Source: Actinomycetes bacterium | Lineage (GTDB): Bacteria; Actinomycetota; Acidimicrobiia; Acidimicrobiales; RAAP-2 | Assembly: GCA_021790675.1 (NCBI GenBank) | Contig: JAJYGN010000095.1 | Coordinates: 1-63,284 of the forward strand | Reading direction: 5' to 3' | Length of the DNA stretch: 63,284 bases | Shown here: positions 1-63,284 of the stretch, piece after piece | Layout of the letters: the number at the start of each line of letters is the position of its first letter | Position numbering within the stretch: position 1 is the first letter of the stretch | Translations under genes and position numbers: made by a program | Notes under the pieces: generated by a model | Databases searched by the model: none | Told to the model about the DNA's origin: nothing | Seen by the model: only the letters and a program-made list of their open reading frames with translations

Positions 1-579
1 GGTCTGACCTGGAGTACCCCGAGCGTCGTCAGCGCGGCTCAGATCCCCCTATCCACGTGGTGGGTCGACGGGTCGATCGGCATCGACGCGGGCGGCACCC
101 TCTACGCCGCCTGGGACGCGCAGGGCGAAGGCGGCGACACCCCCTACCTCGCCTACTCGTCAAACGACGGCCAGTCTTGGTCGGCGCCGATCGCCGTGGC
201 GCCCGGGTCCAACGCCTGCCACCTCGTGGCGATCGTGGGCGGCGCGCCGGGTACCGCGTACGTGGCTATGCAGACGGGCGACGCGGTGGGCTATCGCACG
301 AAGGTGACGGGATTCTCCGTCTCCACGCTTCGCCTCTCGCCGTGGAAGACGGTGTCGCCGACTCTCTACGACCCTTCCGTGTGGCCCGGCGACACGCTCG
401 GTCTCTCGTATCGTGGCGCGACGGGCACGTCAGCCCACCTCTTCGTCTACTGGGGTGGCGCGCTGATGGGTTCGGGCTCGAGCGAGATCTGGGGTTCGTC
501 GGTCAACGTGGTCCTTCGGAAGTCGCGTTTGCCCCGGGAACTTAACCAGTATGTGTGTCACATTCATATCCCACGTTGA
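1..579 (+). CDS. C-terminal part of a secreted BNR/sialidase-like beta-propeller protein (truncated by window start)
   Basis: Frame 1 open from base 1 to TGA at 577-579; Asp-box-like 'SSNDGQSWSAPIAV' and 'GLTWSTP' repeats. Confidence 0.7.
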   Translation, partial: GLTWSTPSVVSAAQIPLSTWWVDGSIGIDAGGTLYAAWDAQGEGGDTPYLAYSSNDGQSWSAPIAVAPGSNACHLVAIVGGAPGTAYVAMQTGDAVGYRTKVTGFSVSTLRLSPWKTVSPTLYDPSVWPGDTLGLSYRGATGTSAHLFVYWGGALMGSGSSEIWGSSVNVVLRKSRLPRELNQYVCHIHIPR

Positions 580-590
580 GCGTGTGAGGT

Positions 591-1835
591 CTAGCGGGCC
601 AACGCCCGTTCGACCGCACTCGCGAGGGCGCGCTGGCCGGCAACATTGGGGTGAAACGAGTAGCGCGGATGTCGCAGGTCGAGCGAGTTGAACCACGGCC
701 TAGGGCTACAGAGCGAATGGCCGCCACCGCTGGCGAAGGACCCGGCACCCGCGTTGGGGTTGGCGAGGGTGAAGCCGCTGGCGCGCGCGGCCGTCGCGAT
801 GACGTTGTTCAGCGCGGTTTCGGCGCGCGAGAGATAGAGCAGGGCCCCGCCGCGCAGACCGGCGCAACCACGCGCGAGGATCGCGCGCGTGAGAGCTTGC
901 GGCACCGGCACGAGGCGCGGGTAGGTGACGACGACGATGCGCGCGAGGGGCGCGAGAGTGCGTATCTGGCGATAGGTCGCCGAGAGCGCGCTGGCGAGGT
1001 GGGTGATGTTGGCGCGCAGGTCGCGCACCGCAGGCACCGGCGAGTCGGCCGAGCACCAGTCGGGGATCGTGACGCAGGTGAACAGGACGGGCACGAAGTG
1101 CAGGTCGTCGCCGCCGACCGTCACGGTGACCAACTGGGCCGAGGCGAGTTCGCCCGAATCGTCGAGCTGGGGGCCCTCGTCGTGGTTGCCGCCGGCGCCC
1201 GCGAGCCCCTCACTCGCCGCCGGCGAGGCGGGGTAGAGGTCGCTCGTCGTCGCCCCCGAGCACGCGAGGAACGACAGCGGGGCGCCGGTGCCGCGCGCGG
1301 CGAGCCACCGCGCGACCAGCACGGGGTAGGCGATCGCCGACCGGTCGCAGCCGTCGGTGGCGTTCACGTTGTCGACCGCGGCGCCGGTGCGGTCCACCCA
1401 GCCGCTACCTGGATTGCCCTCGCCCGACGCGTAGGAGTCGCCCAGAGCCACGTAGGCACCGGCCCGCACACCGGCAAGGGAGACGGTGGCGCTGACGTGC
1501 GTCACCGACGTGCCGTCGGTGACCGTCACGTCCAGGGGCGCCGACGTGGGGTTCGCGCCCGGGTTGGGCGCGACGCGCATCACCGGCTGGGCCGAGCAGG
1601 GCCAGACCCTCGTCGACCCACGTACGCGCAACGTGCACGCGGCGCTCGGAGCAGTGACGAAGTGGGCGGTGATCGCCACCAACCCTCCCGAGGCCGTCAG
1701 CGACGTGGGCACCAGGGAAAGTGTCACTGGCTCGCTCGCGCGCGCCGCGACAGGTGCGGCGAGGGCCACGAACAGGACGATCAGCGAGAGCAGCGATGAT
1801 CGGCGTCGCCGGCGGAACCGCGCAGGGGGTTCCAT
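591..1835 (-). CDS. Secreted SGNH/GDSL-type hydrolase
   Basis: Signal-peptide-like N-terminus; GDSYASGEG block; late 'FHPNVAGQRAL' His block. Confidence 0.8.
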   Translation of the reverse strand: MEPPARFRRRRRSSLLSLIVLFVALAAPVAARASEPVTLSLVPTSLTASGGLVAITAHFVTAPSAACTLRVRGSTRVWPCSAQPVMRVAPNPGANPTSAPLDVTVTDGTSVTHVSATVSLAGVRAGAYVALGDSYASGEGNPGSGWVDRTGAAVDNVNATDGCDRSAIAYPVLVARWLAARGTGAPLSFLACSGATTSDLYPASPAASEGLAGAGGNHDEGPQLDDSGELASAQLVTVTVGGDDLHFVPVLFTCVTIPDWCSADSPVPAVRDLRANITHLASALSATYRQIRTLAPLARIVVVTYPRLVPVPQALTRAILARGCAGLRGGALLYLSRAETALNNVIATAARASGFTLANPNAGAGSFASGGGHSLCSPRPWFNSLDLRHPRYSFHPNVAGQRALASAVERALAR

Positions 1836-1854
1836 GAATCCGAACGTATCAGCC

Positions 1855-2586
1855 TCAGTCGAAGCGGAACGTGCGGGCCGCGAGAACCGGCGCGGCCAGG
1901 GCCCACAGGGCGAGACTCAGCCAGTCCACGAGGCGTGGCGTGGTGCCCGAGCCGAGCACGCGGTGCAGCCCGTCGGCGAGCGCCCCCGAGGGGATCCACG
2001 TCATGACGGAACGGATCACGTTGGGCAGCGAGGTGGACGGCACGACGATGCCCGAGAGCAACAAGAGCACGAGGTAGAGGCCGTTGCTCGCGGCGAGGTT
2101 CACCTCCGCGCGCAGTCGCCCCGCGAACGCGAGGCCGATGCCGGCGAGTCCCGCCGTGGCGAGGAGGATGAGACCGATGATCGCGAGTGCGCCGCCGAGT
2201 CCGCCGCGCGGGTGCCAACCGAGGGCGAGCGCGACCACCGTCAAGATGACGATCTGGATCGCCTCGGTCACGAGGACACCGGCGACCTTCGCCCCGATGA
2301 GACGCCGACGGCCGAGCGGCGTGACGTGGAGGCGCCGCAGAACCCCGAAGGACCGCTCGAAGCCCGTCGCGATGGAGAGGGCCACCAGCGAGGTGGACAG
2401 CACGCTCAGGGCGAGCACGCCCGGGGCGATGAAGTCGACCCGGTGGGGGGTCGGCGACGACGTGACGTGGGTCGTAGAGAAGAAGACGAGGATGAGGACC
2501 GGGATGCCGACCGTGAGCAGCAGGGTCTCGCCGCGTCGCACGGTCATGCGCACTTCGGCGAGCGTCTGGGCGAGCAGCGCTCTCAT
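1855..2586 (-). CDS. ABC transporter permease (ABC-2 type)
   Basis: Multiple TM helices; start MRALLAQTLAEVRMTVRRGE; overlaps the upstream ATPase gene by 4 nt. Confidence 0.85.
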   Translation of the reverse strand: MRALLAQTLAEVRMTVRRGETLLLTVGIPVLILVFFSTTHVTSSPTPHRVDFIAPGVLALSVLSTSLVALSIATGFERSFGVLRRLHVTPLGRRRLIGAKVAGVLVTEAIQIVILTVVALALGWHPRGGLGGALAIIGLILLATAGLAGIGLAFAGRLRAEVNLAASNGLYLVLLLLSGIVVPSTSLPNVIRSVMTWIPSGALADGLHRVLGSGTTPRLVDWLSLALWALAAPVLAARTFRFD

Positions 2587-3491
2587 GACTGGGCCGCCCG
2601 CTCGGCGGCGATCAGCTCGAGATAGCGCTCCTCGAGCGAGGCGCGCGTGCGCAGTGAGACGACGGCGGCGCCGTGCGCGGTGAGAAACGAGGTCAGCGCT
2701 CCCATCGACTCGGGCGTCGAGGGCGTCGCGCAGCGGTAGGTGCGGGCACCGCTCTCCTCGACCGCGCAACCCAGAGCGTCGGCGAGCTCGGCTGGCGCGA
2801 TGGCGGCGCTCGTCTCGACGATCATCTCGGGGGCGCCGGCGAGCTCGTCGAGGGTGCCCTCGGCGACCACGGCACCGCGGTTCATGATCATCAGCCGGTC
2901 GCTCACGCGCTCGGCCTCGTCGAGCTCGTGGGTCGTCAGCAGCAGCGCGCAGCCGCGCTCGGCCTCGGCGCGAATCAGCTGGCGGATGACCTGGCGCCCC
3001 TCGGGGTCCACCGCGGTGGTGGGCTCGTCGAGGACCAGGACGCGGGGCCGGCCGACCAGGGCGAGGGCGAGGAGCGTGCGCTGCTGCTCTCCCCCCGAGA
3101 GGCGCCGCCACGGTGTCGCCCGACAGCGCTCGAGGTCGAGCAGTTCGAGCAGTTCACCCGGCTCGCGCGGCGCGTCGTAGTAGGTGGCGGTGAGTGCGAG
3201 CACCTGGGCGGGCGTCATCGGGAACCACACGCCTCCGCGCTGTAGGAGAGCTCCCGTGCGCGCGACCACGTCGCGGTGGTCTCGCACGGGGTCGAGCCCG
3301 TGCAGTCGCACCGTGCCCGAGGTCGGCGCACGAAAGCCCAGCAGAGTCTCGACCGCGGTCGTCTTGCCCGCGCCGTTGGGCCCGAGCAGGGTGACCACCT
3401 CGCCGTAGGCCACCTGAAGGCTCACGTCGGCTACGGCCACCAGCGAGCCGAAGGTGACGCGCAGGTTGCTCATCTCGATCGCGTAACTCAC
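2583..3491 (-). CDS. ABC transporter ATP-binding protein
   Basis: Walker A GPNGAGKTT, signature LSGGEQQR, Walker B VLVLDEPT. Start GTG 3491 or ATG 3473. Confidence 0.88.
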   Translation of the reverse strand: MSYAIEMSNLRVTFGSLVAVADVSLQVAYGEVVTLLGPNGAGKTTAVETLLGFRAPTSGTVRLHGLDPVRDHRDVVARTGALLQRGGVWFPMTPAQVLALTATYYDAPREPGELLELLDLERCRATPWRRLSGGEQQRTLLALALVGRPRVLVLDEPTTAVDPEGRQVIRQLIRAEAERGCALLLTTHELDEAERVSDRLMIMNRGAVVAEGTLDELAGAPEMIVETSAAIAPAELADALGCAVEESGARTYRCATPSTPESMGALTSFLTAHGAAVVSLRTRASLEERYLELIAAERAAQS

Positions 3492-3558
3492 GACTAGCGA
3501 ACTTACCCGGTCGTCACTCGTCTCGAGCCCGGGTGCGGGGTCTTTGTAGGCTTGCTTC

Positions 3559-4863
3559 ATGATCGATCTCGCCCAACTGCGCCGTGAGCCGACCGTCGTC
3601 AAGGCCGCCCTGTTGCGCCGGGGCGTGCCCGCAGAGACGCTGGACGAGATCGTGGCCCTCGACGTCGAGCACCGCCAACTTCTCCAGGAGGCCGAGTCTC
3701 TGCGCGCCGAGGTGAAGACCCTCTCACGCGCGGTCGGCGAGGCGAAGCGCGCCGGCGACGCTGCGCGCGCCGACGAAGCCGCCGCGCGCAGCCGCGCGAT
3801 CGGCGACGCCGAGCGCGACGCGACCGCGCGCACCGAGACGGTCGCGGCCCGCTTGCGCGAGCTGCTGTTGTCCCTGCCCAACCTGCCCGCTCCGGAGGCG
3901 CCCGACGGCCTCGACGAGACGGGCAACGTCGAGCTGCGCCAGTGGTGGGTCGGCATGGACGAGGGGGCGCCCTTCCCCGACTACGCCGACTACCAGCGCG
4001 TGCCCCACTGGGAGGTGGGCGCTGCGCTCGGCATCCTCGACCTCGAGGCCGGCGCCAAGCTCGCCGGTTCGATGTTCCCGCTCTTTCGCGGCGACGGATC
4101 GCGCTTGATCCGCGCGCTGAGTGCCTTCGCGTTGGATCGCCACCGCGACGCCTACGAGGAGATCCGCCCGCCGACCTTCGCCCTGACCGAGACGATGATG
4201 TCGACCGGGCACCTGCCCAAGTCGATGGACGACATGTACGCGATCGAGCGCGACGGCCTCTGGGCGATCCCCACCGCCGAGGTGCCCCTCACGTCGATGC
4301 GTCGCGGTGAAATCCTCGACGCCTCCGAGCTGCCGATTCGCATGACTGCGCTGACCGCGTGCTTTCGCCGCGAGGCCGGTGCCGCGGGACGCGATACGCG
4401 CGGAGTGTTGCGAGTGCACGAGTTCGACAAGGTCGAGTTGTTCAACTACCTGCTGCCCGAGCAGGCTGACGAGGCCTTCGCCGACGTGCTCGCGCGCGCC
4501 GAGGGGCTGCTGCGAGCGCTCGGCCTGACCTATCGCGTGCTCGACCTGTGCGCGGGCGACCTGGGCACCTCCTCGGCGCGCACGTTCGACCTCGAGGTCT
4601 ACGCCCCGGGCGTCGAGCGCTGGCTCGAGGTCTCCTCGGTGAGCTGGTTCCGCGACTTCCAGGCGCGACGCGCCAACGTGCGCTATCGCACCGAGAGCGG
4701 CGAGACCGCCTTCGTGCACACGGTGAACGGCTCAGCTCTGGCCTGGCCGCGCATTTGGGCGGCCCTGATCGAGACCGGACGGCGCGCCGATGGCTCGGTC
4801 GAACTCCCCGAGGTCTTGGCGCCCTATCTCGGCGGCCAGCGCGTGATCACGGCGCGCGCGTAG
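3559..4863 (+). CDS. serS: Seryl-tRNA synthetase
   Basis: N-terminal coiled-coil arm (MIDLAQLRREPTVVKAALLRRG) and class II motifs (CFRREAGAAGRDTRGVLRVHEFDKVE). Confidence 0.97.
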   Translation: MIDLAQLRREPTVVKAALLRRGVPAETLDEIVALDVEHRQLLQEAESLRAEVKTLSRAVGEAKRAGDAARADEAAARSRAIGDAERDATARTETVAARLRELLLSLPNLPAPEAPDGLDETGNVELRQWWVGMDEGAPFPDYADYQRVPHWEVGAALGILDLEAGAKLAGSMFPLFRGDGSRLIRALSAFALDRHRDAYEEIRPPTFALTETMMSTGHLPKSMDDMYAIERDGLWAIPTAEVPLTSMRRGEILDASELPIRMTALTACFRREAGAAGRDTRGVLRVHEFDKVELFNYLLPEQADEAFADVLARAEGLLRALGLTYRVLDLCAGDLGTSSARTFDLEVYAPGVERWLEVSSVSWFRDFQARRANVRYRTESGETAFVHTVNGSALAWPRIWAALIETGRRADGSVELPEVLAPYLGGQRVITARA

Positions 4864-5578
4864 CGGACTCGAAGCGATACCCCACGCCGCGCACCGTGGT
4901 GATGTGTTCCGGATTCTTGGGGTCGTCCTCGACGAGGCTGCGCAGTCGCTTGATGTGCACGTCCAGGGTCTTGGTGTCGCCGACGTAGTCGTTGCCCCAG
5001 ACCCGGTCGATCAGGATCTCGCGCGTGAGGACCCGCCCGGGGTTCTCCAGAAGCAGGCGCAGCAGCGCGAACTCCTTCTTGCGCAGCTTTATCTCCTCGC
5101 CGCTGACGAAGCAGCGCCGCGCCTCGACGTCCATACGAATCGGCCCCTGCTCGATCAGCTCGTCGTCGGCGTCGGCGACGTCGTCATCGTGCGCTTCGCG
5201 GCGACGCACCACTGCACGGATGCGTGCGACGAGCTCGCGCAACCGGTAGGGCTTGGTCACGTAGTCGTCGGCGCCGAGCTCGAGCATCAGGACCATGTCG
5301 ACCTCCTCGCCCTTGGCCGAGACGATGATGATCGGCACGTCGCTCAGCGTCCGGATCGCGCGGCACACGTCCAGACCCGAGACCTTGGGCAGCATCAGGT
5401 CGAGCAGCACGATGTCGAAGCGCTTGGGCGCGAACTCGGCCAGCGCCTCGGCGCCGTCACGCGCGATCGTCACGTCGAAGCCCTCGCGGGCGAGGCCCAC
5501 CGTCAGGGCGTCGACGAAGGACTCCTCGTCCTCGACGACGAGGACTCGCGTGCGCGCCTCGTCGGACTTCTTGCTCAT
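4847..5578 (-). CDS. regX3: OmpR/PhoB-family response regulator, RegX3-like
   Basis: Receiver domain (VLVVEDEESFVDAL..DIVLLDLMLP) plus winged helix (VWGNDYVGDTKTLDVHIKRLRS). Confidence 0.85.
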   Translation of the reverse strand: MSKKSDEARTRVLVVEDEESFVDALTVGLAREGFDVTIARDGAEALAEFAPKRFDIVLLDLMLPKVSGLDVCRAIRTLSDVPIIIVSAKGEEVDMVLMLELGADDYVTKPYRLRELVARIRAVVRRREAHDDDVADADDELIEQGPIRMDVEARRCFVSGEEIKLRKKEFALLRLLLENPGRVLTREILIDRVWGNDYVGDTKTLDVHIKRLRSLVEDDPKNPEHITTVRGVGYRFESATRAP

Positions 5579-6870
5579 TGCGGGTTCATCGGCAGCTCGA
5601 GCGCGAAGGTCGAGCCCTCACCCTCGCGTGACTCGACGACGACATTGCCGCCGTGGTTGTGGGCGACATGGCGCACGATGGACAGTCCCAGTCCCGTGCC
5701 GCCGGTTTCGCGGGCGCGGCCCGGATCGACGCGATAGAAGCGCTCAAAGATCCGCTCCAGGTCCTTCGCCGGAATGCCCACTCCCTGGTCGGAGATGGCC
5801 ACGCGCGCTAGCGGACCGGGCGTGTCCACGTCGAGCGCGTCGGGGTCGACACGTTCGATCGACACTGTGACAGTTCCGCCGGGGGGCGAGTAGACAACAG
5901 CGTTCTCGAGCAGTGCGTGCACCGCCGAGACCAGCTGGCGACGGTCGCCGACGACGACCAGATTGCTTTCGGGCTCCTTGAACAGGATGGTCACCTGGTG
6001 CTGCTCGGCTGACATCTTGATCCGCTCGAGCGCCTCGGCCACGAAGAGCGCGACGGGCACCAGCTCGCGCGCCGGCGAGCCCTCGCTCTCGATGCGCGAG
6101 AGGTCGAGGAGGTCCTCGATGATGCGATTCACGCGAAAGGCCTCAGTGTTGATCCGCTCGGCGAGCCGGTTGGCGACCGCCGAGTCGCGCTCGTACTGCA
6201 GCGTCTCGGCCAGCAGGCCCAGGGCGCCCATGGGGGTCTTGAGCTCGTGCGAGACGTTGGCGATGAAGTCGCGGCGAATCTCCTCGAGGCGGCGGCGCTC
6301 GGACACGTCCTCGATAACGGCGAGCACGCCGAGGGGCCGGCGCCCGTCGTCGATGACGTTCGCGCGGATGGTGAGCGTGCGCCGCGGCGGCCCGTAGATA
6401 TCGATCGTGCGCTCGGCGGTTCCCTGGTTCCAGCCCTCGGCGAGGATGTCGGTCACCGCCTGGGCGGCGATGGCGTCGCCGTAGCGGCTCGCCATCAGCG
6501 CTTCAGCCTGGGAGTTGCGAAACAGGACCTCGCCGGACTCGTCGACCAGGACGAGTCCCAGGGGCAGCGCGTCCAGCGAGCGGCGAAGGCGCACCGATTC
6601 GGCGCTCGACTCGCCCACCGCGCTGGTCGCCGCGCTGGTGACCTCTTCGAGGTAGGCCAGCGCCGACTCGACCCGGCCGTCGTCGCGGCTGGGCTCCACG
6701 CCGAGGCGGGTGCCGAGCGCGGTGAGGCGCTGGGCGATGGCGCGGTGGTCGCGTCGTCGGATGTAGAGGAAGCCGATCAGGGCGCCCAGGATGGCCACAC
6801 CCGCGGTGGCGAGGTAGAGCGCGAGGGGGGACCACTGGGAGACCACGTTGTGGACGGCGTCGAGGAGCAC
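5575..6870 (-). CDS. senX3: PAS-containing sensor histidine kinase, SenX3-like
   Basis: TM N-terminus, PAS (LDALPLGLVLVDESGEVLFRN), HisKA (FIANVSHELKTPMGAL), HATPase (GGTGLGLSIVRHV); 4-nt overlap with the regulator gene. Confidence 0.85.
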   Translation of the reverse strand: MLLDAVHNVVSQWSPLALYLATAGVAILGALIGFLYIRRRDHRAIAQRLTALGTRLGVEPSRDDGRVESALAYLEEVTSAATSAVGESSAESVRLRRSLDALPLGLVLVDESGEVLFRNSQAEALMASRYGDAIAAQAVTDILAEGWNQGTAERTIDIYGPPRRTLTIRANVIDDGRRPLGVLAVIEDVSERRRLEEIRRDFIANVSHELKTPMGALGLLAETLQYERDSAVANRLAERINTEAFRVNRIIEDLLDLSRIESEGSPARELVPVALFVAEALERIKMSAEQHQVTILFKEPESNLVVVGDRRQLVSAVHALLENAVVYSPPGGTVTVSIERVDPDALDVDTPGPLARVAISDQGVGIPAKDLERIFERFYRVDPGRARETGGTGLGLSIVRHVAHNHGGNVVVESREGEGSTFALELPMNPQ

Positions 6871-6944
6871 GAGAACAGTCTCGCAGACCCGTGCACTTCA
6901 GTGGGGGTAGCGACCGTTGCGAGTCCCCGATTGAAAGGTCGCCC

Positions 6945-7229
6945 ATGCTCCTCGCCTCTGTTAGCCTCAATCCCTCCGTCAACGCCCTGCCAGGCGGAGC
7001 GGCCCTCCAGTCGCTCGCCAACGGCATCGCCGGCTGGGCCCTCGTGGCCAGCCTGGTGGCCCTGGTGCTCGGTGCGGGCCTCTGGGCGCTCGGCAGCCAC
7101 TCGCAGAACTACCACCAGTCCGCGGCGGGCCGGCGCGCGGTGATGACCTCGCTGCTGGCTGCGATCCTGATCGGCGCCGCACCATATCTGATCAACTTCT
7201 TCTTCAAGACCGGCCTCGCGGTGCACTGA
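6945..7229 (+). CDS. DUF6112-like small two-TM protein, candidate VirB2/TrbC-type pilin of a T4SS-like system
   Basis: WALGSHSQNYHQSAAGRRAV...LIGAAPYLINFFFKTG resembles the DUF6112 proteins of actinobacterial conjugation clusters; first gene of a coupled cluster. Confidence 0.7.
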   Translation: MLLASVSLNPSVNALPGGAALQSLANGIAGWALVASLVALVLGAGLWALGSHSQNYHQSAAGRRAVMTSLLAAILIGAAPYLINFFFKTGLAVH

Positions 7230-8332
7230 TGGGACTTGGATGCCTGCTCGAACCGGGGACGTGCGCGGCCGGTCTGCTCACCCACGCCACGCTGGGCGAC
7301 CTGTTCAACGCGTTGACGAACTGGGTGGTGGGGAGCGTGCACTGGATCCTTACCTCCGCCGGCGGGGTGCTCGCGACCACGACCGATCCCGCGACCGTGA
7401 CGACCTCAGTCGCCCCGCTCTATGCGACGCTCACCACGCTGTCGCCGATCCTGATGCTGATGGGACTGATGGTCGCGACGCTCTCGGCGCTGCGCCACGG
7501 TGACGCGGGCTCGCTGTGGCGCGCCTACCTCGGAGTGGCGCCAGCGAGCGTCGCGGCCATCGCGTTGGCCCGCCCCATCGCCGGTGCGATCTTGCGTGGG
7601 GTGAACGACCTCTCGAGCACCGCGTCGGCGACGGTCCTCGTCCACGAAGGGCTCCTCGCAGACGACCTGCGCAACCTGGTGGGCACGATTCCCGGCTTCG
7701 GCCTCTTCCTGCTCGCGATCGCGGTGGTGGTGGGGTCGTGGTTCCTCTGGTGCGAGCTGGTGGTGCGCGTGGTCGTCCTGTCGCTGGTGCTCGTGCTCGT
7801 GCCCGTGGTCGCGGCGCTGGCCACGTTCCCCTCGTTGCGCCGCGCCGCCTGGCGCCTCGCCGAGACCTTCGTCGCAGTGGCGGCCAGCAAGTTCCTCATC
7901 GTCATCGCCCTCGTCCTGGGACTCGACGAGCTCACGGGGACCTCGACGACGCGCGTCGTGGCCGGGGCGGTCACCCTGGCCCTCGCGGCCCTGACTCCGT
8001 TCGCGTTGTTGCGCGTGGTGCCGATCATCGAACAGTCGGCCCTGCACCACCTCGACGGGGTCCGCCAGCGCGCCACGCGCGGCACCCGCCAGGCGGCGCA
8101 GGGTGTCGCGCGAGCGGGAGCGATGGTCGCGCCCGAGGCGGTGCCCACGCCACCCGAGACGCCCGAGGACCTGGGATTTGGCCTGTGGGAAGGCGACGGC
8201 GAGGTCACCCTGGCGCCGCCCTACGAGGGGCCGGTCAAGGCGCCCGTGGGCGAGCCCCAGCGTCGTGGAGGCCACGTCGCCTACACCTCGGATCACATGG
8301 GCCCCGTCGTCACGTGGCACTTCGATGAGTGA
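7229..8332 (+). CDS. TrbL/VirB6-like (SCO6881-like) polytopic membrane protein
   Basis: 6-8 predicted TM helices; soluble C-terminal tail; start ATG overlaps the previous stop codon. Confidence 0.65.
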   Translation: MGLGCLLEPGTCAAGLLTHATLGDLFNALTNWVVGSVHWILTSAGGVLATTTDPATVTTSVAPLYATLTTLSPILMLMGLMVATLSALRHGDAGSLWRAYLGVAPASVAAIALARPIAGAILRGVNDLSSTASATVLVHEGLLADDLRNLVGTIPGFGLFLLAIAVVVGSWFLWCELVVRVVVLSLVLVLVPVVAALATFPSLRRAAWRLAETFVAVAASKFLIVIALVLGLDELTGTSTTRVVAGAVTLALAALTPFALLRVVPIIEQSALHHLDGVRQRATRGTRQAAQGVARAGAMVAPEAVPTPPETPEDLGFGLWEGDGEVTLAPPYEGPVKAPVGEPQRRGGHVAYTSDHMGPVVTWHFDE

Positions 8333-9371
8333 GGGCGTGCGCCTCGGCGACGCCGACGCCCCCGCGCGAATCCTCGGCCTCGACCGGCTCCAGTTGGTGT
8401 TGCTCGCCTTCGGCGCAGCGGTGCTCGCCGACGCGCTGGTGCGCGTGCACCTCGTGGTCCTGGTGGGTCTGGGCGTCGCGCTGCTCGCCGCGGCGCTGCC
8501 CGCGGGCGAGCGGGTGAGCGTCGCCGAGCGGCTGGGGCTCGCTCTCGCCTACGCGGCACGGCCCCACGTCACCTCGGTCGTAGTCGAGCGCGGCGATCCG
8601 TGCGTCGTTCACGCGCTCGCGAGTGCGACCACGCGCGGTTACGCGCTGCGTCACCGGGGACGGCTTGATCTCAGCGGGGCCGACCTCGATGTGGCGCGGC
8701 GCGTGGCCCAGAGCCTCGACGCCCTCGCGACGGCTCCAAGCGGTCGTCACGCGTCGCTGCACGTCGTACGCGACGGCGACGACATCGCCACGCTCTTGTG
8801 CCTCGGCGGACGCCCTCCCGAGGGGTGGACCCGCGACGATGCCTTGCTCGCGCGCGTTAGCGGGGTGGGTCTGGCCGATCACCTCTGGCTCTTGGAGCGC
8901 CTGAGTTACCTACGCACCACCGATGGGGTCTGCCGCGTGCTGCGGGTGCGCGACTACTCGGCTGCGACCGTGCCACTGCTCGCCGGCCTGCAGCGTCGTC
9001 GCGCGACGACGACCGTGTCGCTGCACCTCGACGTGTTAGACGACGCCCGCGCGCGTCGACGGGTCGAACGACTGAGCCACGCTGCGACGAGCAACTGGGC
9101 GGCCGCCAGTTCGTGGGGCTTTCGCGAGACGTCGCGGGCGCGACGGCGCGTGGCGCGCACGCTCGAGCGCGAGGCGCACGTCGCCGAGGGACGCGCCCTG
9201 GTGCGTCTCGCGGTTTTCGTCACGGTGCGGGCCACGCGCCTTGAGGATCTCGACGACGCGGTGGCGGGGACTCTGCGCGCGGCGCGCGAGTGCGGACTCG
9301 TGCTCGATCGCGGCCTGGGCCGTCAGGCCCGCTGGTACTGCCAGTCCCTTCCCGGAGGTCCTGGCTGGTGA
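8325..9371 (+). CDS. SCO6880/PrgI-domain-like T4SS protein (VirB4 N-terminal-like)
   Basis: N-terminal membrane hairpin followed by an alpha/beta region; ATGAGTGA overlap with the upstream gene and GTGA overlap with the ATPase gene. Confidence 0.6.
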   Translation: MSEGVRLGDADAPARILGLDRLQLVLLAFGAAVLADALVRVHLVVLVGLGVALLAAALPAGERVSVAERLGLALAYAARPHVTSVVVERGDPCVVHALASATTRGYALRHRGRLDLSGADLDVARRVAQSLDALATAPSGRHASLHVVRDGDDIATLLCLGGRPPEGWTRDDALLARVSGVGLADHLWLLERLSYLRTTDGVCRVLRVRDYSAATVPLLAGLQRRRATTTVSLHLDVLDDARARRRVERLSHAATSNWAAASSWGFRETSRARRRVARTLEREAHVAEGRALVRLAVFVTVRATRLEDLDDAVAGTLRAARECGLVLDRGLGRQARWYCQSLPGGPGW

Positions 9372-10519
9372 GGGCGTGGACGCACCTGGCCACGTCCGAG
9401 GACGTGCTCGACCTGCGCCTGCCGGCCCACGACGCGGGCACGGGCCTCGTCGGGCGGCCTCTCGGCGACTGCCTGGGCGGCGGCGAGTTCGTCTACGAGC
9501 CCTTCGACGCCTACGGTGCGGGTTTGGTCGCCAACCCGAACCTCCTCGTGGCCGGCTCGATCGGCGCGGGCAAGTCGACGCTCGTCAAGATGGTGATCGA
9601 TCGGGGTCTCGCGCGCGGTCGCGGGGTCGTGGTAGTCGATCCCAAGGGCGAGTACGGGGCGCTCGCCGCCTCCTACGGCGTGACGCCCCTCGTGCTGGGC
9701 CGCGACGGGTGGTGCGATCCGTTCGAGGACGACAGCCGCGCCCGCGACCTCGTGCGAGCCGTGCTCGCGAGCGCGGCCGGCGGACTCTCCGACGAACTGC
9801 ACTTCGCCCTTGACGAGACCTGGAGGAGGCTCGGCGCGCGGCGGCCGCGACGGCTGCTCGCAGCGCTGCACGAGCGCTTGGCGAGCGACCTGCGCGGGCC
9901 CGCGGGGCCTCGTCGCTCGCTTGCTCTCATCGTGCGCCGCTTCGTCGAGGGCGACCTCGCGGGGCTGTTCGACGGCGAAGGGCCGGCGCTGTCGCTCGAG
10001 GGTGATCTGGTCGTGCTCGATCTCAGCGCGCAGTGGTCGGGTGACTCGCTCGCGGTGGCTGCGCTTTCGGCGGCGGCGGCCGGTGCGAACCTGGCCCGCC
10101 CCGATCGTCCGGGATATCTCGTCCTTGACGAGGCGTGGGTCCTGCTGAGCGATCCGGCGTCGCTGCGCTGGCTGCGCGGATCCTGGAAGCTGGCGCGATC
10201 GCGCGGGATCAGCCACGTGCTCGTCCTGCACCGCTTCAGCGACGTGGGCGCGACCGGCGATGCCGGCAGTGCGACGCGCGCGAGCGCCCTGGGACTGCTG
10301 CGCGAGTGCGAGACGACGTGGCTCTTTCGCCAAGGCGCCGACGAGGCCCGCGAGATCGCCGCGGCCCTCTCGTTGCACCCGAACGAGTCGCGTTACCTCG
10401 TCGCGCTGCCGCGCGGGGCCGCCCTCGTGCGCTACGGCGCGTTTCGCTCGGTCGTGCGGATCGTCCCCGACGCGCGCGACGCGCGCTTCATCGACACCGA
10501 TTCGGCGATGCGAGGGTGA
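9368..10519 (+). CDS. VirB4-like ATPase
   Basis: Walker A AGSIGAGKST, VVVDPKGEYG, Walker B YLVLDEAWVLL; GTG start overlapping the upstream TGA. Confidence 0.85.
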   Translation: MRAWTHLATSEDVLDLRLPAHDAGTGLVGRPLGDCLGGGEFVYEPFDAYGAGLVANPNLLVAGSIGAGKSTLVKMVIDRGLARGRGVVVVDPKGEYGALAASYGVTPLVLGRDGWCDPFEDDSRARDLVRAVLASAAGGLSDELHFALDETWRRLGARRPRRLLAALHERLASDLRGPAGPRRSLALIVRRFVEGDLAGLFDGEGPALSLEGDLVVLDLSAQWSGDSLAVAALSAAAAGANLARPDRPGYLVLDEAWVLLSDPASLRWLRGSWKLARSRGISHVLVLHRFSDVGATGDAGSATRASALGLLRECETTWLFRQGADEAREIAAALSLHPNESRYLVALPRGAALVRYGAFRSVVRIVPDARDARFIDTDSAMRG

Positions 10520-11679
10520 ACGACCGCCTGGTCCTCGGGAAGCGCACGTTGCGCGGCGTCGCCCTGGGTCCGCGGCTGCGCTTGGGCGAGCGCAGCTCGC
10601 TGCTAGTGGTGGGACCTACCCAGGTGGGCAAGACCTCCTCGCTGGTGGTGCCGGCGATTCTCTCGTGGAGTGATGCGCTGGTGGTCACCAGTGTCAAGTC
10701 CGACGTCGTCGAGGTGACGCGGCGCTGGCGTGGCGCGCTCGGCGCGGTCCAGGTCCTCGAGCCGGGGCGTGACGGCGGGCTCACCTGGGATCCGCTCGAG
10801 CGGGTTGAGTCGCTGCGCCACGCGCTGCGCGTGGCGCATGAGTTGACCAGCCGTGCGAGCCCTCACGCGGACTCCGAATTCTGGAACGCGCTCGCCACCA
10901 AGTTGGTGGCCGCCCTGTTCGTGATCGCGCGACAGAGCCGACGCAGCGTCTTTGACGTCGCGCGGGTCCTCGATACACGCGCCTTCGACGAGTGGCTCAC
11001 CCGTGCGAGCGAGGCCGCGGATCTCCTGCGAGGGTTTCTCGAGCACGACGCCAAGACGGTCGACGGCGTGATCACGACGGCCGAGACCATGCTGCTGGCC
11101 TGGCGCTTCGCTCAGCCCCTCGCCCGCGTACGCGACGTCGTCCACGGACCGCACACCCTCTATCTCGTCAGCCCGCGTGGCGAGCAACGTCACTACGAGT
11201 CGCTCTTTCGCGGGGCGCTGCGCGCGGTGCTCGAAGAGCAGCAGCGACTCGTCGACGCCGGCAGCGCCCGACCGTTGCTGCTCGTGCTCGACGAGGCGGC
11301 CACCGTCGCGCCCCTCGATGACCTCGACGAGCTGGCGGCGACGCTGGCGGGGCTCTCGGTCACGCTGGTGACCGTGGTCCAGGACTTCGCGCAGCTGAAC
11401 GCCCGTTGGGGCAAGCGCGCGGCGACCATCGTGAACAACCACACGACGCGTCTCGTCCTGGGCGGTCTGGCCGATCCGGCGGTCGCCACCTTCCTGCCCG
11501 AGGCGGCGGGTTCCAGCGAGGCGCCACTTCGGCGGCTCTCGCCGGGGACGGGTCTCGTCGTGTCGCGCTCGGCGCCGGTCGCGCCGGTTCGCCTGGTGCC
11601 GTGGTGGCGCCAGCGACACCTTCGTCATCGTGGTCGCCGCGACGTCGCTACGATTCGCTGGTGGAATCGACGCACCTGA
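10516..11679 (+). CDS. VirD4/TraG-like coupling ATPase
   Basis: Walker A VVGPTQVGKTSSLVVPAIL, VVTSVKSDVVEVT, Walker B LLVLDEAATVAPL; GTG start with 4-nt overlap. Confidence 0.85.
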   Translation: MNDRLVLGKRTLRGVALGPRLRLGERSSLLVVGPTQVGKTSSLVVPAILSWSDALVVTSVKSDVVEVTRRWRGALGAVQVLEPGRDGGLTWDPLERVESLRHALRVAHELTSRASPHADSEFWNALATKLVAALFVIARQSRRSVFDVARVLDTRAFDEWLTRASEAADLLRGFLEHDAKTVDGVITTAETMLLAWRFAQPLARVRDVVHGPHTLYLVSPRGEQRHYESLFRGALRAVLEEQQRLVDAGSARPLLLVLDEAATVAPLDDLDELAATLAGLSVTLVTVVQDFAQLNARWGKRAATIVNNHTTRLVLGGLADPAVATFLPEAAGSSEAPLRRLSPGTGLVVSRSAPVAPVRLVPWWRQRHLRHRGRRDVATIRWWNRRT

Positions 11680-12413
11680 CGAGCGGGGCCCTGCTCGCGG
11701 TCGACATCGGCGCGACCAACATCAAGTACTGCCTGGTCGACGCGGACGGCACCCTGCTCGAGGACCCGCGACGACGCCCGACGCCCTATCCCTGCACCCC
11801 CGAGCGACTGGTGGGTGTGGTCGCGGACCGGATCATCAAGGCCAAGGTCGAGCGCGCCGGGGTGGGCTTTCCCGGTGAGTTCACCGATGGGCGCGTGGTG
11901 CGCCCCGGCAATCTGTCGCGCCCGGGCGGGGTCTCAACACCCGTCGACCCCGAGCTCGACGCGCACTGGCGCGGCTTCGAGCTTCAGCGCGCGCTGCGCG
12001 AGGCGACCGGTGCCGACGTGCGTATGGTGAACGACGCGTCCCTGGCGGCGCTGGGCGCGAGTCAGGGGGTGGGTCGCGAGGTGGTGATCACCCTCGGCAC
12101 GGGATGCGGGCTCGCCCTCGTCGTCGACGGCGAACTCGTGCGCGTGCGCGACGTCGGCGCGGCGGCCTTTGACGACGGTCGCACGTTCGACCAGGCGCTG
12201 GGTGAGCGGGCCCGCGCCGAGGACGAGGCCCGCTGGCACCGCGACCTGGTCAAGGCGGTCGCCGGCTTCACCGACGAGTTCGCCGCAACTGCCATCCACC
12301 TCGCCGGCGGCAACGCCCGGCGCGTGACGCCCGACGTCTTCGCGGACCTTGCGGTGCCCGTCGAGATCGACGGAAACTTCGCACCGTTGCGCGGAGCTGC
12401 CCGACTCTTCTAG
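11661..12413 (+). CDS. ROK-family sugar kinase / polyphosphate glucokinase-like
   Basis: LAVDIGATNIKYCLVD, GVGFPGEFTDGRV, LGTGCGLALVVDGE; starts 19 nt inside the TraG-like gene. Confidence 0.75.
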   Translation: MESTHLTSGALLAVDIGATNIKYCLVDADGTLLEDPRRRPTPYPCTPERLVGVVADRIIKAKVERAGVGFPGEFTDGRVVRPGNLSRPGGVSTPVDPELDAHWRGFELQRALREATGADVRMVNDASLAALGASQGVGREVVITLGTGCGLALVVDGELVRVRDVGAAAFDDGRTFDQALGERARAEDEARWHRDLVKAVAGFTDEFAATAIHLAGGNARRVTPDVFADLAVPVEIDGNFAPLRGAARLF

Positions 12414-13591
12414 TTGCGCGCGAGCGCCAGGGCGCCGGTCGCGAGCGTTATGGCGAAGACCCGGCACGCCTCGTCGACGACGACGAAGTTCGGGCTGTGG
12501 TGCATGCCGCTCGAACCGTCGGGCGCGGCGCCGCCGACGAAGAGGTAGCAGCCGGGCACGCGGTTCAAGAGTTCGGAGACGTCGTCGCTGGGACTCACCG
12601 GGCCCATCTCGGCGTAGAGGACGCCCGGGGCGTTCCCCAGCGCGCCGGCGACGATCTCCAACGCGCGCACGTCGTTGGTCACGGCGGGGGTCGAGAACGT
12701 GAAGTCGATGTCGGCCGTGACCGAGAACCGGCTGGCGACCGACGCGACGAGCGCATCGAGTCGCGCCAGCGCTTCGACGCGCTGGTCGTCGGTGAAGGTT
12801 CGCAGCGTGCCCGAGAGGCTTGCGTGGCGCGGCACCACATTGGGCGCACTGCCGGCGCGGATCACCCCGGCCGAGCATGCGCACGCGGTGCCCTCGAAGG
12901 AGAGTCCTTCGACGACTTCGCCCAGGCGCGGGGCGAGGTCGCTGACGGCGAGCACGACGTTGCCCACGTCGCTCGCCATGGCGCCATGTCCGCCCGCGCC
13001 GGTGAGGTGGATGTCGAAGGCGTGGGCCTCGCTCATGATGACTCCGGGACGCGCCGCGACGAAGCCGACGGGACCGAGGCTCGACACGTGGGCGCCGATC
13101 ACGTAGTCGACGTCGCGTCCCTCGAGCAGGCCGCGTTCGAGCATGGCACGCGCGCCGCCGAGACCCTCCTCGGCGGGCTGGAAGACCAGTGTGAAGGCGC
13201 CGACGAGTTCATCCGCCTCGTGCAGTCGCGCCAAGAGATCGGCCACTCCGAGTGCCGCGGCCGTGTGCACGTCGTGGCCGCAGGCGTGCATGACGCCCGC
13301 GGTCTCGCTGGAAAAGGCGAGGCCGGTCTCCTCGCCGACCGGCAGGGCGTCAATGTCCGCGCGGATCATGACGCGTCGTCCCGGTGCCCCCTCCAGGGTC
13401 GCCACCGCGCCCGTCTCGGTGGGGCACTCCTCGAGGCGCCAGCCGAGCTCCTCGAGGCGGGTGCGGATCACGGAACTGGTGCGGAACTCGGCGAAGGAGA
13501 GCTCCGGGTGGGCGTGCAGGTCGTGGCGGATCGCCACCATCGGACCCTCTATGAGGTCGAGGAGGCGAGGCAGGTCGTCGGTCAGGGCCAC
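12410..13591 (-). CDS. M20-family amidohydrolase (amidase/hydrolase)
   Basis: RHDLHAHPELSFAEFRTS, MHACGHDVHTAAALG, FQPAEEGLGGA. Confidence 0.92.
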   Translation of the reverse strand: MALTDDLPRLLDLIEGPMVAIRHDLHAHPELSFAEFRTSSVIRTRLEELGWRLEECPTETGAVATLEGAPGRRVMIRADIDALPVGEETGLAFSSETAGVMHACGHDVHTAAALGVADLLARLHEADELVGAFTLVFQPAEEGLGGARAMLERGLLEGRDVDYVIGAHVSSLGPVGFVAARPGVIMSEAHAFDIHLTGAGGHGAMASDVGNVVLAVSDLAPRLGEVVEGLSFEGTACACSAGVIRAGSAPNVVPRHASLSGTLRTFTDDQRVEALARLDALVASVASRFSVTADIDFTFSTPAVTNDVRALEIVAGALGNAPGVLYAEMGPVSPSDDVSELLNRVPGCYLFVGGAAPDGSSGMHHSPNFVVVDEACRVFAITLATGALALARN

Positions 13592-13656
13592 GTGGGCATG
13601 GTAGAGGCGAGGCCGCCCTTGGTCGAGGACCGCTAGGATAGGAGGCCTGTATTACT

Positions 13657-13730
13657 GCGGCTGTAGCTCAGCGGATTAGAGCATCGGTCTACGGAACCGA
13701 GGGTCGGGGGTTCGAATCCCTCCAGCCGCA
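13657..13730 (+). tRNA. tRNA-Arg(ACG)
   Basis: Cloverleaf by eye: GCGGCTG/CAGCCGC acceptor, TCGGT-CTACGGA-ACCGA anticodon arm (ACG), GGGGG-TTCGAAT-CCCTC T arm. Confidence 0.95.
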
Positions 13731-13930
13731 CTGCGAGACCTGAATCTCAGGTTCGGTCCACGTGTCGATGAATCCACGTGGTCCGAGCCCAGACATTGAA
13801 GCACAGGTGGATCGAGAGATCTTCGTACAACGCACTAGTGACCTCGAGGTCATTCGCCGGACCCGCCGACTCTGCGCCAGTGGGCGACGCCGTCAAGGAC
13901 CGTGTTGGCTCGGGAGTATTACTGTCGAGC

Positions 13931-13980
13931 ACTCGGCCGGCGGGTGGTTCTCGGGGGAACGAGCGACCCGCCGGCCGAGT
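13931..13980. terminator. Strong GC-rich hairpin, terminator-like
   Basis: 15-bp perfect stem ACTCGGCCGGCGGGT / ACCCGCCGGCCGAGT just downstream of the minus-strand gene ending at 13995; no clear U-tract. Confidence 0.6.
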
Positions 13981-13994
13981 TGACGACGTTGCTT

Positions 13995-15176
13995 CTAGCG
14001 CTGGTTGTAGCGCACCGACGTGCGCTGACCGTGAGCGAACACGAGGAAGAACGTGTGCACACCACGCGGAGCAAATGCGGAGATCGTGACGCGAATGGTC
14101 AGGACCTGACCCGTGTCGCGAATCACGCCGACCCTGGTTCCGCCCACGCTGCTGTTGAAGCGGGGCTGACCATAGAAGTGGGCGCCGATGACTGACGTCA
14201 CGATGGAACGTCCGGTGAAGACGGCAGAGCTCATCTTGATCGCACGCGGCGCGCTGGCCACTCGGCGAGCGAGCGTGACCGTCGTGGCGCTGGACTTGGC
14301 GTCGAGGTAGATCGTGTCACCGGCCTTCATCACAGTGACCTGGCATGTGCCAGCGGTTGACGCGTGCAAGATGCCACTGGACACCGAGCACAAAGCGCTT
14401 CCGGCGCTCGTGACGGCGTAACTGACGGCGCCCGATCCCGAACCACCCGACGATGTCAGCGAGAGCCCGGTTCCGACGAACCCAGTCACGCTGGTGAGGT
14501 AGAGGGGTGCCTGGGTCTTCAGGGCCGTCGTACGCACCGTGATGCTCTGGCGAATCTGCACGGCGGCGGCAAAGGCGCCGTTACCGGCATCGTTGAAGTC
14601 CACCAAGCACGTACCCGGTGCGGTGAAGCTGATCTTGTTGCCCGACTTCATCGCGCAGCCCGTCGAGTTCCCGTCGAGGGAAATCTTTACGGTGTCACCC
14701 GAGGTCGCAGTGGCACTCGCGCTATAGGTGTCGTGCACGAGTCCCGTCGTTGGGGCCGTGCTGGGGTGGATCGTATTAGCCGAATACACCTGAACGTGCT
14801 GCTGCACCTGGTTCGCCGCGGCGTAGGTCGCGTTGCCGGCGTCGTTGAAGTTGATGACGCAGTTGCCCGAACCAGTGAAGCTGACCTTGGTTCCGGCGAG
14901 CGTGCAACCGGTGGAGGTGGCATCGGTCGAGATGATCACCGTGTCACCGGAGGTGGCCGTGGCACTCGTTACGAAGGACCCGCCTGCGCTGCCGGCGGAC
15001 GGGGTCGCTACCGCGGTGATGGTGTTCGTCTTGGTACCCGCGGCCGATGCGGGCCCGGCGGCCGCGAAGTTCAACCCCACGACCAAGAGCGCCGCAGTCG
15101 CCGCCGAGGCGATGAACGGGGATGTGAGGGATCTCGTCAACCAACGACGAGTGTGGACGTTTGAGGTGTTTCGCAC
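13995..15176 (-). CDS. Secreted protein with Ig-like/big repeats
   Basis: Signal peptide (FAAAGPASAAG); repeated 'STGC...ISFTAPGTCLVDFNDAGN' segments. Confidence 0.7.
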   Translation of the reverse strand: MRNTSNVHTRRWLTRSLTSPFIASAATAALLVVGLNFAAAGPASAAGTKTNTITAVATPSAGSAGGSFVTSATATSGDTVIISTDATSTGCTLAGTKVSFTGSGNCVINFNDAGNATYAAANQVQQHVQVYSANTIHPSTAPTTGLVHDTYSASATATSGDTVKISLDGNSTGCAMKSGNKISFTAPGTCLVDFNDAGNGAFAAAVQIRQSITVRTTALKTQAPLYLTSVTGFVGTGLSLTSSGGSGSGAVSYAVTSAGSALCSVSSGILHASTAGTCQVTVMKAGDTIYLDAKSSATTVTLARRVASAPRAIKMSSAVFTGRSIVTSVIGAHFYGQPRFNSSVGGTRVGVIRDTGQVLTIRVTISAFAPRGVHTFFLVFAHGQRTSVRYNQR

Positions 15177-15901
15177 TGTGCTTCCTGTCTTCTGACGGAG
15201 TCTGACGAAGTGTCAGACGAGAAGGAAGCAAGTTTCTAGACGTCCTGAGAGGTAGCGTACTTCGTTCGTCTCCCAATTACTGGTCGGGCTAGACACCCGG
15301 CTTCCGCGCGACGATTTCGTCAGATGAACCGTGAGTCGTGGACTACCTTCAGCGCCATTCCCGGGACATTGTGGCTTTTCGGCGATGTGTCCTCTCGCAC
15401 TCGAACACAACGCCAAAGTCGGGTCGCAACTGAGGTGCGTTAACGGAGGTTTTCGAAGGGCGACTCGATCACGTCGGTTCCCTCATTGAGAACGGCGGCT
15501 CGTCGTCACCGACGACGCACCATCGAGGCTGAACACATCAAGCTCTCCTGGCCCCTGCCTCGTCGCATCTCGAGGGGTGGCTGAAGCGCGCTGACACATT
15601 GGGCCTCGTGCCGGGAGAGCCAGTCGTCGACGCCGATCGCTTGGGCGATCGTCTCGACCCTGGTGCCAAAGGTCGGCAGTACACGAACGGGCGTGTTCAC
15701 TTGGGCCGCGAGGATGTTCTGGTCGACCCCACCCAGGCCAACCGGTACCTGACGCGTTTCACCCGGTGCTTCGCCCCTACCTGTCCGAACACCGCTCGCG
15801 ATACTTCGAGATCTCAGCGACTTTGCGACGAGCTCTCGCGTAGTCCGGCACGGGACGATACGGACACCGTCTCGCTACCCGTATCGGCGCAACGAGAGTG
15901 A

Positions 15902-16726
15902 TTAGACCACGGCCCGACCCGTCGCCAGACGCCGGCGAGTGTCGGCGAGCACCCAGTTAAGGGGAAAGTGGCGCAGCGGCGCGGGCAGTGCTCGCCAGAG
16001 CCGGGCGGATGACGCGACGAGAAAGCGCGCGACGTTCTGTCTCCGGCCGCTCCAGGTCAGGCCCAGCTCGCGACGCAGAACCTCGGGGAGGAAGTAGGAG
16101 ACGAGTAGTCCGTTCACCGGCCCGAGGACGACGGCCAGGGGGCGCGGGAGGAACTCCAGGCGGACGAAGGAGCGAAGGTAGTCGCCCGTCACATCATCGA
16201 AGCCGACATGATCCATTTTCTCCTCCCAGTAGTGTTCGAAGGCCGCGCGATCGAGCGGCCACCAACCCTTGGGGACCTGCAAGGTCGTGCCCAGGCGCTC
16301 GGCCACCCGGTAAAGCTCGTCTTCTACTTCGGCGAGCTCGACTCCGGCGAGCTCGACGGCCTGGCGCGATCCCTGGTAGAGGCAGGCCGCAACCCAGCCC
16401 TGCAGGTCGGGGTCAAAAGCGCTGTAGGTGATCGGGTCGCCGGGTGCGGAACGCACGCGGGCGTGGGACCGGTCGATTTCGCGGCGCAGAGCAACACGTT
16501 CAGCGTCGGTGCCGAAAACGGCGATGGTGAGGAAGGCCAGGGTCGTGCGCGTGCGCTTGATCGGGTGGTGAGTGAGGGCCCCCTCGGTCACCGGGCTACG
16601 CGCGACCGCGTGGCCGACAGGGAGCTGGCTGAGCTGCATCACCACGTTGGCGCCGGCCGGCAGGAGGGCGACGCCACTCATCAGCGCGTCGCTCAGGTGA
16701 GGACTCAGTTCGGGGGCGTTGTCCAC
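15902..16726 (-). CDS. DUF2236 / MpaB-like oxygenase family protein
   Basis: ALLPAGANVVMQLS..GHAVARSPV and HARVRS.GDPITYSAFDPDLQGWVAACL pattern. Confidence 0.8.
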   Translation of the reverse strand: MDNAPELSPHLSDALMSGVALLPAGANVVMQLSQLPVGHAVARSPVTEGALTHHPIKRTRTTLAFLTIAVFGTDAERVALRREIDRSHARVRSAPGDPITYSAFDPDLQGWVAACLYQGSRQAVELAGVELAEVEDELYRVAERLGTTLQVPKGWWPLDRAAFEHYWEEKMDHVGFDDVTGDYLRSFVRLEFLPRPLAVVLGPVNGLLVSYFLPEVLRRELGLTWSGRRQNVARFLVASSARLWRALPAPLRHFPLNWVLADTRRRLATGRAVV

Positions 16727-16799
16727 GGGCTCAGCGTAGGATGACGAACCGGGGCCGGGAGACGTTCGGCAGCGAGCTCGGTGCTAGCGAGGAGCGATC

Positions 16800-17420
16800 A
16801 TGTCTGACGCGCACGCGAGTCAGCCACCTACGCCGAGTCCCTGGGACGAGCGCTATCGCACCAATCCCTGGCCCGCTGAGCCGGACCCCGAGCTCGTCGA
16901 ACTGGTGACGCCGCTCGCGCCGGGCACCGCACTCGACCTCGGCTGCGGCACGGGGCGCAACGCACTGTGGCTGGCGGGTCGGGGTTGGCGGGTGATCGGC
17001 GTCGACTCCTCGAGCGTGGGACTCGAGATCGCTGAGGCTCGGGCCCGTGAGCAGTCCCTCGCCGCAGACTGGGTTCTGGCCGATCTCATGACGTACTCGC
17101 CGCAGGCGCCCGTCGATCTCGTGGTGATGGCCAACATCCACCCGGCGCCGCACGAGCGGGCCGAACTCTTTACCCGCGTGGCCGCCGCGGTGGCGCCCGG
17201 CGGACATCTCTACGTGATCGGCCACCATGTCGAGGCGCTCGGGGCCGCCGGCCCACCAGATCCGGCTCGCCTCTACACCGAGGACACGTTGCGCGACGCG
17301 TTCGTCGGGCTGCGCGTGGAGCAATTGGCACGCATCGACCGTCCGGCCGAGGGTGAGGGTCCCGCCGTCGTGGACGTCGTGCTCTGGGCGAGGCGTCCGT
17401 CGCTCGGCGAGTCCTCGTGA
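16800..17420 (+). CDS. Class I SAM-dependent methyltransferase
   Basis: ALDLGCGTGRNALWLAGRGWRVIGVDSS. Confidence 0.88.
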   Translation: MSDAHASQPPTPSPWDERYRTNPWPAEPDPELVELVTPLAPGTALDLGCGTGRNALWLAGRGWRVIGVDSSSVGLEIAEARAREQSLAADWVLADLMTYSPQAPVDLVVMANIHPAPHERAELFTRVAAAVAPGGHLYVIGHHVEALGAAGPPDPARLYTEDTLRDAFVGLRVEQLARIDRPAEGEGPAVVDVVLWARRPSLGESS

Positions 17421-17492
17421 CTCGCTCCGGCTGAGGACGTTGCCGATTCGGCGTCGGAGGCGTCACTGCACGCGATTTGTGGGGGTCGCCAC

Positions 17493-17789
17493 CTAGTTCG
17501 TCGGGCGTACCATTGCGCGCTGGCAGACCCGAGCCCGCCAGGTGCTCACGCCGGCGAGCACCGTGGCTGCTACGGCCAACCAGGCCCAGGCGCTGCCGAT
17601 GGCGACGAGTGCGGCGGCGATGAGGGCGAGCTCGACGCAGATGACCGCGACCATGCCGAATGCGTAAGGGCCGTACTCGCGGGCCGCTTGAGTGATCTTG
17701 GCGGACTCGGCTGCGTGGTGGGACCAAAAGGTGCGCAGCACCGCTCGCTTCTCAGTGAACGTGCAGCTGCGGTAAGCCGTGAGTCCCAC
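17493..17789 (-). CDS. Small two-TM hypothetical membrane protein
   Basis: 98-aa ORF with hydrophobic AFGMVAVICVELALIAAALVAIGSAWAWLAVAATVLAGV. Confidence 0.5.
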   Translation of the reverse strand: MGLTAYRSCTFTEKRAVLRTFWSHHAAESAKITQAAREYGPYAFGMVAVICVELALIAAALVAIGSAWAWLAVAATVLAGVSTWRARVCQRAMVRPTN

Positions 17790-17834
17790 GCGGACATGGT
17801 ACCGAGCGGGCTGTGGCGTCGCCCGGGGCCGCGA

Positions 17835-18752
17835 CTAGTGCGAGTGGCCGCGGGACTCGCGCAACTGGTCGGCCAGGTGCTCCCACTCGCGACTGAAGCG
17901 ATACGAGTGCTGGACGGGCGGCTGGGGTGCCTGGGTCTCGATCCAGCGCACCAGCCCGTCACTGCGATTCTCGAATCCGTGGTCGGCCCCGACGCCGGCC
18001 CACAGCACGTCGCCGGGGTGCAGCACCAGTTCGTCCCCGTCGACCAGGGCGTGGACTTCGCCCTCGACGAAGATGTAGGCCTCTTCGAAGGGGTGGTCGT
18101 GTGGGTGCGCGATGGCCGTGGGCTGGTAGTCGACGACGAACATCGTGTGCAGCTGGGCGCCGACGCGCTGGTCGATGAGCATGCGCACGCCGATGCCGCT
18201 GTAGGCGAGCAACGCGGTCGCCATGCTCGGCGACGCGGTCGGGTCGGCGACCGGTGCGCCGTGGGCGAGCTTCTTCAGATCCATCGACGCGGCGTCGAAG
18301 CGCACCGCGTGTTGATTGCGTGGGTCGCGCATGTCGGGGATGACGGGTGCGGATTCGGCGAGGGTGTCGCCGGTGAAGAAGGTGTCCTCGCGCCGCCCGT
18401 CATCGAGCTCGCCCGGGGCGCTCATCTGCAGCCAGCGCGAGGCACCCTCCACCGCGCGCAAAGCGTAGGTGACGCCAACGGGGATGACGATGGCGTGGTC
18501 CGCCCCCAAGTGTGTCGTCTCGCCGAGCATGGTGACCGCGAGGGTGCCGTCAAAGACGTAGAGGCTCACTTCGAAGGAGTGCACGACGGCGTTGATGTGG
18601 CCGCCGGCAGCGAGGTGTCCCACAGAGAGGCTCATGTGGGGTGACCCGGTGGCCCGGCCGAGGAGTGCCTGCTGACGAAAACCCTGGCTCGAGTCCGCGT
18701 ACTTCTGCGGGATCGTGGCGGCGGTGTCGTCGATGCGTGTGAGGTAGTACAT
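17835..18752 (-). CDS. Bicupin, (S)-ureidoglycine aminohydrolase-like
   Basis: Two cupin halves; second half AHPHDHPFEEAYIFVEGEVHALVDGDELVLHPGDVLWAGVGADHGF. Confidence 0.75.
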   Translation of the reverse strand: MYYLTRIDDTAATIPQKYADSSQGFRQQALLGRATGSPHMSLSVGHLAAGGHINAVVHSFEVSLYVFDGTLAVTMLGETTHLGADHAIVIPVGVTYALRAVEGASRWLQMSAPGELDDGRREDTFFTGDTLAESAPVIPDMRDPRNQHAVRFDAASMDLKKLAHGAPVADPTASPSMATALLAYSGIGVRMLIDQRVGAQLHTMFVVDYQPTAIAHPHDHPFEEAYIFVEGEVHALVDGDELVLHPGDVLWAGVGADHGFENRSDGLVRWIETQAPQPPVQHSYRFSREWEHLADQLRESRGHSH

Positions 18753-18778
18753 CGTGTTCCTTTCTGTGGCGACGGCTG

Positions 18779-19492
18779 CTACTTGAGCAGCCAGCCGCCG
18801 TCCATCGCAAGGTTGACGCCGTTGACGCCGGTGTTGTCGAGAAGGAAGAGGACAGATCCGACGATCTCGTCCATTGTGACTAGACGTCCCAGGGGCGTGC
18901 GGTTCACGATGTGGCTGTTGTCCTTGTTCTCCCAGTAGGGGCTGTCGCCGATGATCCCCGGATGCACCGCGTTGACGCGTACCGGCGCTAACTCGCAGGC
19001 CAACGTGTGCACCATGCCGACGACGCCGCCGTTGACGGTTGACACCGTGGTCGAGCCGGGGTAGGGGCGCTCGAGTGCCAGACCACCGAACAGGACAATC
19101 GACGCGGTGCTCGTGAAGCGATCGCGCAAGGCGTGGATGGCCTCGGCGTAGCCCACGAGCTTGAGCGTGACGAGGCGCATGGCACCCGCGATGTTGTAGT
19201 CAGCGATCGTGTTGGCGTCTCGTTCGATGGCGGGAATTATGAGATCGTCGACCGACGCGACCGAGGTGAGCGACGATGCGATGGCCTCGGGTTCGGAGAG
19301 GTCGACCGCGAGCGGAATCGTCCCGAGGCCGATCTCTGCGGCGGCCGTCTGCGCCGACTCCATGGTGCGCCCCGACAGGTAGACGGTCGCCCCTTGGGCG
19401 GCGAGTGCCTTGACGATCTCTCGCCCGATGCCCTGAGTGCCCCCGAGTACGACGGCCGTGCGACTCGCACCCTTCGACTCAATCTGCGTCAT
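18779..19492 (-). CDS. Short-chain dehydrogenase/reductase-family protein with atypical catalytic motif
   Basis: GGTQGIGREIVKAL Rossmann motif, VRVNAVHPGII; VSTVN where YxxxK is expected. Confidence 0.8.
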   Translation of the reverse strand: MTQIESKGASRTAVVLGGTQGIGREIVKALAAQGATVYLSGRTMESAQTAAAEIGLGTIPLAVDLSEPEAIASSLTSVASVDDLIIPAIERDANTIADYNIAGAMRLVTLKLVGYAEAIHALRDRFTSTASIVLFGGLALERPYPGSTTVSTVNGGVVGMVHTLACELAPVRVNAVHPGIIGDSPYWENKDNSHIVNRTPLGRLVTMDEIVGSVLFLLDNTGVNGVNLAMDGGWLLK

Positions 19493-19497
19493 GTGTC

Positions 19498-19530
19498 CCC
19501 CTCACTATGTTCAGTGTGAATAAACATATC
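19498..19530. promoter_or_regulatory. Candidate operator upstream of the SDR gene
   Basis: Minus strand contains CACTGAACATAGTG; plus strand contains CAGTGTGAATAAACA, similar to 19684-19700. Confidence 0.4.
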
Positions 19531-19683
19531 CGATGGGTTGGTCGGGTCAAGGGCGAATCTACCGTCCGGTGGTCCGACGCGTGGCTGTTCGTTTGTATCG
19601 CGGGCGACGCCCTCGATACGGTGATAACCGTTGCCAGTACTACGCGTGGGGCCGGAACGGGGTCCGCCGCGGCGCGGCAGCTC

Positions 19684-19700
19684 CAGTGTGAAAAACACTG
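19684..19700. promoter_or_regulatory. Palindromic operator candidate CAGTGT-GAAAA-ACACTG
   Basis: Perfect 6-bp inverted repeat, about 30 bp upstream of a -35-like TTGACA. Confidence 0.45.
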
Positions 19701-19713
19701 TGTGAAGTGGCTC

Positions 19714-19741
19714 TTGACATCAGTGAACACAGTGCTACGCT
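19714..19741 (+). promoter_or_regulatory. Sigma70-like promoter with AGTGAACA operator in the spacer
   Basis: TTGACA-N16-TACGCT with AGTGAACA at 19722-19729; drives the amidohydrolase at 19778. Confidence 0.5.
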
Positions 19742-19777
19742 GAGCGAGATTCTGAACAGATCAACTAAGGGGGGGGC

Positions 19778-21214
19778 ATGAACAAGCCCATCAGCACGTC
19801 CGGCGAGTCACTCGAACACGGGCGTTCCATCGTCTTTCGCAACGGCATTGTCCTGACCATGGACGATGCCCGTCGTGTGATCAAGAACTGTGACGTTCTC
19901 GTGGTGGGCGGAGAGATCAAGGAGATCGGACCGAACATCCAGGCTCCGGCTGACGCGCTGTCGATCGACGCGAGCGGCGGCATCATCATGCCCGGCATGA
20001 TTGACACGCACCGACACATGTGGCAGACCGCGATGCGCGCTTACGGTGCTGACTGGACACTGTCGCAGTACTTCGTCTGGTACTACCTCGAGCACGGCAA
20101 GAACTTCCGCCCCCAAGATGTCTACGCGGGCAACCTGCTCTCGGCGATCGAGGCGGTCGACGCCGGCGTGACCACGTCGGTCGACTGGTCGCATGGCCTG
20201 CAGACGATCGACCACGCCGACGCCGCGGTTGACGCCCTCGAGGAGATCGACGGCCGCTTCGTCCTCGCCTACGGCAACATCCAGCGTGCACCGTGGGAAT
20301 GGACGGCCGACAAGGGGTTTCAGGACTTCTTTGCGCGCCGATTCGATGGCAAGGACCGGCTCGGCTTTCAGATCGCCTTTGACGTCGTCGCCGGTCCGGA
20401 GTTCCCGGAGCGCGCCGCGTTCGACGTGGCCCGCGACCTCGGCGTGTCGGTGAACACCCACGCTGGCGTGCTCGGGGCAAACGGCGATGACAGTATTCGT
20501 CTCATGCACGAGAACGGCTACATGACGCCTAACACGATCCTTGTGCACTGCGCCACGCTCTCCGACGACAGCTATCAGCGCATCGCGGCCTGTGGCAGCT
20601 ACGTTTCGGTCTCCACCGAGAGCGAGCAGAGCGCGGGTCAGGGCTACCCGTCGTCGTGGAAGTTGCGCCAGTTCGGCATCCCGATCACGCTGTCGCACGA
20701 CACCTCGGTTTGGTGGAGCGCGGATCTGTTCACCGCCATGCGTACGACGCTGGGCGCGGATCGCTCCCGTCAGCACTTCGAGGCCCACCTCAAGGGCGAG
20801 ACCGTCACCCAGCTCGACCTGCGCTCGGACGACGTGATCGACTGGGCGACGCGTGGCGGTGCCAAGGCCCTCGGGCTCGACAGCAAGATCGGCAGCATCG
20901 AGGTCGGCAAGCGCGCGGACATCGTGCTGGTGAAGAATGACGAGTCGCCGGTGATGTTCCCGATCGTGAACCCCTACGGACACATCGCAATGCAGGCCCA
21001 GCGCGCGGACGTGCACACCGTGGTGATCGACGGCAACATCGTCAAGCACGAGCATCGCCTGATCAACGTCGACTTGGCGAAGGCGCGCCGTGTGGTGGAA
21101 GAGACCGTTGGGTTCCTGGAGACGACGCTGGGCGAGGAGGCCTGGGAGGCGGGCATGCACCCCGACCTGCCGCCCAAGCACGAGATCGACAATCCGTACC
21201 ACTACAACAAGTAG
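19778..21214 (+). CDS. Amidohydrolase-family protein (ATZ/TRZ-like)
   Basis: GGIIMPGMIDTHRHMWQ, VNTHAGVLG, LVHCATLSDD, LSHDTSVWW, IGSIEVGKRADIVLV. Confidence 0.88.
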   Translation: MNKPISTSGESLEHGRSIVFRNGIVLTMDDARRVIKNCDVLVVGGEIKEIGPNIQAPADALSIDASGGIIMPGMIDTHRHMWQTAMRAYGADWTLSQYFVWYYLEHGKNFRPQDVYAGNLLSAIEAVDAGVTTSVDWSHGLQTIDHADAAVDALEEIDGRFVLAYGNIQRAPWEWTADKGFQDFFARRFDGKDRLGFQIAFDVVAGPEFPERAAFDVARDLGVSVNTHAGVLGANGDDSIRLMHENGYMTPNTILVHCATLSDDSYQRIAACGSYVSVSTESEQSAGQGYPSSWKLRQFGIPITLSHDTSVWWSADLFTAMRTTLGADRSRQHFEAHLKGETVTQLDLRSDDVIDWATRGGAKALGLDSKIGSIEVGKRADIVLVKNDESPVMFPIVNPYGHIAMQAQRADVHTVVIDGNIVKHEHRLINVDLAKARRVVEETVGFLETTLGEEAWEAGMHPDLPPKHEIDNPYHYNK

Positions 21215-21235
21215 CCCACGCCCAGATGGGCCGCC

Positions 21236-21271
21236 CACTGCTGCCGGCCGCGCGAGCGGCCGGCAGCAGTG
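21236..21271. terminator. Strong hairpin terminator
   Basis: 16-bp perfect stem CACTGCTGCCGGCCGC-GCGA-GCGGCCGGCAGCAGTG just after the amidohydrolase stop. Confidence 0.7.
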
Positions 21272-21305
21272 CGTTCAGTGCAAGTGATTATGTGTTCGCT
21301 GTGAC

Positions 21306-21334
21306 TTGACACGTTTAGTGAACATCGCTAGTGT
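21306..21334 (+). promoter_or_regulatory. Sigma70-like promoter with AGTGAACA in the spacer
   Basis: TTGACA-N17-TAGTGT with AGTGAACA at 21317-21324; upstream of the ABC transporter genes. Confidence 0.5.
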
Positions 21335-21429
21335 CTCGACGTTGACCGTGGAACGGCACTCAAAAGGGGGGGCGGCGGTTAGCACGTGCTGCGCGCGAGT
21401 CGCGCAGCGACACAAGGGGGGAAACACGA

Positions 21430-22428
21430 ATGAGAAGCAAGATGCGCTGGCTCACGGGCTCAGCGGTCGGGGCCTTGGCCCTATCGACGATGCTGGCGGG
21501 TCTCACCACGGCAGCGAGTGCCGCAAAGAAGAAGCCGATTCACATCGCCTACATCTCTTACGCCGTCGGTAACAGCTACGACGCGCCGATGCTCGCGGCC
21601 GCGAAGGCAGTGGCGGGGGCGAGTGGTGTGAAGGTCACTGTCTTCGACGGGGCGTACAACCCGTCGACCCAGGTGGCTGAGATGCAGGACATCATCAGCT
21701 CGCACAGTTACCAGGGAGTCCTGCTCCAGCCGATCTACGGCGCGGCCGAGATCAGCCAGGTGAAGAAGGTCATGGCGGCCAAAATCAAGGTCGTCAACAT
21801 CGACCAGATCCTCGGCCTCAAGTACACGACCGACCAGATCCAGGTGAAGGGCCTCTCGGGCAACGTGGTGTTCTTCCCCTCCAAGATCGGCACCCAGCTA
21901 GCAAACCTCGTCATCAAGGCCTGCGGATCCACCAACCCGTGCCAGATCGGGCTCGTGCACAACATCACGGGTGACGAGCCAGACTCGGCAATTACCGCGG
22001 CCATCAACGCCAAGTTGAAGGCGTACCCGAACATTCAGATCGTCGCCGAGGGTGACGGCACCTACGCCGTCGGCACGTCGACCACGGTTGTCCAGGGCAT
22101 GCTCCAGGCGCACCCGAACATCAAGTTCATCGTCGGCGCCGACCAGAACTGCGAAGGTGCCCAGATCGCTCTCAACGGCTCGACGTCGACGAAGCTGATC
22201 TGCTACGGCGCCAGCGCCGCGGCGGTTCCCGGCCTCAAGAGCGGTATGTGGGTCGGCGACGTGGCGCAGATGCCGGCGACCGAAGGCCAGCTCGGCATGC
22301 AGATGCTGATTAAGGCCATCAGGACGGGTAAGCCGCAGGGCTCGAAGAACCCGGTCGCGAGCTTGCCGAACCACGGCGTGCTCAACGCGTCGAACATCAA
22401 GAACTTCTCACCCGAGTGGCCGGGTTGA
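21430..22428 (+). CDS. Rbs-type ABC transporter substrate-binding protein
   Basis: Signal peptide; PBP1-like fold pattern (IAYISYAVGNSYDAPML..YQGVLLQPI..IVGADQNCEGAQIAL). Confidence 0.88.
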   Translation: MRSKMRWLTGSAVGALALSTMLAGLTTAASAAKKKPIHIAYISYAVGNSYDAPMLAAAKAVAGASGVKVTVFDGAYNPSTQVAEMQDIISSHSYQGVLLQPIYGAAEISQVKKVMAAKIKVVNIDQILGLKYTTDQIQVKGLSGNVVFFPSKIGTQLANLVIKACGSTNPCQIGLVHNITGDEPDSAITAAINAKLKAYPNIQIVAEGDGTYAVGTSTTVVQGMLQAHPNIKFIVGADQNCEGAQIALNGSTSTKLICYGASAAAVPGLKSGMWVGDVAQMPATEGQLGMQMLIKAIRTGKPQGSKNPVASLPNHGVLNASNIKNFSPEWPG

Positions 22429-22485
22429 TTCCGACGGTAGGAACAACGACAGCCGGCTGAACTGACAAGTTGGACGTGTTCACAC

Positions 22486-24030
22486 ATGTCATACGAGACC
22501 CTTGACGGTGCCCCCCACCGGGCCGCGGGCACGCCCGGCGACGACCTAGTCGTCGCCGGCGTGTCCAAGCGGTTCGGTGGGGTCCCCGCCCTGCAGGACG
22601 TGTCGATCACCATCAAAGCGGGCGAGGTTCACGCTCTCATCGGCGAGAACGGCGCTGGCAAGTCGACTCTGGGCAAGATCATCGCGGGGGTGCTCGCTCC
22701 CGACGAGGGATCTCTGACTCTGGGCGGCCGGACGCTGCACATGAGCTCGCCGCGCGACGGTCTCACGCACGGGATCGTCACTATCGCCCAAGAACTCGCG
22801 ATCGTGCCGGGCCTCACGGTCGCGGACAACGTCTTTCTCGGCGCGGAGATCGCAACCGGCGGCTTCGTCCGCCGACGAGAGCTGCGTCGCCGTTTCCGAG
22901 AGCTGGCCCAGCGCACGGGCTTCGCGCTGCACCCCGACACGCCCGCCGCCAACCTCTCCACCGCGGACAAGCAGAAGGTCGAGATTATGCGTGCGCTGTC
23001 GCGCCAGGCCTCGATCGTGGTCATGGATGAACCATCGGCGGCACTCTCAAGCCACGAGACCAGCGCCCTGCACGGGATCATCCGTACTCTGGCAGCCGGT
23101 GGGACCGCGGTCATTTTGATTTCTCACTTCCTGTCCGAAGTGCTCTCGCTCTCGGACACAATCACCACCCTGCGCGACGGTCACCTCGTCCAGACCGTCG
23201 ACGCCCGCGGCGCGACGCAGGAGAGCCTCATCGAGGGGATGCTTGGTCGCTCACTCTCGGCGACGTTTCCCGAGAAGCAGTTTCCCGCTGCCGACGGACC
23301 GGTCGTCCTCGAGGTCAACAACCTTTGCGCGCCCATGGTCAATCACTGCACCTTCTCACTGCGGCGCGGAGAGATTCTCGGCATCGCGGGACTCGTGGGG
23401 GCGGGACGCTCCGAACTCGCCCGGGCCATCTTTCGCGATGCCAAGGTCTCGGCGGGATCGGTTCGTCTCGGCGGCGACGACCTGTCGGGTCACAATCCGC
23501 GCCGTTCGATCCACCGCGGGCTTGTCATGATCCCCGAGTCGCGCAAGGAGCTGGGCCTGATGATGGGTCGATCGGTGCGCGAGAACGTTTCGCTCTCGCG
23601 ACTTGACCTCGTGAGTCGACTCGGCTGGGTCTCGCGCATCCGTGAGCGCCGCGCGGTGTCGTCATTGATGGAGCGCACCACCGTCAAGGCCGCGAGCATG
23701 TCGCTGCCGGTCGCGATGCTCTCGGGTGGCAACCAGCAGAAACTCCTCTTCGCGCGTTCGATGATGAAGACGCCGGCCGTCTTGATCGCCGACGAGCCGA
23801 CGCGCGGGGTCGACGTCGGATCCAAGCGGGCGATCTACGACCTCTTGGTCGAGATGGCTCACGAAGGGATGGGGATCATCGTGATCTCCTCCGAGCTCGA
23901 GGAGGTTCTGGGCCTGGCCCACCGGGTCCTCGTCATGCGCCACGGGCGGATCTCTGCCGAGTTGGCGGGACGGGACATCAGCGAGGAGGCGGTCCTTGAG
24001 GCCGCCTTCACCGAGATCAGCGCCAGCTGA
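22486..24030 (+). CDS. Rbs-type ABC transporter ATP-binding protein with two NBDs
   Basis: GENGAGKSTLGKII; second domain LSGGNQQKLLFARSMM..DEPTRGVDVGSK. Confidence 0.95.
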   Translation: MSYETLDGAPHRAAGTPGDDLVVAGVSKRFGGVPALQDVSITIKAGEVHALIGENGAGKSTLGKIIAGVLAPDEGSLTLGGRTLHMSSPRDGLTHGIVTIAQELAIVPGLTVADNVFLGAEIATGGFVRRRELRRRFRELAQRTGFALHPDTPAANLSTADKQKVEIMRALSRQASIVVMDEPSAALSSHETSALHGIIRTLAAGGTAVILISHFLSEVLSLSDTITTLRDGHLVQTVDARGATQESLIEGMLGRSLSATFPEKQFPAADGPVVLEVNNLCAPMVNHCTFSLRRGEILGIAGLVGAGRSELARAIFRDAKVSAGSVRLGGDDLSGHNPRRSIHRGLVMIPESRKELGLMMGRSVRENVSLSRLDLVSRLGWVSRIRERRAVSSLMERTTVKAASMSLPVAMLSGGNQQKLLFARSMMKTPAVLIADEPTRGVDVGSKRAIYDLLVEMAHEGMGIIVISSELEEVLGLAHRVLVMRHGRISAELAGRDISEEAVLEAAFTEISAS

Positions 24031-24039
24031 GGAGATGAC

Positions 24040-25053
24040 ATGACCGACACCCTCGACCACTCCGATACCGGCCAGGAGATCGGCGACGCCGGTTTCTCCT
24101 TGAAGTCGGGAGTGTCACGCCTTTTTGGGTCGTGGCGCACCGCGGGGATCCTCATCCCCTTTCTCATCCTTTTCGTCGTGCTGTCGATCGCAAGTTCGCC
24201 GTTCCTGCATACGACGAACCTGATCAACATCCTCGACCAGCAGGCGGCGGTGCTGTGCATCGCCGCGGCGGGAACCCTCGTTCTCGTGGCCGGCGGCATC
24301 GACCTCTCCGTCGGGTCCACCTACGCGCTCGCCGGCGTGACCGCGGGCCAGGTCGGCCAGCACCATTCCGTCGTCTGGGCGATCCTCGCCGGTCTCGTGG
24401 TGGGACTCGTGGTGGGACTCATTAACGGGGTCATCGTCACGGTGTTTCGTATCAGCCCGCTGATCACGACACTGGCGATGTCCTACATCATCTACGGGCT
24501 CGCGCTCAAAGTGACCAACGGCAACTTGGTGCTGACCGGTTCGATCCCGGGCTTTCAAACCTTCACAAACTCGACGTTCCTCACCGTGCCGAGCGCGGTG
24601 TGGATGGCCCTCGCCGTGGTTGTCGTCCTCGCCGTCGTGCTCTCGCGCACGACCTTCGGCCGCTACGTGGTGGCCTCGGGCGGCAACGCTGAGGCCGCCC
24701 GCTTGGCGGGAGTTCGGGTCAACGCGATCAAGATCATCACTTTCGTTATTTCCGGGGGCGCAGCGGCCCTAGGCGGGATCATCGACGCGGGTCGCCTGGG
24801 GTCGATCCTGTCGACTAGCGGGGGTCCGTCGCTGTCCTTCCTCGTGCTCGCCGGCATCGTCGTGGGCGGCACGTCCATCGCCGGCGGCGAGGGTTCGGGG
24901 TGGCGCACCGCTCTGGGCGTGCTGTTCATCGCCCTCATTGGAAACGGCTTTAACCTGCTGGGAGTCGACCCGAATTGGCAGCAGATCGTCCTCGGTCTGA
25001 TCCTGCTCGTCGCCGTCGGCCTCGACATGTGGGCTCGTCGGGCGAGGGCCTAG
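24040..25053 (+). CDS. Rbs-type ABC transporter permease
   Basis: Polytopic; VLVAGGIDLSVGSTYALAGV, GGNAEAARLAGVRVNAIK. Confidence 0.95.
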   Translation: MTDTLDHSDTGQEIGDAGFSLKSGVSRLFGSWRTAGILIPFLILFVVLSIASSPFLHTTNLINILDQQAAVLCIAAAGTLVLVAGGIDLSVGSTYALAGVTAGQVGQHHSVVWAILAGLVVGLVVGLINGVIVTVFRISPLITTLAMSYIIYGLALKVTNGNLVLTGSIPGFQTFTNSTFLTVPSAVWMALAVVVVLAVVLSRTTFGRYVVASGGNAEAARLAGVRVNAIKIITFVISGGAAALGGIIDAGRLGSILSTSGGPSLSFLVLAGIVVGGTSIAGGEGSGWRTALGVLFIALIGNGFNLLGVDPNWQQIVLGLILLVAVGLDMWARRARA

Positions 25054-25080
25054 CCCCGTCTGCAACGACTGAGGAGAGAA

Positions 25081-26427
25081 ATGGGAATCCACACACACGG
25101 CACCAACAACGTTGACTGGGAGAGCCGCGTCGACATGACTCGCCTGCGCGAGGAGCGCCTCTCGCGCCTGCAGGCTGAGCTTGAGCGCTCCGATCTGGGC
25201 GCCTTGCTGACCTTTGACTTCCACAACATCCGCTACATGACTGGCACCCATATCGGCACGTGGGCGATGGACAAACTGATCCGCTTCGCGTTGCTGCCTC
25301 GGGGGGGTAAGCCGATCGTCTGGGATTTCGGGTCGGCGGCGCGTCACCACCAGCTCTACAACCCGTGGCTGAGCGGCGTCCAGATCCTGCCTGACGGCAC
25401 CGAGGTCCCCTACGAGGGAGCGCGCGCGGGCCTGTCCACGCTGCGCGGCGCGATTCCCCCCGGCGCGGACCGCGCCGGTGACGTGGCGTCCAAGATCAAG
25501 GAGGTGTTGCACCAGTACGGCCTCGAAAACGAGCCGGTCGGCGTCGACGTCATCGAGATGCCGATCCTTACCGCGTTCGCCAAGGAGGGCATCTCGCTCG
25601 TCGACGGCCAGCAGGTCTTCCTCGCCGCGCGACGGCTCAAGACGCCCGACGAGATCACGCTGTTGACCCAGGCAGCCTCGATGGTCGACGCCGCCTACGA
25701 GGAGCTTTACTCGTTCTTACGAGCTGGCGTGCGCGAGAACGAGTGCGTGGCGGTCGTGAACAAGACCCTCTACGACCTGGGCAGCGAGCACGTCGAGGGC
25801 GTCAACGCGATCTCGGGCGAGCGCTGCTCGCCGCACCCGCACGTCTACAGTGACCGTCTCATCCGTCCCGGGGATCCGGCGTTCTTCGACATCCTGCACA
25901 GCTTCAACGGGTATCGCACCTGCTACTACCGAACCTTCGCGGTGGGCAGCGCCTCGGTCGCCCAGCGTGACGCCTACACCAAGTGCCGCGAGCTGATCGA
26001 TACCGCCATCGCCATGGTCAAGCCCGGGGTCACCACGGCCGACATCGTCGCACTGTGGCCCGCGGCCCAGGAGTTCGGCTTTGCCTCCGAGGAGGCGGCC
26101 TTCGGCCTGCAGTACGGCCACGGAGTCGGCCTGTCGATCTGGGAGCGGCCGATCTTCAGCCGCATGATCTCATTTGACCACCCCGAGGTTCTCGAAGAGG
26201 GCATGGTCTTCGCGCTCGAAACGTACTGGCCAGCCAAGGACGGCTGGTCGGCGGCGCGCATCGAGGAGGAGGTCGTCGTCACGGCCACCGGCTGCGAGGT
26301 CATCACCAAGTTCCCGGCCGAGGAGCTGCTCGTCGCGGGCAAGCGCTACTACGCCGCGGGCGGCACGCTCAGCGAACTGCGCGAGTCCCAGTCCAACCTG
26401 AACACTCCGTGGGGTCGTGGCGAGTGA
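25081..26427 (+). CDS. M24 (creatinase/prolidase/DddP-like) family protein
   Basis: Pita-bread fold motifs YGHGVGLSIWERP, FALETYWP, IEEEVVVT; FDILHSFNGYRTCYYRTF. Confidence 0.85.
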   Translation: MGIHTHGTNNVDWESRVDMTRLREERLSRLQAELERSDLGALLTFDFHNIRYMTGTHIGTWAMDKLIRFALLPRGGKPIVWDFGSAARHHQLYNPWLSGVQILPDGTEVPYEGARAGLSTLRGAIPPGADRAGDVASKIKEVLHQYGLENEPVGVDVIEMPILTAFAKEGISLVDGQQVFLAARRLKTPDEITLLTQAASMVDAAYEELYSFLRAGVRENECVAVVNKTLYDLGSEHVEGVNAISGERCSPHPHVYSDRLIRPGDPAFFDILHSFNGYRTCYYRTFAVGSASVAQRDAYTKCRELIDTAIAMVKPGVTTADIVALWPAAQEFGFASEEAAFGLQYGHGVGLSIWERPIFSRMISFDHPEVLEEGMVFALETYWPAKDGWSAARIEEEVVVTATGCEVITKFPAEELLVAGKRYYAAGGTLSELRESQSNLNTPWGRGE

Positions 26428-26543
26428 GACACTGTCTCGTGGCGCTGAGCCGGAGGGGCGAGAACGACCCGTTGGTAAACTGCGCGGCACGGTGACGAGT
26501 CGATGCGTGGTGGCGACGGTCGCTCCGATGGAAGGGTAACGAA

Positions 26544-27335
26544 ATGGTGACGGGTGAAATGGCCACCGACGACACGGAGGGCGTCGTACCTCCGCGCAGC
26601 ACCCGCGCAATCGCCGCGACCAACGGCCACGACGAGGTCCGCCTGGCGACGGAGCGAGCGACGGCCGACTCCGTAGGTGCCCGACTGCGCGTACGGCGTG
26701 AGGCGCGCGGGATCTCCCTGCGCCAGTTCGCTCGCCAGCTCGACGTCTCGGCGTCGTTCATCTCCCAGCTTGAGACCGGCAAGGCCAAGCCTTCGGTCGC
26801 GACCCTCTATTCGATCTGCGCCGCGCTCGACATGTCCATCGACGAGCTTTTCGCGGTGGAGGCGACGGCTCCACGAGACGAGGAGTCCTTAGCGACGGGC
26901 ACCGAGCAAGGAGTCAGTACGAGCGCGGGGCTGCGCGACACCCTGCTGCGTGGCTGGGCCGGCTCTACCGGTGATGACCGCGTCCGTTCCCCCCTGGTGT
27001 CGCCCCCGGAGCGTCGGGCTCTGGTGCTGGACTCGGGGGTGACCTGGCAGCGTCTGACCGCGACGAACCACCCGCATTCGGACTTTATGTTCGTGCGCTA
27101 CGACGTCGGCGGCAGTTCGACTTCCGACGGACGCCTGGTGCGCCACGCGGGCACCGAGTACGGATTCGTGATCTCGGGCACCCTTGAGGTGACTCTTGGT
27201 TTTGAGACCTATCGCATGAACCCTGGTGACTCGATCTCCTTTGACTCCGAAGTTCCCCACCGTCTGAGCAACGTGGGCGACGTGCCCGTTGAGGCCATCT
27301 GGTTCGATCAGCACTACGCCCACGGAGGCGAGTGA
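26544..27335 (+). CDS. XRE-family HTH regulator with C-terminal cupin
   Basis: RREARGISLRQFARQLDVSASFISQLETGKAKPSVATL plus cupin HAGTEYGFVISGTLEVTLGFETYRMNPGDSISFDSEVPHRLSN. Confidence 0.92.
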   Translation: MVTGEMATDDTEGVVPPRSTRAIAATNGHDEVRLATERATADSVGARLRVRREARGISLRQFARQLDVSASFISQLETGKAKPSVATLYSICAALDMSIDELFAVEATAPRDEESLATGTEQGVSTSAGLRDTLLRGWAGSTGDDRVRSPLVSPPERRALVLDSGVTWQRLTATNHPHSDFMFVRYDVGGSSTSDGRLVRHAGTEYGFVISGTLEVTLGFETYRMNPGDSISFDSEVPHRLSNVGDVPVEAIWFDQHYAHGGE

Positions 27336-27543
27336 ACGGTCACTAGATCGTCCCCTCGAGTCTGGCGGCGCGGTTGAAGGGTCGTGGCGACCTCGCCTCC
27401 ACGACCTGCAGATCGAGTCGCCCTTCGCGCCACAGGTGACGGCCCCGGCACCGTACGCGCGGGACCTGGCCAATGGCGCCACCGGCGGCGTGGCAGTGTG
27501 GAGACGCCGGGTACGCCCGGCGTGGTCAAAGGAGACCGACGTC

Positions 27544-30500
27544 ATGACAGGACGCACCGATCCGTCGATCGACGGATTGACCAGCGGAGCCATCGAACGA
27601 GCGCAGCGACTCATTGATCGCTCGTCGCAACTGCGCGGGCGTCGGGAGCGCGCGACGCGCCGGCGCTTCTCGCGGCTCTTTCGAGATCCCGCGGCTCTGG
27701 ACGTGACCATCACCTTGACCGATGACGTGATGCGCTTCGCATCGTCGCGCGCGGCGGCGAGGCAGCTGCGCCGAGCCGCCGCGCGCGCCAGCGTCGTGGG
27801 ATTCGGGATCGTCAACGCGTACGGACTTCGCGCGTTGTCGTGGCTCAGCTCGATTCTTCCGGGTGCGGCCGTCTCCGTCGTGCACACGCGGGTACGCGCT
27901 CTGACACGTGACCTCATCGGCGACGATGACCCGAGCGCACTGAAAGACCAGGTGGCCCGGCGCCGCGCGGCTGGCGAGGCGCTGAACGTCAACGTCCTGG
28001 GCGAGGCCGTTCTCGGCGAGCGCGAGGCGAATGACCGACTCTCACGGGTCCTCGAGATGATTGCGCGCGATGACGTCGACTACGTCTCGGTCAAGCTCTC
28101 GGCGCTGGTCAGCCAGATCGTTACGTTCGATCACGACGGCTCGCGCGAACGCGTCGCGTCTCGCCTGCGCACCCTCTACAGGGTCGCCATGTCAAACGGC
28201 ACGTTCATCAACCTCGATATGGAGGAGTATCGCGACCTCCGCATGACCGTGGACGCCTTCACCCTCGTCCTGGACGAGGACGAGTTCGCGGGCCTGACCG
28301 CGGGCATCGTGCTACAGGCCTACTTGCCCGAGTCGCACGGCGTCTTGGACTCGCTGGCGTCGTGGGCGCGTGGGCGCGTGGCCGCGGGCGGTGCACCGAT
28401 AAAGATTCGCCTGGTCAAAGGGGCTAATCTCGCGATGGAGCGGGCCGAGTCGCAGTTGCACGGCTGGATCGCTGCCCCCTACGACACCAAGGCGGACGTC
28501 GACGCGAGCTATCTGCGCCTGCTCGACGTCGCCCTCTCGACGCAGCACGCCGGGCATCTTCGCGTGGGTGTGGCTAGTCACAACCTCTTCCACGTCGCCT
28601 GGGCGCTCGAGGTTGCGCGCGAACGCGGCGTCGAGGGCCAGCTCGACGTGGAGATGCTTGAGGGGATGGCTCCGGCCGAGGCCGCCGCCATCGTCGAGTC
28701 AGGGCAGCGTGTCTTGCTCTACGCGCCGGTGACGCGGCGCGACGACTTCGCTGCGGCCGTCGCCTACCTGGTGCGGCGCCTCGACGAGAACACGTCGCCC
28801 GAGAACTACCTGCGGGCGGCCTTCTCTTTCGACGAGGACCCCGCGACCCTCGCCGAGCAGCGAGAGCGCTTCGTCGCCGCTGTCGTGGCCCGCCACCGGG
28901 TCGCCACGCAGCGTCGGCGACGGAGTGTGCCAGTCGGCGACGCCTTCGCCAACGAACCCGATGGGGATCCCACCGATCCCGACTACGTGGCGGCGATCCA
29001 GTCGGAACTCAGGGCGGTCTACGACCTCACCGACGTGATGATCGGTGAGGTGCCCGACGACGTGGAGACTGGCGTCGACCCCAACGACGGCGGGCGAGCG
29101 TGGTATCGCTACCGGGTCGCCACGCACGGTCGCGTCGACGAGGCCGTAGCGCTGGCGCGCACGGCATCGCTCGAGTGGTCGGGGCGCGACGACGCGTCGC
29201 GCGCGAAGGTCTTGTGCGAGGTTGCTCATGTGATGGCTCAGCGTCGTGCGCGCAGCATCGCCGTGATGTCGCGCGACACCGGCAAGACGGTGGCCGAGGC
29301 CGACCCTGAGGTGAGCGAGGCGATCGATTTCGTTCGCTACTACGCCGACGTCGCGCAAGGGGACCTTCCTTCAGTTCCTCTCGGTGTCGTGCTCGTAGTG
29401 CCGCCGTGGAACTTCCCCTACTCGATTCCTACCGGCGGCGTCGCGGCGGCACTCGCCGCGGGCAACGCGGTCATCCTCAAGCCCGCGCCCGAGGCCGTCG
29501 CTGTGGCGGCCGAGATCGCCGAGCAGTTCTGGGCCGGCGGCGTGCCGCGCGACGTCCTGCAGTTCGTGCCCACCCGCGACGACGACGTGGGACGACACCT
29601 CGTCACCCACGACGGCGTCGACGCGGTGATTCTCACCGGTTCCTTCGACACGGCCCGTCTCTTCCTCTCCTGGAAGCCCACACTGCGACTGCTGGCCGAG
29701 ACCAGCGGCAAGAACGCGATTCTCGTCAGCGCGTGCGCCGATGTGGACCAGGCGGTGCGCGACGTCGTGGCGTCGGCCTTCTCGCACGCCGGCCAGAAGT
29801 GCAGCGCTTCGAGTCTGGTCATCGTCGAGCGCTCCCTCTGGGAGGACTCGACCTTCGTCGCCCAGCTGAGCGACGCGGTCACCAGCCTTCAAACGGGTTC
29901 GGCCCGCGATCCCTCGACAGTCGTCGGACCACTGATTCGCCCGCCGGGTGAGGCCCTCGAGCGGGCGCTGACCTCGTGCGAGCCGGGCGAGAGCTGGTTG
30001 GTCGAGCCCCGTCGGCGTGACGCCGTAGGATTCTCCTGGTCGCCGGGGGTAAAGGTGGGCGTCTCCGCGGGCTCGTGGAGCCACCTCCACGAGTGGTTTG
30101 GGCCGGTACTCGGCGTCATGATCGCACCGGACTTTGCGACCGCGTTGCGTTGGCAGAACGAGGTGCCCTTCGGGCTCACGGCCGGCATCGCGTCGCTCGA
30201 CGAGGACGAGTGCACGACGTGGATCGACACTGTTGAGGCGGGCAATCTCTACGTGAACCGCGGCATCACCGGCGCCGTCGTGCGCCGTCAGCCCTTCGGC
30301 GGTTGGAAGATGAGTTCGGTGGGCCCGACGGCCAAGGCCGGGGGCGCCCACTACGTCGACGCCCTGCGCGACTGGGCGCGCGTGCACGACGCGGCCAGCG
30401 CCCTCAAGGAGGCGGCCCGCTGGTTTCGCGAGTCTGGAGGGGCGGCCCTCGACGTCTCGGGACTCGAGGTCGAGCGCAACGTCGCGCGTTACCGGCGCCG

Positions 30501-30897
30501 CGGGCCGATCGTCGTGCGCGTTACCGCGGACATCTCCGAGGTCGAGCGCGACTATCTCACGGGCCTCGTCGACCTGCTGGGAGTGGAGGTGTCGCTCAGT
30601 TGCGCCGCCCGGGTGGACGGGCTCGAGGTGGTGGTCGAAGATGCGAGTGAGCTGGCTCAGCGCGCGCGCGGCGCGGCGCGGGTGCGCTGGCTCAGCGAGG
30701 AGGCGGCGCCGGTGCTCGCACTGCTCGATGCGGGAGTCAGCGTCGACCCCCGCGGTCTGGCTCAGGCGGGATCGGTCGAGGCGCCGCGCTGGCTCTTCGA
30801 GCAAAGCGTTTCGATCACGCGCCACCGATACGGCAACGTGCACGCCGGTCCCCAACCGCGATGCGAGGGTTTGAACAACTTGCGCACAACCCTTTAG
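27544..30897 (+). CDS. putA: Bifunctional proline dehydrogenase / delta-1-pyrroline-5-carboxylate dehydrogenase (PutA-type, no RHH domain)
   Basis: PRODH part (YVSVKLSALVSQI, IKIRLVKGANLAMERAES) plus ALDH part (VVPPWNFPYSIP, ETSGKNAILVS, GQKCSASS). Confidence 0.93.
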   Translation: MTGRTDPSIDGLTSGAIERAQRLIDRSSQLRGRRERATRRRFSRLFRDPAALDVTITLTDDVMRFASSRAAARQLRRAAARASVVGFGIVNAYGLRALSWLSSILPGAAVSVVHTRVRALTRDLIGDDDPSALKDQVARRRAAGEALNVNVLGEAVLGEREANDRLSRVLEMIARDDVDYVSVKLSALVSQIVTFDHDGSRERVASRLRTLYRVAMSNGTFINLDMEEYRDLRMTVDAFTLVLDEDEFAGLTAGIVLQAYLPESHGVLDSLASWARGRVAAGGAPIKIRLVKGANLAMERAESQLHGWIAAPYDTKADVDASYLRLLDVALSTQHAGHLRVGVASHNLFHVAWALEVARERGVEGQLDVEMLEGMAPAEAAAIVESGQRVLLYAPVTRRDDFAAAVAYLVRRLDENTSPENYLRAAFSFDEDPATLAEQRERFVAAVVARHRVATQRRRRSVPVGDAFANEPDGDPTDPDYVAAIQSELRAVYDLTDVMIGEVPDDVETGVDPNDGGRAWYRYRVATHGRVDEAVALARTASLEWSGRDDASRAKVLCEVAHVMAQRRARSIAVMSRDTGKTVAEADPEVSEAIDFVRYYADVAQGDLPSVPLGVVLVVPPWNFPYSIPTGGVAAALAAGNAVILKPAPEAVAVAAEIAEQFWAGGVPRDVLQFVPTRDDDVGRHLVTHDGVDAVILTGSFDTARLFLSWKPTLRLLAETSGKNAILVSACADVDQAVRDVVASAFSHAGQKCSASSLVIVERSLWEDSTFVAQLSDAVTSLQTGSARDPSTVVGPLIRPPGEALERALTSCEPGESWLVEPRRRDAVGFSWSPGVKVGVSAGSWSHLHEWFGPVLGVMIAPDFATALRWQNEVPFGLTAGIASLDEDECTTWIDTVEAGNLYVNRGITGAVVRRQPFGGWKMSSVGPTAKAGGAHYVDALRDWARVHDAASALKEAARWFRESGGAALDVSGLEVERNVARYRRRGPIVVRVTADISEVERDYLTGLVDLLGVEVSLSCAARVDGLEVVVEDASELAQRARGAARVRWLSEEAAPVLALLDAGVSVDPRGLAQAGSVEAPRWLFEQSVSITRHRYGNVHAGPQPRCEGLNNLRTTL

Positions 30898-31021
30898 AGT
30901 CCGCTGAGGCCTCGGGCCGCGCCGGACCAAATCCGAATAGTCGCCGACGGGGGCCACTACGATTCCCCCATGCTGGCGCGCCGTACACAGTGTGCGCTCC
31001 CGAAGCCCGACAACGCACGTG

Positions 31022-33193
31022 ATGAGTAACCGCGCGATCGCGCCGGGGCGTTCACGACACCACCGACTACTTTTCGCCGGCCTCGCGCACCCGCCGCTGC
31101 GCGAGCAGCGGTTCTGGCTGGCCGAGTCGATGGTGCTCGTCGCCGTGGTGCTGTACTCGCTCGGCGCCGAACTCAACGGGCACCTCGTGATCGCCGTGCC
31201 CGGCTTCGTGTGGCTGCTACTGCTGCTCCTGCCCGTCGTCTACGCGGGGACGGCCTTCGGCCTCGCCGGCTCCCTCGGGGTGGCGGTCACCGGGGCCATC
31301 CTGACGATCCCGACGATCCTGGTGACGACCCATCAGCGTGACCAGCTCTGGGGAGCCTGGAGCGACCTCGCGATCGTGCTGGTGGTGGCGGTCGTGGTCG
31401 GCCGACGGTACGAGTCGATGCGCGCGAGCGTGACCCAGAGCGCGATGATTGACTCCTTCGCCCTTGACGACCAGCGGTTCCGCCTCGCCTTCGAGGACAA
31501 CATGGCGGCCATGGCGGTGGTCGGACTCGACGGCAAGGTCCTTCGTGTCAACGACGCCCTCGTCGAGTTCCTGGAGCGACCGCGCGAGCAGATCGTTGGT
31601 GCCAGCATGCTCGAGTTCACCCACCCCGACGACGTCGACAAGTCGCGCGAGCTCAACTTGCGCCTCGACTCGGGCGAGGCCGAGCAGATCCGCATGATCA
31701 AGCGCTACGTGCGCGGGGACGGCTCCATCGCGATCGCCGAACTGTCCAAGTCCGTTGCGAAGGACGAGCTCGACCGGCCCCTCTTCGCGATCACCTCGAT
31801 CCGCGACATCACCGACCAGCAGGTTCTGACCGATCAGCTCGCCCATCAGGCTCTGCACGACTCGCTCACCGGGCTCGCGAATCGAACGCTGCTGGGCGAC
31901 CGGATGAACCACACGCTCGAGCGTGTGCGCCGGCGCGGCGGCATGATCGCGCTGTTCCTGCTCGACCTCGACAATTTCAAGGAGGTGAACGACACGCTCG
32001 GACACCTGGTGGGCGACTCCCTGCTCGCGGCGATTGCGACGCGGCTGGAACGTATGGTTCGCGCCTCGGACACCGTGTCACGCTTTGGCGGCGACGAGTT
32101 CGTCTACTTCGCCGAGGACGTGGCCGACGTCAACGATGTGCACACGATCGCGGCCCGCTTGCAGATGGCCTTCGCCGAGCCCTTCGTCCTGTCGGGCCAC
32201 GTTCTGCGCCAAGGGGTGAGTATCGGAGTCGTCGTCTGCGACGGCGAGGAGGGGCGCACCGGTGACGACATGTTCCGCGACGCGGACATCGCCATGTACG
32301 AGGCCAAGCGCCTCGGGCGGGGCCGCTACGTCGTCTTCGACAGCGAGATGAGCAAGCGATCGTCTTTGCATTTCAAGCTCAGCCAGGATCTCAAGCTCGC
32401 GATGTCACGTCGAGAACTCTCGATGCACTATCAACCCTTCGTCAACCTCAACTCGGGTGAGGTGCTGGGCGTCGAGGCCCTGATGCGCTGGCGGCACCCC
32501 GAGGAGGGACTCGTCTCGCCCGAGGTCTTCATCCCGCTAGCCGAGCAGAGCGACCTGGTGCGCCACCTCGGCGTCTTCGCGCTCGAGACGGCGACCTTCG
32601 AAGGCGCGCAGTGGCGCGAACTCAGCCCCACGGTCGACAGCCCCTTCATCGGCGTCAACCTCTCGGCGCGCCAGTTCCACGACCCGGATCTCTTCGAGAT
32701 CGTCAAGCGCGTCCTCTCAGAGAGCGGACTGGCCGCCAACCGACTGGCCATCGAGGTGACCGAGAGCGTGGCGCTCTCTGACGTCGACACGACCATCGGC
32801 GTCCTCGACCAGCTCAAGCGACTCGAGGTCGTCACCGCTCTCGACGACTTCGGCACTGGCTACTCGTCGTTGGCCTACCTTGCGCGTCTGCGTCCCGACG
32901 TAATCAAGATCGACCGCAGCTTCATTGGCGCGGCTCTCGACTCGACCTTTGACGAGCGCGTGCTCGAGTCGCTGATCACGCTGTGCCACCGTCTCGACAT
33001 GCTGGTGCTGGCCGAGGGTATCGAGACTGATCGACAGCTGGCCCTCCTGCGCGAGATGGGCTGCTCGCTGGGCCAGGGCTTCCTGTTCTCGCCGCCGGTC
33101 CCCGCCGAGGAGGTGCGCGACCTGCCGCGCATCGTGGCTGAACACTGGCGCGAGGCGAGCAACGACGCGAGCGTGTCGGGCTCGCCCACCTAG
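31022..33193 (+). CDS. Membrane-anchored PAS-GGDEF-EAL protein
   Basis: Four N-terminal TM segments, PAS, RFGGDEFVYF, EALMRWRHPEEG, DDFGTGYSS. Confidence 0.95.
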   Translation: MSNRAIAPGRSRHHRLLFAGLAHPPLREQRFWLAESMVLVAVVLYSLGAELNGHLVIAVPGFVWLLLLLLPVVYAGTAFGLAGSLGVAVTGAILTIPTILVTTHQRDQLWGAWSDLAIVLVVAVVVGRRYESMRASVTQSAMIDSFALDDQRFRLAFEDNMAAMAVVGLDGKVLRVNDALVEFLERPREQIVGASMLEFTHPDDVDKSRELNLRLDSGEAEQIRMIKRYVRGDGSIAIAELSKSVAKDELDRPLFAITSIRDITDQQVLTDQLAHQALHDSLTGLANRTLLGDRMNHTLERVRRRGGMIALFLLDLDNFKEVNDTLGHLVGDSLLAAIATRLERMVRASDTVSRFGGDEFVYFAEDVADVNDVHTIAARLQMAFAEPFVLSGHVLRQGVSIGVVVCDGEEGRTGDDMFRDADIAMYEAKRLGRGRYVVFDSEMSKRSSLHFKLSQDLKLAMSRRELSMHYQPFVNLNSGEVLGVEALMRWRHPEEGLVSPEVFIPLAEQSDLVRHLGVFALETATFEGAQWRELSPTVDSPFIGVNLSARQFHDPDLFEIVKRVLSESGLAANRLAIEVTESVALSDVDTTIGVLDQLKRLEVVTALDDFGTGYSSLAYLARLRPDVIKIDRSFIGAALDSTFDERVLESLITLCHRLDMLVLAEGIETDRQLALLREMGCSLGQGFLFSPPVPAEEVRDLPRIVAEHWREASNDASVSGSPT

Positions 33194-33348
33194 GCCGAGT
33201 ACGAGGACGGAAAGAGCGCCCCACGAGGGTCGGACCGAGGTCCCCGCGCGCGAAGCGGGTACGCACATCGCCTTTGGTAGGGTTGCTTCCGACCGATTGC
33301 GCGGTTAGTCGGTGGGCCCGTCCCCGGGCCAGTCACGAAGGAGTAAAG

Positions 33349-34545
33349 GTGAAGGTTCTCGTACTCGGGGGAGACGGCTTCTGCGGTTGGCCGACATCGT
33401 TGCATCTGGCCGACGTGGGACACGACGTCACCATCATCGACAACCTGAGCCGCCGGGCGATCGACCTCGAGCTCGAGGTGGACTCCCTGACCCCAATCCG
33501 TCCGATCGGCGAGCGGATCCGCGTCTGGAAGGAGTTGTCGGGCCAGGAGATCGGCTTCGTCAACCTGAACCTGGCCACCGAGTACGACCGGTTTGAGAAC
33601 CTGCTGCGTGACCTGCGCCCCGACGCCATCGTGCACTTCGGCGAGCAGCGCAGCGCGCCCTATTCCATGCGCTCGAACGCGGCCAAGCGCTACACGGTTG
33701 ACAACAACGTGCGCGGCACCCACAACGTGCTCGCCGCCATCGTGGCCTCGGGGCTCGACATCGCGCTCGTGCACCTGGGCACGATGGGCGTCTACGGATA
33801 CGGCTGGTCGGGTTCGGCGCCGATTCCCGAGGGATACCTCACGGTGAAGGTCCCCACGCCCGACGGCGACATCGAGCGCGAGATCCTGCACCCGGCGAAC
33901 CCCGGCTCCGTCTACCACCTCACTAAGACGCTGGACCAGCTGCTCTTCACCTTCTACGCGGCCAACGACCAGATTCGCATCACTGACCTGCACCAGGGCA
34001 TCGTCTGGGGCACCCAGACTCCTCAGACCGCCCTCGACGAGCGGCTCATCAACCGCTTCGACTATGACGGCGACTACGGCACCGTCCTTAACCGCTTCTT
34101 GATGCAGGCGGCCATCGGACACCCGCTCACTGTGCACGGCACCGGCGGCCAGACCCGCGCCTTCATCCACATTCGCGACACCGTGCGCTGCATTCAGATC
34201 GCCCTGGAGAACCCGCCGACGCGCGGGGAAAAGCCGATGGTCTTCAACCAGGTGACCGAGACGTACCGCGTGAGCGACCTGGCCGAGCTGATTGCTCGTC
34301 TCACGGGCGTCGAGATCGCGAACCTGCCGAACCCGCGCCGCGAGGCCGCCGAGAACGAGCTCAACGTGAGCCGCGACCGGTTCATGGCCCTCGGGCTCAA
34401 CCCCACGTACCTCTCCGAGGGGCTTCTCGAGGAGGTGCGCGACGTGGCCGAGAAGTACCGCGACCGTGCCGACACCACCAAGATCATCGCGCGCTCGACG
34501 TGGCGCGCCGGCATGGAGACGTCGCCCGACCTGATGAAGAACTAG
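33349..34545 (+). CDS. sqdB: UDP-sulfoquinovose synthase-like NAD-dependent epimerase
   Basis: GGDGFCGWPTSLHLADVGHDVTIIDNLSRRAIDLELEVDSLTPI, GTMGVYG, SVYHLTKTLDQ; GTG start. Confidence 0.88.
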   Translation: MKVLVLGGDGFCGWPTSLHLADVGHDVTIIDNLSRRAIDLELEVDSLTPIRPIGERIRVWKELSGQEIGFVNLNLATEYDRFENLLRDLRPDAIVHFGEQRSAPYSMRSNAAKRYTVDNNVRGTHNVLAAIVASGLDIALVHLGTMGVYGYGWSGSAPIPEGYLTVKVPTPDGDIEREILHPANPGSVYHLTKTLDQLLFTFYAANDQIRITDLHQGIVWGTQTPQTALDERLINRFDYDGDYGTVLNRFLMQAAIGHPLTVHGTGGQTRAFIHIRDTVRCIQIALENPPTRGEKPMVFNQVTETYRVSDLAELIARLTGVEIANLPNPRREAAENELNVSRDRFMALGLNPTYLSEGLLEEVRDVAEKYRDRADTTKIIARSTWRAGMETSPDLMKN

Positions 34546-34585
34546 CCATCCACACGGCGCGCCCGCGCCGTGTGAGAATCGGCCT

Positions 34586-35062
34586 ATGTCTCCTATCTAC
34601 GAATACCATCGTCACCCGCGCGTGGGCGAGCTGGCCAAGGGCGAGCCCGTCAAGTCCACTGACGTGCGCCGGCTCAACCACCCCAACGTCTTCGTGCGCT
34701 TCAACTCGCGCTTCGGGCTCAAGATCACTCTGATCGTGGGCACGATGTGGGCCGCGTACCTCTTCACGGTCCTTGCGCTCTTCGCCCTGCCCTCGGCGAT
34801 TCATCAGGGCACGTACTTCGTCGTGGTGTGGCTCTCGTCGAGCTTCCTGCAGCTGGTTCTCCTGCCCATCATCATCGTGGGCCAGAACATCCAGGCCGCG
34901 ACCGCTGACAAGCGCGCCGAGGACACCTACAAGGACGCCGAGGCCGTCTTGAAGGAGTCCGAGGAGATCCAAAAGCATCTGCTCGCCCAGGACCAGGTGA
35001 TCTCGGACATCCTGGCGCACCTGGCCGCGATTCGCTCCGCGCCCCCCGCCCCGACGGCGTAG
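34586..35062 (+). CDS. DUF1003-like two-TM membrane protein
   Basis: RFNSRFGLKITLIVGTMWAAYLF...LPIIIVGQNIQAATADKRAEDTYKDAEAV. Confidence 0.55.
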   Translation: MSPIYEYHRHPRVGELAKGEPVKSTDVRRLNHPNVFVRFNSRFGLKITLIVGTMWAAYLFTVLALFALPSAIHQGTYFVVVWLSSSFLQLVLLPIIIVGQNIQAATADKRAEDTYKDAEAVLKESEEIQKHLLAQDQVISDILAHLAAIRSAPPAPTA

Positions 35063-35071
35063 CGTGGCGGG

Positions 35072-35206
35072 GTGGATCTCGCCGCGTTGACCACCCTCTC
35101 GACGAACGTGCACCGCGGGGTGGCCCTGCCCATCGCGCGTGCCGTCATCATTATCATCCCTCTCACGTTGCTGAGCGTCCTCTGGTGGCTGCGCCGACAC
35201 CGTTGA
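35072..35206 (+). CDS. 44-aa single-TM small membrane protein
   Basis: GTG-started ORF absent from track: VDLAALTTLSTNVHRGVALPIARAVIIIIPLTLLSVLWWLRRHR; overlaps the next gene start at 35185. Confidence 0.4.
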   Translation: MDLAALTTLSTNVHRGVALPIARAVIIIIPLTLLSVLWWLRRHR

Positions 35207-36000
35207 CCTCGTCGGCGGTTGACGCCCGCGGCTGGCGCCTGGCCATGGGGCTGCGGCCCCTCGCCCCCGAGTACTGGCTCGAGGTCGACGCGAACCGCGA
35301 CGCCGAGCTGGCTCGAAAGTACGAGCTGCTCGCCCGCGAGCGCTCGACGGTCCTCGCCCTCACGGGCGAGGGTGAGGACGCCTGCACAGAACTATTAGAA
35401 GAGGTCACGGCGTCGCTGCGCCGTTATCACCCCGGCGTCGTGGTCGAGCTGGACGAATTCGAGCACCCCCTCGTCGCCGCGAGCCGACTGGTCCAAGAGG
35501 ACCTGTGCGTGCTGGAGCGCGACGACGAGTGGCGCCTGGTCGCGGCCTGCGTGTGCTTTCCCTCGCGCTGGAATCTCGCGGAGAAGATCGGCACGTCCCT
35601 CGACGCGATCCACTCGCCGGTGCCGGGTTACGACGAGTCCCTCGCCGCGCCGACGCGCAAGGTCTTCGACCGACTCGAGCCCGACAAGTCGTTCTGGCGC
35701 TTGAACTGGACGTTGCTCGACAACGCCGACCTCTTCCAGCCCGGGGCGCGCGTGCCCGGCGAGTCCGCCCCTGAGGACTGGTTCTTTCGCGTCGAGCGCC
35801 AGACGATTCGTCGCCTCGCGCGTAGTCGAGCCGTCGTCTTCACGATCCGCACCTACGTCAGCGCACTCTCGAGCCTTCTCGGTGACGAGGAGTTCACCGA
35901 GAACCTGCTGCGCGCGCTGCGCGGTGCGCCGTTGTCCACGCGCGAGTACAAAGGTTGGGGCGACATCGCCGAGCGCCTCGCTGCGAGGATCGGCCGATGA
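35185..36000 (+). CDS. DUF3445 / heme-dependent oxidative N-demethylase-like protein
   Basis: GLRPLAPEYWLEVD, VQEDLCVLERDDEWRLVAACVCFPSRWNLAEKIG, FFRVERQTIRRLARSRAVVFTIRTYV. Confidence 0.88.
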   Translation: MAAPTPLTSSAVDARGWRLAMGLRPLAPEYWLEVDANRDAELARKYELLARERSTVLALTGEGEDACTELLEEVTASLRRYHPGVVVELDEFEHPLVAASRLVQEDLCVLERDDEWRLVAACVCFPSRWNLAEKIGTSLDAIHSPVPGYDESLAAPTRKVFDRLEPDKSFWRLNWTLLDNADLFQPGARVPGESAPEDWFFRVERQTIRRLARSRAVVFTIRTYVSALSSLLGDEEFTENLLRALRGAPLSTREYKGWGDIAERLAARIGR

Positions 36001-36485
36001 GAGCGCGCGTCGTGCTCGTGGCGGTGCTGGCCCCGCTCGCGCTCGCCCTGCCGGCCGGTGCCGCGCGTAACCTGGGCCTTCCCAACGCGCGCCTCACGCC
36101 GGGGGCGACGAATCCGGCCGTGCGCCAGGCAACGGTCCACTCGACGATCTGCGTGCCGGGCTACTCCTCGTCGATCCGCCCCTCCGAGTCCTACACCGAG
36201 CGGCTCAAGTTCTCTCAGCTCGACGGCGGCTACAACCTGCGCGGCGACACCCGCGCGTCGCACTACGAGGAAGATCACCTGATCCCCCTCGAGGTGGGGG
36301 GCAGTGCGACCTCGGTGAAGAACCTCTGGCCCGAGCCGCGCTACGTTGCCTGGGGCGCGGCGAAGAAGGACGCCCTCGAAAACCGCCTCCACGCGCTGGT
36401 GTGCTCGGGCGCGGTGCCCTTGGTGACGGCCCAGCGGGTGTTCGCGACCAACTGGATCGCCGGATATCAGCGTTACGTCGGCTAG
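35997..36485 (+). CDS. Secreted HNH-like nuclease
   Basis: Signal peptide; EEDHLIPLEVGGSATSVKNLWPEP HNH-type core. Confidence 0.75.
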   Translation: MRARVVLVAVLAPLALALPAGAARNLGLPNARLTPGATNPAVRQATVHSTICVPGYSSSIRPSESYTERLKFSQLDGGYNLRGDTRASHYEEDHLIPLEVGGSATSVKNLWPEPRYVAWGAAKKDALENRLHALVCSGAVPLVTAQRVFATNWIAGYQRYVG

Positions 36486-37690
36486 CGCGCCAGCAGATCC
36501 TTCGCGATGGCCACGACCTGCATCTCGTCCGTGCCCGCGTAGATGCGCAGCACCCGCGCGTCGCGGCTGAGCTGTTCGACGCGGTAGTCGGTCACGTAGC
36601 CGTTGCCCCCGAAGACCTGGATGGCGTCGTCGGCGACCTGGCAGGCGGCCTGGGCCGCGTAGAGCTTCATCGCCGAGGCCTCGGCGAGGGTTGGCGTCGC
36701 GCCGGCCAGGCTGCGCTCGACGTGGGTGAAGACGAGGTTCGCGACGTTCACGCGCGCGACCTCCATCTGGGCGAGCTTGAGCTGGACGAGCTGGAAGTCG
36801 GCGATCGGACGAGACCAGAGCGTGCGCGACTTCGCGTAGTCCACGCTGAGGCGCAGGCACTCCTCGATGATGCCGAGTGCCATCGCCGCCACCCCGGCGC
36901 GCTCGGTGACGAAGTTGTCCTTGGCGCTGGCGCGCCCGCCGCCGCGCGGCGTCTCGCTCTCGCCGAGCAGGCGGTCCGCGCTGGCGCGCACGTCGCTCAA
37001 GAAGACGTCGCCGGTGGGCGAGGCGTGCTGGCCCATCTTGCGCATGGGCGGACGCTGCTCGAGTCCGTCCATGCCGGCGTCGAGCACGAAGGTCAGCACT
37101 GGGCGCTGGCGCACGTCGAGGCCCGAGCCGTCGTCGAGCTTGGCGTAGAGGACGATGGTGTCGGCGTAGGGGCCGTTGGTGATCCAGGTCTTCTGGCCGT
37201 TGAGGACGTAGCCGCCCTCGACGCGCCGCGCGCTGGTGCGCATGCCGCCCAGGGCGTCCGAACCCGAGTCGGGCTCGGTCAGCGCCCAGGCGCCGACCTT
37301 GTCGAGGGTGACGAGATCACGGCCCCAGCGCTCCATCTGGATGGGCGTGCCGAGCTTGGCGATGGTGCCGGCAGCCAGGCCCACTGAGACCCCGAGCGAC
37401 GTGACCAGTCCCGGACTCACCCGGCACAGCTCGATCGTCGACAGCAGCGAGGCCGAGGGGTCCGCGGGGCGCTCGCGGATCTCGACGTTGTCAACCTTGC
37501 GCGCGAGGGACCGCTCGAAGGACTCTAGGGCCATCTCGCGGATGCCGAAGGTGCGATAGAGCAGGCGCAGCACCTCGTAGGGCGGCTCTCCGTTGTGTTC
37601 GAGGTCGTCGAGGCGCGGGCGGATCTCTTCGTCGACGAAGCGGCGCAGCGCCGCGGCGATCGCGCGGTGCTCCGGCGACCACTCGTACAC
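36482..37690 (-). CDS. Acyl-CoA dehydrogenase
   Basis: ALTEPDSGSDALGGMRTSARRVEGGYVLNGQKTWITNG; QVFGGNGYVTDYRVEQLSRDARVLRIYAGTDEMQ. Confidence 0.95.
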   Translation of the reverse strand: MYEWSPEHRAIAAALRRFVDEEIRPRLDDLEHNGEPPYEVLRLLYRTFGIREMALESFERSLARKVDNVEIRERPADPSASLLSTIELCRVSPGLVTSLGVSVGLAAGTIAKLGTPIQMERWGRDLVTLDKVGAWALTEPDSGSDALGGMRTSARRVEGGYVLNGQKTWITNGPYADTIVLYAKLDDGSGLDVRQRPVLTFVLDAGMDGLEQRPPMRKMGQHASPTGDVFLSDVRASADRLLGESETPRGGGRASAKDNFVTERAGVAAMALGIIEECLRLSVDYAKSRTLWSRPIADFQLVQLKLAQMEVARVNVANLVFTHVERSLAGATPTLAEASAMKLYAAQAACQVADDAIQVFGGNGYVTDYRVEQLSRDARVLRIYAGTDEMQVVAIAKDLLAR

Positions 37691-37694
37691 GGCC

Positions 37695-38261
37695 CTACGC
37701 CTCCCAGCTGACTCGCTTCAGGGTGTTGCGGTCCGTGTGCATGACGACGGTGGGGAACTTCTTGTGCTCGATGACCGTGGTCTCGTCGTAGGAGAAGGTG
37801 TCGCCGTTGACCGTGATCGTCACGTCGAAGCGGGTGGTGTGGGCGATGCGGTCTAGGTGCGGGTTCGAGAGGATCCCGTAGACGTTGGATCCAAGGACCG
37901 ACTCGAGTCGAAACGACGTCGCGTCAGGCTCGACGGTGCCGCCGGCGATCAGCGTCTGGGCGCGCGGGATGATGAAACAACGCATCACCTGCTTCTCGGC
38001 GGCGTCCCACATCCAGTAACCGATCTCGGTGTGAAAGGGCAGGTCCTCGCCTTCGCGGTAGATCGCGGTGCGGTAGTCGAGTCCGTAGAGGCACTGATCG
38101 CCGTTATCAACCGGACCGAAGTTCTTGAAGGTGGTCTTCTCACGGTAGGGCGTCTCTTCGATCTTGCCCTCGATGTTGTGATACGAGACGTCGAGGCCGT
38201 CGTAGCCAGATTCCCAGGTGCCGATGAGTCCGGCGAGCGGTCCCCACTCTTCGAAGGCCAT
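37695..38261 (-). CDS. Nitrobindin/FABP-like heme-binding beta-barrel protein
   Basis: WGPLAGLIGTWES start, YGLDYRTAIYREGE.PFHTEIGYWMWD, internal GGTVEPD. Confidence 0.75.
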   Translation of the reverse strand: MAFEEWGPLAGLIGTWESGYDGLDVSYHNIEGKIEETPYREKTTFKNFGPVDNGDQCLYGLDYRTAIYREGEDLPFHTEIGYWMWDAAEKQVMRCFIIPRAQTLIAGGTVEPDATSFRLESVLGSNVYGILSNPHLDRIAHTTRFDVTITVNGDTFSYDETTVIEHKKFPTVVMHTDRNTLKRVSWEA

Positions 38262-38301
38262 GCTGATCTCCTTTGTGGGCGCGCCTCGCCCGAGGATCAT
38301 T

Positions 38302-38913
38302 CTAGGACTCGGCGAGCGTCGAGCCCGAGGGCGTCGCGTCCAGAGCGTCCAGGGCGCCCAGGTGGGCCAGCCCCACGAGGACCGGCGCCACGGCCAGCCA
38401 GGCCTGCGCGTGGGCCCCGGCGATGAACACGGTGAGGATGACGGCCTCGGCGACGACGCGCCGCGTCGGCCAGTTCCCCTCGAGCGCCTCGCCGAGCAGG
38501 CCCGACACGTAGAGGACGTTGACCCCCGGCAGGACCGCCGCGGGTGTCCAGCGACCCAGCAGCGCGCGCGCACCCAGCGCGTAGAGGACGCTGCCCAGCG
38601 TGAGCAGTCCGATCGCGAGGTCCGAGGCCGCGAGCGCGAACCACGTGGGCGAGGGGTGCGCGGTGCCCGGCCAGTGTGCGAGGACGCTCACGAGCAGGCC
38701 GAGCCCGGCGAAGAGGCTTACCACGCCGTAGCGGCGAAGGAACGCTGGCGCCGACGCGTAGGTCGCGATGATCAGGGGCCGCGCGTTGCGCGAGTGCTCG
38801 CTGTAGGGGCGGGTCGTGTCGGACCACTCGGTGCCGGTCCAGACCCGCCACTGGCGTTCACCGCTCGGGTCGGGATACCAGCCCGGCGGCGCGGGCGACG
38901 TCGCGGAAGTCAC
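38302..38913 (-). CDS. DUF2510-domain membrane protein
   Basis: PPGWYPDPSGERQWRVWTGTEWSD motif followed by TM helices. Confidence 0.8.
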   Translation of the reverse strand: MTSATSPAPPGWYPDPSGERQWRVWTGTEWSDTTRPYSEHSRNARPLIIATYASAPAFLRRYGVVSLFAGLGLLVSVLAHWPGTAHPSPTWFALAASDLAIGLLTLGSVLYALGARALLGRWTPAAVLPGVNVLYVSGLLGEALEGNWPTRRVVAEAVILTVFIAGAHAQAWLAVAPVLVGLAHLGALDALDATPSGSTLAES

Positions 38914-38953
38914 CGCTGTAGTCTCCCATAGCTAAGGGGGGAAGGATACGGCG

Positions 38954-40693
38954 ATGACATACGTGCGAGGCGCGGCGGCGCCCACGTCGGGCAACCAGGA
39001 CCGCGGACCGTTCGAGACCTCGGTGCTCGACGCGGCGCTCGAGCGCGTGGCGGCGACGTCAAGCGAGTGGGTGGCGGTGACCCCGCGAGATCGCGCCCGC
39101 CTACTCGAGCGGATCATTGCCGACACCATGTCCGTAGCCGAGGAGTGGAACGACGCGGCCTGCGCGGCCAAGGGTCTCAATCCTCTTGGCCCCGACGGCG
39201 GCGAGGAGCTCTTCAGCGGCGTCGGGACCTTCGTGCGCATGGCCCAGGCCCTGCGCCAGTCGATGCTTGACCTCTCCGCGACGGGCCGTCCGCGCTACCC
39301 CGGCCCTGTACACCACCGTCCGGGGGGTCGCGTCGCGGTCCAGGTGATGCCGGCATCGGTCTTCGAGCGCATCCTCTACGCGGGCGTCTCCGCCGAGGTT
39401 TGGATGGAGCCGGGGGTGAGCGAGAACGAGGTTCGCGCGACCCAGGCCCCGGCGTATCGCGAGCCGCCGGCCGCCGGCGTCGCCCTCGTCCTCGGTGCCG
39501 GCAACGTCGCCTCCCTCGGGCCGCGCGACGTGCTGAGCAAGCTCTTCGCCGACAATCGGGTCGTCGTGTTGAAGGCCAACCCGGTGAATGACTACCTCGT
39601 GCCCTACTGGCAGCGGGCCATGGCCGCGCTGATCGAGCGCGGGTACCTCGCGATTGTCTCGGGCGGGGCCGAGATCGGCGCGTATCTGACGGGCCACGAC
39701 CTCGTCGATGAGATTCACGTCACGGGCAGCGACAAGACCCACGACGCGATCGTCTTCGGAGCCGGTGAGGAGGGCGAGCGGCGCAAGTGGGCGCGCGATC
39801 CTTTGATCACCAAGCCGGTCACTTGCGAGCTGGGCAATGTTTCGCCGGTCGTCATCGTGCCCGGCGAGTGGAGCGAAGCCGAGATCGCCTACCAGGCGGC
39901 GCACGTGGCCACGATGCTCGTCAATAACGCCGGATTCAACTGCCTGAGCCCGCGCGTGCTGATCACCCACGACGGCTGGGCCCAGCGCGAGGCGTTCCTC
40001 GCCGCCCTCGAGGCCACGTTCGCCGCGATCCCCACCCGGCGCGCCTACTACCCCGAGGCCCGCGCGCGTTGGGACTCATTCATCGCGGCGTACCCCGACG
40101 CGCGCCAGATCGGCGACGCGCCGGGCGAGAACCTGCCCTGGACCCTGGTGCGCGACGTCGACGCGAGCGACACGACCCATATGTGTCTCAACGTGGAGGC
40201 GTTCTGCGCTCTCACGAGTGAGACCGCGCTGGCGGCTGACTCGCCCGCCCAGTTCGTCGAGCGGGCAGTCGACTTCTGCAACGACGTAGTCTGGGGAACA
40301 CTGTCGATGACGATCCTGGCGGACCCGCGCACGATGGCGGACCCCGTCACCGGCGCGGCCATCGAGCGGGCGATCGCCGATCTGCGCTACGGATCCATCG
40401 GCGTCAACCTCTGGCACGCGATGAGTTTCGCCTTCTCGACCACCACCTGGGGCGCCTACCCGGGACACGACATCACCGACATCCAGTCGGGGGTGGGAAT
40501 CGTGGGCAACGCCTTCCTCTTCGCCCGACCCCAGAAGTCGGTTGTGCGCGGGCCGTTCGTCTCGCGTCCGGCGCCGCCATGGTTCGCCACCAACCCGTAC
40601 GGCGCCACGGTGATGCGCAAACTTCTGGCCTTCGAGGCACGCCCGTCGTGGTTACGGCTGCCCGGCCTGCTGGCCGCTGCGGTGCGGCGTTAG
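38954..40693 (+). CDS. Aldehyde dehydrogenase-family protein
   Basis: VCCELGNVSPV-type motif (VTCELGNVSPVVIV), NNAGFNCLSPRV catalytic Cys region. Confidence 0.8.
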   Translation: MTYVRGAAAPTSGNQDRGPFETSVLDAALERVAATSSEWVAVTPRDRARLLERIIADTMSVAEEWNDAACAAKGLNPLGPDGGEELFSGVGTFVRMAQALRQSMLDLSATGRPRYPGPVHHRPGGRVAVQVMPASVFERILYAGVSAEVWMEPGVSENEVRATQAPAYREPPAAGVALVLGAGNVASLGPRDVLSKLFADNRVVVLKANPVNDYLVPYWQRAMAALIERGYLAIVSGGAEIGAYLTGHDLVDEIHVTGSDKTHDAIVFGAGEEGERRKWARDPLITKPVTCELGNVSPVVIVPGEWSEAEIAYQAAHVATMLVNNAGFNCLSPRVLITHDGWAQREAFLAALEATFAAIPTRRAYYPEARARWDSFIAAYPDARQIGDAPGENLPWTLVRDVDASDTTHMCLNVEAFCALTSETALAADSPAQFVERAVDFCNDVVWGTLSMTILADPRTMADPVTGAAIERAIADLRYGSIGVNLWHAMSFAFSTTTWGAYPGHDITDIQSGVGIVGNAFLFARPQKSVVRGPFVSRPAPPWFATNPYGATVMRKLLAFEARPSWLRLPGLLAAAVRR

Positions 40694-41703
40694 TTGGAAA
40701 GTGCGACGAGAGTGCTCGCGCCGATCGCGACACAGGTGTGGACAGCACAGGCCGCTCCGATCAGGGGCTCGGGAACGTAGGCGAGCGCAAGGGCGTGCAC
40801 GCGGCGCTTCAGAACGCGAGCGAGCGAACCCTGGCCACTCGGCGTCTGTCCCGCCACGACGCAGTGGGTCAAGTCCGAGCAGGCGATCGCGCGCGTCGAC
40901 GGGTTAAGCGCGAGCGTCGTCCAGGTCGCGCCGAGGTCGCGGGTGCGCACCAGGGCGGCGCCGCCGCCCACGGCGAGGGCCGCGCAGTACGTGGACCAGC
41001 AGGTGAGATCGCCCAGCGAGCGCCACGTGCTCGACGCCGCGAGTGCCGTCCACGTTGCTCCCGCGTCGCTTGTCGACTCCAAGAGGACCTCCGTCGCGGC
41101 GCTCGCAGCAACGAGGCAGGTCGCCGCTGAGCACGAGAGGGCCGTCACGGTCGCATTCTGTGTCCAGGGCATCGCCACTGGCGTCGTCCACGTCGCACCC
41201 GCGTCGCTCGTAAAGGCGAGTCGCGCGGGGCCTAACACGCTCGTCGAGTCCACGAGCGCGCACGCGCTGTCACTCGAGCACGACAGCGCGCGAAGGTCTT
41301 GGGCTGCGGCCGGTGCGGTCAGCGGGCTCAACGTGTGCGATGTCGCGTCAAATCGCCACAGGAACGTTCCGGCGGGCTGCGCACCGCCGACGAGACAGGT
41401 CGTCGCGGCGCACGAGATTGCCTCGATTCGCGCCGACGGCGCTGTCGGGGCCGCCAGGGAGTGCCAAGGACCGCGCGTTCCGCGGTACTCGGCCACGGCG
41501 CTGAGTCCACCGAGACGATTCGACGCCCCGACGGCGAGACAGGTGCCGCTCGTCGTGCAGCCGACGCTGGACAACGGGACTTCGATGCTGGCCGAGGGCA
41601 CGCCGGTAACTGGCGGGGCCGCTGCCGGCGCGGACCCGCAGGCCGACAGGAGGAGCGACGCCGCGGCGATGCCTATCGGGCGCCCCTTTCGCAGAATCCT
41701 CAT
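40690..41703 (-). CDS. Lipoprotein with 7 Cys-pair beta-propeller-like repeats
   Basis: Lipobox LLLSAC; seven C-x(4-5)-C repeats such as ISCAATTCLVGG, LSCSAATCLVAA, IACSDLTHCVVAG. Confidence 0.7.
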   Translation of the reverse strand: MRILRKGRPIGIAAASLLLSACGSAPAAAPPVTGVPSASIEVPLSSVGCTTSGTCLAVGASNRLGGLSAVAEYRGTRGPWHSLAAPTAPSARIEAISCAATTCLVGGAQPAGTFLWRFDATSHTLSPLTAPAAAQDLRALSCSSDSACALVDSTSVLGPARLAFTSDAGATWTTPVAMPWTQNATVTALSCSAATCLVAASAATEVLLESTSDAGATWTALAASSTWRSLGDLTCWSTYCAALAVGGGAALVRTRDLGATWTTLALNPSTRAIACSDLTHCVVAGQTPSGQGSLARVLKRRVHALALAYVPEPLIGAACAVHTCVAIGASTLVALSN

Positions 41704-41802
41704 CGCACTCACTCCTCGGGGCGACGCGGCGTCGGTCGCTGGGACGATGTTACGGGGCTCGGGTAACGCCGATGGCGCACGTCCAGACCTAGCCTGGGCC
41801 TG

Positions 41803-42951
41803 GTGAGCTGGGTCGACCTCTTCATTCTCGCGGTTCTCGTGCTCGCAGGGCTGCGCGGGTGGGTCGCCGGCGCCTTGCGACAGCTCGGCGGACTGGTCGG
41901 ATTCCTGGTGGGATTCCTCCTGGGCGTGCAGTTCGCCCCGGCGCTCGCGACTCGCATCACGCAGTCCGCGTGGCGTCCGGGCATCGCCATCGGGCTCATT
42001 TTGGGATGCGCCATCGTGGTGTCCTCCCTCGGGCACCTCGGGGGCGCGGCGGTCAGTCGCGCCCTGCACGCGGTCAAGCTCGGGCTCGTCGACCGTCTGG
42101 GCGGAGTCGCGGTCGGAGTCGTCGGCGCGTTGCTTCTGTGCTGGCTGGTGGCGGGACTCCTCGCCTCGACGGCGTGGGGGTCGCTCGCCGGAGGCATCCA
42201 GAACTCGGCGGTATTGAGGTTCCTTGACACCACGTTGCCGCCGGTGCCGGCGGTCGAAGCGCGCGTGCAGGCGCTCTTTCGCGGCGTGGACTTTCCCAAC
42301 GTCTTCGCGACACTCATCTCGCCGATGCCTCCCAATACCGGACCGGTCACGCTCGGTCCGCTCGAGCCCAACCTCGCCCAGCCGACGTCGGTCGTGAAGA
42401 TCCTCGCCGGCGGGGGTTGCTCGGTGAACCACGAAGGGACCGGATTCTTCGTGGCGCCCCACGAGGTCGTCACCAACGCGCACGTGGTGGCCGGGTCGCA
42501 CGTGGTGACCGTGGGAGGCTCACCCGCGAGCGTCGTGCTCTTCGATCCTCTCCAAGACGTGGCCGTGCTGCGAGTGAGCGGTCTGACGGAGGGTCCGCTC
42601 GCTCTCGACAACCGGACTCCGGCCCCCGGCACCGCCGCGCGCGTCGTGGGCTTCCCCCTTAACGGCACGCGCACCGGCGCACCGGCGGTCGTTCGCGGCG
42701 ACGTCTCGGGTCAGGCCCGTGACATCTACAACCGCCAGCTCTTCACGCGCACGCTCGAAGTCGTCAGCGTCGACGTGCAACCGGGGAATTCGGGCAGCCC
42801 CCTGCTCGTGCAGGGTCGCGTCGCGGGCGTCATCGTCTCCAAGTCACTCAGTGAGGCCCAGACCGCGTACGCGATCCCGGTCTCGGTCCTTCGCGCCGAC
42901 CTCGCCCACGTGGCGGGCGCGCCGGTGTCGACCCAGGGCTGCGCGCCCTAG
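41803..42951 (+). CDS. MarP-family membrane serine protease (CvpA-like TM domain plus trypsin-like domain)
   Basis: Four N-terminal TMs; TNAHVVAG, DPLQDVAVLRV, QPGNSGSPLL. Confidence 0.9.
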   Translation: MSWVDLFILAVLVLAGLRGWVAGALRQLGGLVGFLVGFLLGVQFAPALATRITQSAWRPGIAIGLILGCAIVVSSLGHLGGAAVSRALHAVKLGLVDRLGGVAVGVVGALLLCWLVAGLLASTAWGSLAGGIQNSAVLRFLDTTLPPVPAVEARVQALFRGVDFPNVFATLISPMPPNTGPVTLGPLEPNLAQPTSVVKILAGGGCSVNHEGTGFFVAPHEVVTNAHVVAGSHVVTVGGSPASVVLFDPLQDVAVLRVSGLTEGPLALDNRTPAPGTAARVVGFPLNGTRTGAPAVVRGDVSGQARDIYNRQLFTRTLEVVSVDVQPGNSGSPLLVQGRVAGVIVSKSLSEAQTAYAIPVSVLRADLAHVAGAPVSTQGCAP

Positions 42952-44285
42952 CTGGCCGCGCGCACCGCCGCGGCGAGAACGCTGAGTCCGTCGGCCAGCT
43001 GCTCGTCGCTGATCACCAGCGGCGGCAGCAGACGGATTACGTTGCCGTAGGTGCCACACGCCAGGGCGATGACGCCCTGGGAGTTGCAGTACGAGACGAT
43101 CGACTTTGCGGCCGCCGCGTTGGGCTTCTTGGTACCCGGCTCGACCAGCTCGAAGGCGATCATCGCTCCGCGCCCGCGCACCTCGCCGATGATGGCGACG
43201 TCCTGGGCCAGGGAGTTTAGGTGCGCGAGCATGGCCGCGCCGAGCTCGCGGGCCCGGCCCGCGAGGTCGCGATCGCGCATCACCTTTATCGTCGCCAGCG
43301 CGGCGGCGGCGGCGACGGGGTTGCCGCCGTAGGTGCCGCCGAGTCCACCCTCGTGCACCGCGTTCATCAGCTCGGCGCGGCCGGTGACTCCCGCGAGCGG
43401 CATGCCGCCGGCGAGGCCCTTGGCCGTCGTGACGATGTCGGGGATGACCCCCTCGTGGTTCACCGCGAACCAGTCACCGGTGCGGCAGAAGCCGCTCTGG
43501 ATCTCGTCAGCGATGAAGACGACGCCGTTCTTCTTGGTCCAGGCCGACAGTGCTGGCAGGAAGCCCTCGGCCGGCACGACGAACCCTCCTTCGCCCTGGA
43601 TGGGCTCGATGAGCAGGGCCGCGACGTTGTGCGCACCCACCTGGGACTCGATCTCGCCGATCGCGCGCGCGGCCGCCTCAGCGCCGGAGAGCCCGTCGTG
43701 GAAGGGATAGCTCATCGGCACGCGGTAGATCTCGGGCGCGAAGGGTCCGAAGCGGTCCTTGTACGGCATGTTCTTCGCGGTCAGGGCCATGGTCAGGTTG
43801 GTACGCCCGTGGTAGGCGTGGTCGAAGACGATGACCGCCGGGCGACCCGTGGCCAGGCGCGCGACCTTGACCGCATTCTCCACCGCTTCGGCGCCGGAGT
43901 TGAACAGGGCGGTGGTCTTGGCGTGGTCGCCCGGAGTCAGGCGGGCCAGCTCCTCGCAGACCTCGACGTAGTTCGCATAGGGGGTGACCATGAAGCACGT
44001 GTGGGTGAAGTTGGCGACCTGTGCAGAGACGGCCTCGATGACTTCGGGCACGGCGTGGCCGATCGAGACGACCGCGATTCCTGACCCGAGGTCGAGCAGG
44101 TGGTTGCCGTCGACGTCTTCGAGGATGGCGCCCTCGGCGCGTTCAATGTAGACCGGAAAGCCGTTGGACAGACCCGCGCTGACGACGGCCTGACGGCGTT
44201 CGTGCAGTGCTCGCGACTTCGGCCCGGGGACTTCGGTGACCAGCTTGCGCTCGGTGCCGAGCGATGAAGAAAGTGACGAAACCAC
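42948..44285 (-). CDS. gabT: 4-aminobutyrate aminotransferase
   Basis: Class III PLP aminotransferase: FNSGAEAVENAVKVAR, VFIADEIQSGFCRTGDWFA, TTAKGLAGGMPLAGVTGR. Confidence 0.92.
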   Translation of the reverse strand: MVSSLSSSLGTERKLVTEVPGPKSRALHERRQAVVSAGLSNGFPVYIERAEGAILEDVDGNHLLDLGSGIAVVSIGHAVPEVIEAVSAQVANFTHTCFMVTPYANYVEVCEELARLTPGDHAKTTALFNSGAEAVENAVKVARLATGRPAVIVFDHAYHGRTNLTMALTAKNMPYKDRFGPFAPEIYRVPMSYPFHDGLSGAEAAARAIGEIESQVGAHNVAALLIEPIQGEGGFVVPAEGFLPALSAWTKKNGVVFIADEIQSGFCRTGDWFAVNHEGVIPDIVTTAKGLAGGMPLAGVTGRAELMNAVHEGGLGGTYGGNPVAAAAALATIKVMRDRDLAGRARELGAAMLAHLNSLAQDVAIIGEVRGRGAMIAFELVEPGTKKPNAAAAKSIVSYCNSQGVIALACGTYGNVIRLLPPLVISDEQLADGLSVLAAAVRAAS

Positions 44286-44368
44286 GGTGACTCCTCAGGG
44301 ACTTGACTGGCGACTCGCCAGTCGCTGCCAGCGTAGTTCCACCTCCGCGAACCTCACCAGATCGAGAA

Positions 44369-44402
44369 ACACGCAACGGGTGGCCGAAGCCACCCGTTGC
44401 GT
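44369..44402 (-). terminator. tRNA-Ser terminator
   Basis: 15-bp perfect stem CACGCAACGGGTGGC-CGAA-GCCACCCGTTGCGTG; the minus strand continues TTTCTCG. Confidence 0.75.
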
Positions 44403-44407
44403 GCTGG

Positions 44408-44492
44408 CGGAGGAGGTGGGATTTGAACCCACGGTGCCCGTAGACACAGCAGTTTTCGAGACTGCCCGATTCGGCCGCTCTCGCACCCCTCC
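44408..44492 (-). tRNA. tRNA-Ser(CGA)
   Basis: Minus strand GGAGGGGTGCGAGAGCGGCCGAATCGGGCAGTCTCGAAAACTGC...GTGGGTTCAAATCCCACCTCCTCCG with long variable arm. Confidence 0.95.
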
Positions 44493-44769
44493 GTGCACCA
44501 GTCTATCGGCGTGGCGTCGTGGGCTTCAGGGGCCCCTGGCACCATGCAGTCCGCCCGTCGTATGTTGCGGTGAGATTTTGCACTTCGTCGGGGGAGGGAC
44601 CATGACGGTCCATGGATGGTTACGACGTGCGATCTCGAGGTTCGCCGCCGCTCACGGGGACTCGCAGTGGTGGCTGCATCCGGTGGTGCCGGCGCGTCGT
44701 CGATGAGCACGCGGTGGGGCTGGGGACGCCTACTCCATGTCGAATCCGGGCGATACCGATACTGGAGTG

Positions 44770-44982
44770 ACCGGGTGCAAGGTGACATCGCGATCGAGCC
44801 GTGGTCCTTTGGCACGTCGCGCTTCGCGGCCGGCTCGCCCGACGGCCGAGAGTTTCGGCCGGGTCACCACGGCCGGCATGATCGTCATCGCGGGTGAGAA
44901 GTGGCGTGGCGTCGCCGATGAGAACCTCAAAGAGACGCTGACGATGACGTACTCAAGAGTGGCGATCTCCTACAAGCCCTAG
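44770..44982 (+). pseudogene. Possible degenerate Hcp-like (T6SS tube family) remnant
   Basis: GDIAIEPWSFGTS in one frame and ENLKETLTMTYSRVAISYKP in another; no intact ORF. Confidence 0.25.
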
Positions 44983-45014
44983 GCAGAGCTCCCGCCATTT
45001 CCTAGAGTGGCGAG

Positions 45015-45503
45015 GTGAGCAACGCCACGTCCTCGGATGAGACCTTCATGGCGATCGCACTCGCCGCGGCACGCGCGGCCGCGACCCACAACGACGTGCC
45101 GATCGGCTGTGTCGTGGTGGTCGGTGACGAAGTCGTGGCGACGGGGGAGAACCGGCGTGAAGTCGACGCCGATCCTACGGCGCACGCCGAGATAGTGGCG
45201 CTACGCGCGGCCGCCGAGGCCCGGGGCCGCTGGCGCCTCGAGGACGCCACCGTCTACGTAAGCGTCGAGCCGTGCGTGATGTGCGCGGGGGCTCTGCTGA
45301 ACGCACGCGTGGCGCGCGTCGTGATCGGCGTCCTCGACGAGAAGGCTGGCGCAGTGGGCTCTCGCTACAACGTCCTCGCCGATCCTCGGCTCTTGCACGA
45401 GGTGCCGGTCACTTACGACGTCGAGGCCGAGGCGTCGGTTGCTCTCCTGCGCGAGTTCTTCGCGGCTCGTCGAGGCGCGGATCCGCATGTGGACGACGAC
45501 TAA
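45015..45503 (+). CDS. tadA: tRNA-specific adenosine deaminase
   Basis: DPTAHAEIVALRAAAE, YVSVEPCVMCAGALLNARVARVVIG. Confidence 0.95.
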   Translation: MSNATSSDETFMAIALAAARAAATHNDVPIGCVVVVGDEVVATGENRREVDADPTAHAEIVALRAAAEARGRWRLEDATVYVSVEPCVMCAGALLNARVARVVIGVLDEKAGAVGSRYNVLADPRLLHEVPVTYDVEAEASVALLREFFAARRGADPHVDDD

Positions 45504-45515
45504 ACGGACACGACT

Positions 45516-45555
45516 ACGGCCGGCCGTTGGACTTCGTGGTCCAACGGCCGGCCGT
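45516..45555. terminator. Bidirectional hairpin terminator
   Basis: 17-bp perfect stem ACGGCCGGCCGTTGGAC / GTCCAACGGCCGGCCGT between convergent genes. Confidence 0.75.
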
Positions 45556-45570
45556 TGAGTGATCGGTTAA

Positions 45571-45942
45571 CTACGCCGAGACGGACGTGGCGAGGATCAC
45601 CGACGTGGACTTGCCGACGTAGTGCCCGGTTACCGTGACGATGGCGCCCTTGGTGATCGAGGCAGCGTGACCCTTGGTGAACTTTGCCGCCTTGAAGTCG
45701 ACGCGGTACGTCTTGGCGCCGTCCTTGAACCAGAAGATGTCCTTCGACGCCTCGGTCTTGACTACGGCGCCGCGCAGCGTGACGACGGCGCTCTTGGTGG
45801 CCGTCGGGTGAGTCGTCTTCGTCTTCGCGTGGGTGGCGGTCGTGGTGGTCGTCGCGCCCGCCGTTGCCGTCAGGGCCGCCGCGCCGAGCGTTCCGACTGA
45901 GAGGACCGCGGGAAGAATGATCTTGGCAATCTTGGTGTTCAT
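45571..45942 (-). CDS. Small secreted protein of unknown function
   Basis: Signal peptide MNTKIAKIILPAVLSVGTLGAAALTATAGA; beta-rich mature region. Confidence 0.65.
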   Translation of the reverse strand: MNTKIAKIILPAVLSVGTLGAAALTATAGATTTTTATHAKTKTTHPTATKSAVVTLRGAVVKTEASKDIFWFKDGAKTYRVDFKAAKFTKGHAASITKGAIVTVTGHYVGKSTSVILATSVSA

Positions 45943-46122
45943 GGTGGTGTTCTCCTGTTTGGATAGGGTGACTGACCTCCACCCGACCCTCCGCGGTGGG
46001 GTCGAAGTGGACGTCAGATCAACGGTAACGATGGTGTCGGCGCGCTCGCCGTCACGTACGTCCAAGAATTGGTAAAGGTTGGCCCGCGCGAGCGGTCCTT
46101 CACGATCCTTTTACGCTTTTCT

Positions 46123-47541
46123 TCAACACAACTCATCGAACGAGGCGCCGTCGATGCTCGCGCTGACGTTCGGGCTGACGCGACGTAGCGTCACCGTGGC
46201 GTCGACACCTCCGCCGGGGGACTCGCGCAACTCGATACCGCCGCCCGAAAGCCGCACGAGCTGCTCGGCGATGGCGAGGCCGAGCCCCGAACCTTCCGCG
46301 GTGTTCTCGCGCGCGCGCCAGAAGCGTCGAAGGGCGAGACGTCGGTCCGTCGGACTCATGCCGACACCGTTGTCGATGACGTGGACTTCGGCGTGCTCAT
46401 CGGCGAGGAGCGTGTCGACCATGATGCGACCGCCGGAGGGTGTCGCGTCAAAGGCGTTGGCGAGCAGATTGTCGATGACCTGTTCCATCACCCCGTCGAT
46501 CGCGAGGGCGCCGAGCTCGTGGCTCCCCGACGAATTCAGGGTGATGCCGTGTTCGGCGGCGAGTGGTCGCCAGTAGTCGACGCGCGAGCGGGCAATCGTG
46601 GCCAGGTCGATGACGGACAGGATCGCGGGCCGAGACTCATTGCGGGCGAGCTCGAGGAGGGACTCGACGAGGCGTCGCAACCGGCTGAGCTCGGACAGTA
46701 CCGGGATGAAGTCGTCGGGGCCGGTCTTGCCGCCGTACTGGAGGTTCTCGAGGTGCAGCTGCAGGGCGGTCAGGGGGGTGCGCAGTTGGTGCGAAGCGTC
46801 CTCGACGAACGTCGTCTGGGCCTCGAGCAGGTCGACGAGTCGCGCGGACATGGCGTTGATCGACTCGGCGAGGCGCCGCAATTCCGGAGGACCCTCGTCG
46901 ACCGGGGCGCGGATGCGCAACTCGCCGGCGCCAATTGCTTCGACCGCCCGGCCGATCCGCCGCAGCGGACGAGTCAGCGAGGTTGAGATGAGGAACCCGA
47001 AGCCGACGGCCGCCAGCAGCATCATGAGCCCGTAGAGCGCGAGGTTACGCCAGTTACCGTGTACGGCCCTCGTCACGATGGTCACCGGAAACGTGACGAC
47101 GAGCACCGCCTGGTCGATCCGCGCGGCGTCTGACCTGTCGTGGGGCAAGCGCATCGCCACGTAGTACTGGGCGCCTTCGACGGATGAGCGCGGGATCACT
47201 CCCGAGAGCGGGGTCGCTCCGACGCGGTGCGCTAATTGCGCGATCTCCTCGTCGACCGCCTGGCGCTGCTTGCTCGCTATCAGCGTGCGGCCCTCTCGCA
47301 GCACCAGGATCTGGCGCTTGGTCGCGTGCGAGTACGTATCGGAGAACCTGATCGCCGCCTTCAGGTGACCGCGTCCGATGTCGTTGGACAGGACGGCGGC
47401 CAGGGCCTGCGTGTCGCGACGCAGTGCGGATAGGGTCGACGAGTTGGCGTTCGAGTTCAGCGTGTAGCCGACCGGGATGACGAGCAGCACCATCGCCACC
47501 ACCGCGAAGAGGATGAATCCGGCGAGGAGCCGACGCCTCAC
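46123..47541 (-). CDS. Two-TM sensor histidine kinase with HAMP
   Basis: FVEDASHQLRTPLTALQLHLE; EGSGLGLAIAEQLVRLSGG. Confidence 0.92.
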   Translation of the reverse strand: MRRRLLAGFILFAVVAMVLLVIPVGYTLNSNANSSTLSALRRDTQALAAVLSNDIGRGHLKAAIRFSDTYSHATKRQILVLREGRTLIASKQRQAVDEEIAQLAHRVGATPLSGVIPRSSVEGAQYYVAMRLPHDRSDAARIDQAVLVVTFPVTIVTRAVHGNWRNLALYGLMMLLAAVGFGFLISTSLTRPLRRIGRAVEAIGAGELRIRAPVDEGPPELRRLAESINAMSARLVDLLEAQTTFVEDASHQLRTPLTALQLHLENLQYGGKTGPDDFIPVLSELSRLRRLVESLLELARNESRPAILSVIDLATIARSRVDYWRPLAAEHGITLNSSGSHELGALAIDGVMEQVIDNLLANAFDATPSGGRIMVDTLLADEHAEVHVIDNGVGMSPTDRRLALRRFWRARENTAEGSGLGLAIAEQLVRLSGGGIELRESPGGGVDATVTLRRVSPNVSASIDGASFDELC

Positions 47542-48197
47542 GGTGTCAGGGCCAATCGGAATCCGATTCCCCTATGGGTTTCGATGGCCTCGGCCAGGCC
47601 CAGCTTTCGTCGCAGAGAGGCCACGTGGACGTCGATCATCTTGGTCGAGCCGAACCAGTTGGGTCCCCATAGTTCGTCGAGCAGTTCTTGTCGGGTCACG
47701 ACCGCGCCCGGGTCGCGCGCCAGCAGGTCAAGGATCCCGTACTCCTTGGGGGTGCAGGCGATCTCGGCGCCGTCGACCGTGATCGTGCGGGTACGACGAT
47801 CGATAGTGATCGGACCGACTTGTTGGACCTTGCTCTCGGCGTCGGTTCCCGACGTGCGCCGAGTGACGGCGTTGATGCGCGCCACCAGCTCGCGAAAGCC
47901 GAAGGGCTTGACCACGTAGTCGTCCGCGCCTAGGTCGAGACCGGCGATGCGATCGTGTTCCGCACCGCGCGCGGTCACCATGATGATGGGCGCCGAAGAG
48001 GCTGCCCGCAGGTCCTCGAAGAGCTCGATGCCGTCGCGATCGGGCAGCCCGAGATCGAGGAGGATGAAGTCGGTGGGCAGGCTACGCAGGGCTTCGGCCC
48101 CGGTGGCCACGCGCACGGGCGTGAAGCCCTCGCGCGTGAGCCCGGTCACGATCGCCGAGGCGATGGCCTCGTCGTCTTCGATGACCAGAACGCGCAC
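47538..48197 (-). CDS. OmpR-family response regulator
   Basis: LVIEDDEAIASAIV..FILLDLGLPDRDG; LWGPNWFGSTKMIDVHVASLRRKLG. Confidence 0.93.
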   Translation of the reverse strand: MRVLVIEDDEAIASAIVTGLTREGFTPVRVATGAEALRSLPTDFILLDLGLPDRDGIELFEDLRAASSAPIIMVTARGAEHDRIAGLDLGADDYVVKPFGFRELVARINAVTRRTSGTDAESKVQQVGPITIDRRTRTITVDGAEIACTPKEYGILDLLARDPGAVVTRQELLDELWGPNWFGSTKMIDVHVASLRRKLGLAEAIETHRGIGFRLALTP

Positions 48198-48248
48198 GCC
48201 TCATTATGGTGCCACCGCGTGCAAGCGGTGCACTCGCCCAGAAGGCGG

Positions 48249-49472
48249 TTAGCGGCTCGCCTCCACCAGCGACTCGAGGTAGTAGCGGATCTGGATGGCG
48301 ACGGCCGCTCCTTCACCGACGGCCGATGCCAGTTGCTTAGTCGAACCCGCGCGCACGTCTCCCGCGGCGAAGATGCCCGGCACGCTCGTTGCGAAGTCGT
48401 GATCAGTCACGAGGAATCCGCGTTCTTCAGTGGCGAGCGAACCGTTGAGAAAGCCGGTGTTGGGATCCAGACCCACGAAGACGAACGCGCCGGCGGTCTC
48501 GAGCCGTTCACTCTGGCCATCGCGCTCGACGACGATCGCCGCGAGGGAACCGTCGTCGTCGGCGTCAAAAGAGGTCACCGTTGCGCCCAGGACGACGGAC
48601 ATGCGGGGGTGGTTGGCGACCTTGTCCTGGAGGAGCCGGCTCGCAGTGAGCTGTGGAGCCCCTTGGAGGATCGTCACGTGATCAGCGAATTGGGTGAGGA
48701 AGAGTCCCTCCTCTAAGCCGCTGTTGCCACCGCCGATCACCGTGAGCTCGTTCGCCCCGCGGTAGAAGGGGCCGTCGCAGGTCGCGCAGAAGTGGATGCC
48801 CGCACCGATCAGTTCGGCTTCACCCTCAGCGCCAGTACGACGATACGTCGAGCCCGTCGCGACCAAGACGGCCGGGGCGCGCACGCTCGCTCCCGTAGAA
48901 AGATCCACGCGGATCATCGCCCCGTCGCGCTCGACGCCGGACACGGCGACCGCGGACAGGATCTCGACGCCGTAGCGCTCGGCCTGGCGGGTCATGCGCT
49001 CGGCCAACTCGGCGCCGCCTACTCCCTCGGGGAATCCGGGGTAGTTGTCGAAGCGCTCGGTCACCGCGGCCTGGCCGCCGGGGGCGGAGCGCTCGACGAT
49101 GAGGGCCCGCAGGTTCTCGCGCGCGGCGTAGATCGCCGTGGTCAGTCCGGTGGGCCCGCCGCCGATGATTACGAGGTCGTATTCGCTCTGGGCCGCTGCG
49201 CGACTGAGTCCGACGCGCTCGGCCAACTCGTCGTCGGAGGGTTCGGCGAGGAACGAGCCGTCGGGAAAGACGATCGTCGGGATGATGCGCTTGCCGGCGT
49301 TTCGACTCTCGACCTCGGCGACCTGTTCGGGGTGCTCTTCGAGGTCGATCCAGGTGAAGGGGATGCGGTGCGTCGTGAGGAACTGCTTGGAGCGTCGACA
49401 GTCGGGGCACCACGGCGCGCCGTAGACGACGAGTTCCTGGTCAGATTGGCTGGACTGCTCGGTCGTGCCCAC
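48249..49472 (-). CDS. Glutaredoxin/mycoredoxin-like domain fused to thioredoxin reductase
   Basis: N-terminal VVYGAPWCPDCRRSKQFL...IIPTIVFPDGSFL; C-terminal FAD/NAD domain with GIHFCATCDGPFY. Confidence 0.9.
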   Translation of the reverse strand: MGTTEQSSQSDQELVVYGAPWCPDCRRSKQFLTTHRIPFTWIDLEEHPEQVAEVESRNAGKRIIPTIVFPDGSFLAEPSDDELAERVGLSRAAAQSEYDLVIIGGGPTGLTTAIYAARENLRALIVERSAPGGQAAVTERFDNYPGFPEGVGGAELAERMTRQAERYGVEILSAVAVSGVERDGAMIRVDLSTGASVRAPAVLVATGSTYRRTGAEGEAELIGAGIHFCATCDGPFYRGANELTVIGGGNSGLEEGLFLTQFADHVTILQGAPQLTASRLLQDKVANHPRMSVVLGATVTSFDADDDGSLAAIVVERDGQSERLETAGAFVFVGLDPNTGFLNGSLATEERGFLVTDHDFATSVPGIFAAGDVRAGSTKQLASAVGEGAAVAIQIRYYLESLVEASR

Positions 49473-49522
49473 AGTTTCCCCCTTGCTACATCTTCGAGGG
49501 TATCGGTCGGGCGGAGACGACT

Positions 49523-49556
49523 CGGGCGAGGCGGGTCGTCAGACCCGCCTCGCCCG
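49523..49556. terminator. Hairpin terminator downstream of hsp20
   Basis: 15-bp perfect stem CGGGCGAGGCGGGTC-GTCA-GACCCGCCTCGCCCG. Confidence 0.7.
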
Positions 49557-49566
49557 TTGGATCGCG

Positions 49567-50007
49567 TTACACGCTGAGAGCTGACATCGCCGAGTCGTGA
49601 CGCACTTCGATACGCCGCGGCTTGGCCTCCTCGGCGACGGGGATGGACAGGGTGAGGACGCCGTCGGCGTAGTGGGCGTCGATCTTCGTGGTGTCCAGGT
49701 TGTCGCCGAGAAGGATCTGACGGCTAAACGTGCCGTGCGCGCGCTCGGCCACGAGCGCCTCGACACCGTCGGAGACGAGTGGCGCCTTGCGGTCGGCCTT
49801 GACGATCAACGTGTTGTTGTCGACCGTGAGCTCGATCGACTCGGCGTCGACGCCGGGCAGGTCGAACTGCACGAGGAACTGGTCCTCTTTGCGGTACGCG
49901 TCCATCGGCATTGTGAGCAGCGTGGTTCGACGCGTGGTCTCTCCCATCATCTGCTGGAAGAGGCGGTCGAAGTCACGGAATGGTTCGGAACGAACAAGAA
50001 GCGGCAT
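49567..50007 (-). CDS. hsp20: Hsp20/alpha-crystallin small heat-shock protein
   Basis: DQFLVQFDLPGVDAESIELTVDNNTLIVKADRK; YADGVLTLSIPVAEEAKPRRIEV. Confidence 0.95.
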   Translation of the reverse strand: MPLLVRSEPFRDFDRLFQQMMGETTRRTTLLTMPMDAYRKEDQFLVQFDLPGVDAESIELTVDNNTLIVKADRKAPLVSDGVEALVAERAHGTFSRQILLGDNLDTTKIDAHYADGVLTLSIPVAEEAKPRRIEVRHDSAMSALSV

Positions 50008-50052
50008 TGCCGTACCTCCTTACTTCACATCAGTTTGCGTCCCCTGAGTTAG

Positions 50053-50079
50053 TTAGCACTCAAGGGCTCCGAGTGCCAA
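50053..50079. promoter_or_regulatory. CIRCE-like element (HrcA operator)
   Basis: TTAGCACTC-N9-GAGTGCCAA, one mismatch to the CIRCE consensus, 46 bp upstream of hsp20. Confidence 0.85.
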
Positions 50080-50252
50080 TATACCAGGTGGAGGAGGAGT
50101 TAATCTTGGAATTTCCTAAGAACTCGGAGGCCCCGCGGTCTCCGCTGCCGTCTACCTGGGCTGAATGAGAGCTCGACACGGCACTCGCCGGCGAGTCAAT
50201 TCGCTGCTACGTTGGCGGGCGCCGGTAACGGCGTGTGACGTGGGGGGGCACT

Positions 50253-51035
50253 ATGGGTTCTTCGGACACGCAGGGAGCTTTGTGGGGCGCGGGCGCGCGA
50301 GAATGGTCCCAACTGATTGAGCCGTGCCAAGTCCCTTTCTACGAAGCTGCCTTTGATGCGATGGATCTGCGTGGCGGCATGACCCTTCTCGACGCCGGGT
50401 GCGGATCAGGCCTCGCCCTGGAATTGGCCGCGAGGCGGGGGGCCACGCCTACCGGACTCGACGCGTCAGAGGGGCTGTTGGCCGTAGCGCGCGAGCGGGT
50501 ATCCGACGCCGATCTGCGCCAGGGAGATCTCGAAGCACTGCCGTTCGCCGACGATGAGTTCGATGCAGTCTCGGCCTTTAACTCGGTACAGTTCGCGTCC
50601 GATCCCGTGCGGGCTGTTAGCGAGATGGTGCGAGTGGCCAAGCCGGGCGCGGCGGTGGCGGTGACGACGTGGGCCGCGCCCGAGCGCTGCGAGATGGGTG
50701 CGGTGCTGGGTGCGCTCGCGGCGCTGCTGCCTCCGCCTCCGCCCGGAACCGGTGGTCCGTTCACCTTGTCGGCGCCCGGTCTCATGGATTCCGTTGCCCA
50801 AGCAGCTGGACTGGTCGCCTATCACGTGATCGATGTCGCGACCCCGTTCACGTTCGCCGACGTGGACACGGGGGTACGGGCTCTCCTGGCGACGGGACCC
50901 GGACGTCGTGCCATCGAACACGCGGGTGACGACGCCGCGCGCGCGGCGGTCGTGACGGCGTTCGCTCGCTTCGCCCAGTCCGACGGCTCCGTGGTGACTA
51001 ACAACGTCTTCAAGGTGCTCGTGGCTCGCGCATAG
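50253..51035 (+). CDS. Class I SAM-dependent methyltransferase (UbiE-like)
   Basis: TLLDAGCGSGLALELAARRGATPTGLDASEGLL; FNSVQFASDPVRAVSEMVRVAKPG. Confidence 0.88.
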   Translation: MGSSDTQGALWGAGAREWSQLIEPCQVPFYEAAFDAMDLRGGMTLLDAGCGSGLALELAARRGATPTGLDASEGLLAVARERVSDADLRQGDLEALPFADDEFDAVSAFNSVQFASDPVRAVSEMVRVAKPGAAVAVTTWAAPERCEMGAVLGALAALLPPPPPGTGGPFTLSAPGLMDSVAQAAGLVAYHVIDVATPFTFADVDTGVRALLATGPGRRAIEHAGDDAARAAVVTAFARFAQSDGSVVTNNVFKVLVARA

Positions 51036-51093
51036 CCAGCCAGGGTGCTGCAGATCTAACGGATGGCGGTTGGGCCTCATCGTGGTGCTGTGG

Positions 51094-51178
51094 CGGAGGA
51101 GGTGGGATTTGAACCCACGGTAGGTTGCCCTACACACGATTTCCAATCGTGCCGATTCGGCCGCTCTCGCACTCCTCC
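51094..51178 (-). tRNA. tRNA-Ser(GGA)
   Basis: Minus strand GGAGGAGTGCGAGAGCGGCCGAATCGGCACGATTGGAAATCGTG...GTGGGTTCAAATCCCACCTCCTCCG. Confidence 0.95.
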
Positions 51179-51249
51179 AGGCACTCGCAAAAGCGCCGGG
51201 TGGCAAGGTTACCCGAGGCAGCCACGGGTCGGCGCGCTAGCCTTGATTT

Positions 51250-51381
51250 GCCGAGGTCCAAAGCGGTAGTCGGGTCCCGTGCGACGGTCGTTCGTGAACC
51301 GAGTCAGGGGTGGAAGCCAGCAGCTCTCAGCGGATTGCGCCGGGTGCCACGGATCGCCTGACTGCCGCTTTGGACCTCGGC
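51250..51381 (+). ncRNA. ffs: Signal recognition particle RNA (4.5S/scRNA)
   Basis: GTGAACCGAGTCAGGGGTGGAAGCCAGCAGCTCTCAGCGG core and GCGCCGGGTGCC; ends pair as GCCGAGGTCCAAAGCGG / CCGCTTTGGACCTCGGC. Mature ends uncertain. Confidence 0.9.
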
Positions 51382-51410
51382 TTCGTACAGGGCGCCGTTA
51401 GCATGCGTGC

Positions 51411-53111
51411 ATGCCTGACCAACCCGTGCCCACCTCGATCGAAGGCGTGACGGCCCTCTATCGCCGCTTCCGGCCGGGCCGTTTCGCCGAGATGCGGGGC
51501 CAAGACCACGTCGTGCGCGCCCTCCAGGGGGCGGTGGCGAGCGGGCGCGTCGTGCACGCCTATCTCTTCTCGGGGCCGCGCGGCACGGGCAAGACGACCG
51601 CCGCGCGCATCCTCGCCAAGGCACTGAACTGCGAGAACCCGATCGACGGCGACGCGTGCAACGAGTGCGCGAGTTGCGTGGCGATCTCTCGCGGGTCGTC
51701 CCTTGACGTCACCGAGCTCGACGCGGCCTCCAATAACGGCGTCGACGACGTGCGCGACATCACCGTCGGGGCCTGGCATGGCACGCCGGGTCGATGGAAG
51801 GTCTACATCTTCGACGAGGTTCACCAGCTCTCTAAGGCCGCCTCGGCCGCCCTGTTGAAGACCCTCGAAGAACCGCCACCGCACGTCGTGTTCGTGCTGG
51901 CGACCACCGATCCCCACAAGGTGCTGCCCACGATCCGCTCGCGCACTCAGCACCTCGAATTCCGCCTCATCGGTGCCGAAACCCTGGGCGGCCTGCTCAG
52001 CGACATCCGTGTTGCGGCAGGACTCCCCGCTGACGACGCGACCATCGAGGCCGCGGTCCGCCAGGGCCGCGGATCGGCCCGCGACGCGTTGAGCGCCCTC
52101 GACCAGTTCCTCGCCACCGGTCCGGTGTCTGACACCCAGCCCGAGTTCGACGTGCTCTTCGCAGCGCTCGCCGAGAGTGACGCGGCGGCGGCTCTCACCG
52201 CGCTCGCGTCGCTGATGGCCCAGGGGTGGGACCCCGAACAGTTGACGGAGAGCTTCATCGCCGAGTTGCGTCAGACGTTCCTTCTTCAAGTCGCGCCCGG
52301 TGTGGCCGCGGCGGTCGACTCCGACCGCGAGCGCCTCGCGCAGTGGGGAGTGCGCCTGGGTCTCGCAAGAACGGTGCGCGTCCTCGAGACGCTCGGGCGA
52401 ACGTTGCGAGAGATGCGTGGCGCTCCGGAGAAGACTGTTACCCTCGAAGTCGCCCTGGTGCGACTCACCCGCGCCGACCTCGACAGCTCGCTCGACGCCC
52501 TCGCCGAGAGGGTGGCTCGGCTGGAGAAGGGTGCGCCGAGCCCCGAGCCCGAGGCCCCGCAGCGCCGTCCCATCGCCGGCGCCGGCCCGAATCGTGTCGC
52601 ACCCCCTCCGAGCGCACCAACGCCCGAGGCGCGCGAGACTGCGCCGCCCCCCGCGCCGACATCGCCCGCCGCGGAGCCCGCCGCGGAGCCCGCTACGGAC
52701 GAGATCTCCCTCGAGGAGTTTCGCGAGCGCTTCGCCGCGCGTGTCGTGCCGCGCACGGCGCGCTCCGCCCAACTGGTCCTCAAGAACGCCGAGGTGCGTG
52801 CCGTCGCCAACGGTCGCATGACGATCGCGGTCGCCAGCGAGGACCTCCGCCAGAACAGCGAGATGGTCACGCCGGGACTTCGCAGCGCGCTCGAGCACGA
52901 GTTCAAGGTCGGCTTCGCCATCGACTGGATCGTGGACGGCGCCATTGCCGCCTCGCTGAGCGCGCCACGCACCCCGAGTGTTCGAACCGCGGCGCCGGTC
53001 GTCGAGGACGACGCCGACGCCGACGCAGGAGACGCGTCGGCCATCGTCGTGGACTCGGTGGCCGAGCACCTGATCACCGAGATGTTCCCCGGGGCCCAGG
53101 AGATCACGTGA
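51411..53111 (+). CDS. dnaX: DNA polymerase III subunit gamma/tau
   Basis: YRRFRPGRFAEMRGQDHVVRAL, FSGPRGTGKTTAARILAKALNC, CNECASC zinc module. Confidence 0.97.
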   Translation: MPDQPVPTSIEGVTALYRRFRPGRFAEMRGQDHVVRALQGAVASGRVVHAYLFSGPRGTGKTTAARILAKALNCENPIDGDACNECASCVAISRGSSLDVTELDAASNNGVDDVRDITVGAWHGTPGRWKVYIFDEVHQLSKAASAALLKTLEEPPPHVVFVLATTDPHKVLPTIRSRTQHLEFRLIGAETLGGLLSDIRVAAGLPADDATIEAAVRQGRGSARDALSALDQFLATGPVSDTQPEFDVLFAALAESDAAAALTALASLMAQGWDPEQLTESFIAELRQTFLLQVAPGVAAAVDSDRERLAQWGVRLGLARTVRVLETLGRTLREMRGAPEKTVTLEVALVRLTRADLDSSLDALAERVARLEKGAPSPEPEAPQRRPIAGAGPNRVAPPPSAPTPEARETAPPPAPTSPAAEPAAEPATDEISLEEFRERFAARVVPRTARSAQLVLKNAEVRAVANGRMTIAVASEDLRQNSEMVTPGLRSALEHEFKVGFAIDWIVDGAIAASLSAPRTPSVRTAAPVVEDDADADAGDASAIVVDSVAEHLITEMFPGAQEIT

Positions 53112-53710
53112 CCTATCCGCCGGCGCTCCAAGCGGTCGTTGACGAACTCGGGCGATTCCCCGGCGTCGGTCCTAAGTCGGCCCAGCGCATCGCGTTCTGG
53201 CTGATGCGCCAGCCCGACGAGGACGTCGCGCGACTCGCCGCGTCGCTCGGCGAGATGGCGACCAAGCTCTCGTTCTGCGAGCGCTGCTGCAACATCGCTG
53301 AGTCGGGCGGGCTGTGCCCGATCTGCGCGGATTCGCGACGCGACCAGACGGTGATTTGCGTCGTGGAGAACCCGCCCGATGTGGTCGCGGTCGAGCGCTC
53401 GGGCGCGTTTCGCGGCACGTACCACGTGCTGCACGGCGTGCTCAATCCGCTCGAGGGTGTGACGCCGGATCGCCTTCGCATCCAGGAGCTGCTGGCGCGC
53501 TTGACGGGACCCGTCACCGAGGTCATCTTGTGCTTCAACTCGAACGTCGAGGGCGACGCCACCGCCATGTACCTGAGCCGCCTGCTGGCCGCCCCGGGCC
53601 TCGTCGTCAGCCAGCCGGCCAGCGGCCTGCCCGTTGGCGGTGACCTCGAGTTCGCCGACGACCTGACGCTCGGCCGCGCGATCGACGGCCGACGCGTCCT
53701 CTCCGATTAG
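53108..53710 (+). CDS. recR: Recombination protein RecR
   Basis: GRFPGVGPKSAQRIAFWLMR, CERCCNIAESGGLCPIC; GTG start overlapping dnaX stop. Confidence 0.97.
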   Translation: MTYPPALQAVVDELGRFPGVGPKSAQRIAFWLMRQPDEDVARLAASLGEMATKLSFCERCCNIAESGGLCPICADSRRDQTVICVVENPPDVVAVERSGAFRGTYHVLHGVLNPLEGVTPDRLRIQELLARLTGPVTEVILCFNSNVEGDATAMYLSRLLAAPGLVVSQPASGLPVGGDLEFADDLTLGRAIDGRRVLSD

Positions 53711-54606
53711 GCGAAGTAGACGACGCCGAAGAGCCCCAGCGCCAGGCTGTAGAGCGCGAAGGGCGCGAGCGTCTTGGTCGCGAACCAGCGCACCAGGAAG
53801 CGCACCGAGAGATACGCGGTGACCGCGGCGCACAGCGCACCGAGCGCGGCGGGTGTTCGAACACCCTGGCCGGTCGCGCCAAAGAGCTCGGGCAGCTTGT
53901 AGAGGCCCGCGAGCGCGATGACCGGCGTGGCGAGCAGGAATGAGAACTGCGCGGCGTCTTCGTGGCTGAGGCCGCCCGCGAGGCCCGTGGCCATGGCGAT
54001 CCCCGAGCGCGAGATGCCCGCGAAGAGTGCGAGGCTCTGGGAGGCCCCGATGCCGAAGGCCTGGCGCACCGAGAGCGTCTCGAGGCTGACCAGTCGGGCG
54101 TGGCGTCCCTGGGCGGCGCGCAGGCGCTCGGCGCCGAAGAGGATGAGGCCGTTGATCACGAGGAAGACGGCCGCAGCGAGGGGCTTGGCGAAGAGAACGC
54201 GCAGCGTCGAGTCGAAGATGACCCCGGCGATCCCCACCGGGATGGTGGCCACGACGAGCAGGGCGAGCAGCCGGTAGTTCGCGTCGATCGTGTCGTCGTC
54301 AAGTCGCCACAGCGACGACGCGCCGCGCTGGCCGACGCCGCGCAGGCGCTCGACGAGGGCGCGCGCGAAAGCCACCCAGTTGTGGCGGTAGTAGACGAAG
54401 AGGCCGGCCGCGGTGCCCACGTGCAGTCCCACGAGGAAGGCCAGGAAGAAGGAGTGTTTCGCCGACTGGGCGCTCACCAGGTGGTGCCAGCCAAAGAGGG
54501 CCGGAGCGATCACGCTGTGGCCGAGGCTCGACACGGGGAAGAGTTCCGAGACACCCTGGAGAAGTCCGAGGATCATGGCCTGGAGGTCGGTGATCGGCGC
54601 GGGCAC
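53707..54606 (-). CDS. uppP: Undecaprenyl-diphosphatase
   Basis: LLQGVSELFPVSSLGHSVI; SQSLALFAGISRSGIAMATGL. Confidence 0.95.
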   Translation of the reverse strand: MPAPITDLQAMILGLLQGVSELFPVSSLGHSVIAPALFGWHHLVSAQSAKHSFFLAFLVGLHVGTAAGLFVYYRHNWVAFARALVERLRGVGQRGASSLWRLDDDTIDANYRLLALLVVATIPVGIAGVIFDSTLRVLFAKPLAAAVFLVINGLILFGAERLRAAQGRHARLVSLETLSVRQAFGIGASQSLALFAGISRSGIAMATGLAGGLSHEDAAQFSFLLATPVIALAGLYKLPELFGATGQGVRTPAALGALCAAVTAYLSVRFLVRWFATKTLAPFALYSLALGLFGVVYFA

Positions 54607-54661
54607 GTTCGAACGGTAATCGACGCTGGCGCACCGCGAATCGCGGTGCGAGACTTCAGGC

Positions 54662-55177
54662 GTGCGCTATCTCACAATCGTCCGCCACGCCGAGGCCGAG
54701 GACCGCGCCGAATCCGGTCGCGACTACGACCGGCACTTAAGTGCCCGAGGGCGTCGCCAGTGCGAGCAGTTGCGCGCTCTAGCGATGGATCCTGAAGAGT
54801 TGGGTCGTTACGGGCCTACCGTGGCACTGGTGAGCGGGGCCGCACGTACGCGTGAGACTTTCGCGCGCGCCTTCGAAGACACGCCCCTCGTCTCGCACGT
54901 CGAGTTCAGTGACCTCATCTACAACGGCCGGCGCAACGTGACAGCCGAGGACGTCCTGATCGACCTGGCCGCGATCGATCCGGTGACGACGTCGCTGCTG
55001 GTGGTTGGCCACAACCCGACGCTGCGCGACCTCGTGGACTCGCTCGCACGATCGGTGCCGTCGCCGTTGACGCCGGGTCACCTGCCCAAGGCAGCGACCA
55101 TTGTGCTTGCTCTCGACGACGATCGCCCCGTGGGGCTGATGCGCTACGACGCGGTTGCGGCCTATCGGCCTGACTAG
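54662..55177 (+). CDS. SixA-like histidine phosphatase
   Basis: LTIVRHAEAEDR; LVVGHNPTLRDLVDSL. Confidence 0.9.
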   Translation: MRYLTIVRHAEAEDRAESGRDYDRHLSARGRRQCEQLRALAMDPEELGRYGPTVALVSGAARTRETFARAFEDTPLVSHVEFSDLIYNGRRNVTAEDVLIDLAAIDPVTTSLLVVGHNPTLRDLVDSLARSVPSPLTPGHLPKAATIVLALDDDRPVGLMRYDAVAAYRPD

Positions 55178-55366
55178 CGATCGACTGAGAGATGCGCTGA
55201 CAGCACGAGCACGTTCACCTCGCGGCGAGACGATGTCGACCGAGGGCGCTCTTCGCTGCGAGCGAATTGATTACCACTCCAATCACACGAAACTGACACA
55301 TCCTCAACAACTGCCGCTACTTGACTGTTGGAGTGCCGCAAGGGCTTAGGGAAAGAGCAGTGAATA

Positions 55367-56338
55367 ATGGTAAATAGAAATTGGAAGGCGCTGCTCGCAG
55401 GTTCGGGTGTCGTGGTACTGAGTGTGACGGCTCTGCCGATCATGTCGGCGACCGCGTCGCCGAGCAGCCTGAGCGGTCCCCAGGCCTTTTACAACGGTCC
55501 CAACGGCAACAGTGGCAATATCACGTCCTGTAGCAGTGGCACAGAAGCTGCGAGCGTAGAGAACGCGGTGCAGTTGCTGGCTGGTTACACGACCATCGGA
55601 GTGAACGCCGCTCCCTACATCACATCAATCGCGACGGACAGTCAGGCGAGCAGTGCTGGCTCTTTCGCCGGCGGCAACCTTGTCGTCACTGATGCAGGCA
55701 GTTCCATCAACGTCACGACGTCGGGCGACGTGGTTGTTGACTACGTGTCAGTTCACGGCGGGAATTCTGGAAGCGGTCCCAGTACCAACGTCTATTGGGG
55801 ACCCGCCACGAGTCTCAACGGGACCTTCAATTACGTTGCGTCCCAGGGGTTTAGTGGTTGGCTCGTCTGCTACAACACGGGCAGCGTGACGTCAACGACT
55901 ACGTCGCCAGTTGTCGTCACCACGACACCGCCGCCGACCACGCCGCCGGTAACCACGACGGTGCCGCCGGTGACCACGACAGTGCCGCCGCCGACCACGC
56001 CGCCAGTTGTCGTTACCACCACGCCGCCGACGACCACGCCGCCGGTGACCGTGACCACCACGGGTGGAGTGACGGTGACCACGCAGATTCCGACCAGCCC
56101 CGCTACGTCACCGACGACTACCGCTCCGAACGGCGCGACGGTGACGACGGTCATTCGGACCGAGCCGAGCTCGTCGCCGTCCACCTTGCCGGCGTACCAC
56201 ATCCCGACGAAGGCTCCGTCGACCGGCGCAGGCGGGGCCGCATCGAGCGGTACTGGTGCGCTCTTGGGCGTGAGCGGTCTCTTGCTGCTCGCCGGTCTCG
56301 CTCTGATGAGCGTGCTGGCTCGGCGTCGCAGGGCGTAG
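55367..56338 (+). CDS. Cell-surface protein with Thr/Pro-rich stalk and sortase-type C-terminal sorting signal
   Basis: Signal peptide; TTPPPTTPPVTTTVPP repeats; C-terminus KAPSTGAGGAASSGTGALLGVSGLLLLAGLALMSVLARRRRA. Confidence 0.8.
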   Translation: MVNRNWKALLAGSGVVVLSVTALPIMSATASPSSLSGPQAFYNGPNGNSGNITSCSSGTEAASVENAVQLLAGYTTIGVNAAPYITSIATDSQASSAGSFAGGNLVVTDAGSSINVTTSGDVVVDYVSVHGGNSGSGPSTNVYWGPATSLNGTFNYVASQGFSGWLVCYNTGSVTSTTTSPVVVTTTPPPTTPPVTTTVPPVTTTVPPPTTPPVVVTTTPPTTTPPVTVTTTGGVTVTTQIPTSPATSPTTTAPNGATVTTVIRTEPSSSPSTLPAYHIPTKAPSTGAGGAASSGTGALLGVSGLLLLAGLALMSVLARRRRA

Positions 56339-56385
56339 TCAGAACCGGGCCCGCACGGGTCTTGTTGTATCGAGAGGAGTGAACA

Positions 56386-57129
56386 GTGCGACCAGTCCAC
56401 CGACGTCTCAAGTGGACGGTCGCACTGTTTCTCGTGATCGGGGCAGTCGCCGGCGCGATCATCGCGACACGCCAACCGCTTCACGGCCCGTCGCTCTCCG
56501 GTCCCATCGGTGTGACGGCCCCGACGAGCTCGCGGCCAACGACGGCGCCGTCGGCCTCTGCGGATGCGGTGACTCACCCCGCGAACTCGACCGCGCCTGT
56601 CGCGTCGACGATGGTATCCAACCAGCCCGCACCACGTTCACGTCATAACCTGCGCAACTTCGCGGCGCGGTCGGTGCCGGTGCACCTGACGATTCCCGCT
56701 CTCGGAGTCTCGGTCCCGCTGAGTGAACTTGGACTCAACACGGACGGCACGGTGAGTGTGCCGACGGACTTCTCGGTACCCGGCTGGTACAAGGACGGGC
56801 CCACGCCGGGTCAGCGCGGGTCAGCAGTCATCTTGGGCCACGTGGACAGTTACAAGGGGCCGGCGGTCTTCTTCTATCTGTCGCGTCTGCGCCCTGGTAA
56901 TGCGATCGTCGTGAACTTGGCTGATCATGCGGTCGTGCACTTCACGGTAATTGGAGTCCGTGAGTATTCGAAGAGCAACTTCCCCGACAGGACCGTCTAT
57001 GGCATGCGGTCTTACAGCGCGCTGCAGCTGGTCACGTGTGGCGGAGTCTTCAACCGGGCGACGGGCCACTACGAGTCGAACATCGTCGTCTATACGACAA
57101 TGACCTCATTCACGCGGCCGCACCTCTAA
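56386..57129 (+). CDS. Class F-like sortase
   Basis: N-terminal TM; IPALGVSVPLSELGLNTDGTVSVP, ILGHVDSYKGPAVFFYLSRLRPG, LVTCGGVFNRATGHYESNIVVY. Confidence 0.9.
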   Translation: MRPVHRRLKWTVALFLVIGAVAGAIIATRQPLHGPSLSGPIGVTAPTSSRPTTAPSASADAVTHPANSTAPVASTMVSNQPAPRSRHNLRNFAARSVPVHLTIPALGVSVPLSELGLNTDGTVSVPTDFSVPGWYKDGPTPGQRGSAVILGHVDSYKGPAVFFYLSRLRPGNAIVVNLADHAVVHFTVIGVREYSKSNFPDRTVYGMRSYSALQLVTCGGVFNRATGHYESNIVVYTTMTSFTRPHL

Positions 57130-57274
57130 CGGATTCACTCGCGGGCCCGCGACCGTATCTCCGCTCGCAGCGCGTCTTTGACGTGACGGTTCATCTAACT
57201 CGAGGGTGACCTCCTCGATGGGTCAGTGTTGGACTTGGGCCTCGCTGACTCGACACCCCGTGGCGAGCAGAAAC

Positions 57275-58453
57275 CTAGAGCGAGCGCAGGATCGCGGCGT
57301 CGCCCTGACCGCCACCACCACAGAGCGCGACAGCCGCGGTGCCGCCGCCGCGGCGGCGCAGCTCGTAGAGGGCGGTCAGCGCGAGGCGAGAGCCCGACAT
57401 GCCGACGGGGTGCCCCAAGGCGATCGCCCCGCCGTTGACGTTGATCTTGGACTCGTCGAGTCCGAGGTCGTCGGCCGAGGCGAGACCGACCGCCGCGAAG
57501 GCCTCGTTGATCTCGTAGAGGTCGTAGCCCGCAGGGTCGAGGCCGGCCTTGGCCGAAGCCTTGGCGATGGCGTGCGAGGGCTGGTTGAGAAGCGACGTGT
57601 CCGGCCCGGCGACCTCGCCGTAGCTGATGATCTCACCCAGCGGGGTCAGTCCGAGGGCGGCGGCGCGCTCCGCGGACATCATCACTAGGGCCGCGGCGCC
57701 GTCGGAGATCTGCGAGGCGTTCCCTGCGGTGATCGTGCCGTCCTTGTCGAAGGCCGGACGCAGCCCGGCCAGGGAGGCCGCCGTCGTCTCGGCGCGCACG
57801 CCCTCGTCGACTTCGACGAAGCGCGGGTCGCCCTTGCGCTGAGCGACACTGACCGGTGTGATCTCCTCGGCGAACTTGCCCGCGGCGATCGCGGCGGCGG
57901 CGAGCTGGTGCGAGCGCGCGGAGAACTCGTCCTGGCGCTCGCGGCTGATGGCGCCCTTGTTGTAGCGCTCGGTGGCCAGTCCCATCGCGCAGTGGTCGAA
58001 GGCGCAGGTCAGTCCGTCGAACATCATCGAGTCGACGAGGCTCGCGTCGCCGATGCGGTAGCCGGCGCGCGCGCCGGGCAGCAGGTAGGGGGCGTTCGTC
58101 ATCGACTCCATGCCGCCGGCGATCACGATGTCGGCCTCGCCGGCGCGGATCATGAGGTCGGCCAGGTGAAGGGTCTGCAGACCCGACAGGCAGACCTTGT
58201 TGATCGTGGTGGCGTGCACCGAGAGCGGGATGCCGGCGCGCTCGGCTGCCTGGCGGGCGGTGATCTGGCCCTGGCCGGCCTGGATGACCTGGCCCATTAG
58301 CACCGCGTCGATGGTCGCCGGATCGACGCCGGTCTCTTCGAGGACGGCCTTGATCGCCAGTCCTCCCAGGTCCTGGGCGCTCAGGCTGGCGAAGGCACCC
58401 GCCAGCTTGCCGATCGGGGTGCGCTTTCCAGCGACGATGACGCTGCGCGACAT
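57275..58453 (-). CDS. Acetyl-CoA C-acetyltransferase (thiolase)
   Basis: [47 protein letters not shown]. Confidence 0.95.
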
Positions 58454-58564
58454 GGGAACTCCTCACTGTTCGTGTGACGATGCCACGATAGACCCGCCAC
58501 GGGCGCCGTCAAATCGTCGGGTTCTCGCGGGCGAGTTCGATGGGCGGCCGGTAGTGTCTCGACA

Positions 58565-59911
58565 ATGAGTGAGCTCCTCGACGCAGTTCGCGCCGGTGCG
58601 TCGCCCGACGTCCTCGCTGCGGCTCCCCTGCCCGCCACGTCCCGCGGCATCGTCGTACGCCGCGAGGACCAGCACATGTTCGACGGCGTCGCCTCGCACG
58701 ACAAGGACCCGCGGGCCAGCCTGCACCTTGAGGAGTTCGAGCTGCCCGAGATGGCGCCCGACGAGGTCTTCGTCGCGGTGATGGCCTCCTCAATCAACTT
58801 CAACACCGTTTGGACGAGCATCTTCGAGCCCCTGTCGACGTTTGGCTTCCTGGATCGCCTGGGCCGCGAGTCCTACTGGGGCGCGCGCCACGCCCGCGAC
58901 TACCACGTGCTGGGTTCCGACGCCGCCGGGGTGGTCGTGCGCGCCGGCTCGGCCGTTCGCAACTGGAAGGTCGGCGACGAGGTCACCATCCACTGCAACC
59001 ACGTCGACGACCAGGACCCCAGCGGGCACGACGACTCGATGCTCGCGGCCAATCAGCGCATCTGGGGATTTGAGACCAACTTCGGCGGCCTCGCCGACAT
59101 CACGTTGGTCAAGGCCAACCAGCTGATGCCCAAACCCAAACACCTGACCTGGGAGGAGGCGGCGGTCAACGCTCTGACCAACTCGACCTCGTATCGCATG
59201 CTGGTCTCGCGCAACGGCGCGCCGGTCACCCAGGGCGACAAGGTCCTCATCTGGGGGGCGTCCGGGGGCATCGGCTCCTTCGCGGTCCAGCACGTGCTCA
59301 ACTCCGGGGGCATCCCGATCGGCGTCGTCTCGAGCGCGTCGAAGGTGGCGACGCTGCGCGAGCTGGGATGCGAGTACGTGATCGACCGGCGCGAGAAGGA
59401 CTACCGCTTCTGGAAGGACGAGCACACCCAGGACGAGTCCGAGTGGCGCCGACTGGGCAAGGACATCCGCGCACTGGTGGGCGAGGACCCGGACATCGTC
59501 TTTGAGCACCCGGGTCGCTCGACGATGGGCGCGAGCGTCTTCGTCGCCAAGCGAGCCGGCACGATCGTGACCTGCGCGGCCACGAGCGGCTACATGATCG
59601 AGTACGACAACCGTCACCTGTGGATGAAGCTCAAGACGATCAAGGGCACCCACTTTGCGAACTACCGCGAGGCGTGGGCCGCGAACCAGACGCTGATCGA
59701 CGGAAAGGTCGTGCCGCCGCTGTCGGCGGTCTTTCCCCTCGAGCAGACCGGTGAGGCGACCTACGAGATGCACCACAACCGCCACGAGGGCAAGATCGGC
59801 ATCCTCTGCGTGGCCGAGCGCGAGGGACTGGGCATCTCGGACCCCGAGACGCGCGCGCGAGTGGGCGAGGAGCGCCTGACGATCTTTCGCCGTCACGACC
59901 GCGAGGGCTGA
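58565..59911 (+). CDS. ccr: Crotonyl-CoA carboxylase/reductase
   Basis: MASSINFNTVWTSIFEPLSTFGFLDRLGRESYWGARHARDYHVLGSDAAGVVVRAG; IWGASGGIGSFAVQ. Confidence 0.95.
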   Translation: MSELLDAVRAGASPDVLAAAPLPATSRGIVVRREDQHMFDGVASHDKDPRASLHLEEFELPEMAPDEVFVAVMASSINFNTVWTSIFEPLSTFGFLDRLGRESYWGARHARDYHVLGSDAAGVVVRAGSAVRNWKVGDEVTIHCNHVDDQDPSGHDDSMLAANQRIWGFETNFGGLADITLVKANQLMPKPKHLTWEEAAVNALTNSTSYRMLVSRNGAPVTQGDKVLIWGASGGIGSFAVQHVLNSGGIPIGVVSSASKVATLRELGCEYVIDRREKDYRFWKDEHTQDESEWRRLGKDIRALVGEDPDIVFEHPGRSTMGASVFVAKRAGTIVTCAATSGYMIEYDNRHLWMKLKTIKGTHFANYREAWAANQTLIDGKVVPPLSAVFPLEQTGEATYEMHHNRHEGKIGILCVAEREGLGISDPETRARVGEERLTIFRRHDREG

Positions 59912-60354
59912 TGGAGAACCTGCTCATCGAGATCGACCACGTTGCGATCGCCGTGCGCGACCTGGCGAGCACGGTCGCCTGGTACGAGGACGTGCTCGGC
60001 GCGCGCGTCGTGCACCGCGAGGTGGTGGCCTCCGACGGGGTCGAGGAAGCGCTCATCGCCGTGGCCGACTCCTACATCCAGCTCCTGACGCCGACGAACG
60101 CCGCGTCGCCCGTCGCCACGTTCCTGGAGAAGCGCGGTGAGGGCCTGCACCACGTGGGCTATCGCGTGGCGGACTGCGCGGCGGCCCTCGAAGCCGTTAA
60201 GGCCGCCGGGGGGCGCGTGATCGACCAGGCGCCTCGTCCGGGATCGCGCAACACCACCGTCGCCTTCGTCCACCCCAAGACGATGGGCGGCACGCTGATC
60301 GAGCTCGTCCAAGAGGGTCGCGCCGCACCCGAGGTGGCGGCGACCTCGGAGTAG
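59911..60354 (+). CDS. mce: Methylmalonyl-CoA / ethylmalonyl-CoA epimerase
   Basis: IDHVAIAVRDLASTVAWYEDVLGARVVHREVV; GEGLHHVGYRV; TMGGTLIELVQ; TGATG overlap with ccr. Confidence 0.92.
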   Translation: MENLLIEIDHVAIAVRDLASTVAWYEDVLGARVVHREVVASDGVEEALIAVADSYIQLLTPTNAASPVATFLEKRGEGLHHVGYRVADCAAALEAVKAAGGRVIDQAPRPGSRNTTVAFVHPKTMGGTLIELVQEGRAAPEVAATSE

Positions 60355-60407
60355 TCGCGCCGCGCGCGGCGCCGATGCGCCGAGGGCGCGACTTGTAGCC
60401 TGTGCCC

Positions 60408-61964
60408 ATGGAACACTCGATGGCCGACCGTGTAGCCGCCCTCGCCGCCCGCAAGGCCGAGGCGCGTGACGCCGGCGGGGAGGCGGCGATCGAGCGCCAC
60501 CACGCCCGCGGCAAGATGACCGCCCGCGAGAGGGTCGAGTACCTCCTCGACGAGGGCTCCTTTCAAGAGTTGGATATGCTGACGCGCCACGTCGCCTCGG
60601 GCATGGGGCTCGAGGACTCGCGCCCCTACACCGACGGCGTCGTGACCGGGTTCGGCACCATCGACGGGCGCAAGGTCTGCGTCTACTCCCAGGACTTCAC
60701 GGTCTTTGGCGGCGCTCTGGGCGAGACCCACGGCGCGAAGATCCACAAGATCATGGACCTCGCCGTGGCGACCGGGCTGCCCATCATCGGTCTCAACGAC
60801 GGCGCCGGAGCGCGCATCCAAGAGGGGGTCGCGGCCCTGAACGCTTACGGGGGGATCTTTCGTCGCAACGCCAGCGCGTCGGGCGTCGTTCCCCAGATCT
60901 CGGTCATCATGGGCCCGTGCGCGGGAGGCGCCGTCTACTCGCCAGCGATGACCGACTTCATCGTGATGGTCAAGGAGACCAGTCACATGTTCATCACGGG
61001 TCCCGACGTCGTCAAGACCGTGACCGGTGAGGACGTCACCCTCGAAGAGCTCGGCGGCGCCCAGACCCACGCGACGAAGTCCGGGGTGGCCAACTTCGTG
61101 CTCGCCGACGAGAAGAGCGCCCTCGACGAGGTGCGTTACCTCCTGTCGTTCCTGCCCTCGAACAACCTCGAGGAGCCGCCGCGGATCCTCTCGGGCGACG
61201 ACCCGTCACGGCGCTGCGAAGAGTTGCTCGACGTGCTGCCGGCGTCCTCGAACCAGCCCTACGACATGAAGAAGGTCATCACCGCGGTGGTCGACGACGG
61301 CGACTTCATGGAGGTGCACGCGACGTACGCCCAACAGATCACGTGCGGCTTCGCGCGCATCGACGGCTACGCGGTGGGCATCGTGGCCAATCAGCCCCAG
61401 ACGCTCGCCGGCGTGCTCGACATCGACTCGAGCGAGAAGGCCGCGCGCTTCGTGCGGACCTGTGACGCGTTCAACGTGCCGATCGTCACCTTCGTCGACG
61501 TGCCGGGCTTCATGCCCGGCGTCGACCAGGAGTACGGCGGGATCATCCGCCACGGGGCGAAGCTGCTCTACGCGTTCTGCGAGGCCACGGTGCCGCGGGT
61601 CTCGGTCATCACGCGCAAGGCCTACGGCGGCGCCTACGTCGTCATGAACTCCAAGTCCATCGGCGCCGACTTCTCCTACGCCTGGCCGAGCGCCGAGCTC
61701 GCGGTGATGGGCTCCTCGGGGGCAGTCGAAATCGTGCACCGTCGCGATCTGCTCGCGGCCGAGGACCCGGTCGCGCTGCGCGCGACGCTCGTCGACGAGT
61801 ATGAGGAGCGCTACGCGACCCCCTACATCGCGGCCGAGCGCGGGATCATCGATGACGTGATCGACCCGGCCGAAACGCGCGCCGTGCTGGTGCGTAGCCT
61901 CGACCTGCTGCGCTCCAAGCGCGAGACGCTGCCCAAGCGCAAGCACGGAAACGTTCCGCTGTGA
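60408..61964 (+). CDS. pccB: Acyl-CoA (propionyl-CoA) carboxylase beta subunit
   Basis: [77 protein letters not shown]. Confidence 0.96.
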
Positions 61965-62131
61965 CCTACGGGCTCACCCCGCGCCCTCTGTACGAAGAGG
62001 ATGTGGCCGCGGTGCTGGTCGCCCTGGCCCAGGTGCGCCGCGACGCGCCGGTCGTCGACGCGACGCCGGCGTGGCGCTTTAGCGGGCGGTGGTTTCACCA
62101 CGGCGCCCTGGCACCCGCGCGTACTCGCTAG
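61961..62131 (+). CDS. Acyl-CoA carboxylase epsilon subunit
   Basis: 56-aa ORF not in track: [59 protein letters not shown] overlaps the pccB TGA. Confidence 0.8.
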
Positions 62132-63284
62132 CGCGCCTCGACGATGCTGAGCAGCTGGTCCATGATCACGGCCAGCGAGAAGTCCTTGGGCGTGTAGATC
62201 GCGGCAACCCCCGCGCGACGCAGGCTCTCGGCGTCCTCGCCTGGCACGATGCCGCCCACCACCACCGCCACGTCGAGTCCCGCGGCGGCCAGGCCCTCGA
62301 GCACGCGCGGCACGAGGGCGAGGTGCGATCCCGAGAGGATCGAGATGCCCACGATGTCGACGTCCTCGTCGCGCGCCGTGGCCACGATCTCTTCGGGTGA
62401 CAGGCGGATCCCTTGGTAGACGACTTCGAAGCCGGCGTCACGCGCGGCGACGGCGATCTGTTCGGCGCCGTTGGAGTGACCGTCGAGGCCGGGCTTGGCG
62501 ACGAGGAGGCGCGGCGGCGCCCCGCGCCGCTCGGTGATCGCGCGGCTGCGCGCGACCAGTTGGGCGAAGGCCTCGCCACGCGCGTGCGAGCCGCCGCCGA
62601 CTCCGGTCGGCGCACGGTACTCGCCGAAGACCGCACGCAGGGCGTTGGCCCACTCGCCGGTCGTGCCGCCGACCTTGGCCAGGGCGATTGTCGCTTCCAT
62701 GATGTTTTCGTCGCTCGCGGCCACGCGGGCGAGCTCGGTTAGGGCCGCCGCCACGGCGGTCTCGTCGCGCGCGGCGCGCCACTGGCGCAGTCCCTCGACG
62801 ATGGCGGTCTCGACTGCGGGGTCGACGGTAAGGATCGCGCGAGGTCCCTCGCCGCTGGTGAGCGGAGACGGCGCCGTCTCGACGAAGCGGTTCACTCCGA
62901 CGACGACCTGCTCGCCGGACTCGATACGCGCCACGCGCTCGGCCTGGCTGGCGACGAGGCGCCTCTTGAGCTCCTCGATCGCGGCGAAGGCCCCGCCCAG
63001 GGCCAGCACGTCGTCGAGTTCGGCGCGGGCGCCAACGCTCAGCTCGTGGACCTTCTCCTCCATGACCTTGGAGCCGGCGAAGATGTCGGGGTAGTCGAGC
63101 AGGTCGCTCTCGTAGGCGAGGATCTGCTGGGCGCGAAGGCTCCACTGCTGGTCCCAGGGCCGCGGCAGGCCGAGAGCTTCGTTCCAGGCCGGTAGCTGGA
63201 TCGCGCGGGCCCGCGCGTCGGCCGAGAGCGTGACGCCGAGCATCTCGAGCACGATGCGCGTCACGTTGTTCTCGGAGATCGGAA
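62128..63284 (-). CDS. ecm: Ethylmalonyl-CoA mutase, C-terminal part (5' end beyond window)
   Basis: VTRIVLEMLGVTLSADARARAIQLPAWNEALGLPRPWDQQWSLRAQQILAYESDLLDYPD; B12 motif KPGLDGHSNG. Confidence 0.92.
   Translation of the reverse strand, partial: PISENNVTRIVLEMLGVTLSADARARAIQLPAWNEALGLPRPWDQQWSLRAQQILAYESDLLDYPDIFAGSKVMEEKVHELSVGARAELDDVLALGGAFAAIEELKRRLVASQAERVARIESGEQVVVGVNRFVETAPSPLTSGEGPRAILTVDPAVETAIVEGLRQWRAARDETAVAAALTELARVAASDENIMEATIALAKVGGTTGEWANALRAVFGEYRAPTGVGGGSHARGEAFAQLVARSRAITERRGAPPRLLVAKPGLDGHSNGAEQIAVAARDAGFEVVYQGIRLSPEEIVATARDEDVDIVGISILSGSHLALVPRVLEGLAAAGLDVAVVVGGIVPGEDAESLRRAGVAAIYTPKDFSLAVIMDQLLSIVEAR

Follow-up and report, generated by a model that had tools for sequence, protein, structure and literature searches.

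Conjugation machines are regarded as serving the plasmids or ICEs on which they are encoded. Five overlapping genes in an Acidimicrobiales genome appear to encode part of such a machine, and the question they raise is whether it belongs to a mobile element or to the host and, if to the host, what it moves. An earlier note, made from the window (the whole 63,284-nucleotide stretch of contig JAJYGN010000095.1 that was analysed), had proposed a domesticated, vertically inherited machine resembling a type IV secretion system (T4SS) and lacking mobilisation genes, and had offered export of protein, export of DNA and import of DNA as its possible functions without preferring any of them.

Components of the five-gene block

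The block, hereafter called locus A, occupies positions 6945-11679. Its five genes lie on the plus strand, and their coordinates and overlaps were confirmed at 1 nt for g1/g2, 8 nt for g2/g3, and 4 nt (GTGA) for both g3/g4 and g4/g5. The reported setting, beside senX3/regX3 and with a ROK gene downstream, was also confirmed. The divergent regX3-senX3 pair (4847..6870, minus strand) is outside the machine and marks the position of locus A throughout the order. The start of the ROK gene is at 11661, and a tRNA-Arg (13657) falls beyond the block, at a position that is the same in relatives.

The first gene, g1 (6945..7229, plus strand), encodes a protein of 94 amino acids that had been described as DUF6112-like with two transmembrane (TM) segments. 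Both parts of this description held, with a family-search match to PF19607 (DUF6112; E 1.6e-7) and TM-scan peaks at residues 28 and 65. It is the most conserved of the five proteins. Of 23 orthologues, 10 matched two pilin families as well, TrbC/VirB2 (best value 2.3e-5) and T4SS_pilin (best value 2.3e-4); a fold search with DUF6112 was uninformative. The protein is a candidate VirB2-like pilin. The product of g2 (7229..8332, plus strand; 367 amino acids) is a polytopic membrane protein with five hydrophobic peaks in the TM scan, and its position in the block is the same in relatives. The TrbL/VirB6-like assignment made for it stands in part: the family search gave no significant match, and the AlphaFold model is of low confidence (pLDDT 69.5), but R388 TrwI/VirB6 (7o3v) was among the top Foldseek matches to this model, weakly (E 0.027, probability 0.99).

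The protein encoded by g3 (8325..9371, plus strand; 348 amino acids, two N-terminal TMs) matches the SCO6880 family NF042935 with E 3.9e-15 and a score of 55.8, slightly below the curated cut-off of 60, and a distant orthologue clears that cut-off with E 2.9e-49. The earlier PrgI/SCO6880-like label thus keeps its SCO6880 part, and the protein is now read as the N-terminal part of a split VirB4. The VirB4 ATPase part is encoded by g4 (9368..10519, plus strand; 383 amino acids), for which the VirB4-like call was borne out by a match to AAA_10 (E 2.1e-7) and by profile comparisons (A4) with the solved VirB4 4ag5 (1.4e-31) and with TrwK (9.7e-6). Its Walker A motif (GSIGAGKS) was found in 23 of 23 genomes and its DEAW motif in 22. 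Since g3 and g4 are fused into a single 733-residue protein in the congener L035, the five genes amount to four components, VirB4 being split. The last gene, g5 (10516..11679, plus strand; 387 amino acids), encodes a VirD4-type coupling ATPase (VirD4_A), in agreement with its VirD4/TraG-like description; it matches PF02534 (VirD4; E 2.9e-26) and TraG-D_C (1.2e-16), and by profile (A3) Cag5 (5.8e-11) and TrwB (4.6e-7). No TM was found N-terminal of its Walker A motif in the TM scan. VirB8-like and VirB1-like parts were absent from the five-gene block and none were recognised among the neighbouring genes, and a PF19590 search of the source genome gave no match at all, nor did the controls.

Distribution and inheritance of locus A

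The order of the genes is like that in transfer modules of actinobacterial ICEs, and the block could be read as the remnant of an ICE that lies beside senX3 by chance. Some distant loci (L142, L144, L152, L097 and L154), in which virB4/virD4 have been lost or virB4 carries an insertion, are in keeping with such a remnant. The distribution is not. In a sample of 198 genomes of Acidimicrobiales, locus A was present in 61 of the 62 that belong to 19 families and in none of the 136 other genomes, all or none by family, and on the ribosomal-protein tree this pattern needs two changes, compared with 22.9 when shuffled. DUF6112 adjoins senX3-regX3 in 69 of 72 testable loci of relatives, among them that of the isolate Ferrithrix thermotolerans; Acidimicrobium ferrooxidans is presumably another cultured carrier. 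Record titles, for 80 of 169 loci, are those of Acidimicrobiia except for two titled Acidobacteria/Acidobacteriota.

The flanks of the block are constant, its motifs are intact, and dN/dS values of 0.03-0.15 indicate purifying selection. Locus A co-diverges with its neighbouring genes; for DUF6112, a protein too short for this purpose, no clear co-divergence signal was seen beyond its own family. No att-like repeats were found flanking the block, and no integrase was found among the genes examined at the locus. What was observed is therefore not a sporadic distribution with att sites and an integrase or relaxase nearby, and the ICE remnant, which we consider very improbable, was rejected on distribution, flanks, phylogeny, selection and the absence of att repeats. 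The description of the machine as domesticated and vertically inherited is upheld by order-wide synteny, all-or-none occurrence by family, confinement to a single region of the species tree, co-divergence and selection.

A relaxase and a second VirD4 at a distant locus

That no relaxase is visible is correct for the window, but the same genome carries a TrwC/MOBF relaxase beside a second VirD4 (VirD4_B) at a second conserved chromosomal locus on another contig (C41), hereafter called locus B. The relaxase matches PF08751 (E 3.9e-22) and, by profile, TrwC 1omh (4.5e-50), in an alignment where catalytic Tyr and His motif coincide. The His residues are invariant in 14 orthologues and a P-x-LH-x-H motif occurs in 52 of 54 relaxases, so that the active site appears intact. 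In the family of the source genome the relaxase is short (330-390 amino acids), lacks a helicase and sits on a long branch. Intergenic stretches of locus B were inspected across the genus, and no oriT could be assigned.

The two loci were inherited together, and the claim that the machine is without mobilisation genes has to be withdrawn for the genome as a whole. Locus A and VirD4_B occur together in 56 of the 198 genomes and one without the other in 5 (p about 5e-43). Although unlinked, the loci co-diverge, with r 0.77 for VirB4 and VirD4_B, computed from the ATPase half of VirB4 only, and r 0.87 for TrwC and regX3, p 0.0005. In the relaxase phylogeny, sequences from genomes with the T4SS stand apart from those of genomes without it, with two changes. 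Relaxase and VirD4_B lie within 6 kb of each other in only 21 of 58 genomes, and their pairing in other genomes is consequently by presence and phylogeny. Both loci are, on strong support, chromosomally fixed and vertically inherited through one large branch of the Acidimicrobiales.

A T4SS of this kind might instead secrete proteins or act in a contact-dependent way (effectors, competition, epibiosis), a role suggested for the T4SS of Patescibacteria; the relaxase would then be functionally unrelated. Patescibacteria do have a clade-wide chromosomal monoderm-type T4SS, mostly without a relaxase (PMC12102498), and a relaxase inside locus A itself was found in 0 of 80 loci. However, a TrwC-type relaxase is present in 59 of 61 genomes with the T4SS, against 42 of 137 others, and forms its own phylogenetic group, and the second VirD4 adjoins it; protein secretion is rated as quite improbable. 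The two systems are alike in being chromosomal, monoderm-type and widespread in a large group, and both include VirB4 and VirB2-like pilins, but in Patescibacteria the relaxase is mostly missing and comEC is present in studied members (PMC12102498, PMC12857230), whereas here the relaxase is near-universal and comEC absent.

A GCGACCGTTGCG element at 6910..6921 (plus strand), upstream of g1, is common to the region upstream of the distant relaxase gene. A CGACCNTTG-type site precedes both g1 and trwC in all six genomes of the genus, compared with 0-3% of control gene starts, and genome-wide the strict pattern occurs at 11 sites and its reversed form at 3. Integrase, resolvase, HicA-like and DnaB genes carry the element upstream as well; a private regulon of loci A and B was therefore rejected, and the element is, judging from these sites, promoter-like and not confined to the two loci. 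A PHO/RegX3-like box was sought upstream of DUF6112 within the window and was not found.

Absence of ComEC and the proposed direction of transfer

ComEC was found in 0 of 62 genomes of the families that carry the T4SS and in 115 of 136 others; it is also missing from some genomes without the T4SS. This contrast amounts in essence to a single event at the level of the clade, and it may be coincidental. It bears on a further reading, in which the locus is a tamed DNA importer in the style of archaeal Ced/Ted or Helicobacter ComB that would take ssDNA inward in the role of ComEC, the relaxase having another duty such as plasmid processing. In line with this reading are the lack of ComEC in every family with the T4SS, the retention of DprA in 42 of the 62 genomes, the chromosomal and vertically inherited T4SS parts, and a set of pilin, VirB6 and VirB4 that resembles Ced/Ted (PMC9905601). 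Yet DprA is missing from the remaining 20 of 62, including the family of the source genome itself, and two VirD4 proteins with a co-inherited relaxase suggest processing of DNA on the donor side. Archaea have no recognisable relaxase (PMC9905601), and ComB is among the systems without VirD4 and still requires ComEC (PMC12857230). We regard an importer as unlikely.

Comparison with known systems leads to the same distinctions. Ced/Ted is likewise a tamed T4SS encoded on the chromosome; it has VirB2-, VirB6- and VirB4-like parts and serves, or has been suggested to serve, the exchange of cellular DNA, but the present branch has co-inherited a MOBF relaxase and two VirD4 proteins. In 2023 the authors of the Ced study were aware of no example beyond the archaea of a conjugation apparatus tamed for moving DNA (PMC9905601). 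Helicobacter ComB also consists of chromosomally retained T4SS parts for DNA exchange, with ComEC and without VirD4 (PMC12857230), whereas the genomes studied here have two VirD4 proteins and a relaxase but lack ComEC. The T4SS-type ICEs and plasmids of Actinomycetota (PMC3218068; Iamia NZ_CP050949.1, with 31% identity in VirD4) share the same VirB4, VirD4 and MOBF relaxase families; those elements are mobile and carry integrase and relaxase together, whereas here machine and relaxase are apart at two fixed loci with no integrase.

A proposed host-encoded conjugation system

In hand are homology, intact-looking motifs, synteny, co-inheritance, purifying selection and an anti-association with ComEC. 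Together they are best explained, with a probability of roughly 0.5, by a monoderm T4SS, equipped with a relaxase and passed on vertically, that would exchange host DNA. DNA transfer is favoured over protein export, without being proven, because the relaxase is co-inherited and ComEC is absent; that DNA is the substrate, that it is exported and that loci A and B cooperate in one machine is what we infer. In such a machine locus A would supply the membrane components and motors of a minimal T4SS of monoderm type: DUF6112 would serve as pilin or as a subunit of the channel, g2 as the VirB6 pore, g3 together with g4 as VirB4, and g5 as a coupling ATPase. Locus B would contribute the relaxase and a second coupling ATPase. 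The relaxase would nick host DNA at putative sites, a coupling protein would dock the strand carrying the relaxase, and this strand would be handed to an adjacent cell by the VirB4/VirB6/pilin complex, so that host chromosomal DNA might be shared with neither plasmid nor ICE. The T4SS may have taken over, or been left standing alone, where ComEC uptake was absent. The fuller proposal, to which we give somewhat less than even odds, is that this branch of the Acidimicrobiales lost, or never had, ComEC transformation and moves host chromosomal DNA by a core-genome conjugation system kept as a host trait, with its own relaxase, two coupling proteins and two loci.

If the proposal is true, matches to VirB4, VirD4 and relaxase in such genomes would not by themselves be evidence of mobile elements. 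A relaxase-equipped T4SS in about one third of the sampled genomes of the order, replacing ComEC transformation, would open bacterial conjugation under host control to direct tests, and a cultured carrier is available in Ferrithrix thermotolerans.

Genes of locus A

The five plus-strand genes of locus A (g1-g5, 6945-11679) overlap by 1, 8, 4 and 4 nt at their junctions, within the 1-8 nt read earlier from the sequence. Family matches were obtained for g1 (DUF6112, 1.6e-7), g4 (VirB4-type ATPase) and g5 (VirD4, 2.9e-26), and an SCO6880-like match for g3 (3.9e-15) fell slightly below the family cut-off. Both ATPase assignments were upheld by profile searches, in which the g4 orthologue profile matched the solved VirB4 4ag5 at 1.4e-31 and the VirD4 orthologue profile matched Cag5/TrwB. 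Because g3 and g4 are fused into a single 733-residue protein in a congener (L035), we take them to be two pieces of the same VirB4; other families, like the window, have them as separate genes. A family search with g2 gave no match. Its structure model (pLDDT 69.5) had R388 VirB6 among the top fold matches (E 0.027, probability 0.99), a weak match that is no more than suggestive of a VirB6-like protein. VirB2/TrbC pilin or T4SS_pilin models also matched 10 of 23 DUF6112 orthologues. No VirB8 or VirB1 was identified in the five-gene block and neighbouring genes. VirD4_A (g5) and a second coupling ATPase, VirD4_B, begin 20-70 residues ahead of Walker A in most genomes where this was measurable, and a TM scan of the same genomes found no TM segment before Walker A in either.

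Chromosomal setting and inheritance

Scanning 85,462 species genomes yielded 169 relatives, 80 of which were retrieved for locus comparison; nearly all record titles were Acidimicrobiia or Actinobacteria, including an isolate, Ferrithrix thermotolerans (Acidimicrobiales). A divergent senX3 adjoined DUF6112 in 69 of the 72 loci with enough upstream sequence, followed by VirB4 (56/57) and VirD4 (52/57). Within the family, the block of five congeners and of one further genus has senX3-regX3-serS on one side and, where the contig extends, a ROK gene on the other; senX3-regX3 adjoins the block in more distant families too. A nearby tRNA-Arg keeps its position in relatives. Comparison of the window with its nearest relative gave dN/dS values of 0.03-0.15 for the five genes, and neighbouring genes were alike.

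Individual loci depart from this arrangement. At L154:12446-14241, virB4 is reduced to about 71 codons and a large serine recombinase with Resolvase and Recombinase domains comes next, a pattern that suggests insertion of an element into virB4. Four other loci (L142, L144, L152, L097) retain DUF6112, VirB6 and the N-terminal part of VirB4 beside senX3, but downstream VirD4 is missing, as is the whole or the greater part of the VirB4 ATPase region; loss, relocation or an assembly effect may account for this.

Distribution was assessed in 198 genomes, for the most part MAGs, of the order, which was assigned from named relatives, with thresholds (>100 bits DUF6112, >380 bits VirD4_B) that we set at a gap in the score lists. 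Locus-A-type DUF6112 occurred in 59 genomes, VirD4_B in 58 and both in 56 (Fisher 5e-43). Positives comprised 61 of 62 genomes of 19 families versus 0 of 136 from the other 42; the lone exception (G141, 81% complete) carries fragments. With this pattern, and with no att-like repeats found flanking the block, the alternative of a sporadic ICE remnant bounded by att sites is very improbable. Vertical inheritance, proposed in the earlier note, agrees with a ribosomal-protein tree (12 proteins, 72 genomes), which required two changes of the T4SS label versus 22.9 with shuffled labels. Pairwise distances of VirB4, VirD4_A, VirD4_B, TrwC, SenX3 and RegX3 correlated across all genomes (r 0.65-0.88, p 0.0005), including across the unlinked loci A and B; DUF6112 is too short for this co-divergence test outside the family. 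A single origin in the order is likely, though not proven, since the deepest split is weakly supported.

A second locus with a relaxase

The earlier suggestion that mobilisation genes are lacking held for locus A (no relaxase among the 80 retrieved loci) but not for the genome. On another contig (C41), locus B carries VirD4_B convergent with a 354-residue TrwC relaxase (PF08751, 3.9e-22), neighboured by moaC and a two-WYL-domain protein; we read the flanking genes as tldD/tldE and cofC-like. A profile of 14 relaxase orthologues matched TrwC 1omh at 4.5e-50 with the catalytic Tyr and His motif aligned. The His residues are invariant in these orthologues, and a P-x-LH-x-H motif is present in 52 of 54 relaxases. 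In the window's family the protein has lost its C-terminal part, which other families retain. The relaxase-VirD4_B arrangement is kept in 7/7 genomes of the family and 21/58 overall, other families included; in the remainder the relaxase is far from VirD4_B or on a different contig. In a quick tree of 54 relaxases, with the window's family on long branches, two changes set sequences from genomes with the block (T4SS+) apart from those without (T4SS-), VirD4_B-adjacent or not. No oriT was identified in the intergenic stretches of locus B in the genus.

TrwC was found in 59/61 T4SS+ versus 42/137 other genomes, whereas the monoderm chromosomal T4SS of Patescibacteria mostly lacks a relaxase (PMC12102498). 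The tamed archaeal Ced/Ted systems are likewise chromosomal but have no recognisable relaxase (PMC9905601). T4SS-type ICEs of Actinomycetota have been searched for by VirB4, VirD4, a MOBF relaxase and an integrase (PMC3218068). We found no account of the present system in the open literature on T4SS in Acidimicrobiia.

A lysine/alanine-rich histone H1-like protein (HC2-like, just under cut-off) adjoins VirD4_B on C41 and at L033:11243-11533, is kept throughout the family, and may be a DNA-binding partner. The two-WYL-domain regulator (L033:6679-8607), whose arrangement we read as PafBC-like, ends 26 nt ahead of the relaxase gene and could point to a link with DNA damage.

In 6/6 genomes of the genus, both g1 and trwC are preceded at 15-38 nt by a CGACC-N-TTG-type element (the L037 copy ends in TTA); among control genes, 0-3% of starts have one. 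Across the genome its strict form occurs 11 times and the reversed pattern 3 times, and other copies lie upstream of integrase, recombinase and housekeeping genes. The element connects loci A and B, yet is not private to them, and is a lead because it was spotted post hoc.

Possible function

We infer function throughout from sequence. DNA import in the fashion of Ced or ComB would be the main rival to export. ComEC was present in 115 of 136 T4SS- genomes versus 0 of 62 in T4SS+ families, the single-contig genome G032 among them (p 1e-33), a contrast of clade with clade that counts as about one evolutionary event; it is also absent from G036, which alone among T4SS- genomes falls on the tree's positive side. 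Since some T4SS- families (f25, f26, f36, f46) also lack ComEC, its loss is not linked to the T4SS alone. DprA is present in 42/62 T4SS+ genomes and absent from the window's family. Protein secretion would be the next rival after import. Relaxase and coupling proteins act on the donor side in conjugation, and because such donor-side parts are present here, the best reading is that the system may export host DNA to a neighbouring cell.
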